This document shows positions 1 through 35,933 of a stretch of 35,933 nt of DNA, in pieces. Position 1 is the stretch's first letter. Each line of letters opens with the position of its first letter. Both the position numbers and the translations under genes were made by a program. The notes under the pieces were generated by a model that searched no databases, had not been told where the DNA came from, and saw only the letters and a program-made list of their open reading frames with translations. Source of the DNA: Mycoplasmatota bacterium (GTDB lineage Bacteria > Bacillota_I > Bacilli_A > Izemoplasmatales > Izemoplasmataceae); NCBI GenBank assembly GCA_030600605.1, contig JAUVLT010000013.1, forward strand, positions 1 through 35,933, given 5' to 3'.

Positions 1-288
1 AAATCCTTTTTCAATGATCTCTCTTAACCCTAAATTCATTATATTATTAGTTATTAAGCGACCCATCAAAAATTCCATAGAAAAATAATGGACTTCTTTT
101 AATTTATTTTTACTAAGATATGTTTTAGTTTTAAGCCAGTCTTTCGATATAACTTCACTTACCATTTCACCTAAGACGTTATATTTTTGTCTAATACTAG
201 CTTCATCTATTGTAACGATATATCTTTGTTTTACTCTATTTTTAAATTCATTAATAAAATCGTGTTCGTTCTTAAAATAATTGTTCAT
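1..288 (-). CDS. glgP: Glycogen phosphorylase, N-terminal part (runs off the left edge)
   Basis: Reading leftward from an ATG at 288 gives 96 open codons that run off the window. Residues near 74-84 read HYFSMEFLMGR, followed by a TNN-MNLG stretch, the N-terminal signature of glycogen/starch phosphorylase. The enzyme is cytosolic and uses pyridoxal phosphate to release glucose-1-phosphate from glycogen; its PLP lysine lies in the missing C-terminal part. An AGAGGAG ribosome binding site sits 9 bases before the ATG. It is the last visible gene of the glg cluster, 81 bases after the glgD-glgA fusion. That gap holds an extended -10 promoter and a cre-like site, so glgP may also be transcribed separately. 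Identity is secure although only about an eighth of the protein is visible. Confidence 0.93.
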   Translation of the reverse strand, partial: MNNYFKNEHDFINEFKNRVKQRYIVTIDEASIRQKYNVLGEMVSEVISKDWLKTKTYLSKNKLKEVHYFSMEFLMGRLITNNIMNLGLREIIEKGF

Positions 289-311
289 AAATCTCACTCC
301 TCTTAGTACTC

Positions 312-317
312 ATTATA
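312..317 (-). promoter_or_regulatory. Extended -10 promoter for glgP
   Basis: On the minus strand the bases read TGCTATAATG, a TGnTATAAT extended -10 box, 23 bases before the glgP start codon. No good -35 hexamer is seen 16-18 bases upstream, as expected when an extended -10 compensates. It suggests that glgP has its own promoter inside the glg cluster. Confidence 0.5.
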
Positions 318-351
318 GCAAATTTGATTTTTTATTCATTATATTTAACTA

Positions 352-366
352 ATGAAACCGTTACCT
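352..366 (+). promoter_or_regulatory. cre-like CcpA site in the glgA-glgP gap
   Basis: The 15 bases ATGAAACCGTTACCT fit the relaxed catabolite-responsive-element consensus WTGNAANCGNWNNCW at every fixed position. They lie about 35 bases upstream of the glgP extended -10 and just downstream of the glgD-glgA stop. Upstream cre sites can serve activation or repression by CcpA in Firmicutes; no CcpA gene is visible here. This is a sequence match only. Confidence 0.45.
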
Positions 367-369
367 TTT

Positions 370-2784
370 TTAATTTTTAATAATTACATTATAAAATTCA
401 ATATACTTTTGAGTTGATCTAGCTAAACTATTATCTGATCTCATGGCTCGATGAATTAACTTATTCCAGTCTTCTTTGTTTTCACAAAATAGATTATAAG
501 CATTTTGAATTGTATTTTTCATTTCATTTGCATCATAATTATTGAAAGTAAATCCATTCCCTTTTTTAGTTATTGGATCATATTTAAAAACAGTATCATT
601 TAAGCCACCTGTTCTTCTAACTAATGGCAAAGTTCCATAACGAAGAGCAATCATTTGACCTAGCCCACAAGGTTCAAATCTTGAAGGCATTAAAAAGATA
701 TCTGCTCCAGAATAGATATAATTAGGATTAGTTGCGTCATACCCAATATTAAGTTTAATTTGATCTTTGTGTCTTTCTTGAAGTTTTTCTAATTCTTGAA
801 TATATTTTTTATCACCAGCACCAAGTAAAATAAACTGAATATTTTTATTTTCTAGTAATTCATCAAATGAATTCAAAATTAAATCAAATCCTTTTTGTTC
901 AACGATCCTCGTAACCATTCCAATTACAAACATATCTTTATCTACTTTTAAACTCATTTTCTTTTGAAGATATAACTTATTTTCTAATTTTAATTCAATA
1001 TTATCACTTGAATAATTAGTTTTAATAGCTTTATCAGTAAGTGGATTAAATGAACTTGAAATTCCATTTAAAATGCCATAAAATTCTCTTTCTCTATTAA
1101 GTAAAGAATATGTCAGGTTTTTACCATAATATTCATACTTAAGTTCATCTTTATAAGTTGGAGACACTGTTGATAATTTAGAAGCTCTATTTATCCCGAT
1201 TTCTAAGAAATTAATATTATCATCCTTAAGAACAAAATCAGTAATTCCTAATTTCTTAATAATATCATTTTTCCCAATTCCTTGATAATCAATATTATGA
1301 ATTGTTAATAGTGTTTTAAGACCTTTGTGTGGCGAATTATCAATTAAGATTGGAATCAAAGAAGTATGCCAATCATTACAATGCACTATATCAAAGGATT
1401 CAAAATCATCAAGTAAATCTACTACTGCCTTGTTAAAGAAAGCAAAACGATCAGGATCATTTTTATACCCATAAACATTTTCTGTTTCAAAAAAATCAAA
1501 ACTATCAATAAAGTAATATTTCACTTTTCGATATTGATAACGATATATTCTAACTTTGTATTTTTCCTTATCATATATTATTGTTCGTGAAAATTGATAT
1601 TTTAAACTTTCAAAAAACGTTTCTCTTATTTTTTTATAAAGAGGAAGTATAACTGTCGAATCAATCCCTTGTTTTGTAAGGTTTCTAGATAATGAACCAA
1701 TCACATCAGCTAATCCCCCAGTTTTAATAAAAGGATATGACTCACTAGCTACTAATAATACTTTCAAGTTCTCAAAACTTGAAACTATTTGTTCTTTTTG
1801 TGTTACATATGGGTTATTTAAAACACCTTCAATATGGGTATTTTTTTTAACAATAGTTTGTTTATCTAAAATAACGTAATTAAGTATTGAACCTTCTTCA
1901 ATAACACAATTACTCATAATAAAACTATTCTTAATTGTAGCTCCTTTTTTTATAATAACATCACGAGCAATAACACTGTTTATAACTGTTCCATCAACAA
2001 TACTTCCACTTGATACCATCGAATTTTCAATAATTGCATTTTTGAGATACTTTGTTGGTGGAGCTGTCTTTTCCTTTGATATAATGGGTCTATCAGGAGG
2101 AAATATTTTCATACCAATATCAAATTTAAGCATATCTAAATTCGACTTAAGATAATTAAATGTGTCGGTAATTGTTCTTGTATAATTTTGGTGTTTATAA
2201 ATATGGATTTTTAGGTTTGGTGCTCTTTCAACCAAATCTAACATTGTTCGGTATTCTTGAGTATCATATACTAAAATATACTCTATTAATAACTTCTTAG
2301 AAATTAAGAAAGTTTTTAAACGAATATTTTTATACATTATTTCTGTAATATCAGCTTTATTTTTCAGATGTTCTTCTAAACAATCTTGGAAATCAATATT
2401 CCAAACAATATTAGCTGATGTAATTATGGCATAATCCTGACTAGAACGTTTAAAAAATTCGATATGTTCATACATTCTTTGAAATGTAATCATTTCATCA
2501 GGAGAGATGTATAAATTCTTAGGAGGCAAAATGAATAAGCCATCTCTTCTCCTATCTAGATCCCATTTTTTACCACTACCAATATGATCTTGAAGAGAAC
2601 GATAATTTCCATAAGGAAAAATCGCAACATTTGTAATTTGTGAATTTCTCATATTTGAAAGTGTAAAATCAATTAAGCGATATTTACCAGCAAATGGTAG
2701 TGCTCCAGGCATTCTATGTAGTGTGAGTTGTTCTAGGTTATCTTTAAATGTAGCATCCACAATTGCAAATATATTACTATTCAT
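370..2784 (-). CDS. glgD-glgA: Fused GlgD-type regulatory subunit and glycogen synthase (GlgA)
   Basis: One 804-residue frame joins two proteins that are normally separate. Residues 1 to about 330 are a GlgD-like ADP-glucose pyrophosphorylase subunit with nucleotidyltransferase fold (AGKYRLIDFTLSNM) and C-terminal left-handed beta-helix repeats. The catalytic GGxGxRL loop of GlgC is absent, as in the GlgD family. From about residue 340 (LKVLLVASESYPFIKTGGLA) it is a complete GT5 glycogen synthase with the KTGGL ADP-glucose loop, HCNDWHTS, and the late PSRFEPCGLGQ motif. A GTG at 2793 and an ATG at 2790 also open the frame, but the AGGTG site best serves the ATG at 2784. The start overlaps glgC. 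A perfect 9-bp hairpin lies at the domain junction (1762-1784). Both activities act on ADP-glucose metabolism, so the fusion is functionally coherent. Confidence 0.92.
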   Translation of the reverse strand: MNSNIFAIVDATFKDNLEQLTLHRMPGALPFAGKYRLIDFTLSNMRNSQITNVAIFPYGNYRSLQDHIGSGKKWDLDRRRDGLFILPPKNLYISPDEMITFQRMYEHIEFFKRSSQDYAIITSANIVWNIDFQDCLEEHLKNKADITEIMYKNIRLKTFLISKKLLIEYILVYDTQEYRTMLDLVERAPNLKIHIYKHQNYTRTITDTFNYLKSNLDMLKFDIGMKIFPPDRPIISKEKTAPPTKYLKNAIIENSMVSSGSIVDGTVINSVIARDVIIKKGATIKNSFIMSNCVIEEGSILNYVILDKQTIVKKNTHIEGVLNNPYVTQKEQIVSSFENLKVLLVASESYPFIKTGGLADVIGSLSRNLTKQGIDSTVILPLYKKIRETFFESLKYQFSRTIIYDKEKYKVRIYRYQYRKVKYYFIDSFDFFETENVYGYKNDPDRFAFFNKAVVDLLDDFESFDIVHCNDWHTSLIPILIDNSPHKGLKTLLTIHNIDYQGIGKNDIIKKLGITDFVLKDDNINFLEIGINRASKLSTVSPTYKDELKYEYYGKNLTYSLLNREREFYGILNGISSSFNPLTDKAIKTNYSSDNIELKLENKLYLQKKMSLKVDKDMFVIGMVTRIVEQKGFDLILNSFDELLENKNIQFILLGAGDKKYIQELEKLQERHKDQIKLNIGYDATNPNYIYSGADIFLMPSRFEPCGLGQMIALRYGTLPLVRRTGGLNDTVFKYDPITKKGNGFTFNNYDANEMKNTIQNAYNLFCENKEDWNKLIHRAMRSDNSLARSTQKYIEFYNVIIKN
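1762..1784 (-). repeat. Perfect inverted repeat at the GlgD/GlgA fusion junction
   Basis: TTTCAAGTT (1762-1770) is the exact reverse complement of AACTTGAAA (1776-1784), with a 5-base loop. The repeat lies within coding sequence exactly where the GlgD part ends and GlgA begins. A TTG codon at 1767-1765 corresponds to the usual GlgA start. It could be a relic of an intergenic hairpin, or chance. Confidence 0.5.
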
Positions 2785-3907
2785 GAACATCACCTAGTTT
2801 CCATAAAAACTCATTATCGACAACTGTAACTTCAGTAAATTTTAAAATCGTATTTTCAAGAATAACAGAACCCTCAATAATAATCGCCTTCTCAATATGG
2901 CAATTAGCTCCAATTTTTACGTTTGGATGAATAATTGAATCAATAATAACTGAGTTATCTTTAATTATGACACCACTACTTAAAATAGAATGAATAATTT
3001 GGCCGTAAATTAAACAACCATCACTAATCATTGAATTATAAATTTTATCACTTTTTATTATATGATGAGGTGGTAGATTTACTGATTTTGTAAATATTGG
3101 AAAATCTTTATAGTCTTGAATTTTTAATAGATGGGGTTTATCAAGTAAATCCATATTAGCTTCATACAAACTTCTTACAGTTCCAACATCACGGAAATAA
3201 CCAGAAAACTTATACCCGTAAACGTTTAGTTTATGCTTTAAACCTAATGGGATAATATCTTGTCCAAAGTCAAAATTATCTTCTATGCTTTCACCTAATA
3301 GTGCTTTTAAAACCTTTTTATTAAAAACATAAATTCCCATTGAAGCAAGATTGGATTTAGGATTATCAGGTTTTTCTTCAAAACTGATAATCTTGCTTTG
3401 ATCATCCATTTCTAAAATTCCATATCTTGATGGATTATCATTAACTTTAAAAGTAGCAATTGTAATATCTGAATTACTTTGAATATGATGATTAATCATC
3501 GTATTATAGTTCATTTTATAAATATGGTCTCCTGGAAGGATTAAAACGTAATCAGGATTATAAAGATCAATAAATCTAAAATGCTGATTTATAGCATGAG
3601 CTGTACCTTTTTGCCATAGTTCACCATCCATTGATGTATAAGGAGTTAGTAAAGAAATTCCTCCTTGATTAACATCTAAATCCCATGTGCTTCCATGTTC
3701 AACATAACTAAGTAATTCATATGGTTCATATTGAGTAATAAGTCCGATAGTAGATATTCCTGAGTTAGATAGATTACTCAAAACAAAATCAATCAAACGA
3801 TATTTACCACCAAAATTAACCGCCGGTTTTGCGGTTGATTTTGTAATATTTTCAAGTCTTGATCCTCTTCCTCCAACTAATACCATAGCTACTACAGGTT
3901 TTTTCAT
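2777..3907 (-). CDS. glgC: Glucose-1-phosphate adenylyltransferase (ADP-glucose pyrophosphorylase)
   Basis: The 376-residue protein makes ADP-glucose from ATP and glucose-1-phosphate, the committed step of bacterial glycogen synthesis. The catalytic nucleotide loop GGRGSRL is at residues 12-18, followed by KPAVNFGGKYRLIDF, the sugar-phosphate region SFEEKPDNPKS, and a C-terminal left-handed beta-helix from about residue 285. Length is normal for the family. Unlike the neighbouring GlgD part, it keeps the catalytic loop, so the two would form a GlgC-GlgD pair as known in Bacillus. The ATG has an AGGTG ribosome binding site. The TAG stop lies inside the next gene, and the start immediately follows the glgB stop, which suggests translational coupling. 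Confidence 0.96.
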   Translation of the reverse strand: MKKPVVAMVLVGGRGSRLENITKSTAKPAVNFGGKYRLIDFVLSNLSNSGISTIGLITQYEPYELLSYVEHGSTWDLDVNQGGISLLTPYTSMDGELWQKGTAHAINQHFRFIDLYNPDYVLILPGDHIYKMNYNTMINHHIQSNSDITIATFKVNDNPSRYGILEMDDQSKIISFEEKPDNPKSNLASMGIYVFNKKVLKALLGESIEDNFDFGQDIIPLGLKHKLNVYGYKFSGYFRDVGTVRSLYEANMDLLDKPHLLKIQDYKDFPIFTKSVNLPPHHIIKSDKIYNSMISDGCLIYGQIIHSILSSGVIIKDNSVIIDSIIHPNVKIGANCHIEKAIIIEGSVILENTILKFTEVTVVDNEFLWKLGDVHE

Positions 3908-5770
3908 TTACTCACCTAGTTTCAATAATGTAACTGATAAAGGACTTAACACTATATTCAATGATTGAGTATAGCCGTTACATTCTATTTCTTCACTAAA
4001 GAGGTCTCCTCCATTGTATAATCCAGATCCTCCATAACAATTATTATCACTATTAATGATTTCATTATATTTTCCTTTTTTTGGAACACCTATTCTAAAA
4101 TTATAATGAACCATTGGTGTTAAGTTTAAGATAACGATTATAAAATCATTATGATTTTTACCATATCTTAAATAAGAAAATATTGAATAATCACTATTGT
4201 TAGAATCAATCCACTTAAATCCTTCACCTTTATGGTCTTGTTCATAAAGAGCTTTATTTGCTTTTACAACAGCGTTTAAATCTCTAACAAATCTTAAAGC
4301 ACCATTATGAATTGGATATTCCAGTAAATTCCAATCAAGTTCAGAGTGATCTTTCCATTCATGCATTTGGGCAAATTCAGATCCCATAAATAATAATGTT
4401 TTCCCAGGATGAGTGAAAAATAATCCCATCAAAGCCCTGAAATTAGCGAATTTTTGCCAATAATCTCCTGGCATTTTATCGACTAATGAATGTTTACCAT
4501 GAACAACTTCATCATGTGATAAAGGTAAAACATAGTTTTCTGTAAAGGCATATGTTAATCCAAAAGTAATACTATTATGATGATATTTACGGTAAATCGG
4601 GTCTTTTTCGAAATATTCTAAGGTATCATTCATCCAGCCCATATTCCATTTATAATTGAATCCTAATCCGCCATTATCAACTGGATGAGTTACTTTCGGA
4701 TAAGCCGTTGAATCTTCAGCAATTAATAAAGCATTATTAAATTCTTTAAATATTTGAGTGCTCAAACTTCTCAAGAAGCTAACAGCTCCATCGTTGTGGC
4801 CTTTGGAACTATCTCCAAGAAAATAGATAATATTGGATACAGCGTCAATTCTGAAGCCATCAACGTGAAAATACTTCATCCAATATAAAGCATTGGAAAC
4901 TAAGAAGCTTTGAACTTCACCTTTTCCAAGATCTAAGTTAGCAGTTCCCCAAACAACATTTTCTCTTTTCCATTCTTCGTCATATTCATATAATGGTTCT
5001 CCATCAAACATATAAAGACCATGATCATCACGACAAATATGACCTGGAACCCAGTCTAGTATTACTCCAATATTATGTTTGTGACATTGATTAACAAAAT
5101 ACATTAAGTCTTTTGGTACTCCATATCTCGAAGTTGCACTATAATATCCTGTGCCTTGATATCCCCATGATTGATCTAATGGGTGTTCAACTATAGGCAT
5201 TAATTCAACATGTGTAAACCCATTCTCAAGTAAATAAGGGATTAACAAATCAACCATTTCATTATATTTATGAAATGTTCCATCCGGCTTAGTCATCCAA
5301 GTGCTTAAATGGACTTCATACATTGACATTTGTGACTCATAAGGATTATTAATATTTCTTTCATTCATGTATGATTCATCGTTCCAAATATAACCCTCTA
5401 GATTATATATTTTAGATAATGTTTCGGGTCTTTCACTACTAAAGAAAGCATAAGGATCGCTCTTATAAAGACTTCTTCCATCAAACGTTTTTATTTCGTA
5501 CTTATATTTTGCCCATTCAAACGCTGATTCAATGAAGATACTCCAAATACCTGATTCATCTACTCTTTCTAAGTTATGAACCCAAGCTTGATAATTATTA
5601 AATTCTCCAAGCACATTTACTTCTTTTGCATGAGGTGCCCAAACTGTGAAACGAGTTCCTAGTAAAACTTCTTTTGAATCATAAATTAAGTGCGCACCAA
5701 AAATACGGTAAGCATCAAATAACTTTCCTTGATTGAAAAAATAGAGATCCTCTTTACTAATCACTTTCAT
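3908..5770 (-). CDS. glgB: 1,4-alpha-glucan branching enzyme
   Basis: This 620-residue GH13 enzyme introduces alpha-1,6 branches into glycogen. An N-terminal CBM48 domain (FTVWAPHAKEVNVLGEFN, about residues 41-58) precedes the (beta/alpha)8 barrel. The catalytic nucleophile is D309 in DGFRIDAV, the acid/base is E352 in LLIAEDS, and the transition-state stabiliser lies in SHDEVVHG (residues 418-425). A C-terminal all-beta domain closes the protein. Length fits the short Firmicutes form. It is the first gene of the glg set; its ATG lies inside the end of recX with a 14-base overlap, so the glycogen genes follow recX without a gap. Confidence 0.96.
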   Translation of the reverse strand: MKVISKEDLYFFNQGKLFDAYRIFGAHLIYDSKEVLLGTRFTVWAPHAKEVNVLGEFNNYQAWVHNLERVDESGIWSIFIESAFEWAKYKYEIKTFDGRSLYKSDPYAFFSSERPETLSKIYNLEGYIWNDESYMNERNINNPYESQMSMYEVHLSTWMTKPDGTFHKYNEMVDLLIPYLLENGFTHVELMPIVEHPLDQSWGYQGTGYYSATSRYGVPKDLMYFVNQCHKHNIGVILDWVPGHICRDDHGLYMFDGEPLYEYDEEWKRENVVWGTANLDLGKGEVQSFLVSNALYWMKYFHVDGFRIDAVSNIIYFLGDSSKGHNDGAVSFLRSLSTQIFKEFNNALLIAEDSTAYPKVTHPVDNGGLGFNYKWNMGWMNDTLEYFEKDPIYRKYHHNSITFGLTYAFTENYVLPLSHDEVVHGKHSLVDKMPGDYWQKFANFRALMGLFFTHPGKTLLFMGSEFAQMHEWKDHSELDWNLLEYPIHNGALRFVRDLNAVVKANKALYEQDHKGEGFKWIDSNNSDYSIFSYLRYGKNHNDFIIVILNLTPMVHYNFRIGVPKKGKYNEIINSDNNCYGGSGLYNGGDLFSEEIECNGYTQSLNIVLSPLSVTLLKLGE

Positions 5771-6566
5771 AAAGGGTACCTTCTTTCACACTTTTTTTGA
5801 TAAGTTCATAATCAAATCCTTTACTTATAAGCATTTTGATTATTTTTGATTTATCTTCATATTTGGATAAATCATATTTCTTAGTTAATATATCTAGTTC
5901 TCTTTTAAGGAGTGGTTCTTCATCTATCATTTCTTTTATTATATCTCTATTCGATATTAAGGCAGATTCAATAACTTTTAATGTGAACCCTTTTGAAACA
6001 AGTTTCTGTTTTAATGATAAATATGCCTTTTTATAAGGTTTTTTTATTCTAAACTTTGTTTCATTTTTTATTATCTGATTAATTTTATCATATTGAAATT
6101 CTTCTTTATATCTAATAAGATGTTGATCTATTAAGTCGTAATGAATACCTTTTTTAATTAATTTTTCCTTAATATTTCTTGGCCCAATTAAATCATATTC
6201 TAGTTTTTCGTTAAGATAAGTCTTAACATAAAAATTATCATCTAAATAGTTTTGTTCTTTCAATCTAATAATTATTTTATTTATCAATTGTTCATCTTCA
6301 ACTTCTTTTTTAAGTCTTTTCTTTACTTCGCTTATTGTTCTCATTTTATAGTCAATAAAAACTAAAGCTTTCTCATAAAGAAGATCTTCAATTTTAATCT
6401 TCGTTATTGTTTTATATTCAAAACTAGTAAGTTCTCTTGGTGTTAATAAGTTATATTTTATAATTATGTTTTCTGAGACAATATGTTTTTCTAAAACCTC
6501 ATTATTACTAATAATTAAAAGATAGCGATTCTTTTTTGTTTTTGATATTTCAACTAAGTTAATCAT
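5757..6566 (-). CDS. recX: Regulatory protein RecX
   Basis: The 269-residue, lysine-rich, largely helical protein has the repeated three-helix units of RecX. Examples are KKRLKKEVEDEQLINKIIIRLKEQNYLDDN, shown in parts around residues 82-112, followed by LIGPRNIKEKLIKKGI near 130-145. RecX binds RecA filaments and limits RecA activity in recombination and SOS. Length matches the long Bacillus-type RecX (about 264 residues). It starts inside the end of the S41 protease gene (8-base overlap) and its end overlaps glgB by 14 bases. No recA is visible in the window. Identification rests on the fold pattern and family length and is fairly sure. Confidence 0.85.
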   Translation of the reverse strand: MINLVEISKTKKNRYLLIISNNEVLEKHIVSENIIIKYNLLTPRELTSFEYKTITKIKIEDLLYEKALVFIDYKMRTISEVKKRLKKEVEDEQLINKIIIRLKEQNYLDDNFYVKTYLNEKLEYDLIGPRNIKEKLIKKGIHYDLIDQHLIRYKEEFQYDKINQIIKNETKFRIKKPYKKAYLSLKQKLVSKGFTLKVIESALISNRDIIKEMIDEEPLLKRELDILTKKYDLSKYEDKSKIIKMLISKGFDYELIKKSVKEGTLYESD

Positions 6567-7989
6567 TTAAAAAATAATCAATCGCAGTTTCTAATTGTGT
6601 ATCATTTAGTAAGTCATCTTGATATAAATCAAGTGCTTCATTAATAATAATTAAGGTATCGCTATCAAAATTTCCGGTTTCAGGAAGGTTATTATCGTCT
6701 TGAATATCCATAACTGCAAATCTTGTTAATGTGTCAAAGTAACCATCGGTTCTAACATTGTATCCCATTATATTTAAAACAAGTTGGATATTGGCAACTC
6801 GATTATCTACTGTATCGTAAAGAATATCTTCTTCATCTTCTAATAGAAAGACTTTATAAGCTTTTTCAATATCGGTTGATTCAATAATTATGTTAGGAAC
6901 AACTCCATCTGTTCCTCCATCGTAATGAACCCAATTTCCATCGGTAGTAAACCATTTACCGATTGTAATATGTAAACTATCACCTATTGTTGCGGTAATA
7001 GAAATATCTCGTTGCATTGTTCCTTTTCCATAAGTTGCTAATCCGACAACTTGAAAGCTTCCATGTTCCTGCATTGCACTTGCAAATACTTCACTAGCTG
7101 ATGCACTGTTTTCATTAACTAAAGTAACAATTTCATAGTTTCTTGGAGTTGTTCTTGTAGCGTAGTAATCATCTCGTTGAAATTCACCATTAGTAAAATA
7201 TTCTGTTGAAAACATTGGTCTTCCATCATTTATTAAAAATTGATTAAGCATATTATAAACAGTCGATAAATGACCTCCACCATTATCTCTTAAATCAACT
7301 ATTAATCCATCAATTCCTTGTGTTTCTAAATCATCAATTGCCGCAACAAATAACTTTACTGTTTCATCTCCAAAAGTAGTGACTTTAATATAACCAATTA
7401 ACTTTCCACCTCTATCAAATGAATCATAGATAACTGTCGCACTATCAATGATACTTCTTGTCATTGTCAAATTAATAATTTCATCGACTCCACTTCTTAT
7501 AATACCAATTGTAACTTCTGTCCCTTCGTCACCAATAATCAATCCAATTGTTTCATAAAATGGTAAATCTAAAACGCTAGTACCATCAACTGAAGCGATA
7601 ATATCGTTAACTCTAATTCCAGCATTTTCAGCCGGGCCATTATCTTTAACTGCTTCAACAACAATTAAATTATCAATATAATTAACTGTAACACCAATCC
7701 CAACATATGTTTCTCCAAATCCTTGTTGATAAGACATTGCTTCTTCATAATCAAAATAAGTTGTGAAAGGATCATCTAGAGAAGTTATCATTCCGTCAAT
7801 TGCTCCTTGCAGTAACTCATCTTCTGTTGGTTGTGAATAATGATTCTCAATTAATTCATCCATTACCTCGATAAACACAGCATTAGTTATTTCTCCTGTT
7901 GGATTTGTTTCAATACTTAGAGTTCCAACAAAATAGCTAGCTATTATGGCTGTCACAAAAGATAAAATTATTACTAAATTTTTACTCAT
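6559..7989 (-). CDS. S41-family C-terminal processing peptidase (CtpA/CtpB type)
   Basis: The 476-residue protein starts with a single N-terminal hydrophobic segment (residues 4-24), so it is probably a membrane-anchored or exported serine protease. A PDZ domain follows at about residues 95-175 (VGIGVTV, GPAENAGIRVNDIIASVDG). The tail-specific protease domain carries the Ser-Lys dyad, S297 in ENSASASE and K322 in YGKGTMQ, with the usual 25-residue spacing. The last roughly 75 residues resemble a peptidoglycan-binding domain (VANIQLVLNIMGYNVRTDGY). Members cleave substrates such as signalling proteins at the cell surface; the substrate here is unknown. It overlaps recX by 8 bases, and the preceding yitT-like gene by one base. 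Confidence 0.92.
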   Translation of the reverse strand: MSKNLVIILSFVTAIIASYFVGTLSIETNPTGEITNAVFIEVMDELIENHYSQPTEDELLQGAIDGMITSLDDPFTTYFDYEEAMSYQQGFGETYVGIGVTVNYIDNLIVVEAVKDNGPAENAGIRVNDIIASVDGTSVLDLPFYETIGLIIGDEGTEVTIGIIRSGVDEIINLTMTRSIIDSATVIYDSFDRGGKLIGYIKVTTFGDETVKLFVAAIDDLETQGIDGLIVDLRDNGGGHLSTVYNMLNQFLINDGRPMFSTEYFTNGEFQRDDYYATRTTPRNYEIVTLVNENSASASEVFASAMQEHGSFQVVGLATYGKGTMQRDISITATIGDSLHITIGKWFTTDGNWVHYDGGTDGVVPNIIIESTDIEKAYKVFLLEDEEDILYDTVDNRVANIQLVLNIMGYNVRTDGYFDTLTRFAVMDIQDDNNLPETGNFDSDTLIIINEALDLYQDDLLNDTQLETAIDYFLND

Positions 7990-8873
7990 TATTCATCACT
8001 CTCTCTTTCCTGAAAATCACCTTGAATTTCAGTTGCTGGTGTTACATAAACAAATGCATCTTCATCAATGTTCGCGATTATATTTCTAATTAAATAGTAT
8101 TCTTGTCTAGTAATTACCGTTACTAACATCGTCTTTTTAGTTTTACTATATCCTCCTAAAACTTCAACTTCAGTAACTCCTCTAGTAACTGCTTTATAAA
8201 TTGATTCTTTAATTTCTTCAGGGTAATCAGTAATAATCTGAACAGCTTTTTTAGAGTTGCTACCAACAATCACCATATCAGCTACCTTACCACTTATAAA
8301 CATTGTGATTAATGCGTAGAGACCGGTAATAATTCCGTAATCAGCATAGAATGCCATTACACCAAGTAAAATAATAAAACCATCTACAGAGTATATTGAA
8401 GCGCTTAATGATAATTTAAATCTTTTATTAAGTATTCTAATTGGAATATCAGTTCCACCACTTGTTCCTCCATATTTTATTACTAATCCAAAGCCAAGTC
8501 CTAGGAAGAAACCTCCAAAAGTAACAGCTAAGACATAATCACTTTCAATATCTAATGGTGGTAAAAAGTTTTCAAAAATGTATAAAGTGACTGGAAACAA
8601 AATAGATCCATAAATACTCTTTATAAATGCTTTTTTACCAAGGAACAATAAAGCAAATATCAATAACACCATGTTACATGCTAAAACGATATATGAAACC
8701 TTATATCCTAAGAGTTTATTAAATACTAATCCAAGTCCACTTACTCCACCAGCAACTAAGTCTGCTGGAAGGAGGAAATAATAAAATCCTAATACCATTA
8801 ATATGATACCGATAGTTATCATAAAATACTGTTCGTATTTTGTTATTCGTCTTAATTTCTTATGTTTAAACAC
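7989..8873 (-). CDS. YitT-family membrane protein with DUF2179 domain
   Basis: This 294-residue protein has about five hydrophobic transmembrane segments in the first 200 residues, with the family's glycine-rich motifs VAGGVSGLG and YGGTSGGTDIPIRI. It ends in a soluble DUF2179 domain (TRGVTEVEVLGGYSKTKK). YitT proteins are conserved in Firmicutes and sit in the cytoplasmic membrane; their transport substrate is not established. The reading frame starts at a GTG that overlaps the last base of prfB by one base, and its stop overlaps the S41 gene by one base. This makes it part of the secA-to-glg series. Confidence 0.88.
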   Translation of the reverse strand: MFKHKKLRRITKYEQYFMITIGIILMVLGFYYFLLPADLVAGGVSGLGLVFNKLLGYKVSYIVLACNMVLLIFALLFLGKKAFIKSIYGSILFPVTLYIFENFLPPLDIESDYVLAVTFGGFFLGLGFGLVIKYGGTSGGTDIPIRILNKRFKLSLSASIYSVDGFIILLGVMAFYADYGIITGLYALITMFISGKVADMVIVGSNSKKAVQIITDYPEEIKESIYKAVTRGVTEVEVLGGYSKTKKTMLVTVITRQEYYLIRNIIANIDEDAFVYVTPATEIQGDFQERESDE

Positions 8874-9976
8874 TACTCTTCACCTCTTGCAAGCATTTTT
8901 AAATATCCATAAATAAAGTCAGCAATATCTCCATCTAATACTTTATTCACACGACTTGTTTCAATATTTGTACGATGATCCTTTACCATTGAGTAAGGAT
9001 GCATTACATAACTTCTTATTTGCGATCCAAATGATATTAATGAGCTATCTGAACGATAACTTGAAATTTCTTCTTGTTTCTTTTGTAATTCAAATTGATA
9101 TAATTTTGCCTTTAGTATTTGCATTGCTTTATCTCGGTTTTTAAACTGTGATCTTTCATTTTGAACATTAACTACTAGCTTAGTTGGTAAATGTGTAATC
9201 CTTACTGCAGAATCAGTTGTATTAACACTTTGTCCTCCTGCACCACTTGATCTAAAAGTATCAATTTTCAAATCTTTTTCATTGATCTCAACAGCAATTG
9301 AATCATCAATTTCTGGGATTACAATTACACCAGCAAAACTTGTATGTCTTCTTCCCCCTGAATCAAAAGGACTTATTCTAACAAGCCTATGTACTCCGTT
9401 TTCCGCCTTAAGATAGCCATAAGCGTGGTCTCCCCTTAAAGTAAATGTTACACTTTTGAGTCCTGCTTCTTCGCCATTTTGATAATCGATTAATTCAAAT
9501 TCATAATTTACAATTTCTCCGTATCTTTTATACATTCTAAAAAGCATTTCAGCCCAATCCTGAGATTCAGTTCCTCCAGCACCAGGATGAATTTCAATAA
9601 TTGCATTTAATTTATCATTTTCATCTACAAGTAATAATTCAACACTTAATTTTTCGGCTTTACTTCTTAATTTTTTACTTAGTGTTATAAATTCTTGTTC
9701 CATATCTTCTTCTAATGTTATAAATTCATACACTATTTGAAGTTCTTCATAAATTTCTTTTAAACTAGCAATTGAATCTTGTTTATTTTTAAGTGTTTTT
9801 AACTCTTTGACAATTTTTTGAGCATTACTAGAATCATTCCAAAAACCTTGATCACAAGTCAGTTGATCAAGTTTTTTAATTTCATTGTCTAAACTTTCTA
9901 AATTAATCATTGAAAGTACTTCTTCAAAAAGTTTAGTAAGTTCTTTGAACTCCATTTTTATTTCTGATGTTTGCAT
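8873..9976 (-). CDS. prfB: Peptide chain release factor 2
   Basis: RF2 (367 residues) recognises UAA and UGA and triggers peptide release. The stop-codon recognition tripeptide SPF is at about residues 202-204 (VRISPFDSGGRRHTSF) and the catalytic GGQ at about 247-249 (SSGAGGQSVNTTDSAVR). I chose the ATG at 9976, which has AGGTG seven bases upstream, over the upstream TTG at 10000. The frame is continuous from the start: the usual programmed +1 frameshift at an internal UGA near codon 25 is absent. Order hpf-secA-prfB is that of Bacillus. Its presence means UGA is a functional stop codon here. Confidence 0.96.
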   Translation of the reverse strand: MQTSEIKMEFKELTKLFEEVLSMINLESLDNEIKKLDQLTCDQGFWNDSSNAQKIVKELKTLKNKQDSIASLKEIYEELQIVYEFITLEEDMEQEFITLSKKLRSKAEKLSVELLLVDENDKLNAIIEIHPGAGGTESQDWAEMLFRMYKRYGEIVNYEFELIDYQNGEEAGLKSVTFTLRGDHAYGYLKAENGVHRLVRISPFDSGGRRHTSFAGVIVIPEIDDSIAVEINEKDLKIDTFRSSGAGGQSVNTTDSAVRITHLPTKLVVNVQNERSQFKNRDKAMQILKAKLYQFELQKKQEEISSYRSDSSLISFGSQIRSYVMHPYSMVKDHRTNIETSRVNKVLDGDIADFIYGYLKMLARGEE

Positions 9977-9993
9977 AGTATCACCTGTAGAAA

Positions 9994-10015
9994 GACTCAA
10001 GATTTCTCTTGAGTC
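9994..10015 (-). other. Hairpin in the secA-prfB gap
   Basis: GACTCAAGA (9994-10002) pairs perfectly with TCTTGAGTC (10007-10015) across a 4-base loop. On the minus strand it lies 6 bases after the secA stop and is followed by only TTTCTAC. It may be a leaky terminator or an mRNA processing or stabilising hairpin that sets the secA:prfB ratio. Confidence 0.5.
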
Positions 10016-10021
10016 AGTAGT

Positions 10022-12526
10022 TTACCTTCCATGACAATGTTTATATTTTTTCCCTGATCCACAAGGACAAGGGTCATTTCTGCCTATTTTTGTCGAAATA
10101 CGTGGTTTTCTTTTTGTATCTTCTTCTTTTCCTGAGTGAGTACTCGTAGGTCTAGCAACTTGAATACGTTGTAAGTTATCTCTAATAACGGCTCTTATAA
10201 CATATTTAGTTACGTTATCTTCAATTGATAAGATTAACTCGCTAAACATTGTAAAACCAACTTCTTGGTACTCACGAAGTGGATTTACTTGAGCATATGA
10301 TTGTAATCCAATACCTTGTCTTAATTCACTCATTTGATCAATATGTTGTACCCAATATGTATCAACTACTCTTAAAACAACAACTTTTAAGAATTCATTA
10401 AATTTTTCAATTGTAAATTTTTCAATTTTATTATTAATATCAGATTTTACTAAAGCCATTAGATAATCATTTACCACTGCGGGTTCATTATCTAATTTAG
10501 AAATTGAAACTAGTCCTGGTGCAAAATAACGACCATTTAAAACTTTATAGAGCTCATCTCTACTTACTTTAGTTTCTTTGTTATCATAATTAACATGTTC
10601 ATTAACAAGTTTATTAACTGTTCTCTCAACCATTCCATCTACGATATCAGTAATTGAATCTAGGAATAAGATATCTCTTCTTTGGCCATAGATAACTTCT
10701 CTTTGTTTTCTTAATACTTCATCATATTGTAATACTGTTTTACGACGATCAAAGTTATTACCTTCAATTTGAAGTTGAGCTTTTTCTACCATTCTACTAA
10801 AAATTCTAAAGTCAATTGGTGATTCATCTTTAGAATCACGAGTTCTTGTTAGCATTTCCATTTGGCGTTGAAATCTATCGCCACCAAATCTTCTCATTAA
10901 ATCGTCTTCAGCTGATAAGAAAAATCTTGAGTATCCAGGATCTCCTTGTCGACCTGAACGTCCTCTTAATTGATTATCAATACGACGTGATTCATGTCTT
11001 TCTGTCCCAAGTACTGCCAATCCACCAAGTTCAATAACCCCTTCGCCCAGTTTAATATCTGTCCCGCGTCCTGCCATGTTGGTTGCGATAGTCACAGCAT
11101 ATTTTTTTCCAGCATTTTCCACTATGTCAGCTTCTCTTTCATGCTGTTTTGCATTTAAGACATCATGTTTAACTCCTTTTCTTTTAAGAAGTTTTGAAAG
11201 AAGCTCTGATGTTTCAATTGAGATTGTCCCAACTAACATTGGTTGTCCTTTACTATGTCTTTCAGCAATTTCGTCTGCGATTGCATGATATTTTGCTTTC
11301 ATACTTGCAAAGATTAAATCATTAGAATCAACTCTAATTAGCGGTTTATTTGTGGGAATTTCAATTACAAGCATATTATAGATTTTTCTAAACTCTTCTT
11401 CCTCTGTTTTTGCGGTACCCGTCATTCCAGCAAGTTTTTTATACATTCTAAATAAATTTTGGAATGTAATAGTAGCTAATGTAGAAGTCTCTTTTTTAAT
11501 TTCTACTCCTTCTTTAGCTTCTAAAGCTTGATGTAACCCTTCACTAAATTGTCTACCATGCATTAAACGCCCAGTGAAACCATCAACGATGATTACTTTA
11601 TTCTCTTGAACAACATAATCAACATCCTTATCCATCGTATAGTTAGCTTTTAATGCGTTATTAATACTATGCAAAAGACCAACATTTTGAAGGTCATATA
11701 GATTTACAACTCCAAAATGTTTTTCAGCTCTTGACATCCCTTCTTCATTCAAAGTTACTGTCTTAGTTTTAATATCAATTTCAAAATCATTATCTACTAC
11801 TAAATTCCTTGAAAAAGCTTGAGCTTGCAAATATAAATTTGCGACACTTTTTGCTCCACCTGAAATAATTAATGGTGTTCTAGCTTCATCAACTAAAATT
11901 GAATCGACTTCATCAATGATAGCGTAATTTAAAGGTCTTTGAGTAATTTGATGTTCATAAATAACCATATGATCTCTTAAATAATCAAATCCTATTTCAT
12001 TATTAGTAGAATACAAAATATCACTTTTATATGCTTCTCTTTTTTCATCTTTTGATAAAATTCTTTGGTTTAATCCAACTGTTAAACCTAACCATCTAAA
12101 CAAATCTCCAATTTCACCATTTGCTTCACGTCCAGCTAGGTATTCATTTACAGTAACGATATGTACTCCTTTACCTGAAAGTGCATTTAAATAAGCAGGC
12201 ATTACTGCCGTTAAGGTTTTTCCTTCACCAGTTTTCATCTCAGCAATATTACCTTGATGAATTGTTGTTGCCCCCATTATCTGTACTCTAAAAGGAGTCA
12301 TCTTCAAAAATCTTGTAGATGCCTCTTTTACGGTTGCAAATGCTTCAACCAATAAACTATCTAATGATTCTCCATCTTTAACTCTTTCTTTGAACCAATC
12401 TGTTTTGGCTTTTAATTCATCATCAGTTAACTTTCTATATTCATCTTCTAGAGCTAAAACATCGTCTGCAACGATTATTAATTTCTTAAGCTCTTTTCTA
12501 GAAATATCAAAAAAGTTTTTAAACAT
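10022..12526 (-). CDS. secA: Protein translocase ATPase SecA
   Basis: SecA (834 residues) is the motor that drives preproteins through SecYEG using ATP. Walker A is MKTGEGKTLTA (near residue 98), the DEAD-type Walker B follows in YAIIDEVDSILVDEART, and later come MAGRGTDIKLG, LRGRSGRQGDPG, and the C-terminal zinc-binding SEC-C tail NDPCPCGSGKKYKHCHG. It is full length. I chose the ATG at 12526 because the AGAGGTGG site lies 5-6 bases upstream; a GTG at 12535 falls within that site. It follows the hpf terminator. Upstream, TTGTAT and TATGAT hexamers 18 bases apart are a possible promoter, but this is weak. Confidence 0.97.
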   Translation of the reverse strand: MFKNFFDISRKELKKLIIVADDVLALEDEYRKLTDDELKAKTDWFKERVKDGESLDSLLVEAFATVKEASTRFLKMTPFRVQIMGATTIHQGNIAEMKTGEGKTLTAVMPAYLNALSGKGVHIVTVNEYLAGREANGEIGDLFRWLGLTVGLNQRILSKDEKREAYKSDILYSTNNEIGFDYLRDHMVIYEHQITQRPLNYAIIDEVDSILVDEARTPLIISGGAKSVANLYLQAQAFSRNLVVDNDFEIDIKTKTVTLNEEGMSRAEKHFGVVNLYDLQNVGLLHSINNALKANYTMDKDVDYVVQENKVIIVDGFTGRLMHGRQFSEGLHQALEAKEGVEIKKETSTLATITFQNLFRMYKKLAGMTGTAKTEEEEFRKIYNMLVIEIPTNKPLIRVDSNDLIFASMKAKYHAIADEIAERHSKGQPMLVGTISIETSELLSKLLKRKGVKHDVLNAKQHEREADIVENAGKKYAVTIATNMAGRGTDIKLGEGVIELGGLAVLGTERHESRRIDNQLRGRSGRQGDPGYSRFFLSAEDDLMRRFGGDRFQRQMEMLTRTRDSKDESPIDFRIFSRMVEKAQLQIEGNNFDRRKTVLQYDEVLRKQREVIYGQRRDILFLDSITDIVDGMVERTVNKLVNEHVNYDNKETKVSRDELYKVLNGRYFAPGLVSISKLDNEPAVVNDYLMALVKSDINNKIEKFTIEKFNEFLKVVVLRVVDTYWVQHIDQMSELRQGIGLQSYAQVNPLREYQEVGFTMFSELILSIEDNVTKYVIRAVIRDNLQRIQVARPTSTHSGKEEDTKRKPRISTKIGRNDPCPCGSGKKYKHCHGR

Positions 12527-12622
12527 AGTAACCACCTCTTTATTGTCATATATATCATATCATAATTTAACTTTATTATACAATTTATTTAATAATATAA
12601 AATATAACATAATATAGTAAAA

Positions 12623-12645
12623 AAAATGCGCCAAAAGCGCATTTT
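12623..12645 (-). terminator. Rho-independent terminator after hpf
   Basis: A 9-bp perfect stem, AAAATGCGC (12623-12631) with GCGCATTTT (12637-12645) and a 5-base loop, lies 3 bases past the hpf stop. On the minus strand it is followed by a run of T. It separates hpf from secA. Confidence 0.88.
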
Positions 12646-12648
12646 ATA

Positions 12649-13185
12649 TTAATTTGTTTCAATAATTCCGTATTTACCGTCATTACGAAGATAAACAACA
12701 GTAACTTTATCAGTATCTTCACTCTTGAATATGAAAAAATCGTGTCCAAGCATTTCCATTGCGGTTATTCCCTCTTCAATACTCATATGATCAAGGGTAA
12801 TACTCTTTTTCTTAACTGGTGCAATTAATTCTCTTTCTAAAGCCTCTAAATCAAAATTATCTGTGAATAGTTCACTCACTCCTTCTTTCTTTTGTAGACT
12901 TCTTGTAATTCTTGTCTTGTTTTTTCTTATTTGGGATTCAAGTTTGTCAATTGCAAGATCAATTGCTGCGTACATATCATCGTTACTCACTTCAGCACGC
13001 ATTGTGTAATACTTAGTCGGGATTGTTACCTCAACTCTATGATGATCTTTGTAGATTTTACAGACAACAAATGCATCAAGCTCTTCTTTAAAGTATCTTT
13101 CAACCTTAAAAAGTTTATCATGTGCGTAAGATTCAATAGCATCAGTTACCTCAAATCCGTTTTTACCACGAACTTGTACTTTCAT
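12649..13185 (-). CDS. hpf: Ribosome hibernation promoting factor, long form
   Basis: This 178-residue protein is long HPF (YvyD/RaiA type). The N-terminal domain (KVQVRGKNGFEVTDAIESYAHDKL in parts, residues 2-100) binds the 30S decoding centre. The C-terminal domain (SIEEGITAMEMLGHDFFIF, about residues 125-178) dimerises two ribosomes into 100S particles in stationary phase. I chose the ATG at 13185, with a GGGAG site 9 bases upstream; the frame stays open further upstream but that extension is not conserved-looking and covers the promoter. Placement before secA matches Bacillus yvyD. An extended -10 promoter and a dyad lie just upstream. Confidence 0.93.
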   Translation of the reverse strand: MKVQVRGKNGFEVTDAIESYAHDKLFKVERYFKEELDAFVVCKIYKDHHRVEVTIPTKYYTMRAEVSNDDMYAAIDLAIDKLESQIRKNKTRITRSLQKKEGVSELFTDNFDLEALERELIAPVKKKSITLDHMSIEEGITAMEMLGHDFFIFKSEDTDKVTVVYLRNDGKYGIIETN

Positions 13186-13218
13186 TAAATCATCTCCCTT
13201 AATTTTTTGTATATATTT

Positions 13219-13224
13219 ATTATA
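13219..13224 (-). promoter_or_regulatory. Extended -10 promoter of hpf
   Basis: The minus strand reads TGTTATAAT, an extended -10 box, about 34 bases before the hpf start. No clear -35 is present. The box overlaps a perfect dyad (13221-13237), TATAACA-CAT-TGTTATA, which could be an operator. Confidence 0.5.
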
Positions 13225-13267
13225 ACACATTGTTATAGAAATTATTATAAAATGGTAATGAAAGTTT

Positions 13268-13675
13268 TTACATTTTTTCATTAACAATAATCGACAAATC
13301 GTAATAAATATACGATATTAATAAAAATGGAAAATTTGACAATGAAAATAAAATAAGCATGTCATTGTGAAGAAAACCATCAAATAATCCCTCTTCATAA
13401 TATATAATCACTGACCAGTCTCTATTTTTCATGTTTTTGTATATTAAATTTCCCATATATATCGCCTCTAAATATTCGCTATTATAATTGGCATTAATAT
13501 TCAAAAAAAGACAATCGTAATAGATGATATTGTTTGTAATAGGAATTACTATTCTGTCATTGTTAAATATAAGACTATCATAACATTTAGTGTGAACAGA
13601 ATACTTATTTTTAAAAATATTTTCAAAACTAATAATTTCATATAGATCACCATTGCAAATCCTACATTTTTCCAT
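13268..13675 (-). CDS. Small protein of unknown function with N-terminal cysteines
   Basis: I do not recognise this 135-residue protein. It begins MEKCRICNGDL and has a further Cys at about residue 31 (HTKCYDSL), so a small zinc-binding N-terminus is possible. The rest is rich in Tyr, Ile, Asn and aromatic residues and ends in a hydrophobic stretch (LSNFPFLLISYIYYDLS). In Bacillus the region upstream of hpf-secA holds comFC, whose product also begins with a Cys-x2-Cys motif. However, no phosphoribosyltransferase (PRPP) motif is present here, so at best it is a diverged or truncated relative. Its ribosome binding site, GAGGTG, lies inside the arm of the preceding gene's terminator hairpin. The clean ATG-to-TAA frame suggests a real gene. 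Confidence 0.6.
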   Translation of the reverse strand: MEKCRICNGDLYEIISFENIFKNKYSVHTKCYDSLIFNNDRIVIPITNNIIYYDCLFLNINANYNSEYLEAIYMGNLIYKNMKNRDWSVIIYYEEGLFDGFLHNDMLILFSLSNFPFLLISYIYYDLSIIVNEKM

Positions 13676-13682
13676 TTAAAAA

Positions 13683-13711
13683 CACCTCATAAATATAGTA
13701 CTTATGAAGTG
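13683..13711 (-). terminator. Terminator hairpin of the exonuclease gene that also covers the next gene's ribosome binding site
   Basis: CACCTCATAA (13683-13692) pairs with TTATGAAGTG (13702-13711), 10 bp with one wobble pair and a 9-base loop. On the minus strand it starts 8 bases after the exonuclease stop and ends in TTTTT. Its distal arm contains GAGGTG, which is the Shine-Dalgarno of the gene starting at 13675. On the plus strand it is followed by CTCTTTTTT. Confidence 0.7.
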
Positions 13712-13718
13712 CTCTTTT

Positions 13719-14225
13719 TTATTCTTGATTTAGTTTTTTATATAATTCATACGTTGCGTAAACATCACTCAGTGCTCGATGCGCCTCTCTATTTATTATA
13801 CCATAATACTGAGTTAAGTTTTTTAAAGTAAAACTCCTTAATTCTCGTCTTAGTTTCACTCTCGCTATTCTTACTGTATCCTTTACTAAATAATCTGGGC
13901 TTTTTACAAAATTCCTTTGAAATTCACTTTTCAAAAAGGGATAATCAAACCTAATCGCGTTGTGACCAATTAAAAAATCTACTCCAAAGATGAATTTACT
14001 AAACTCTGACAAAACAACTCCAGGATAATCCTCATCAACTACCATTTCATTAGAGATTCCGTTAATATTAGTTACTTCGAAAGGAATTGTTATTCCTGGA
14101 TTTATTAACCTATTGAACTCGCTGACCACTTTATCATCTTTTACCCTTATTGCCCCAAGTTCTATTATCCTATCTTCTAAGGTATCTAATCCTGTAGTTT
14201 CAATATCAAAAACAACGTATTCCAT
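13719..14225 (-). CDS. DnaQ-like 3'-5' exonuclease (DEDDh family)
   Basis: This 168-residue protein is a stand-alone RNase T/DnaQ fold exonuclease. The four DEDDh motifs are visible: VFDIETTGL (D and E near residues 6-8), IGHNAIRFDYPFL near residue 90, and HRALSDVYAT (catalytic H and D near 145-150). It resembles the exonuclease domain of Firmicutes PolC and DnaQ-like proteins, but carries no polymerase, helicase or nuclease partner domain. Possible roles are proofreading, repair or RNA trimming; the substrate cannot be told from sequence. The ATG has a strong AGGAGGTG site. It is transcribed divergently from two small membrane protein genes across a palindromic promoter region. Confidence 0.88.
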   Translation of the reverse strand: MEYVVFDIETTGLDTLEDRIIELGAIRVKDDKVVSEFNRLINPGITIPFEVTNINGISNEMVVDEDYPGVVLSEFSKFIFGVDFLIGHNAIRFDYPFLKSEFQRNFVKSPDYLVKDTVRIARVKLRRELRSFTLKNLTQYYGIINREAHRALSDVYATYELYKKLNQE

Positions 14226-14240
14226 TTAATCACCTCCTAA

Positions 14241-14278
14241 ATATTATACCACAAACGCATTGTGTATGGTATAATATA
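14241..14278. promoter_or_regulatory. Palindromic divergent promoter pair
   Basis: ATATTATACC (14241-14250) is the exact reverse complement of GGTATAATAT (14269-14278), and CACAA and TTGTG are also dyad-related inside. Each arm holds an extended -10, TGGTATAAT: minus-strand -10 at 14243-14248 for the exonuclease and plus-strand -10 at 14270-14275 for the small membrane proteins. Each -35 region would fall on the other arm. Leaders would be only about 10-15 bases. Confidence 0.65.
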
Positions 14279-14296
14279 TCTAAAGGAGGGTTTACT

Positions 14297-14389
14297 ATGT
14301 CATTGCTTTTATTATTAGCTGTTCCGGTAATTATTGCTATTATTATTTTAGTTATTTGGGTTATTAGAAATCCTGATAGTAAAGATTAA
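14297..14389 (+). CDS. 30-residue single-span membrane peptide
   Basis: An ATG 6 bases after a near-ideal AAAGGAGGG site opens a 30-codon frame. The product is one hydrophobic segment (residues 3-23: leucines, then alternating Ile/Val, ending in IWVIR) followed by a short polar tail, NPDSKD. This is typical of small inner-membrane peptides. It lies directly behind an extended -10 promoter and 46 bases before a second small membrane protein gene with an equally strong site. The tail, IRNPDS, recalls the IQDPN turn in that neighbour, so it may be a short relative. A type I toxin cannot be excluded but no antisense RNA was found. Function unknown. Confidence 0.6.
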   Translation: MSLLLLLAVPVIIAIIILVIWVIRNPDSKD

Positions 14390-14435
14390 CATAATTACTT
14401 TTTATTGTTACTTATTCTTATAAAGGAGGGGAAAA

Positions 14436-14630
14436 ATGGAATTATTTTTACTTATATTACTTGTACCACTCATTATATTTATTTGGGAAATCATTATAAT
14501 AATCAATGTTATACAAGATCCAAATATTAATAATAATTCTAAATTATTTTGGGTAATATTATTGCTTATGACAAATTTTGTAGGACTACTGATTTACATC
14601 ATAATTGATAATAAAAACATTCTTAATTAG
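14436..14630 (+). CDS. Small two-span membrane protein, PLDc_N-like
   Basis: This 64-residue protein has two hydrophobic helices (residues 2-26 and 38-58) joined by a polar turn, VIQDPNINNNSK. The pattern W-x(n)-polar turn-KLFWVILLL-x(n)-GLLIYIII-D resembles the PLDc_N domain (phospholipase D/nuclease N-terminal family). That domain is found in small Firmicutes membrane proteins, for example accessory proteins in the sigma-Y operon of Bacillus. The ATG is preceded by AAAGGAGGGG. It is probably co-transcribed with the 30-residue peptide upstream. A strong shared terminator follows. Function unknown. Confidence 0.7.
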   Translation: MELFLLILLVPLIIFIWEIIIIINVIQDPNINNNSKLFWVILLLMTNFVGLLIYIIIDNKNILN

Positions 14631-14634
14631 AAAT

Positions 14635-14667
14635 AAAGAGTATGTCTAGATTATAGACATACTCTTT
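14635..14667. terminator. Bidirectional terminator between the small membrane protein genes and butyrate kinase
   Basis: AAAGAGTATGTCTA (14635-14648) pairs perfectly over 14 bp with TAGACATACTCTTT (14654-14667), loop of 5. It lies just after the plus-strand stop at 14630 and overlaps the buk stop codon, with T-rich sequence on both exits. It ends both convergent transcripts. Confidence 0.9.
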
Positions 14668-15728
14668 TAATATTTCTTCAATTGTATTTTATTCGTTAAT
14701 AATTGATACATATTATAAGCCAATGCTTCTAGTTCATCTTCACCAGGATAAACAACAATCTCTCCTAAATGATCAATATACTCAAGTAATGGCTGTAAAA
14801 CAGATTGATTATAAGCTAATCCACCTGTAATAATGATAGCATCTAAGTTCCCACGAGTAACTGCATATAAAGACCCAATTTCTTTTACTATTTGATAAAC
14901 CATCGCCTTCATAACTCTTTCAGCAAATACTTCCCCAGCACTAATCATTTCTGCTACTTTTTCAGCATCATTAGTATTTAAGTATGATACTAATCCACCA
15001 AATCCATGATTTAATTTCCTTAATTGTTCTTCTGTATACTGCTCTGAAAAAGCAAGTTCGTAAACAGCGGCTACTGGTAATCCTCCCGTTCTTTCAGGAC
15101 TAAATGGTCCATCACCATCAAGAGCATTATTAACGTCTGTTACTCTTCCAAGTTTATGAAGACCAACACTGATTCCGCCTCCTAAGTGAGCAACAATTAA
15201 GTTCATATCTTCATATTTAAATCCTAATTTTTCAGCATATTTCTTAGCAACTGCTTTTTGGTTCAAAGCGTGCCAAAGAGGTCGTCTGGAAATTCCATTA
15301 AGTCCCGATATTTTAGCAACACTACTCATTTCATCTACAACAACAGGATCAGCTATATATGCCTTTTTATTAACACTTTCCGCTAGTTCAAAAACAATTA
15401 ATCCACCTAAATTACTAGCATGTTCCCCATATTTATTACTACCTAAATCGTTTCTCATTAGTTTGTTTACTTCATAAATTCCGCTTTTAACTGGTTTCAT
15501 CAATCCTCCACGGCCAATAAAACCTTCAATTTCACTAAGCTCTATTTTATTACTTTTTAAAAAATCAATTACTACTTTTTTTCTCATTTCAATTTGATCA
15601 ATAAGTTCATCAAATTTCTTTAATGATTTTGATGTATGTCTTATTGTTTTATCAACTAGTAAATCCAAATTTTCAAATACTGCAACCTTTGTAGAAGTTG
15701 AGCCTGGGTTTATTACTAATATCTTCAT
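14667..15728 (-). CDS. buk: Butyrate kinase (branched-chain fatty acid kinase)
   Basis: This 353-residue acetate/butyrate kinase family enzyme converts acyl-phosphate plus ADP to free acid plus ATP. ASKHA motifs are present: NPGSTSTKVAVF at the N-terminus, GRGGLM near residue 92, AHLGGGISVGLH near residue 180, and IIITGGLAYN near residue 300. It is the last gene of the ATPase-oxidoreductase-ptb-buk operon. Its ATG overlaps the ptb stop as ATGA, and no strong ribosome binding site precedes it, so translation is probably coupled. In this context the preferred substrates are likely isobutyryl- and isovaleryl-phosphate (inference). A 14-bp terminator overlaps the stop codon. Confidence 0.94.
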   Translation of the reverse strand: MKILVINPGSTSTKVAVFENLDLLVDKTIRHTSKSLKKFDELIDQIEMRKKVVIDFLKSNKIELSEIEGFIGRGGLMKPVKSGIYEVNKLMRNDLGSNKYGEHASNLGGLIVFELAESVNKKAYIADPVVVDEMSSVAKISGLNGISRRPLWHALNQKAVAKKYAEKLGFKYEDMNLIVAHLGGGISVGLHKLGRVTDVNNALDGDGPFSPERTGGLPVAAVYELAFSEQYTEEQLRKLNHGFGGLVSYLNTNDAEKVAEMISAGEVFAERVMKAMVYQIVKEIGSLYAVTRGNLDAIIITGGLAYNQSVLQPLLEYIDHLGEIVVYPGEDELEALAYNMYQLLTNKIQLKKY

Positions 15729-16624
15729 AATAAGTCCGTGCTCACAACAGCTAATGCTATTGAATAAAGTTTCGATTTGTATGAATCAGATTGACTTGTT
15801 AATACTATTGGATTAGAAGCTCCTAAAACAATCCCTGCGGGTATTGAATTAGCTAAAAAAGTAGTTGATTTACAAAATGTATTTCCTGATTCTATATTTG
15901 GAAATATTAAAACATCAGCATCTCCTGCGACTATATTAGTAATTCCCTTTGTTTTCGCAGATTCGTAATTTATAGCAACATCAACTGAGAATGGACCACC
16001 AATATAATAATCTTCATTGTTTTTTAATTTGCCAACTATATTATCAGCTTCTATTGATGATTGAATATGTTCTTCAACAGCGTCAATAGCAGATATTAAT
16101 GCGAGTTTAGGTTTGTAAATTCCTAAACTACTGACAAAATTATAAGTATTTTTTATAATTTCTATTTTTTCTTCTTCTGTTGGTAAAACATTGATAACAG
16201 AATCAGTAACAAATAGTAACTTATGATAATTAGGAATATCTAAAACTACAATATGTGATAAAAGATCATTTGTCGTTAATCCATGTTTCTTATTAACTAC
16301 TTCTTCAAGTAAAGTACTTGATTGAAGCATTCCTTTTACTAAAATAGAACTTTCTTGTTTTGATACAAGCTTTACACCTAATAAAGCTGCATCTCTTTTC
16401 TCAACAGCATTATAGATTTCATATCCTGTTTTACGAATGCCAAGTTCCATTAATAATTTCAAAATCTTTTTCTTATTACCAACCAAAACAGGCCTAATAA
16501 GGCCCATTTGAAAAGCATCGTTTGCAGCAATTAAGATTGCTCTATCTTCTGGACAAACAATTATTAAATCTTTTGTTTCTAATTTTCTTGCATCATCAAT
16601 TACTTGAGTAAAATTACGAAACAT
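15725..16624 (-). CDS. ptb: Phosphate butyryltransferase
   Basis: The 299-residue protein belongs to the phosphate acetyl/butyryltransferase family. It exchanges CoA for phosphate on butyryl-CoA or branched acyl-CoA, giving the acyl-phosphate used by butyrate kinase. Family motifs include RAILIAANDAFQMGLIRPVLVG near residues 28-49 (shown in parts), and the C-terminal DADVLIFPNIESGNTF. Length is normal. ATG at 16624 is preferred; a TTG one codon upstream lies closer to the AAGGAG site and cannot be excluded. It stops with TGA inside the ATGA overlap with buk, and lies 13 bases after the oxidoreductase gamma subunit. Confidence 0.94.
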   Translation of the reverse strand: MFRNFTQVIDDARKLETKDLIIVCPEDRAILIAANDAFQMGLIRPVLVGNKKKILKLLMELGIRKTGYEIYNAVEKRDAALLGVKLVSKQESSILVKGMLQSSTLLEEVVNKKHGLTTNDLLSHIVVLDIPNYHKLLFVTDSVINVLPTEEEKIEIIKNTYNFVSSLGIYKPKLALISAIDAVEEHIQSSIEADNIVGKLKNNEDYYIGGPFSVDVAINYESAKTKGITNIVAGDADVLIFPNIESGNTFCKSTTFLANSIPAGIVLGASNPIVLTSQSDSYKSKLYSIALAVVSTDLL

Positions 16625-16637
16625 CAAATCAAACTCC

Positions 16638-17177
16638 TTATAAAACTGCTTTTTTACCTGCTTCTAAGGCTTCTTTATTTATTTCAATTAATGAAGCTTT
16701 TGATCCGGTAAATTTTTTCTTTAATACTTTTAAAACTGATTCTGCATCAAAAACTTTTGTAACCTCAAGATACGCACCAAGCATTACCATGTTAGCCACT
16801 TTTAGGTTACCTAGTTCAATTGCTATATCATTTGCATCAACATTATGAACATTCACATCTTCACGCAACACAACATCTTTGACAAGACTAGTGTTTAAAA
16901 ATAAATGTCCTCCTGATTTTAGTTTTGGTTGAAATTTATCTAAAGATGGTTTATTCATAATAATAATTGAATCAGGTGTTGATATAACAGGACTATTAAC
17001 ATTACTTTCACTAATAGTTATACTACAATTTGCAGTACCTCCTCTAGTTTCAGGACCATATGATGGAAACCATAATGTATTAAGATCTTTTGCTGTAGCA
17101 GTATAACTTAATAACTGCCCCATTAGCATAACACCTTGTCCACCAAAACCTGCAATAATTACTTTTTCACTAATCAT
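16638..17177 (-). CDS. 2-oxoacid:ferredoxin oxidoreductase, gamma subunit
   Basis: This 179-residue protein is the gamma (catalytic accessory) subunit of a pyruvate/ketoisovalerate ferredoxin oxidoreductase. The N-terminus GFGGQGVMLMGQLLSYTA and the motif SYGPETRGGTANC near residue 40 are diagnostic. It closes the set of four subunit genes and is directly followed by ptb. The beta-subunit stop overlaps its ATG as ATGA. With ptb-buk downstream, a branched-chain (VOR) substrate range is more likely than pyruvate. Confidence 0.92.
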   Translation of the reverse strand: MISEKVIIAGFGGQGVMLMGQLLSYTATAKDLNTLWFPSYGPETRGGTANCSITISESNVNSPVISTPDSIIIMNKPSLDKFQPKLKSGGHLFLNTSLVKDVVLREDVNVHNVDANDIAIELGNLKVANMVMLGAYLEVTKVFDAESVLKVLKKKFTGSKASLIEINKEALEAGKKAVL

Positions 17178-17935
17178 TTTTCCTCACCTGCCGTTTTATC
17201 CTTATACACTCCTAATGGATAATAAGGAATCATATTATCAACTGCCCAATCAACTGCATCTTTTGGAGTCATCCCCCAGTTTACTGGACAAGTAGAAATA
17301 AATTCTATTAATGTAAAACCTTTGTTTTCCATTTGAATAGAAAATGCTTTTATTAGAGCTTTTTTAGCTTTTCTAACATGTGATGGGTTATGAACACTTA
17401 CTCTTTCAATATAAGTAGCTCCAGGAATTGTAGCCATCATTTCAGCTATTTTGAGTGGTAATCCTTGAGTTTTTGCATCACGTCCGTTTGGTGATGTAGT
17501 TGTTTTTTGGCCTATTAAAGTGGTTGGAGCCATTTGGCCACCAGTCATTCCGTAAATTGCATTATTAACAAATACTATTGTAATATTTTCGCCACGATGA
17601 GCAGCATGAATAGCTTCAGCAATACCAATTGAAGCTAAATCTCCATCACCTTGATAAGTGAAAACAATTGAATTTGGTCTAACTCTTTTAATACCAGTAG
17701 CAACAGCAGGTGCACGACCGTGAGCTGCTTGTTGCATATCACAAGTAAAAAAGTCATAATTTAATACACTACATCCAACACTTGATATTCCAACTGTACG
17801 ATCTATAAGATCTAGTTCAACTAATGTTTCTGCGACTAATTTATGAATAATTCCGTGAGTACATCCTGGGCAATAACTTAAATATTTATCTGTTAAACCT
17901 TCAGATTTCTTATAAACAATTTCTACGTTATTCAT
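17174..17935 (-). CDS. 2-oxoacid:ferredoxin oxidoreductase, beta subunit (thiamine diphosphate binding)
   Basis: The 253-residue beta subunit binds thiamine diphosphate. CPGCTHGIIHKL starts the protein, and the ThDP/Mg motif runs from GDGDLASIG to NNAIYGMTGGQMAPTT. It decarboxylates 2-oxoacids and passes electrons to ferredoxin with the alpha and delta subunits. I prefer the ATG at 17935, 5-6 bases after GGCGGTG, over the upstream GTG at 17944. The start overlaps the alpha gene's stop. The gene ends with TGA, evidence that UGA is read as stop. Length and lack of its own Fe-S cysteines beyond the N-terminal pair fit the small VOR/KOR-type beta subunits. Confidence 0.94.
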   Translation of the reverse strand: MNNVEIVYKKSEGLTDKYLSYCPGCTHGIIHKLVAETLVELDLIDRTVGISSVGCSVLNYDFFTCDMQQAAHGRAPAVATGIKRVRPNSIVFTYQGDGDLASIGIAEAIHAAHRGENITIVFVNNAIYGMTGGQMAPTTLIGQKTTTSPNGRDAKTQGLPLKIAEMMATIPGATYIERVSVHNPSHVRKAKKALIKAFSIQMENKGFTLIEFISTCPVNWGMTPKDAVDWAVDNMIPYYPLGVYKDKTAGEEK

Positions 17936-18998
17936 GTTTTTCACCGCCTACAATTTCCAGCACTTTTTCAACAATTTCTTCTACCTCTGGAACAATCCCT
18001 CCAACTCTTCCAAAGAAGCTAATTGGAAGACCACGTTCGTTTGAAATTATTACATCATCTAACATTTGACCAGTACTCATTTCTACAACTAATAAATTTT
18101 TAACAGTTAATGGTAATTTGCTAAATGCTTTTTTGGGATAAGGAAAAATAGTAATTGGTCTAAGAATTCCACACTTAATTCCTTTTTCACTTAAAATTTC
18201 AATTGCAGATCTGGCAATTCTTGAAACACTACCGTAAGCAATAATTACAATTTCTGCATTTTCCATATTTATAAATTCATATCTTTGGTGATTGGCTCTC
18301 ATTTCATCATATTTCTCTTTAAGTTTCATATTATGATCTTCAAGATCTTGTGGATCTAGATATAAACTATTAATAACATTCTTCTTGCGATTTTTGGTAT
18401 TTCCATCAGCAATCCATGTTTTTGGCTTGAGATCCCACTTTGGAACTTCTCTATCTAAATCTACTGGTTCCATCATTTGTCCAATAAGTCCATCAACTGC
18501 GATCATTACTGGATTTCTGAAGTAATCAGCTATATCAAATGATTCCTTTATAAGATCTACAGCTTCTTGAAGTGTTTCAGGAGCAAGAGAATATAAATAA
18601 TAATCTCCGTTTCCACCACCTCTAGTAATTTGTTTATAATCAGCTTGACTAGGTTGAATTCCACCTAATCCTGGCCCTCCACGCATTACATTAATTATTA
18701 CTCCGGGAAGTTCAGAACCAGCCATGTAGCTTATTCCTTCTTGTTTTAATGCTATTCCTGGACTTGATGATGATGTTAATACTCTAGCTCCAGCTCCAGC
18801 TGCTCCATATACCATATTTATTGCAGCAATTTCACTTTCTGCTTGAACAAATACACGATTATATAACGGCATATGTTTTGATAAATACTCTGGAAGCTCA
18901 TTTTGTGGGGTAATAGGATATCCGTAAAAAGCCTCACAACCAGCTTTAATAGCAGCTAGTGCCATTGCTTCATTACCCTTCATTAGTACTTTACTCAT
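17928..18998 (-). CDS. vorB: 2-oxoacid:ferredoxin oxidoreductase, alpha subunit (VorB-like)
   Basis: This 356-residue alpha subunit contains the pyrimidine-binding domain of the ThDP enzyme (GNEAMALAAIKAGCEAFYGYPITPQNE in parts, residues 8-35; SSSPGIALKQEGISYMAG near 78-95) and a C-terminal transketolase-like domain. It closely fits the subunit usually annotated as 3-methyl-2-oxobutanoate dehydrogenase VorB. Its ATG overlaps the ferredoxin subunit stop as TAATG with AGGAGG upstream. The gene order delta-alpha-beta-gamma-ptb-buk is a recurrent clostridial arrangement for oxidising branched-chain 2-oxoacids. A 2-oxoglutarate (KOR) role is the main alternative. Confidence 0.9.
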   Translation of the reverse strand: MSKVLMKGNEAMALAAIKAGCEAFYGYPITPQNELPEYLSKHMPLYNRVFVQAESEIAAINMVYGAAGAGARVLTSSSSPGIALKQEGISYMAGSELPGVIINVMRGGPGLGGIQPSQADYKQITRGGGNGDYYLYSLAPETLQEAVDLIKESFDIADYFRNPVMIAVDGLIGQMMEPVDLDREVPKWDLKPKTWIADGNTKNRKKNVINSLYLDPQDLEDHNMKLKEKYDEMRANHQRYEFINMENAEIVIIAYGSVSRIARSAIEILSEKGIKCGILRPITIFPYPKKAFSKLPLTVKNLLVVEMSTGQMLDDVIISNERGLPISFFGRVGGIVPEVEEIVEKVLEIVGGEKHE

Positions 18999-19228
18999 TA
19001 GTTTGCCTCCTTAATAAATCTTTCAACTGTGATAACTGAATCTGGACACATAACTGCGCAGAAACCACATCCAATACATTTGTCCGGATCAATAGACATT
19101 AAAGGAGTGTAGCCCTTAATGTTTGTAGTTGTTTCATTTAATTTCAAAATATTAACTGGACAATACGAAATGCATAAAGAACATCCTTTACATCTTTCTA
19201 TGTCAATAATTATTCGACCTTTAGCCAT
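18998..19228 (-). CDS. 2-oxoacid:ferredoxin oxidoreductase, delta subunit (2[4Fe-4S] ferredoxin)
   Basis: The 76-residue protein carries two classic cluster motifs, CKGCSLCISYCP and CIGCGFCAVMCP, so it is an 8Fe ferredoxin-like delta subunit. It moves electrons from the oxidoreductase core to soluble ferredoxin. I chose the ATG at 19228 (MAKGRII), with AGGAGG 7 bases upstream; earlier in-frame codons would overlap the preceding gene and lack a ribosome binding site. It starts 10 bases after the P-loop ATPase gene. Confidence 0.95.
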   Translation of the reverse strand: MAKGRIIIDIERCKGCSLCISYCPVNILKLNETTTNIKGYTPLMSIDPDKCIGCGFCAVMCPDSVITVERFIKEAN

Positions 19229-19238
19229 TTTTTTCCTC

Positions 19239-19892
19239 CTATAGCCATCTTTTAGCAATATATCTTGTTAATTCAAGTCTTTCGCCTAAAAATTTGTATT
19301 TATAATTCTTACTATTTTCTTCAATAACTGTATATACAATTGGTATTTTAAGTTTTTTACTGACCTCTAATAAAATTCTTTCTCCCTCAATAATTCCTTC
19401 TTCTGTTGTTTCACCAATTAAGTTAGTATTATTTATCAATCCGGTCACTTTTAATTGGGTTACAGCTTCATACATTGAAATAGTTTGTAATATCTTCTTT
19501 GCATCGCTAGTTTCAGGCCTAAAGATATTAACCGAACATAAAAAATCGATTTCATTTATATCTTTTAACCTATCTAAAAACTGGATTAATACTCTCACAC
19601 CATTTTCAGTTCCACCCAAATCATATATTGCAGAAATATTAGAATTAACAAATGGAACAACACCTTCACCAGAAATATAAGGTAAATCACTACCTGTCAT
19701 GCCTTTAATAGTAGATTCAACTAAATGAATATTATTTTCTTCAAGCAATTTATCTAAACTTCGAGATCTAAAATAAGGATTAATGATGTCTAAATCAACA
19801 AGGTAATCTATTTTCTTCTGAATTGCTAGATTAACACTTATTTCACTTTTTCCACTTCCATAATGCCCTGAAATAATTGTAATTCTTTTCAT
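19239..19892 (-). CDS. P-loop ATPase (ParA/MinD-CobQ type) linked to the oxidoreductase operon
   Basis: This 217-residue protein has a Walker A loop at the N-terminus (SGHYGSGKSEISVNLA), a switch-like VDLDIINPYFRSRS, and YDLGGTENGVR. It looks like a SIMIBI-class nucleotide-binding protein (CobQ/MinD/ParA superfamily). It is the first gene of the operon that encodes the ferredoxin oxidoreductase, ptb and buk. No Fe-S Cys pair typical of ApbC/Nbp35 scaffolds is present. A role in maturation or activation of the Fe-S/ThDP complex is possible but only inferred from position. No Shine-Dalgarno lies next to the ATG; AAAGGAGGG occurs 42-50 bases upstream behind a potential hairpin. Confidence 0.85.
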   Translation of the reverse strand: MKRITIISGHYGSGKSEISVNLAIQKKIDYLVDLDIINPYFRSRSLDKLLEENNIHLVESTIKGMTGSDLPYISGEGVVPFVNSNISAIYDLGGTENGVRVLIQFLDRLKDINEIDFLCSVNIFRPETSDAKKILQTISMYEAVTQLKVTGLINNTNLIGETTEEGIIEGERILLEVSKKLKIPIVYTVIEENSKNYKYKFLGERLELTRYIAKRWL

Positions 19893-19901
19893 AATATTAG
19901 T

Positions 19902-19942
19902 AGGAAATCACACAAAAAAAATTGGAATTTCCTCCCTCCTTT
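19902..19942 (-). promoter_or_regulatory. Ribosome binding site set apart from its start codon by a hairpin
   Basis: On the minus strand, AAAGGAGGG (19934-19942) directly precedes AGGAAAT (19927-19933), which can pair with ATTTCCT (19902-19908). The start codon follows 9 bases after the stem. Folding would bring the Shine-Dalgarno to a normal distance; without folding the gap is over 40 bases. Confidence 0.45.
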
Positions 19943-19967
19943 AATAGTAAAGTTAACACTGTCGTAA

Positions 19968-19981
19968 TGAAAGCGTTTTTA
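19968..19981 (+). promoter_or_regulatory. cre-like CcpA site at the start of the oxidoreductase-ptb-buk operon
   Basis: TGAAAGCGTTTTTA matches the cre consensus TGWAARCGYTWNCW at 13 of 14 positions. It lies just downstream of the predicted transcription start, where CcpA binding usually represses. It differs from consensus at the same position as the site upstream of glmS. Confidence 0.6.
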
Positions 19982-19989
19982 CATAAAAT

Positions 19990-20018
19990 ATTATACCATT
20001 TATATATTGTATTTTCAA
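19990..20018 (-). promoter_or_regulatory. Sigma-A type promoter of the ATPase-oxidoreductase-ptb-buk operon
   Basis: Minus strand: TTGAAA (20013-20018), 17-base spacer, TATAAT (19990-19995) with an extended TGG. This is the best promoter in the window. It gives a leader of about 90 nt before the ATPase gene. Confidence 0.85.
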
Positions 20019-20032
20019 CTTTTTAACTAAAT

Positions 20033-20243
20033 TTATTCGGTTTTTTTTCTAAACGCATTAATATAGCGCCGTATTGATAAAAGACCTAATAAGGCTAAAT
20101 AGTCATTATCATAAAAGTTACACTTTACTCTTTTGAAACCATTTTCACAAGTAAAAAAATCAATAGCAAAATCTAAGTGTCATTATGATGGTTATTTCCA
20201 AAATTCCAATAATATGAAATCAGAAAAACCGACACAAAAGATT
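20033..20243 (-). pseudogene. Possible gene remnant (C-terminal coding fragment)
   Basis: Between leuS and the next operon, the minus strand has a 48-codon open stretch (20179-20033) without a start codon. It reads in part DFFTCENGFKRVKCNFYDND and LALLGLLSIRRYINAFRKK before TAA. The composition (Gly, Cys, Arg, Tyr) looks like real protein. Just upstream, in another frame, a stretch including VFLISYYWNFGNNHHND ends at a TAG one codon before the fragment begins, so a frameshift may split one former gene. I do not recognise the family, and chance open frames are possible in AT-rich DNA. The remaining bases of this 400-base gap hold the operon promoter, a cre site and terminator hairpins. Confidence 0.35.
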
Positions 20244-20269
20244 TTTGTTTCTTCTTTATAAGAAACAAA
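20244..20269. other. Second hairpin downstream of leuS
   Basis: TTTGTTTCTT (20244-20253) pairs perfectly with AAGAAACAAA (20260-20269), 6-base loop. It lies just beyond the leuS terminator on the minus strand and may reinforce termination or act as a bidirectional element. Confidence 0.45.
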
Positions 20270-20271
20270 AA

Positions 20272-20293
20272 AAACACTTCCTAAGAAGTGTTT
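20272..20293 (-). terminator. Rho-independent terminator of leuS
   Basis: AAACACTTC (20272-20280) pairs with GAAGTGTTT (20285-20293), loop CTAA, followed on the minus strand by a run of T. The stem touches the leuS stop codon. Confidence 0.88.
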
Positions 20294-22692
20294 CACATAA
20301 CAATATTTACTAATTTATTAGGTACAACAATTATTTTTATGATTTTTTTACCTTCTAGTAAAGCTTTTATTTTATTAGTTGCCTTAGCAAGAGTAATTAT
20401 TTCCTCTTTTGGTGTATCTAAAGGCAGTATTATTTTATCTCTAACCTTACCGTTTATACTGACCACCATCTCAATTGTTGTTTCTACTAATTTAGCTTCA
20501 TCATGGTGTGGCCATGATGCATTTACCATGTCATCACTATGACCAAGTCTTTCCCATAGCTCTTCACAAATGTGCGGAGCAAATGGATAGATAATTTTAA
20601 GAACTATCTCAAAATCCTTCGTAAAAACATGAGTTGCTTTGGAAAGTTCATTAACCAAACTCATAAGTTTAGCAATCGCTGTATTAAATTTTACATTTTC
20701 AATATCATCATTTACCATCTTAATTGTTTTATGAAGAATTGTTTGGTAATCATCATTTTTTATTTCACTTACTTTGTCTTCAAGTCTAGCAAGTTTATCT
20801 AAAAATCTTTTTGAGCCTTTTACACCATTTTCATTCCAAGGTGTAGATTGTTCATAATCTCCAATGAACAATATGTAAAGACGAAGAGTATCTGCTCCAT
20901 ATTTTTCAATAATATCATTAGGGTTTATAATGTTCCCTTTCGATTTACTCATTTTGTCACCGTCAGGTCCTAAAATAAGTCCTTGAGCAGTTCTTTTTTT
21001 ATAAGGTTCAACTGTTGGAACAATACCAATATCATAAAGAAATTGATGCCAAAATCTTGAATAGATAATGTGTCTAGTAACATGTTCCATTCCACCATTA
21101 TACCAATCTACGGGCATCCAGTATTTAAGTTTATCAAAATCAGCTAGTTTATCGCTATTATTAGGATCTGTATATCTAAGGAAATACCAACTAGACCCGG
21201 CCCACTGTGGCATTGTATCTGTTTCTCTTTTTGCTTTTGTTCCACATTTCGGACAAGTAACATTAATAAATTCTTTTATTGTAGCTAAAGGACTCTCTCC
21301 TTCATCACTTGGTTCGAATATTTTAACTTTAGGAAGAACAACTGGTAAATCTTCCTCTGGAACATGTACCATCCCACATTTAGGACAATGAATGATTGGA
21401 ATAGGTTCTCCCCAATATCTTTGACGATTAAATGCCCAATCTTTCATTTTATAGTTTATTGCTTTTGTTCCTATTTTTTTCTCTTCTAAAAATTCAATAA
21501 TCTTAGAAATTGCTTCTGGAACTCTCATCCCATTAATAATTCCACTATTTACTAGTATACCCTCTTGAGAATCAGTATAAGCTTCTTTACTAATATCTCC
21601 TCCTGAGATTACCTCGATTATATCCAAATTGTATTTTGTAGCAAATTCATAATCTCTTGTATCGTGTCCCGGTACCGCCATTATAGCTCCTGTTCCATAG
21701 CCTATCATAACGTAGTCTGCTACAAAAATAGGAATCTCTTTATTATTTACTGGGTTAATTGCTACTAGCCCATTAATTCTAACACCGGTTTTATCTTTAG
21801 CTAATTCTACTCTTTCAAATTCAGTTTTAAGCTTAGCTTTTTCTTTATATTTATATATTTCTTCTAAATTACTAATTTTAGCTTTCTGTCTTTCAATCAT
21901 TTCATGTTCAGGAGCAATTACCATAAATGTGGCTCCAAATAAAGTATCGGGTCTTGTTGTAAACACCATCATCGATTCATCCGTACCTTTTACTTTAAAA
22001 TCAACATGAGCACCAGTTGATTTGCCTATCCAGTTTTCTTGTTCGGTTCTAATACGTGGTAATGTATCTAGTTCTTTTAATCCATCAAGCAACCTTTCTG
22101 CATGATCTGTAATCTTTAAAAACCAAACATCTTTTTCTTTTTGGACTACAACTGTGTTGCAACGATCACACTTTCCACCTTGACTTTCTTCATTCGAAAG
22201 AACAACCTTACAACTAGGGCAGAAATTAATATACGTTTTATCTCGATAAGCGAGTCCTTTTTTAAATAATTGAACAAATATCCACTGGGTCCATTTATAA
22301 TAACCTTCATCAGTAGTATCAACTACTCTATCAAAATCAAAACTAAAACCACCTTGTTTTAACTGTTTAGTATAAACTTTAATGTTATTATCAGTTAATA
22401 CTCGAGGATGAATTCCTGTTTCAATAGCGTAATTTTCTGTAGGAAGACCAAAAGCATCAAATCCAATCGGAAATAATACGTTATATCCTTCCATTCTTCT
22501 TTTGCGAGCAACTATCTCAAGGCTAGAGTACGCTCTCATATGCCCAACATGCATTCCTTTTCCTGATGGATAAGGAAACTCTACTAAAGAATAGTATTTC
22601 GGTTTATCACTAAAATCAACGGCTTTAAAACGTTTATTTTCATACCAATGATCTTGCCATTTCTTTTCTATTTCTTTGTGGTTATAATTCAT
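20293..22692 (-). CDS. leuS: Leucyl-tRNA synthetase
   Basis: This 799-residue class I synthetase attaches leucine to tRNA-Leu in the cytosol. The HIGH-type motif is in PSGKGMHVGHMRAY (near residue 45) and the KMSKS loop in GDKMSKSKGN. The inserted CP1 editing domain (TTRPDTLFGATFMVIAPEHE) and zinc-binding pairs FCPSCK and GGKCDRC are present. The ATG at 22692 is 8 bases after AAAGGAG; a GTG at 22701 is less likely. It ends with TGA. A T-box leader with specifier UUA precedes it, so expression should rise when tRNA-Leu is uncharged. The gene is flanked by its own promoter and terminator. Confidence 0.97.
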   Translation of the reverse strand: MNYNHKEIEKKWQDHWYENKRFKAVDFSDKPKYYSLVEFPYPSGKGMHVGHMRAYSSLEIVARKRRMEGYNVLFPIGFDAFGLPTENYAIETGIHPRVLTDNNIKVYTKQLKQGGFSFDFDRVVDTTDEGYYKWTQWIFVQLFKKGLAYRDKTYINFCPSCKVVLSNEESQGGKCDRCNTVVVQKEKDVWFLKITDHAERLLDGLKELDTLPRIRTEQENWIGKSTGAHVDFKVKGTDESMMVFTTRPDTLFGATFMVIAPEHEMIERQKAKISNLEEIYKYKEKAKLKTEFERVELAKDKTGVRINGLVAINPVNNKEIPIFVADYVMIGYGTGAIMAVPGHDTRDYEFATKYNLDIIEVISGGDISKEAYTDSQEGILVNSGIINGMRVPEAISKIIEFLEEKKIGTKAINYKMKDWAFNRQRYWGEPIPIIHCPKCGMVHVPEEDLPVVLPKVKIFEPSDEGESPLATIKEFINVTCPKCGTKAKRETDTMPQWAGSSWYFLRYTDPNNSDKLADFDKLKYWMPVDWYNGGMEHVTRHIIYSRFWHQFLYDIGIVPTVEPYKKRTAQGLILGPDGDKMSKSKGNIINPNDIIEKYGADTLRLYILFIGDYEQSTPWNENGVKGSKRFLDKLARLEDKVSEIKNDDYQTILHKTIKMVNDDIENVKFNTAIAKLMSLVNELSKATHVFTKDFEIVLKIIYPFAPHICEELWERLGHSDDMVNASWPHHDEAKLVETTIEMVVSINGKVRDKIILPLDTPKEEIITLAKATNKIKALLEGKKIIKIIVVPNKLVNIVM

Positions 22693-22720
22693 TAGTTTCA
22701 CTCCTTTAAAATTAAAAAAT

Positions 22721-22943
22721 CGCCCTTAAAAATAAGGACGAATATATCTCCGCGGTACCACCTTGGTTCTAGTTTTATAAAACTAGCTCTCAATTCCTTT
22801 AACGCAGGAATACGACTCAAGCTTACATGCTGCACCTAAGTAACTCCCTAGACTAATTCATAATCGTTTATTCCTAATTTTCAGCACCATTAGGTCTCTT
22901 CAAATAAACCAATTATTACTACTTCTAGTTCTTCGTTTTATCT
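22721..22943 (-). promoter_or_regulatory. T-box riboswitch leader of leuS, specifier UUA
   Basis: The minus strand carries the T-box core AAGGTGGTACCGCGG (22751-22765). Its UGGU pairs with an ACCA tRNA end. Downstream is a terminator, CGTCCTTA and TAAGGGCG with a T run (22721-22740). Upstream, stem I is recognisable: base pairing of ACTAG with CTAGT-type arms, an AGTA motif, the distal loop CCTAATGGTGCTGA, and the specifier loop GAATTAGTC. The codon in specifier position is UUA (22854-22856), a leucine codon. This fits control of leuS by uncharged tRNA-Leu(UAA). Confidence 0.93.
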
Positions 22944-22949
22944 AAAGGT

Positions 22950-22978
22950 ATGATAACATAGCAATATTATTATATCAA
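22950..22978 (-). promoter_or_regulatory. Promoter of the leuS T-box transcript
   Basis: TTGATA (22973-22978), 17-base spacer, TATCAT (22950-22955) preceded by TGT as an extended -10. The -35 overlaps the end of the DUF1189 gene. Confidence 0.75.
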
Positions 22979-23787
22979 GATTTTTTTTTGAGTCTTTTCT
23001 CTATTTCTCTACTCATTATACCGTTTTGTCTAAACGATACTATTAATAAAATGATAATTATAAATAAGCTAAGTTCAAGCATATAATAAAATGTTAAAAT
23101 GATAAATAGTGATGTTGAAGAATAGGTTATCATTGTAAAGGTTTGTTTAAAAGGAATAACCGGATATCTTCTTTTCAGAAACCAGGCACTAACTAAAACG
23201 AAAATTAAATAAAATAAAATACTAATTATTATTTCAATAAATACCATCATTGATCCCCAAATAATTTTATAATCAAGTACTAGTTCATCAATTCCCTCAA
23301 ACAAGTTATCGTAAAAAACTGTTGGGTTATTAACTTGATCGTCAAAATCTAGATTATGAATAGAAGCAGGTAGATCACTTAGTGGGAGTTGTAAAGTACT
23401 AATTCCATATAAGTAAAAATTAATATCTTCATCATGAATAATAATCGTGTATTCATTACTCGGGTATTCAGAATAATCGATTTCATTACTCGAATCTAAA
23501 TAAATTGTAAATATCGGTTCCTCATATAATTTAATCAAATAGTTGCCATCACATACCAATTTTGCACTTACTAATTCACAATCTTGATTAACAACAGTCA
23601 TTTTTTCAATTATGCTAGTTTTGTATTCTTCTGATAATCCATCATATTTTATTACGTCAATTGTCGATTTTGTCGATAGTAATATCGCAAAAAATACTAA
23701 ATAAAATAACACAAAAAAGATTGAATCTTTTCTGTATTTTAGTATTTCTTTTGGATAAACTAAGGAATCTCTAACGCGTTTAAACAT
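22975..23787 (-). CDS. DUF1189-family membrane protein
   Basis: This 270-residue protein has a cytosolic N-terminus (RVRDSLVYPKEILKYRKDS), a first transmembrane helix near residues 24-40 (FFVLFYLVFFAILL), and an extracytoplasmic region of about 130 residues rich in Asp, Glu and Tyr. Three further helices follow near 175-260, with the tail REIEKRLKKKS inside. This layout fits DUF1189 proteins of Firmicutes, whose function is poorly known. I chose the ATG at 23787, with AAAGGTG upstream. An extended -10 (TGTTATAAT, -10 at 23805-23810) precedes it, divergent from the radical SAM gene. It ends with TGA inside the leuS promoter. Confidence 0.75.
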   Translation of the reverse strand: MFKRVRDSLVYPKEILKYRKDSIFFVLFYLVFFAILLSTKSTIDVIKYDGLSEEYKTSIIEKMTVVNQDCELVSAKLVCDGNYLIKLYEEPIFTIYLDSSNEIDYSEYPSNEYTIIIHDEDINFYLYGISTLQLPLSDLPASIHNLDFDDQVNNPTVFYDNLFEGIDELVLDYKIIWGSMMVFIEIIISILFYLIFVLVSAWFLKRRYPVIPFKQTFTMITYSSTSLFIILTFYYMLELSLFIIIILLIVSFRQNGIMSREIEKRLKKKS

Positions 23788-23804
23788 AATTATCACCTTT
23801 CGTT

Positions 23805-23848
23805 ATTATAACATATATTAATGTCTTTTTACTAATATGTGTTAAAAT
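23805..23848. promoter_or_regulatory. Divergent promoters for the DUF1189 and radical SAM genes
   Basis: Minus strand: extended -10 TGTTATAAT (-10 at 23805-23810). Plus strand: extended -10 TGTTAAAAT (-10 at 23843-23848). An imperfect inverted repeat, ACATATATTA with TAATATGT, lies between them. No convincing -35 boxes are seen. Confidence 0.5.
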
Positions 23849-23865
23849 ATATTTAGGTGATTTAG

Positions 23866-24810
23866 ATGAACTTAATGACTAAAGAGAAACCCTATAATAC
23901 ATTAAATGCTTTTTATCGTTACAAGTTTGGTAAAAAGGTTTTTAAAATACCACTAAATGGTAATTTTACTTGCCCAAATAAAGATGGGAAAAGCGGATAT
24001 GGTGGTTGTATCTATTGTAGCGAATCAGGTAGTGGTGACTATGCAGGCAATAAACTTCTTTCCCTTAAAGATCAATTTGAACAGGTGAAAAAGATGATGC
24101 ATAATAAATGGAATGATGGATTATACATTGCTTATTTTCAAGCAAACACAAATACCTACGGTACAGTAAAAAGACTAAGATACTTATATGAAACCGCACT
24201 TTCATTAGATGACAAAATAATCGGACTAAGTATCGGAACTAGATGTGATGCTCTTAATGAAGAAATTTATGATTTGCTATCTGAGTTAAATGAAAAAACT
24301 TATCTTCAAATAGAATTAGGATTGCAATCAATACACGATGAAACATCCACTTTTATAAATAGAGGCCACTCATTAAAATGTTTTGATGAAGCTGTTAAAG
24401 AACTCAGAAAAAGAAATATTGAAGTTGTTGTTCATATCATTAACGGCTTTCATATTGAAACTAAGGAAGATATGTTAGCTACAGTTAAACACTTAAACAA
24501 ATTAAATATTCAAGGTATCAAAATACACTTATTACATTTAATAAAAAATACTAAATTAGGAAATATGTATTTAAAAACCCCATTCAAAATGTTAACACTT
24601 GAGGAATATGTCGATATAACTGTAGCTCAGATTGAGATTTTAAATCCAAATATTATAATCCATCGATTAACTGGTGATGCCCCAAAAGAATTATTGATTG
24701 AACCACAATGGAGTTTGAAAAAGTTTGTTGTTATGAATGAAATAGACAAATTGCTAAGAAGTAAAAATTCTTATCAAGGTATCAAATATTTAAAAAATAA
24801 CCTTCGTTAA
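23866..24810 (+). CDS. mnmL: Radical SAM protein, TIGR01212/YtqA (MnmL) family
   Basis: The 314-residue protein begins with the family's N-terminus (YNTLNAFYRYKFGKKVFKIPLNGNF in parts). Its [4Fe-4S]-SAM cysteines are in the spaced motif CPNKDGKSGYGGCIYC, where the first Cys is 12 residues before the final CxxC. Further conserved blocks are AYFQANTNTYG, IGTRCDAL, ELGLQSIHDET and IHLLHL. Bacillus YtqA (MnmL) is reported to act in tRNA wobble-uridine modification, on the path to methylaminomethyl-2-thiouridine. Transfer of that role here is by family only. The partner methyltransferase (MnmM/YtqB) is not in the window. The ATG has an AGGTG site; a terminator overlaps its stop. Confidence 0.85.
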   Translation: MNLMTKEKPYNTLNAFYRYKFGKKVFKIPLNGNFTCPNKDGKSGYGGCIYCSESGSGDYAGNKLLSLKDQFEQVKKMMHNKWNDGLYIAYFQANTNTYGTVKRLRYLYETALSLDDKIIGLSIGTRCDALNEEIYDLLSELNEKTYLQIELGLQSIHDETSTFINRGHSLKCFDEAVKELRKRNIEVVVHIINGFHIETKEDMLATVKHLNKLNIQGIKIHLLHLIKNTKLGNMYLKTPFKMLTLEEYVDITVAQIEILNPNIIIHRLTGDAPKELLIEPQWSLKKFVVMNEIDKLLRSKNSYQGIKYLKNNLR

Positions 24811-24824
24811 AACGAGGGTTATTT
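24795..24824. terminator. Bidirectional terminator between mnmL and citXG
   Basis: AAATAACCTTCG (24795-24806) pairs with CGAGGGTTATTT (24813-24824), 12 bp with one wobble and a 6-base loop, with T-rich exits on both strands. It overlaps the mnmL stop and lies 15 bases beyond the citXG stop, so it ends both convergent transcripts. Confidence 0.9.
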
Positions 24825-24839
24825 TTATTTGATTTTTCA

Positions 24840-26120
24840 CTATCTTAATAAGTATTTTAATTCTTCATAAATAATTTTAACTACAAGCATATCTGCACTC
24901 CCACCAGGAGATATATCTTTCTCAATATACTCATTTGTCAAATTAGCCACTAAAGCAATGTTATTTGTATATCCACCAATTTTAACTAATTCTCCCATTG
25001 TCTGTTTTATATTTTTTAAAGTTTGAAGATTAGTCCTATGAATAATAGTCGTATCATCTAAAAGACTCATAATATGAATTAGATACTCTAAATGAATGTA
25101 TCCAGCAGGTCTATCCTTATAGCTAGGTATATCAAAGACTATTTCTAGTCCATTCAGTGCTTCTCCTCTTATTCCCTTTAAATTGTAATCAAGATACACT
25201 AAATCACCATGTGTTTTATTTGCTTTATTAGAAACATTTAAATAATAATCTCCAATTATTTGTTTGCTAATCTTTTTTATTTCTTCTTTTATATATGCTT
25301 GTCCTAAGTTATTGCGAATAGCTTTTGACAGAACAGGTAAAAAGATTCCAAGAATAAATATTAATCCTTTTTGAGTGTTAACATTATTTGTCACAGCAAA
25401 CATTGCTTTTTCAGCTCTTATCCCAATCTGTATTAATAATTTAGGATCATTTATATCTTTTAGACCATATAATATATATTCTTTTAAATATGGCTTAATC
25501 GCAAAAGTACTATTAATAAAAGTTTGAAAGTCCATATCTTTATGTACTCCACTATCATGACTAGATACAAGTCCAAATTTAGGATATAAATCAAGTTCAT
25601 AATAAATACACTTAATTGTTTTATTCAGTATGTGTTCTACTAAATAATCTTCTGTAATCTCATCAATTTTGGTAAATAATTCTTCTTGAGTATGAGTTTG
25701 GTTACGAACACATATATGTGAATAGTTATCACAAATTAAACATTTTCTCATTTCACATTCTAATGTACTTCTTGTAATTGACATTTCATTATAAACATCA
25801 ATATCAACTAATTTACCTAGTACATTTGCTTCTTCAATCAAGATTGCTTTTTCCTTAACGATATTTCCTTCTTCTTCCACAACATAATAAACATAATTTC
25901 CATCCAATGATTCAACATTTTGCTTTATAGTAATTTTTTTCTTTAATTCCTTTTGAATCAATAAATCATATAGATTACAAATAAACTTTAATCTTTTAGG
26001 ATTTTTTTCAGCACCTGGAACATTAGATTTTAAGATGATAATTGTTTTATATCTATATTCTTTCATTAACTCATTAATATGAGTAGCTCTTTTCTCTCTT
26101 GCTTCTAGTATTAAAGACAC
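24840..26120 (-). CDS. citXG: Fused CitX-CitG: prosthetic-group synthesis and transfer for citrate/citramalate lyase
   Basis: This 426-residue protein joins two activities. Residues 1 to about 170 are CitX, which attaches the phosphoribosyl-dephospho-CoA group to the acyl carrier subunit (REKRATHINELMKEY; later LDIDVYN-like and RKCLIC region). The rest is CitG, which makes the triphosphoribosyl-dephospho-CoA precursor from dephospho-CoA and ATP (SSHDSGVHKDMDFQTFINS, GIRGEALNG, SPGGSADMLVVK). Fused CitXG is known in some bacteria. It is the last gene of the operon, starting with GTG and overlapping the citC stop by one base. In this operon the target is probably the CitD-like subunit of citramalate lyase. 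Confidence 0.9.
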   Translation of the reverse strand: MSLILEAREKRATHINELMKEYRYKTIIILKSNVPGAEKNPKRLKFICNLYDLLIQKELKKKITIKQNVESLDGNYVYYVVEEEGNIVKEKAILIEEANVLGKLVDIDVYNEMSITRSTLECEMRKCLICDNYSHICVRNQTHTQEELFTKIDEITEDYLVEHILNKTIKCIYYELDLYPKFGLVSSHDSGVHKDMDFQTFINSTFAIKPYLKEYILYGLKDINDPKLLIQIGIRAEKAMFAVTNNVNTQKGLIFILGIFLPVLSKAIRNNLGQAYIKEEIKKISKQIIGDYYLNVSNKANKTHGDLVYLDYNLKGIRGEALNGLEIVFDIPSYKDRPAGYIHLEYLIHIMSLLDDTTIIHRTNLQTLKNIKQTMGELVKIGGYTNNIALVANLTNEYIEKDISPGGSADMLVVKIIYEELKYLLR

Positions 26121-27139
26121 TAATGTCTACCTAGTTTTCCTTCTTTAATTTTTTTAATTACCACTTGCCCCTTTTCACTTTTTAAATAATTATATGTCGC
26201 TTCAGGAACGTATTTTTTAATTTTATTTATTTTGTTAGCTTTAATTAATTTTCTTACAAGAGATGCACTAACTATTTCTGACCCTACTTTTCTTCTTTTA
26301 ACAATCTTAATATGGTTACTTAAATAAGTCTTTAAAACTTTATTATATTTATCTGTATTAAATGAGAATGGTTCTTCTCCTAAGTATCTTTTAGTTATAT
26401 TAAATATTTTTTTATAATATTCTTTATAAATAAGTACATCTACTAATGTTTGTTCATCTTTAATAAGTTGATCTTCTTTCAAAAAATATTTAGGAAAAGT
26501 AATCTTTGACACTAAATATGATAAAGTTGGTAAAATTGTTACGTTTTTAAGATGTGCTGTTGCTTCTTTAATTATCTCAAAACGATCTGCATAAGGAAAA
26601 CTTGATAAGTCTTCACTAACGACAAATACAATTACTTCATCATTTTCATCTGCGGCTGTTTCTATTAAATACAAATGACCCAGTGTCATTGGATTAGCAT
26701 TAATAATAACTGATGCTTTTTTATTATCGCTTATTGAGTATTCCTTTTTAAGATTAGTTAAAACGTTATTTATTTCATCTCCGCCTTCAAGTAAGATAGT
26801 ATTCATAGTTTCAACAATTTTTTTCATATTCAAACTAGTAAAAATCTTTTCATTATTTGGAGTTGTGTAAACAAAATAATGAAAAATATTTTTTTGATTA
26901 AGAACATTTACTAAGTGTGAAAACATTAAGTTAGTAACTTTTTGGCCGTTGTATTCTTTAATAACTAAATAACATTTCATAACACTATTAGCAAGTGAGG
27001 CCGTCGCTATCAAGACATCTTCATCATAAACTAATATCGAGTAAGTAATATCATATTCGTAATCTAAATTATGTTTGTTTAAAAATGAGATTAACAAATC
27101 TCTTTCTTCATCTATAATCACTTCTTTTATTTGAAACAT
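26120..27139 (-). CDS. citC: [Citrate (pro-3S)-lyase] ligase
   Basis: This 339-residue protein acetylates the thiol of the lyase prosthetic group with acetate and ATP, switching the lyase on. An N-terminal acetyltransferase-like part (about residues 1-115) precedes a nucleotidyltransferase domain whose HxGH-type motif is in NANPMTLGHLYLIETAA near residue 150. Its signature continues to GSEIVSASLVRKLI near the C-terminus. Length matches CitC. It lies between citF and citXG with an 11-base gap from citF. Citramalate lyase uses the same activation chemistry. Confidence 0.93.
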   Translation of the reverse strand: MFQIKEVIIDEERDLLISFLNKHNLDYEYDITYSILVYDEDVLIATASLANSVMKCYLVIKEYNGQKVTNLMFSHLVNVLNQKNIFHYFVYTTPNNEKIFTSLNMKKIVETMNTILLEGGDEINNVLTNLKKEYSISDNKKASVIINANPMTLGHLYLIETAADENDEVIVFVVSEDLSSFPYADRFEIIKEATAHLKNVTILPTLSYLVSKITFPKYFLKEDQLIKDEQTLVDVLIYKEYYKKIFNITKRYLGEEPFSFNTDKYNKVLKTYLSNHIKIVKRRKVGSEIVSASLVRKLIKANKINKIKKYVPEATYNYLKSEKGQVVIKKIKEGKLGRH

Positions 27140-27150
27140 TTAATCACCTC

Positions 27151-28572
27151 TTATTTCTTATATATATGATCGATAATTTCATAAGTGAGATCTTCTACTT
27201 CACCTATTATAATATCACGTTTAATTGTATCTTTTGGAATATTAGTAAAATTATAAGCAATTTGTGCTAATTCCTTGATAGGATAAATTTTTAATTTTGT
27301 ATCTTTTAATTTCTCAATCAAATCTACTCTTAAAGGATTTATAGCTATTCCTCTTTCAGTTACTAAGCAATCAATATTTTTACCTAAAGTTGTTTTCGTA
27401 GTAACAACTTCCTTAATAACTGGAATTCTTCCCTTAATAAGAGGAGATACAATAACACAAATTTTAGATTCACTAGCTGTATCACTATGTCCCCCGCTCC
27501 CACCAATTAACATTTGATGAGAATCTGTTGTAACATTCACGTTGAAATTATAATCAATTTCAGTAGCTCCAAGTATAACAATATCTAAATCCTTAATTAT
27601 CTGATTGACATTATTAGGATTGGCATATCTTGAAGAGCTAATTGCAATATGGTTAGCATTTCTATTTAATGATTCAATTGCTTCTAAATCAAAACACTGA
27701 ACATCATATAATCTTTCTACAAGTCCTTCTTCTAGCATTTCAACATGATATTTAGTAATACCTCCACTAAAAAAACTAGCTTTAATATTTTCTTTTATCA
27801 TAATATCTTTAACATCTTTAGTAACTCTCAAACTTACTGATCCAGCTCCACTTTGAAACGAGAACCCGTTTTTTATAAGTCCTAATTCATTTAATAAAAC
27901 AGATGTATTTTTAGCAATCTTAACACCAATAGGATTTTTCGTTATTTCTGTTGTACCTGATACAATTCCTTTAGTATCTCCGATTTTGTCAACTAGCAAA
28001 ATATAATCAATATTCTTACCTATAATTTCTGGATTTATGATTTTTTCATCAACTAAGTTATCAGTAACCAGCACTTTAATCTTAGCATGAATACTATCAG
28101 GTATACAATATCCTAAACTACCACATTTGCTTTTCCCAAGATAACCAACTGCATCTCCAAAGGTATTAACATAAGGAGCTGCGATAAAAGCTATATCAAT
28201 AATATTTCTACCTTCAATAATACTACGAGCTCGACCTCCATGTGTCTGCATGATAAGTTTTCCTAAAAGACCATTCATTGTTATATACTCAGCTACAGGT
28301 CCATTAATATAATTTGTTGTAATATTATTGATTTGATTATTCTTAATCAAATCTAAAATACTTGTATAACTAGGGAAAATGGCACTAGGAAATAAATTAA
28401 TATTATTAATATTTTCTCTTTTATACTTATCCAAGACATAATTTAAAACATAATCCCCATTGCGCAGATGATGATGAAAACTGATATTTCTATTCTCAGA
28501 AATATCAATCATAGTAAAAAGTTCATCAATGCTATTGATGACTTTTATATTTTGTCTACTATGTTGCTTCAT
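27151..28572 (-). CDS. citF: Citrate/citramalate lyase alpha subunit (acyl-ACP transferase)
   Basis: The 473-residue alpha subunit exchanges acetyl on the acyl carrier subunit for citrate or citramalate. CoA-transferase family features are visible: SFHHHLRNGDYVLN near residue 31, GGRARSIIEGR near 112, FQSGAGSVSLRV, and GGSGGHSDTASESKICVIVSPLI near 357-379 (shown in parts). Length is slightly below typical CitF (about 510 residues). It sits in the order D-E-F-C-XG. Homologous alpha subunits are known for both citrate lyase and the citramalate lyase of glutamate-fermenting clostridia; the glm/mal neighbours favour citramalate. Confidence 0.92.
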   Translation of the reverse strand: MKQHSRQNIKVINSIDELFTMIDISENRNISFHHHLRNGDYVLNYVLDKYKRENINNINLFPSAIFPSYTSILDLIKNNQINNITTNYINGPVAEYITMNGLLGKLIMQTHGGRARSIIEGRNIIDIAFIAAPYVNTFGDAVGYLGKSKCGSLGYCIPDSIHAKIKVLVTDNLVDEKIINPEIIGKNIDYILLVDKIGDTKGIVSGTTEITKNPIGVKIAKNTSVLLNELGLIKNGFSFQSGAGSVSLRVTKDVKDIMIKENIKASFFSGGITKYHVEMLEEGLVERLYDVQCFDLEAIESLNRNANHIAISSSRYANPNNVNQIIKDLDIVILGATEIDYNFNVNVTTDSHQMLIGGSGGHSDTASESKICVIVSPLIKGRIPVIKEVVTTKTTLGKNIDCLVTERGIAINPLRVDLIEKLKDTKLKIYPIKELAQIAYNFTNIPKDTIKRDIIIGEVEDLTYEIIDHIYKK

Positions 28573-28580
28573 AAAATCAC

Positions 28581-29393
28581 CTACAAATTATATTTTTTAG
28601 CCTTCTCTAAGACTTTTTTAGCTTTCTCAATAATTGGTAAATCAATCATTTTTCCATCTAAACTAAATGCCCCTTTGCTAGAACCTTCACTTTTTTTAAT
28701 AATTCTTCTAGCTTCAGTTATTTCTTCTAAAGATGGAGCAAATACTTGATTAATAATTTCGACTTGATTAGGATGGATTAATGATTTAGAAGTAAACCCT
28801 AAATTCTTAGCATTAGTTGCATCTATTAACAATCCTTCTTCATTATCTTTATTAGTATATGGTGTATCAATTGCATCTAATCCATAAGCATTTGCAGTAA
28901 TAGCAATTATACTTCTAGCATAAAATATTTCAGTTGCTTCTAATGTTCTTTTTATTCCTAGTTCTTTTGTGTAATCCTCAGCTCCAAGCAATAGAGCTGT
29001 GACATTTTTTTCTTTGGCAATATCTTCAACTCGAAGTAGAGCCAATGGTGATTCAATAATCGGAATAATTGCTTTATCAGATAACTTACATAGTTCTCTA
29101 ATGCCTTCTACACTTGCTTTAGGCAAAACAAACCCTGTGATATCTAAATTATGTAGTGAACTAACATCATCTCCAAAATAAGGGCTATCAGCACTATTGA
29201 TTCTAACATAGATTTCTACTTCATTATATGAATACTTTTTCAAGAAATTATTAATAAGTATTCTTGCAGAATCTTTTTCAAAAACAGTTACAGAGTCTTC
29301 AAAATCAATTATGATAGCATCGCTATCAAAAACATCAAGATTTTGAATCATTGATGGAGTATTTCCAGGTATAAACAAATAACTTCTACTCAA
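28581..29393 (-). CDS. citE: Citrate/citramalate lyase beta subunit
   Basis: This 270-residue HpcH/HpaI-fold protein cleaves citryl- or citramalyl-ACP to acetyl-ACP and the oxoacid. Motifs are SYLFIPGNTPSM at the start, DAIIIDFEDSV (Mg and CoA site), PIIESPLAL, LLGAEDYTKELG, and GFTSKSLIHPNQV. I prefer the TTG at 29393 because GAGGTG lies 6 bases upstream; the GTG at 29402 falls within that site. Either start overlaps the end of citD. With glm and mal genes upstream, the product would be pyruvate from citramalate rather than oxaloacetate from citrate. Confidence 0.93.
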   Translation of the reverse strand: MSRSYLFIPGNTPSMIQNLDVFDSDAIIIDFEDSVTVFEKDSARILINNFLKKYSYNEVEIYVRINSADSPYFGDDVSSLHNLDITGFVLPKASVEGIRELCKLSDKAIIPIIESPLALLRVEDIAKEKNVTALLLGAEDYTKELGIKRTLEATEIFYARSIIAITANAYGLDAIDTPYTNKDNEEGLLIDATNAKNLGFTSKSLIHPNQVEIINQVFAPSLEEITEARRIIKKSEGSSKGAFSLDGKMIDLPIIEKAKKVLEKAKKYNL

Positions 29394-29643
29394 GATTCTC
29401 ACCTCTTCTTTTTATCGCTGTTTCTAGTCTTGATTTTATTGTATAATCAAGTGCTCCTTTATCAAAACACTGAACAAAAAGTTTTGTTATATTGTGTTCT
29501 TTTAAAGTTTCTTCTATTACTGCTTGTATTTGATCACCAAATTGATCAAATACTACACTTTCAATTGTAATTTCTAATTTATTTGAATCCGAGATTGTAA
29601 TTAAACAATCACTTGATTCAAGAGATCCTGCACTTGTTTTCAT
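29386..29643 (-). CDS. citD: Citrate/citramalate lyase gamma subunit (acyl carrier protein)
   Basis: The 85-residue CitD carries the 2'-(5''-phosphoribosyl)-3'-dephospho-CoA arm. The N-terminal AGSLESSDCLITI contains the conserved Ser (about residue 11-12) used for attachment in this family. The middle, SVVFDQFGDQI, and FVQCFDKGALDYTIKSRLETAI complete the fold. It lies 10 bases after mal, linking the lyase genes directly to methylaspartate ammonia-lyase. Confidence 0.92.
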   Translation of the reverse strand: MKTSAGSLESSDCLITISDSNKLEITIESVVFDQFGDQIQAVIEETLKEHNITKLFVQCFDKGALDYTIKSRLETAIKRRGENLE

Positions 29644-29653
29644 AAAATCAATC

Positions 29654-30892
29654 CTATCTTTTTATTAAAGCTAATGTTCGATTCATAACATTATTTACAA
29701 TCATAATACCTTCATCAGTTCCCATTCCTGGTTTTGCCAAACATTGCTTGGCTTCACAAGCAATAGCAATATTTGTAGTTACTTCGGCACTAATATTAGT
29801 TTCGTTACATGTTCCCCCACTATAAGCCCCAATATTTCTATTTTTACAATATAATAGTGCTTCAATAATATTGTTAACTCCTCCTAAATCAGGAGTTTTT
29901 ATTTGAAGCATATGTCCAGCATTATTATCCGCAAAAAATTTAACATCATCAAATGTATTACACCATTCATCTGCGACAATTTCAACTGTACAATTGTTTT
30001 CATTAATCATTTTAGTAATCTCTTTTAAAGCAATCATAGTGTCTTCTCTATTACCTGCGTCAACTGGGCCTTCAACTCGTAATGTAAAAGGATGTGCAGC
30101 TGCTTCTAATTCTTTTAAATACTCAAAGATTTGTTTGATATCGTTATCAAATATGATTCCAATAGTACCGTAAACATCAATATGGAATATTGGTGCATAG
30201 CTTTTATCAAAACTTAAATATTGGACTCTCCATCTAAGCCATGATATATATTCTTTTAATTTTTCTCCATGAAAGCCAAGTTTTGTTTCAATGTTGTTAA
30301 TTAAAGCATGAGGCATAACCTCTACTCTTTTAATAATCATTTTATCAACATTTGAATAACGATTATCTCCGCACTGTGCAAATAATGGAATACGATGATA
30401 TTCTTGATTATCAATGTTATATTCTTTTCTTACCACTTCAGCCATTGTCATTTTATTAGCTTTTGCAGTAGCATCTAATAAAGCTTGAGTTATTCCATAA
30501 CGTAAAGCTGTATGAATTAACTTCCCATTAATCTTTAATGAATCTATCTCAATAGCCAATTCTTTAAAAGTAGAGATATCTCTACCAATTAAAAGTGGTT
30601 TAACATATTTCTGAATTTCAGCAATTCCGTCTTTACTTGAGAATAAAGGATCTCTCCCACCAGCTCCACTATATTGAACAGCAGCTGCATCTCCCAAAGC
30701 AACTTGACCATCTTCTAAAATTATCATAATAGAAACAGCCTCTCCTTTTTGTCTAATATAAGAAAACTTAGGAGTAACAGGTTTTCCAGTATATCTTAAT
30801 CCATCTTGTTTCGCACCTGCCTTTATTGCTTTTTGATCATCAAAATAAAAACCAGTAAGTGATTCAGAACATATAATATCTTTAATCTTCAT
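29654..30892 (-). CDS. mal: Methylaspartate ammonia-lyase
   Basis: The 412-residue enolase-superfamily enzyme converts (2S,3S)-3-methylaspartate to mesaconate and ammonia, the second step of the methylaspartate pathway. Length equals the clostridial enzyme (413). Visible features are VQYSGAGGRDPLFSS near residue 73, HIDVYGTIG (Mg ligand), VEGPVDAG, VADEWCN, and LQIKTPDLGGVNN with the general-base Lys. It lies 11 bases after glmE and directly before citD. Substrate comes from the glutamate mutase encoded just upstream. Confidence 0.96.
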   Translation of the reverse strand: MKIKDIICSESLTGFYFDDQKAIKAGAKQDGLRYTGKPVTPKFSYIRQKGEAVSIMIILEDGQVALGDAAAVQYSGAGGRDPLFSSKDGIAEIQKYVKPLLIGRDISTFKELAIEIDSLKINGKLIHTALRYGITQALLDATAKANKMTMAEVVRKEYNIDNQEYHRIPLFAQCGDNRYSNVDKMIIKRVEVMPHALINNIETKLGFHGEKLKEYISWLRWRVQYLSFDKSYAPIFHIDVYGTIGIIFDNDIKQIFEYLKELEAAAHPFTLRVEGPVDAGNREDTMIALKEITKMINENNCTVEIVADEWCNTFDDVKFFADNNAGHMLQIKTPDLGGVNNIIEALLYCKNRNIGAYSGGTCNETNISAEVTTNIAIACEAKQCLAKPGMGTDEGIMIVNNVMNRTLALIKR

Positions 30893-30903
30893 TGTCTTCT
30901 CCT

Positions 30904-32361
30904 CTAATCTTTAGTAGTACCTACTAAGACACCTTCAGATATTGCATAAATATCATCAATTGTCATCTGAATAGATAATTCACGTTTTTGTATTCTAGCT
31001 CGCTCTTCAAGTTTTGCACGATGAAATTCTTTAATTTCATCCGTGAAAGCAATATTCCCGAGTGCTAGTATTCTTATTTTCCCATCAATATCTCTAGCTG
31101 GAAGTATTTTCCCATTGTTTAACTCACTCGGTGCAAATGGTATATCGATTAGTCCCTCTTTAAAGGCGTTTACTACTCCTTGAGCGATATCTCCTTTTCC
31201 CACTTTTACAATTGCTCTAATAAGAGAATCAACTTCTTTTTTTATTTGATTAATCTCTTCTTGCAACTCTTTTGAATCTGGCATTCGTTGACCTTTTAAT
31301 AGATTTACAACCATTTTAGAAGCACGTAATCCTTGTACATTAGCTTCTTTTGTTGGAATACCTTCTGATTCATGAGTTGTCTTTGTAATCATTTTTGTAG
31401 CGTTTCCAAGTCCGGCAACTGTACTTGCATATGAAATTAATCCCATCGCATCTGCCTCATTACTTGGAAATCCTCCCATCCATTGATGGAACACTGTTGT
31501 TATAAAAACATCTTCATATCCAAATAGCTTTAAATAATAATTTGTTTGTTCTTCAAGTGCTCTAAGTGCAGCTACATCTTGGACAATGTTTCCACCTTGA
31601 CCATATCCAACAGATATATTCTTAACACCCTGTTCGGCAGCTAATATACTTTCAATAATTGCAACAGTATTGGAAATTGATGGTGGTACTAAAGTTCCCG
31701 TTAAAGGTCCATATGGTTCACGGTTTAATTCAATTCCATTTTCGTAATAATATCCAACAAGTCGATCAACATATTGCCAATATTTTATTGTGTCCTCTAA
31801 ACTTATTGTTTTAGAATAGGGTATATTATAAGATATTCCTCCGCCTTCATTAGAAGTCCACATTGATGCATTAATAATTTCAGATAATAATCTAGCATCA
31901 GGTGTACCGTGTCTTGCTTGTAAAGGTACATTTACTGCTTCATAAACTTTTGAACATCCATCTACTCCATGATTTACTGCTGGAAATCCATTCAATAATG
32001 AACGTCCTTGCTTTTCGGATTCTTTAATTCCATCTTCTGCATTTTCATAACGATTATGTCTAGTATACGAATCTATAGTAGAAGGCAAGAAGTCAGCTTG
32101 CCCGTATTTTTCTAAATATTGTAATAATTCGATATGTTCATTAAGACGAGCAACTCCTGCACGTGGTTGAATAAGCGTTACTCCTTCTTTTTTTGCTTTT
32201 CTCAATTTCATCGCAAAATTTTTGTGAGGAGGGACGCTCTTTAGCCTCTTTATTGATTCTTCTAAGTTTAGAGCTGGATGATTTCCTGTAGGCCATTGTA
32301 ATAAAACTTCTTCTCTAATTTCCAAGAACTCTTCCATGGACATTTTTTCATTTTTAACCAT
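30904..32361 (-). CDS. glmE: Glutamate mutase epsilon subunit
   Basis: This 485-residue TIM-barrel subunit, with GlmS and adenosylcobalamin, interconverts L-glutamate and (2S,3S)-3-methylaspartate by radical rearrangement. It is close to the clostridial MutE in length (483). Recognisable stretches are [17 protein letters not shown] near the start, [41 protein letters not shown] and [13 protein letters not shown]. The ATG has an AAGGAG site. The gene sits between glmL and mal in a tightly spaced operon. It requires vitamin B12, whose synthesis or uptake genes are not in the window. Confidence 0.96.
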
Positions 32362-32374
32362 CTTGTATATCTCC

Positions 32375-33769
32375 TTATAGTAAGTATTGTTTCATTAGTT
32401 TTAATGCTTTTTTAGGGTATTTTTGTGATAACAATCCCATCCCAGCTAAAATATAACTTCGATCAATCAAGATTGATGGATTGTTTGGTCTAAGCTCTAA
32501 TTTCTTATTCGATTTTTTATTAACAGATCGTAAAATATTTTTTGCATCAGAGTTATTAATTAGTACTCCGCCCGTTCCAATAACATATTTAATATCTGAT
32601 AAATCTTTTCCTGTTTGATAATACATATTACCTAACGGTGTATGAACTACTTCAACATGTCCAACATGTCTACTAATTGAAACATCACAACAGATTTTAG
32701 CAATTGCTTTATCAAATTCCTCTTCATCTTTAGTTTCAGGAATAAAATCAATATTCTCTCTTCGTCTTTCTAAAGACTTAGCTATATTATGGTTACATTT
32801 GTCATCTTCTTCAAAATATTTTCTAAATTCAAAATCTGATACAAGACTTAATAAAGCATTTGCACTATATCTCATACCAAGATCACCTTCAACAGTTCTT
32901 TTAGCAAAAGGTTCTTGAAGGCCTTTCATTATTACTTCTGTTCTTTTTGGGAATCCTTCACCAATCGTATGAACATCTGTGGTAGCTCCGCCAATATCTA
33001 TTACCATTAATTCTCCAAATCCTTCTTCATTTTCAAATCCTTGTGATAATAATTCAGCAGCAAGTAAAACAGCTTCAGGAGTAGGCATAATAACCTCGCC
33101 TAGTTTTTCAGCAGCTTTTTTTATTCCTTTTGCTTCAATTATTTTATCAATAAATATTTTTCTAATAATATTTTTTGCCTCTTTAACATCAAGTTTTTTA
33201 AGTTGTGGCATAACATTAGCAACGATATAATACTCAATATCCGTATTTTCAAAAATATCTTCGATTTCATCAACAGAATCTTTATTTCCAGCAACAATTA
33301 TTGGAACACTAATTTTTGCATCTCTTAATTTTTTCGCATTATGAATTATACATTCACTATTTCCACCATCAGTCCCACCAGCTAATAATATAATATCAAT
33401 ATCTGTGTCTACGAGCTTTTTAACTTCTCTCTTTGTCATATGATGTGAAAATACTAAATTAACTATTGCTCCAGCTCCAAGACATGCTCTTTTTGCAGCT
33501 TCAACAGTTAATTCTTCAACAAGTCCAATTGCAGCCATCTTTAATCCACCAGCTGCACTACTACAAGCTGAAAATCCTGAAATATTACATTCTTTAATTT
33601 CAGGATGATTACGCAACAATCTTTCAAATGCTTTGTCATATCCATCAAGAACATTTGTTGTTACTGTAGTTGTTGCCTTGGAAGTACCGATAACATAATT
33701 ATTTTCCAAGTCAACTGCAATGATTTTTGTGTACGTTGATCCAAAATCAACTAAAAGATAAGGTTTCAT
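32375..33769 (-). CDS. glmL: MutL-type glutamate mutase accessory ATPase
   Basis: This 464-residue ASKHA-fold ATPase has [15 protein letters not shown] at its N-terminus, LAGGTDGGN near residue 130, and [14 protein letters not shown] near 255. MutL-type proteins lie between the two mutase subunit genes in clostridia and are thought to protect or reactivate the B12 enzyme by exchanging damaged cofactor. ATG at 33769 overlaps the glmS stop as ATGA; a TTG one codon upstream is less likely. Confidence 0.93.
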
Positions 33770-34173
33770 CAAATACCGATATCCTCCTTCAAATTCTCAA
33801 GAGCTTCCTCGATTTTAACACCTGGGGGGTAAATTCTATCAAATCCCATTTTTTTGAATCGTTTTTCAACGTCTTTAAAGTTTTGTTTTCCAACAACTAT
33901 ATTTCCACCAACATAAAGTTTGATTTTTTCTAATCCAGCTTCTTCACATTGCTCTCTCATAAAACGACAATCCATTTCTCCGTGTCCGTAAAGACTAGAA
34001 ATCAAGATTGCTTTAGCGTTTGTTTCAATGGCAGCATTGATAAAATCTTCTTGTGAAGATAAAACACCGATATTTACAACATTATATCCGTTTTCTGATA
34101 ATACATAGTCAATAATCTTATTTCCTACTGCGTGAACATCTGCACCAATCACACCAATAACAACTGTTTTCAT
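33769..34173 (-). CDS. glmS: Glutamate mutase sigma subunit (B12-binding)
   Basis: The 134-residue protein is the Rossmann-like cobalamin-binding subunit. The base-off/His-on motif DVHAVG (residues 12-17) supplies the axial histidine, followed by SSLYGHGE and [10 protein letters not shown], which pack against the nucleotide tail of B12. Length is typical (about 137). This is glutamate mutase S, not glucosamine-6-phosphate synthase of the same symbol. It is the first gene of the operon, with TTGGAGG 7 bases before the ATG. It ends in TGA, coupled to glmL. A structured leader of about 200 nt precedes it. Confidence 0.96.
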
Positions 34174-34370
34174 AAAAATCCTCCAATATGATAAAAGGAT
34201 GCTTATCTTTATTAGATAATCATCCTATTTTAGATTGTATTTTTCGAGAATAATAAACAAAGGTCGCTTAAAACTAAAACGCCTTGATTTTGTATCGAGA
34301 TCAATTCTCTTTTTAAGATTATATTCATAATAGTCAGCCTCGATTCGTATAAATAGTTTTCTTAAATACA
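34174..34370 (-). promoter_or_regulatory. Structured 5' leader of the glutamate fermentation operon
   Basis: About 200 untranslated bases separate the promoter from glmS. On the minus strand several helices can form: AATCGAG with CTCGATA enclosing an ATTAT-GAAT-ATAAT hairpin and a GAGA-ATTGA-TCTC hairpin; a second arm, CAAGGCG...CGACCTTTG; and a strong hairpin at 34196-34226 shortly before the ribosome binding site. I find no match to the cobalamin-riboswitch B12 box or other classes I know. It could be an attenuator or an unrecognised riboswitch. Confidence 0.5.
34196..34226 (-). terminator. Attenuator-like hairpin before glmS
   Basis: AGGATG-C-TTATCT (34196-34208) pairs with AGATAA-T-CATCCT (34214-34226), 12 bp interrupted by one mismatch, loop of 5. 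On the minus strand it is followed by TTTTAT and then the glmS ribosome binding site about 10 bases on. A transcription attenuator is plausible, but the T run is short. Confidence 0.55.
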
Positions 34371-34376
34371 TATAAT

Positions 34377-34404
34377 ATTATACCTATTATATAATATAAA
34401 TCAA
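34377..34404 (-). promoter_or_regulatory. Promoter of the glmS operon
   Basis: TTGATT (34399-34404), 16-base spacer, TATAAT (34377-34382) on the minus strand. Unlike most promoters here it lacks the TGn extension. Confidence 0.75.
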
Positions 34405-34422
34405 GTTTTTTTGAAAAGTTTT

Positions 34423-34436
34423 TGAAAGCGCTTGTA
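34423..34436 (+). promoter_or_regulatory. cre-like CcpA site upstream of the glmS operon
   Basis: TGAAAGCGCTTGTA fits cre consensus TGWAARCGYTWNCW at 13 of 14 positions. It ends 19 bases upstream of the -35 box on the minus strand. CcpA bound here could repress or activate the operon. Confidence 0.55.
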
Positions 34437-34458
34437 AAAACAGGCCTATAATGTAATA

Positions 34459-34480
34459 AAAACACCTTTTAAGGTGTTTT
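34459..34480. terminator. Palindromic terminator-like hairpin
   Basis: AAAACACCTT (34459-34468) and AAGGTGTTTT (34471-34480) form a perfect inverted repeat with a TT centre. No complete gene ends next to it: the glm operon starts to its left and the TnpB element lies to its right. It may be the terminator of a minus-strand gene that was separated by the insertion. Confidence 0.5.
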
Positions 34481-34500
34481 ATCGTTTTTGTTCAAGAAGA

Positions 34501-34531
34501 CCCCCATTTCAAACATAAGTTAAGTGGAGGG
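34501..34531. mobile_element. Isolated hairpin resembling an IS200/IS605 right end
   Basis: CCCCCATTT (34501-34509) pairs with AAGTGG-A-GGG (34522-34531), a 9-bp stem with one bulged A, as in IS200/IS605 subterminal hairpins. It is preceded by CAAGAAGA; the window itself ends in CAAGAA after the tnpB 3' hairpin, so this could be a copy of the same right end. No transposase is attached. This is inference from shape and a short match. Confidence 0.35.
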
Positions 34532-34611
34532 ATGAATTGAACTTATTTTTTTGGTTCGCTTTTTTTCAATATATTTCACAAGAAATACACATTAGCTTAG
34601 CCATAATATGA

Positions 34612-34617
34612 TATAAT
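34612..34617 (+). promoter_or_regulatory. Extended -10 promoter upstream of tnpB
   Basis: TGATATAAT (-10 at 34612-34617) lies 118 bases before the tnpB GTG. No good -35 is seen. It may come from the element or from its target site. Confidence 0.4.
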
Positions 34618-34644
34618 ATAAGTATAAATGATTAATGATATTAC

Positions 34645-34705
34645 GTTGTGCCGAGAATATAACCTGTGAGCCTAATCATAGTTTTAAAGTTCTTTTTGGT
34701 ACAAC
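34645..34705 (+). other. Long-range stem in the tnpB leader, possible left-end structure
   Basis: GTTGTGCC (34645-34652) pairs with GGTACAAC (34698-34705), 8 bp with one wobble, enclosing 45 bases. It lies between the promoter and the tnpB ribosome binding site and may belong to the left end of the element. Confidence 0.35.
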
Positions 34706-34734
34706 ATTTTTTTATAGAAAGCAGGTAATTAATA

Positions 34735-35901
34735 GTGAAAGAGATTAGAAGAAAAGGATATAAATATAGAATATATCCAAATGAAGCTCAAACACTTTTA
34801 ATCAACATGACTTTCGGATGTGCTCGTAAGGTTCATAATCTATATCTAAATGAAAAAAAAGTAATATATGAGTTATATAAAGATTATCCTAAGTTACTTA
34901 GATCTCATACTTGTCGAACACCAGCTGTCCATAAAGTATCATATCAATATTTAAAAGAGGTTGATTCACAAGCATTAGCAAGTGAGTGTCAAATTGTAAA
35001 TGACAGCTTTAGAAACTTCTTCAAAGGTACTCATGGATATCCTAAATTTAAAACTAAAGATGATAGTAAACAATCTTATACATCACATACAACCAATAAT
35101 AATATCCGAATTGAAGGAAGCAAAATAAGAATTCCTAAGGTAGGGTTAGTTAAAATGAAGAAACATCGAGAATTACCTGATGGGGCTATTATTAAAGCTG
35201 TCACAGTATCAAGAAGTGCATCAAGCAAAGATTATGTATCTCTTTGAATAGAATATGAAGAAGAGATAGTTAATATAGATAAGAAGATCCTTAACATAAT
35301 AGGTTTAGATTTTTCACTTAATAACTTATACATAGATCATTTAGGTAGGAAAGCCAACTATCCTAAATATCTTAAAAGTTCATTAGGTAAACTAGCCTTA
35401 GAACAAAGAAGACTTTCACATAAAAAGAAGGGCAGCAACAATCGTAAGAAACAAAGAATTAAAGTAGCTAGAGCATATGAGAAGATATCAAATCAAAAGA
35501 ATAACTTTCATCATAAGTTATCAAGGAAGTTAGTTAATGATTATGATGTAATTTGTGTAGAATCATTAGACTTAAAAGAAATGATGAAGAATAAACGTTT
35601 CAGTCTTAAGATTAATGATAATAGCTACAGCAAGCTACTTAACTACATATCATATAAAACAAAAGATGAGGGAAAATCCCTCATCAAAGTTAATAAATAT
35701 TATGCATCAAGTAAAATATGTAGTGTCTGTGGTAATAAGAAAGAGAAACTAGCTCTTTCTGAGAGAACATATAAATGTGAATGTGGAAACATAATAGACA
35801 GAGATATTAATGCAGCTTCTAATATCGCCTATGAAGGATTACGTATTCACTATACAAACCTTATAAAACAAGAGGCTGGGACAGCCTTGTTAGCTTGGTA
35901 A
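34735..35901 (+). pseudogene. tnpB: TnpB RNA-guided nuclease gene of an IS200/IS605-type element, interrupted by one in-frame TGA
   Basis: A GTG at 34735 with GAAAGCAGG upstream opens a TnpB frame that continues in the same phase to TAA at 35899-35901. The only break is a TGA at 35245-35247, codon 171. All three RuvC acidic residues are kept: D in IIGLDFSLNN, E in VICVESLDLKE, and D in NIIDRDINAASN. The zinc-finger cysteines CSVCG and CECG are also kept. The N-terminus KEIRRKGYKYRIYPNEAQ is typical. Because UGA is a stop in this genome, the product would be truncated to 170 residues; TTA (Leu) to TGA is the simplest origin. No TnpA transposase lies nearby. TnpB uses the transcript of its right end as guide RNA. 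The premature stop suggests recent decay. Confidence 0.9.
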
Positions 35902-35904
35902 ATT

Positions 35905-35922
35905 TACGAACAATGGTTCGTA
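35905..35922 (+). ncRNA. Start of the element's 3' end / guide-RNA scaffold hairpin
   Basis: Three bases after the tnpB stop, TACGAAC (35905-35911) pairs perfectly with GTTCGTA (35916-35922), loop of 4. In IS200/IS605 elements the right end downstream of tnpB forms the omega-RNA scaffold. The rest lies beyond the window. Confidence 0.5.
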
Positions 35923-35933
35923 TTACCCAAGAA

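Follow-up and report, generated by a model that had tools for sequence, protein, structure and literature searches.

GlgC/GlgD heterotetramers in which GlgD is inactive are established in Firmicutes (PMC9093745). Descriptions of GlgD present it as a subunit without activity of its own whose modulation of GlgC varies between species, and its role is still unsettled (PMC9093745). The locus analysed here resembles the glgBCDAP operons of Firmicutes (Geobacillus, Lactobacillus, Clostridioides) in its enzymes, its gene order, its operon arrangement and the presence of an inactive GlgD beside an active GlgC; its nearest sequence relatives, Cytobacillus among them, share with it a short form of GlgD. 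It differs from them in that GlgD and GlgA form one chain, whereas 78 of the named loci listed, out of 80, do not have the two joined.

Other fusions are known in alpha-glucan synthesis. The TreS–Mak/Pep2 fusion of the GlgE pathway likewise brings two consecutive steps into one chain or complex (PMC11046441), although the enzymes are different ones and both are active, whereas here one partner, GlgD, is a pseudo-enzyme, and any effect it has could be exerted by way of GlgC. TreS and Mak form a complex in which channelling appears to be ruled out (PMC11046441). Fusions within glycogen operons, as here, include glgA–glgB in Criblamydiaceae/Waddliaceae and glgB–malQ in Neisseria suica (PMC11046441), but with different partners; moreover, the chlamydial glgA–glgB fusion accompanies a defective GlgC–GlgA pathway, whereas the present locus keeps the GlgA catalytic residues and glgC. 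No earlier report of a GlgD–GlgA fusion was found in the open literature searched; a subscription paper or a domain-architecture database may already include this architecture without remarking on it.

Results

A single frame encodes GlgD and GlgA within a glycogen operon

The operon lies at one end of the window, by which we mean the whole 35,933-nucleotide stretch of DNA analysed, and comprises the following features.

1–297, minus strand: glgP, glycogen phosphorylase, first 99 amino acids, cut at the window end; named from its sequence
370–2784, minus strand: glgDA, fused GlgD–GlgA, 804 codons and a stop, assigned from the reading frame, NCBIfam matches and start-site context
2777–3907, minus strand: glgC, catalytic ADP-glucose pyrophosphorylase, 376 amino acids, overlapping glgDA by 8 nt
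3908–5770, minus strand: glgB, branching enzyme, 620 amino acids; assigned on its sequence and its place in the operon
2790–2795, minus strand: AGGTGA within the end of glgC, probably the site at which ribosomes bind for glgDA
ATG 2790 and GTG 2793, minus strand: alternative, longer starts of glgDA

The gene order is glgB–glgC–glgDA–glgP, and glgP is complete in relatives (loci L168, L171 and L165). The glgDA frame runs without interruption from GTG 2793 or ATG 2784 down to the stop codon at 370–372. ATG 2784, which gives 804 residues, is the best start, because AGGTGA lies 5 nt upstream and the 8-nt overlap with the end of glgC is kept in most relatives. A glgC-type frame adjoins all 61 fused loci measured, with a median spacing to glgDA of −8 nt, and a Shine–Dalgarno-like motif is present at the true glgDA start in 54 of them.

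The initial annotation had proposed that one frame of 804 residues covers both proteins, and the stop-free frame together with matches to both the GlgD and the GlgA family bears this out. An AlphaFold2 model of GlgDA, built on an alignment of 54 fused proteins, had a mean pLDDT of 90.9 and a pTM of 0.80. Foldseek matched it first to bacterial glycogen synthases (1rzu, 2qzs) and then to ADP-glucose pyrophosphorylases (5l6v, 5w5t). Among the 50 matches listed, no label pointed to a chain that combines the two enzymes.

Elsewhere in the window, a single protein combines CitX and CitG (24840–26120, minus strand) within a citrate/citramalate-lyase-like cluster that adjoins a methylaspartate ammonia-lyase (29654–30892), a combination that suggests glutamate fermentation by the methylaspartate route. 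A T-box leader (Rfam RF00230, 132 bits; 22731–22942, minus strand) lies directly upstream of a leucyl-tRNA synthetase-like gene (20293–22701), and an IS605-type TnpB gene is in pieces (34735–35901, plus strand), its N-terminal HTH and C-terminal TNB being in separate ORFs.

The two halves of the fused protein

The fused protein divides into two domains joined by a short linker.

1825–2784, minus strand: GlgD domain, residues 1–320, a degenerate nucleotidyltransferase and a left-handed beta-helix
1768–1824, minus strand: interdomain linker of ∼20 residues (about 321–339), with lower model confidence and more variable
370–1767, minus strand: GlgA domain, residues 340–804, complete, stop codon included, catalytic residues kept

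GlgDA scores 278.5 bits against TIGR02092 (GlgD), above the curated cut-off of 236.6, and in a tree of GlgD halves the domain nests in GlgD and not in GlgC. Three features that both GlgC proteins of the same genome keep are missing from it, namely the G-rich loop, the EKP segment and the GDH aspartate. Near residue 148 there is a deletion of ∼35 residues, and the corresponding stretch of GlgC holds the EKP motif, whose lysine, from what is known of E. coli GlgC, we take to bind Glc-1-P. A profile search with PF00483 found two glgC genes, glgDA and one other nucleotidyltransferase (contig C57) in the genome, with no separate glgD; GlgD is otherwise a separate polypeptide, and here it shares a frame with GlgA.

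The deletion is common to all aligned fused proteins and to the nearest unfused GlgD proteins (genomes G128 and G136, and Cytobacillus), and the other GlgD and GlgC proteins compared are intact in this stretch. Three loci (L062, L063 and L130), from genus g83 of family f14 and from Cytobacillus, encode a short GlgD without the Glc-1-P-binding segment that is not fused. Because the short form is also found unfused in these lineages, the alignments place the loss of the Glc-1-P-binding segment before the fusion.

The GlgA half matches TIGR02095 (GlgA) with 486.9 bits against a cut-off of 328.45, over residues 344–802 of the 807-residue reading, in keeping with the earlier proposal of a complete GlgA beginning at about residue 340. 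PF08323 gives 209 bits on this half, and Pfam agrees with NCBIfam on both halves. Aligned to E. coli GlgA (3d1j), the domain keeps the lysine of KxGGL, the arginine and lysine of R-x4-K and the glutamate of EPCG, residues that we take to be catalytic or ADP-glucose-binding from their roles in E. coli GlgA, and all of these are invariant over 54 fused proteins. On its sequence, the GlgA half is a glycogen synthase (GT5; TIGR02095/PF08323 with PF00534), predicted to be ADP-glucose-dependent.

Within the genus, dN/dS was about 0.05–0.2 in both halves, a rough estimate given that synonymous sites are near saturation; by this measure, both halves of GlgDA are under purifying selection. These comparisons bear on whether the GlgD domain, having lost a further ∼35 residues of its nucleotidyltransferase fold and being covalently tied to GlgA, has stopped pairing with GlgC and acts instead on the attached synthase, for example as a regulatory or dimerizing module. 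We regard this as quite unlikely: the deletion is shared with the unfused GlgD of G128, G136 and Cytobacillus, and therefore does not go with the fusion as such, the fused loci measured retain glgC immediately upstream, in most cases with an overlap, and the GlgD half evolves at least as slowly as the GlgA half.

The junction

The weakest stretch of the structural model near the junction is residues 331–340, with a block mean pLDDT of 71. Two further features at this position had drawn attention in the initial annotation, which described a perfect hairpin at the junction and a TTG retained at the ancestral GlgA start.

1757–1789, no strand assigned: imperfect inverted repeat across the junction, arms 1757–1770 and 1776–1789, 93% complementary
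1765–1767, minus strand: TTG, codon for Leu340, where the ancestral GlgA began; not conserved as a start and without a Shine–Dalgarno site

Both are present. The repeat has a z-score of −2.7 for a 66-nt stretch, and a 13-nt inverted repeat also occurs inside glgC, so that the junction repeat is ordinary for an AT-rich operon. When the junctions of relatives were compared by eye, the same arms were seen in the nearest relative only (G005, locus L004), and for this reason we think that the repeat is probably incidental.

It had also been suggested that the hairpin and the TTG keep open a route to separate GlgA, with initiation at TTG 1767, aided by the hairpin, yielding free GlgA beside the fusion. 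Both elements do sit exactly at the junction in the window, and two members of f10 have ATG at that codon. Nevertheless, neither element is conserved. An ATG, GTG or TTG occupies the ancestral GlgA start codon in 13 of the 56 fused genes whose junctions were examined, a Shine–Dalgarno-like motif precedes none of these 13, the hairpin arms were seen by eye in the window and its nearest relative only, and an AT-rich genome uses TTG as an ordinary codon for leucine. Judged from these junctions, separate GlgA is unlikely to be made from glgDA, and we consider the production of both forms very improbable.

The fusion is widespread in Izemoplasmatales

In the order Izemoplasmatales, 77 of 90 genomes match glgDA at E ≤ 1e-110, and the frame crosses the junction in 76 of these. 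A GlgD–GlgA architecture, which the initial annotation had proposed to seek in related genomes, is thus found throughout these 76 and also in f10 and f14, two additional families of the same class. The sole exception is G032, whose copy appears to have decayed. Numerous stops and frameshifts interrupt the gene at this locus (L044, contig C8) and reach into at least a portion of the glgC ahead of it, which reflects either decay in genus g5, other members of which have lost or kept the locus, or poor sequence.

One stop lies within the match in 6 of the 76. Of these six (G042, G048, G053, G057, G516 and G507), the first four were read, and none of their stops is at the junction: two are at the C-terminal end and two outside the tblastn match. 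No stop or frameshift separates the domains in the intact relatives read, and no member of the order has two separate genes at this locus; either finding would have spoken against the fusion. Two genomes of the same order, G011 and G016, have lost the fused locus and kept a stand-alone glgA.

Beyond Izemoplasmatales, three of the eight genomes in f10's order carry the fusion, as do six of the eight in f14's order, and a wider sample of 395 genomes of the class revealed no further fused family at E ≤ 1e-150. The two fused entries among the 80 named loci listed are L073 (titled Mollicutes), which nests within the window's own family, and L075 (titled Candidatus Izemoplasmatales), whose junction is nearly identical to that of G048. 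A possible GlgC–GlgA fusion in G104 (an 894-residue frame) was rejected; the genes are separate.

The genome of the window is a draft of 115 contigs, and an assembly or base-calling error might in principle join two genes. The same frame, however, recurs in dozens of independent genomes, and several of these assemblies have no more than two contigs (G014, G028, G034, G040, G044, G071, G082 and G109). We therefore rejected an artefact, the chance of which we consider negligible.

The fusion arose once

Separate trees of the GlgA halves (96 rows) and of the GlgD halves (84 rows) each included 41 fused proteins, and a third tree was built from 45 joined GlgD and GlgA pairs. All 41 fused proteins fall on one side of one branch, with SH-aLRT support of 96 (GlgA) and 99 (GlgD). 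In the joined tree the fused clade has support of 100/100, and f14, f10 and then the order's three families split off one after another. Because the fused proteins form a single clade in all three trees, we conclude from the phylogeny that the fusion arose once, long ago.

The nearest unfused GlgD proteins in the GlgD tree are those of Cytobacillus oceanisediminis and of genus g83 of f14. In g83, glgD abuts glgA in-frame (...EWI-TAA-ATG... in G128; EWE in G136), and in several other families of the class the two genes likewise share a frame with one stop between them. Given this in-frame glgD–TAA–ATG–glgA arrangement in the nearest unfused relatives, a single stop-codon change would suffice for fusion. 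An ancestor with a Bacillus-type short GlgD would then have lost the glgD stop codon before an in-frame glgA. We rejected g83 as a reversal of the fusion: the trees group it with Cytobacillus, outside the fused clade. As it stands apart from the fused proteins of f14, its operon was presumably acquired from elsewhere.

The ease of this event raises the question of whether the fusion has any consequence. Loss of the stop might have been fixed by drift, leaving two domains that work independently, held together by a flexible linker, and bringing no new function; one codon change is all that is needed, the linker is the most variable stretch and the least confidently modelled one near the junction, and the expression of glgD and glgA, already operon neighbours, was coupled beforehand. 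Yet three families of one order, and two families besides, have kept the fusion with no clear reversal, and since unfused g83 lies with Cytobacillus outside the fused clade, it is not a reversal on this tree. We take a neutral fusion to be a serious possibility, albeit a minority one.

A second set of ADP-glucose genes

A stand-alone glgA2–glgC2 pair is present in the same genome (locus L033, 4084–6757; contig C69 of G000) and is conserved in the order, in many relatives; in f14 the gene order is glgC2–glgA2. GlgA2 falls outside the fused clade in the GlgA tree. The fusion is therefore not the only ADP-glucose route in these genomes, and the two sets may be regulated separately or serve different products.

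Discussion

On the genomic evidence, glgDA is a real and old fusion of known enzymes with a single origin, and it is the fused architecture for which the literature searched held no earlier report. We favour the view that GlgD is a docking and regulatory module that probably carries GlgA onto GlgC in one assembly. Docking of GlgDA onto GlgC is the simplest reading because GlgC/GlgD heterotetramers with an inactive GlgD are established in Firmicutes. GlgA would be the working enzyme of the fused chain, while GlgC, made from the overlapping upstream gene by translational coupling, would supply the only active pyrophosphorylase site of the operon. The GlgD domain would replace the separate GlgD subunit of the GlgC/GlgD heterotetramer, so that every assembly would hold GlgA and GlgC at a fixed ratio. 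This fixed stoichiometry, together with the co-location of ADP-glucose production and use, would be the likely gain. We infer the GlgDA–GlgC complex, its stoichiometry and its benefit; the adjacent and mostly overlapping glgC of the fused loci measured would support the complex indirectly.

It is plausible that the fusion places the supply and use of ADP-glucose in one assembly, as the initial annotation had envisaged. Substrate channelling, which it had also raised, may occur, although this reading does not depend on it. Enzymes that are joined need not channel, since the TreS–Mak complex appears to be free of it (PMC11046441). A stronger version, in which GlgC and GlgDA form one particle as a permanent synthase–pyrophosphorylase metabolon, the pseudo-enzyme being a covalent scaffold that senses effectors for both steps while ADP-glucose is passed to the tethered GlgA, seems to us rather unlikely.

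A fusion that arose one time and was kept over several families indicates that having GlgD together with GlgA is tolerated at the least and probably of use; it also suggests that the two steps of glycogen synthesis are linked by GlgD. The fusion makes the role of GlgD testable: comparing the fused with a split protein would be a simple test of whether joining ADP-glucose supply and use matters, and GlgDA may be a ready-made part for glycogen engineering.

What the first reader, a model, noticed from the sequence alone, without database searches (positions are those of the whole stretch)
34735..35901. TnpB intact in every catalytic residue but interrupted by one UGA
The frame on both sides of 35245-35247 is continuous, and the RuvC triad and zinc finger are conserved. 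UGA is a stop here (prfB present; five genes end in UGA). Either this is a very recent nonsense mutation (TTA to TGA), or the element came from a UGA-Trp mollicute, or readthrough gives low TnpB. The position normally holds an aliphatic residue, which favours mutation.
Basis: partly seen in the sequence, partly recalled or inferred. Interest (0 to 1): 0.5.

Follow-up and report, generated by a model that had tools for sequence, protein, structure and literature searches.

The report
Transposon nuclease gene with nonsense mutation
A small jumping-gene nuclease in an uncultured bacterium is cut short by one stop codon at a spot where its closest relatives have arginine, so it is most likely an ordinary, recently broken copy and not a sign of an altered genetic code.

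Summary
In detail: tnpB at 34735-35901 is one frame broken only by TGA at 35245-35247, with the RuvC residues and cysteines present. Some details do not. At codon 171 the 10 closest distinct homologues fetched (47.9-77.8% identity) all have Arg, neither aliphatic nor Trp; the 10 more distant ones vary, two with Trp. A point mutation of an Arg codon is the simplest origin. UGA is a stop here. dN/dS to the nearest relative is about 0.11 and low on both sides of the stop, so the lesion looks recent.

New context: the window is a contig end. Two left flanks (C72, C90) and two right flanks (C110, C83, sharing exactly 141 bases) show at least two copies, so this tnpB is probably a collapsed consensus and the stop may not be in every copy. 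No Y1 transposase was found in the genome. Terminal-only copies of 64-69 bp exist, a known kind (PATEs). Verdict: ordinary nonsense-broken, tnpB-only IS605-type element. Side lead: a conserved terminator-like leader before tnpB, shared with a very distant tnpB.

The parts
34478..34534 (+). left end of the element: TTTAT target (34478-34482) and near-terminal palindrome (extent by eye)
   Evidence: 34477-34613 is identical to the last 137 bases of contig C90 and diverges just to the left; TTTAT at 7 of 7 left-end places (with a pattern that held TTTAT; it recovered the six left-end places plus the window)
34612..34617 (+). TATAAT, likely -10 box of the tnpB promoter
   Evidence: read from the sequence; function inferred
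34625..34718 (+). conserved leader; arms GTTGTGCC (34645-34652) and GGTACAAC (34698-34705) followed by a T run: terminator-like
   Evidence: 89% identical in G002, 83% in G007 before a very distant tnpB, 73% in G004_C125; two pairs changed on both sides among 4 sequences, reached by 65 of 500 shuffles
34735..35901 (+). tnpB, 388 codons, interrupted
35245..35247 (+). TGA at codon 171; Arg in the 10 closest homologues
35308..35310 (+). D192, RuvC-I acidic residue, downstream of the stop
   Evidence: GLDFS or GLDYS in the 10 rows; role is family knowledge
35560..35562 (+). E276, RuvC-II acidic residue
   Evidence: role is family knowledge
35581..35583 (+). M283, first in-frame ATG/GTG/TTG after the stop, already past D192 and E276
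35803..35805 (+). D357, RuvC-III acidic residue
   Evidence: role is family knowledge
35872..35933 (+). right-end region / probable guide-RNA scaffold, overlapping the end of tnpB; continues 47 bases on contigs C110 and C83 to GGTTCAC
   Evidence: the 109-base stretch as it stands on C110 folds at -38.1 kcal/mol, z -3.78, 1 of 200 shuffles as good

Best explanation
This is a tnpB-only (IS1341-type) IS605-family element whose TnpB, an RNA-guided nuclease family, was recently knocked out by a single point mutation that turned an arginine codon into a UGA stop. Translation should end after 170 residues, before any RuvC residue, and the first ATG/GTG/TTG downstream lies beyond RuvC-I and RuvC-II, so neither fragment should cut DNA. 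The ends and the right-end RNA fold are intact, and tnpB is dispensable for transposition, so the element may still move if a Y1 transposase comes from elsewhere; none was found in this genome. Shown: the single stop, Arg in the close homologues, low dN/dS, at least two copies, no Y1 match. Inferred: loss of nuclease activity, movement in trans, and the ancestral codon.
For: Single stop, no frameshift, three domains intact. Arg at codon 171 in 10 of the 10 closest homologues. dN 0.134, dS 1.17 against G002_C63; after the stop 0.116/0.944, before it 0.185/2.50 (dS near or past saturation, so rough; the part before the stop is residues 87-170 only, because the G002 contigs begin there). Changes derived on the window's branch: 8 of 84 sites before the stop, 15 of 214 after (Fisher p 0.47). 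UGA is a stop. No Y1_Tnp match in G000.
Against: The window's tnpB is probably a collapsed consensus of two or more copies, so the allele of each copy is unknown. The window's branch has more resolved unique amino-acid changes than G002_C63's (23 against 8, binomial p 0.011; 35 further differences were unresolved and dropped), which could mean longer relaxation. Its third-position branch is also about twice as long or more, but that tree does not group the window with G002 and is near saturation, so the point stays open. No reads were available to rule out a sequencing error.
Confidence: 0.82

Rival explanations
1. Assembly or sequencing artefact: the repeat was collapsed and a rare or erroneous base was kept in the consensus, so intact copies exist in the same cells.
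For: Two right-flank contigs share exactly 141 bases and two left flanks enter the element, which fits a branch in a k=141 assembly graph; that graph assemblers merge near-identical copies is recalled. C110 and C83 differ by one base in the right end, so the copies are not identical.
Against: A two-copy repeat should have extra depth, and one in-frame substitution without an indel is not the usual error pattern (both inference). Reads could not be examined.
Confidence: 0.1
2. Functional read-through: UGA is leaky here and gives a little full-length TnpB, as dosage control.
For: The frame after the stop is conserved; the base after TGA is A, a context often called leaky (recalled).
Against: None of the 10 closest homologues has a stop at this site, so the stop is not conserved; a recent mutation explains the intact downstream frame equally well.
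Confidence: 0.05
3. Transfer from a mollicute that reads UGA as Trp.
For: Two distant homologues (30.6% identity) have Trp, TGG, at this site.
Against: The close homologues are in the same genus, family or order, have Arg here and no internal stop. The 388-codon gene holds no other in-frame TGA.
Confidence: 0.02

Closest known systems
IS1341-type (tnpB-only) elements of the IS200/IS605 family
   Same: tnpB alone between palindromic ends, fixed TTTAT at the left end, RNA-scaffold-like right end
   Different: tnpB is interrupted by one UGA; a short conserved leader precedes it
ISDra2 TnpB (PMC8612924; abstract and passages seen)
   Same: same protein family; guide RNA from the right end; tnpB dispensable for transposition
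   Different: ISDra2 has TnpA and TTGAT; here no TnpA was found and the left target reads TTTAT
PATEs and decayed IS605 elements of Haloquadratum and Halanaerobium (PMC3119063, PMC7290912; passages seen)
   Same: terminal-only copies with fused ends, ascribed in PMC3119063 to repeat-mediated core deletion; all IS200-type transposons reported as pseudogenes in one Haloquadratum strain
   Different: other organisms; here four such copies of 64-69 bp plus one longer decayed copy

Membership tests
TnpB (OrfB_IS605) nucleases | OrfB_IS605, TNB and HTH domains | tested here: met
   on the protein read through the stop
TnpB (OrfB_IS605) nucleases | uninterrupted frame through the RuvC residues | tested here: not met
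   TGA at codon 171, upstream of D192, E276 and D357
TnpB (OrfB_IS605) nucleases | RNA-guided DNA cleavage | not testable with these tools
   needs an assay
IS1341-type element | tnpB without tnpA in the element | tested here: met
   no ORF of 80 aa or more between the left end and tnpB; no Y1_Tnp match in the own genome
IS1341-type element | palindromic ends and a fixed left target | tested here: met
   TTTAT at 7 of 7 left-end places. The pattern held TTTAT and had an alternative written to fit the decayed C37 copy, but it recovered all six places that match the left end, plus the window.
IS607-type element | serine recombinase TnpA | not tested
   the serine recombinase family was not searched
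TldR (nuclease-dead TnpB repressors; recalled) | lost RuvC catalytic residues with the frame kept | tested here: not met
   residues kept, frame broken
UGA-Trp recoded gene | UGA at Trp positions | tested here: not met
   Arg in 10 of the 10 closest homologues; 0 TGA against 66 TGG in 30 window ORFs

The most novel reading that the evidence does not exclude
The nonsense allele is the one that spread: both copies carry the stop, so a TnpB-null, TnpA-less element still multiplied on outside transposase. Alongside this, the conserved leader (34625-34718) would be a mobile transcription-attenuation module that different tnpB genes share, so that tnpB is normally kept nearly silent.
Probability: 0.15. 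Interest if true: 0.45.

Novelty: new member of a known kind. Interest (0 to 1): 0.15.

Why it matters
Mainly as a caution: a single in-frame UGA in a gene of a Mycoplasmatota relative invites a recoding or read-through story, but the homologues at that codon and the contig layout point to a plain nonsense mutation in a repeated element. If the leader proves to be an attenuator, it would be a control element of tnpB genes for which no Rfam family reached its threshold here.

Tried and rejected
Recoding: rejected (Arg, not Trp, in the close homologues; prfB present; no in-frame TGA in 30 window ORFs). tRNA evidence was uninformative: Rfam gave 48 tRNA matches; ARAGORN read 45 genes in the stretches around them, 2 without an assignable anticodon, and none of the other 43 has UCA. 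None has the normal Trp anticodon CCA either, so the set is incomplete.

Close relatives elsewhere: none in the viral-contig scan; plasmid matches are all under 60% identity; the phage collection was not searched. The one genome-contig scan gave 3 loci, two of which have the lengths of the G002 contigs.

Rfam: no family reached its threshold in 34300-35933 (matches listed up to E 10). In 8 related loci, which include the G002 and G004_C125 leaders but not G007's, two families matched, neither at the leader.

Leader: the order-wide search with the covariance model found 4 of 90 genomes, with stricter filters, and these are the model's own four sequences. The DNA search had 5 further short matches of 25-38 bases, not followed. 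My long patterns were faulty (one N too many; the window's own leader did not match), so their zeros mean nothing; I did not repeat them. The 16-base pattern in viral contigs gave 15 stretches, none matching the model. In 19 partly overlapping loci around tnpB relatives the only strong match was the known G004_C125 one; two weak ones have E 0.37 and 0.85.

Literature: in the titles listed (10 of 16 papers; 3 of 3; 2 of 2; 10 of 28; 8 of 20) I saw none about an internal stop in tnpB as a mechanism or a tnpB attenuator leader. The library is partial and most of these papers were not opened.

Full report
What is there. The window is contig C72 (35,933 bases) of a 1.51-Mb, 115-contig genome, 99.7% complete. 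Near its right end, 34735-35901 is a tnpB frame of 388 codons with one in-frame TGA at 35245-35247 and no other stop. The protein read through the stop has three TnpB-family domains.

Is UGA a stop here? Yes. prfB is in the window (487.7 bits). 5 of 30 ORFs end in TGA and none of their 10,797 sense codons is TGA, against 66 TGG. The 30 were taken from 37 listed: five short plus-strand ORFs over minus-strand genes and the two tnpB pieces were left out.

What stood at codon 171? In one search, with duplicate loci left out, 20 distinct homologues besides the window cover the codon. The 10 at 47.9-77.8% identity all have Arg: CGT in both G002 copies and G042, CGA in G004_C125 and G001_C21, CGC in both G028 copies, AGA in G004_C118 and both G012 copies. 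The 10 at 30.6-40.6% have Leu 3, Ser 2, Trp 2, Thr 1, Ile 1 and Phe 1; in some of these a gap lies near the site, so the column is less sure. The clade's residue is therefore Arg.

How old is the stop? Against G002_C63, dN/dS is 0.134/1.17 over 301 codons, 0.185/2.50 before the stop (residues 87-170 only) and 0.116/0.944 after it (dS is near or past saturation). On the protein tree the window's branch is about 2.4 times that of G002; on third positions it is also about twice as long or more, but that tree does not group the two. Resolved unique amino-acid changes are 23 against 8, with 35 unresolved, so some relaxation on this branch is not excluded. Changes are not concentrated after the stop (8 of 84 before, 15 of 214 after; Fisher p 0.47). 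233 of 3,483 single substitutions in this gene, 6.7%, would make a stop, so the lack of a second stop only bounds neutral decay to some tens of substitutions (my arithmetic). Together: recent, but not datable.

How common are broken tnpB genes nearby? In one search (30 matches in 61 genomes), 17 matches of about 300 residues or more lie in other genomes; 2 of the 17, both in G041, hold internal stops, all TAA. Four shorter fragments (one in G041, one in G003, two in G031) also hold stops, two of them with a TGA. Breakage is ordinary here.

The element. Its left end begins at TTTAT, 34478: the end of contig C90 is identical for 137 bases and diverges just to the left. Its right end lies 47 bases beyond the window, on contigs C110 and C83, which share exactly 141 bases, then differ by one base inside the right end before their flanks part. 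Two left and two right flanks mean at least two copies, or a mixture of strains; the window's tnpB is probably their collapsed consensus. That a 141-base overlap marks a k=141 assembly branch is recalled; the G002 contigs carry 'k141' in their titles. The G002 copies likewise begin inside tnpB at contig starts.

Mobility. The genome has no Y1 transposase match. Among 61 genomes 6 have one, and at five places it lies beside a tnpB: G001_C21, G004_C118, G042_C81, G041_C29 and G041_C6. G002 and the single-contig G028, each with two or more tnpB matches, have none, so tnpB-only elements are not peculiar to the window. Four terminal-only copies of 64-69 bp (C105, C112, C51, C66) and a decayed one (C37) lie elsewhere in the genome. 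Such forms are known as PATEs, ascribed to repeat-mediated core deletion (PMC3119063, passages; also PMC7290912, passages). tnpB is dispensable for transposition (PMC8612924, abstract), so a nonsense allele need not stop the element from moving.

Mechanism. A 170-residue product ends before D192, and the first ATG, GTG or TTG after the stop is M283, past D192 and E276. Neither piece holds the full triad. The right end still folds strongly (109 bases, -38.1 kcal/mol, z -3.78), so guide RNA could still be made; this is inferred.

Side lead. Bases 34625-34718 form a leader with strong matches in three other genomes: 89% in G002, 83% in G007_C6 and 73% in G004_C125. The G007 copy precedes a tnpB so distant that a direct comparison finds no significant similarity (E 0.077), though it has the same Pfam domains OrfB_IS605 and TNB. 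The stem GTTGTGCC/GGTACAAC, followed by a T run, has 96.9% of cells paired over 4 sequences with two pairs changed on both sides; for the whole structure tested, 65 of 500 shuffles do as well, so support from covariation is weak, while slid partners pair in 20-57% of cells against 98.3%. A second helix, ATGATTA/TAATCAT, crosses it and never varies. The single-sequence fold is not exceptional (z -1.37). A 13-codon ORF, 34628-34669, lies inside. The model finds only its own four sequences in 90 genomes of the order. A transcription attenuator or insulating terminator is my guess.

Verdict. An ordinary nonsense-broken tnpB in a repeated element; the recoding and read-through readings are not supported.

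Noticed in passing
window 34625-34718: Conserved terminator-like leader before tnpB, also found before a very distant tnpB in G007 (L124:1662-1755, minus strand); 4 of 90 genomes of the order by the model.
   Followed up: partly
L050-L053 (contigs C105, C112, C51, C66): Four terminal-only copies of the element, 64-69 bp, with left end fused to right end; the one on C51 ends about 90 bases before a second release-factor match (C51:37477-38484, below the prfB cut-off, probably prfA).
   Followed up: partly
L054 (contig C37): Decayed copy with left end, part of the right-end region and right end, and no tnpB match.
   Followed up: no
L095 (contig C5) and L096 (contig C65): Dense arrays of 16 and 12 tRNA genes, many a few bases apart; phage or main tRNA clusters, not decided. 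L105 (C108) holds two tRNA-like genes that ARAGORN cannot assign.
   Followed up: no
L059:48-171 and L060:2903-2977, minus strand: Rfam matches DUF3800-I RNA and c-di-GMP-I riboswitch near tnpB loci of G004.
   Followed up: no
contig C110 (L005): The element's right end abuts an ORF that follows a metK-like gene; its stop codon seems to be formed at the element junction. Gene name and reading are by eye, not from a search.
   Followed up: no
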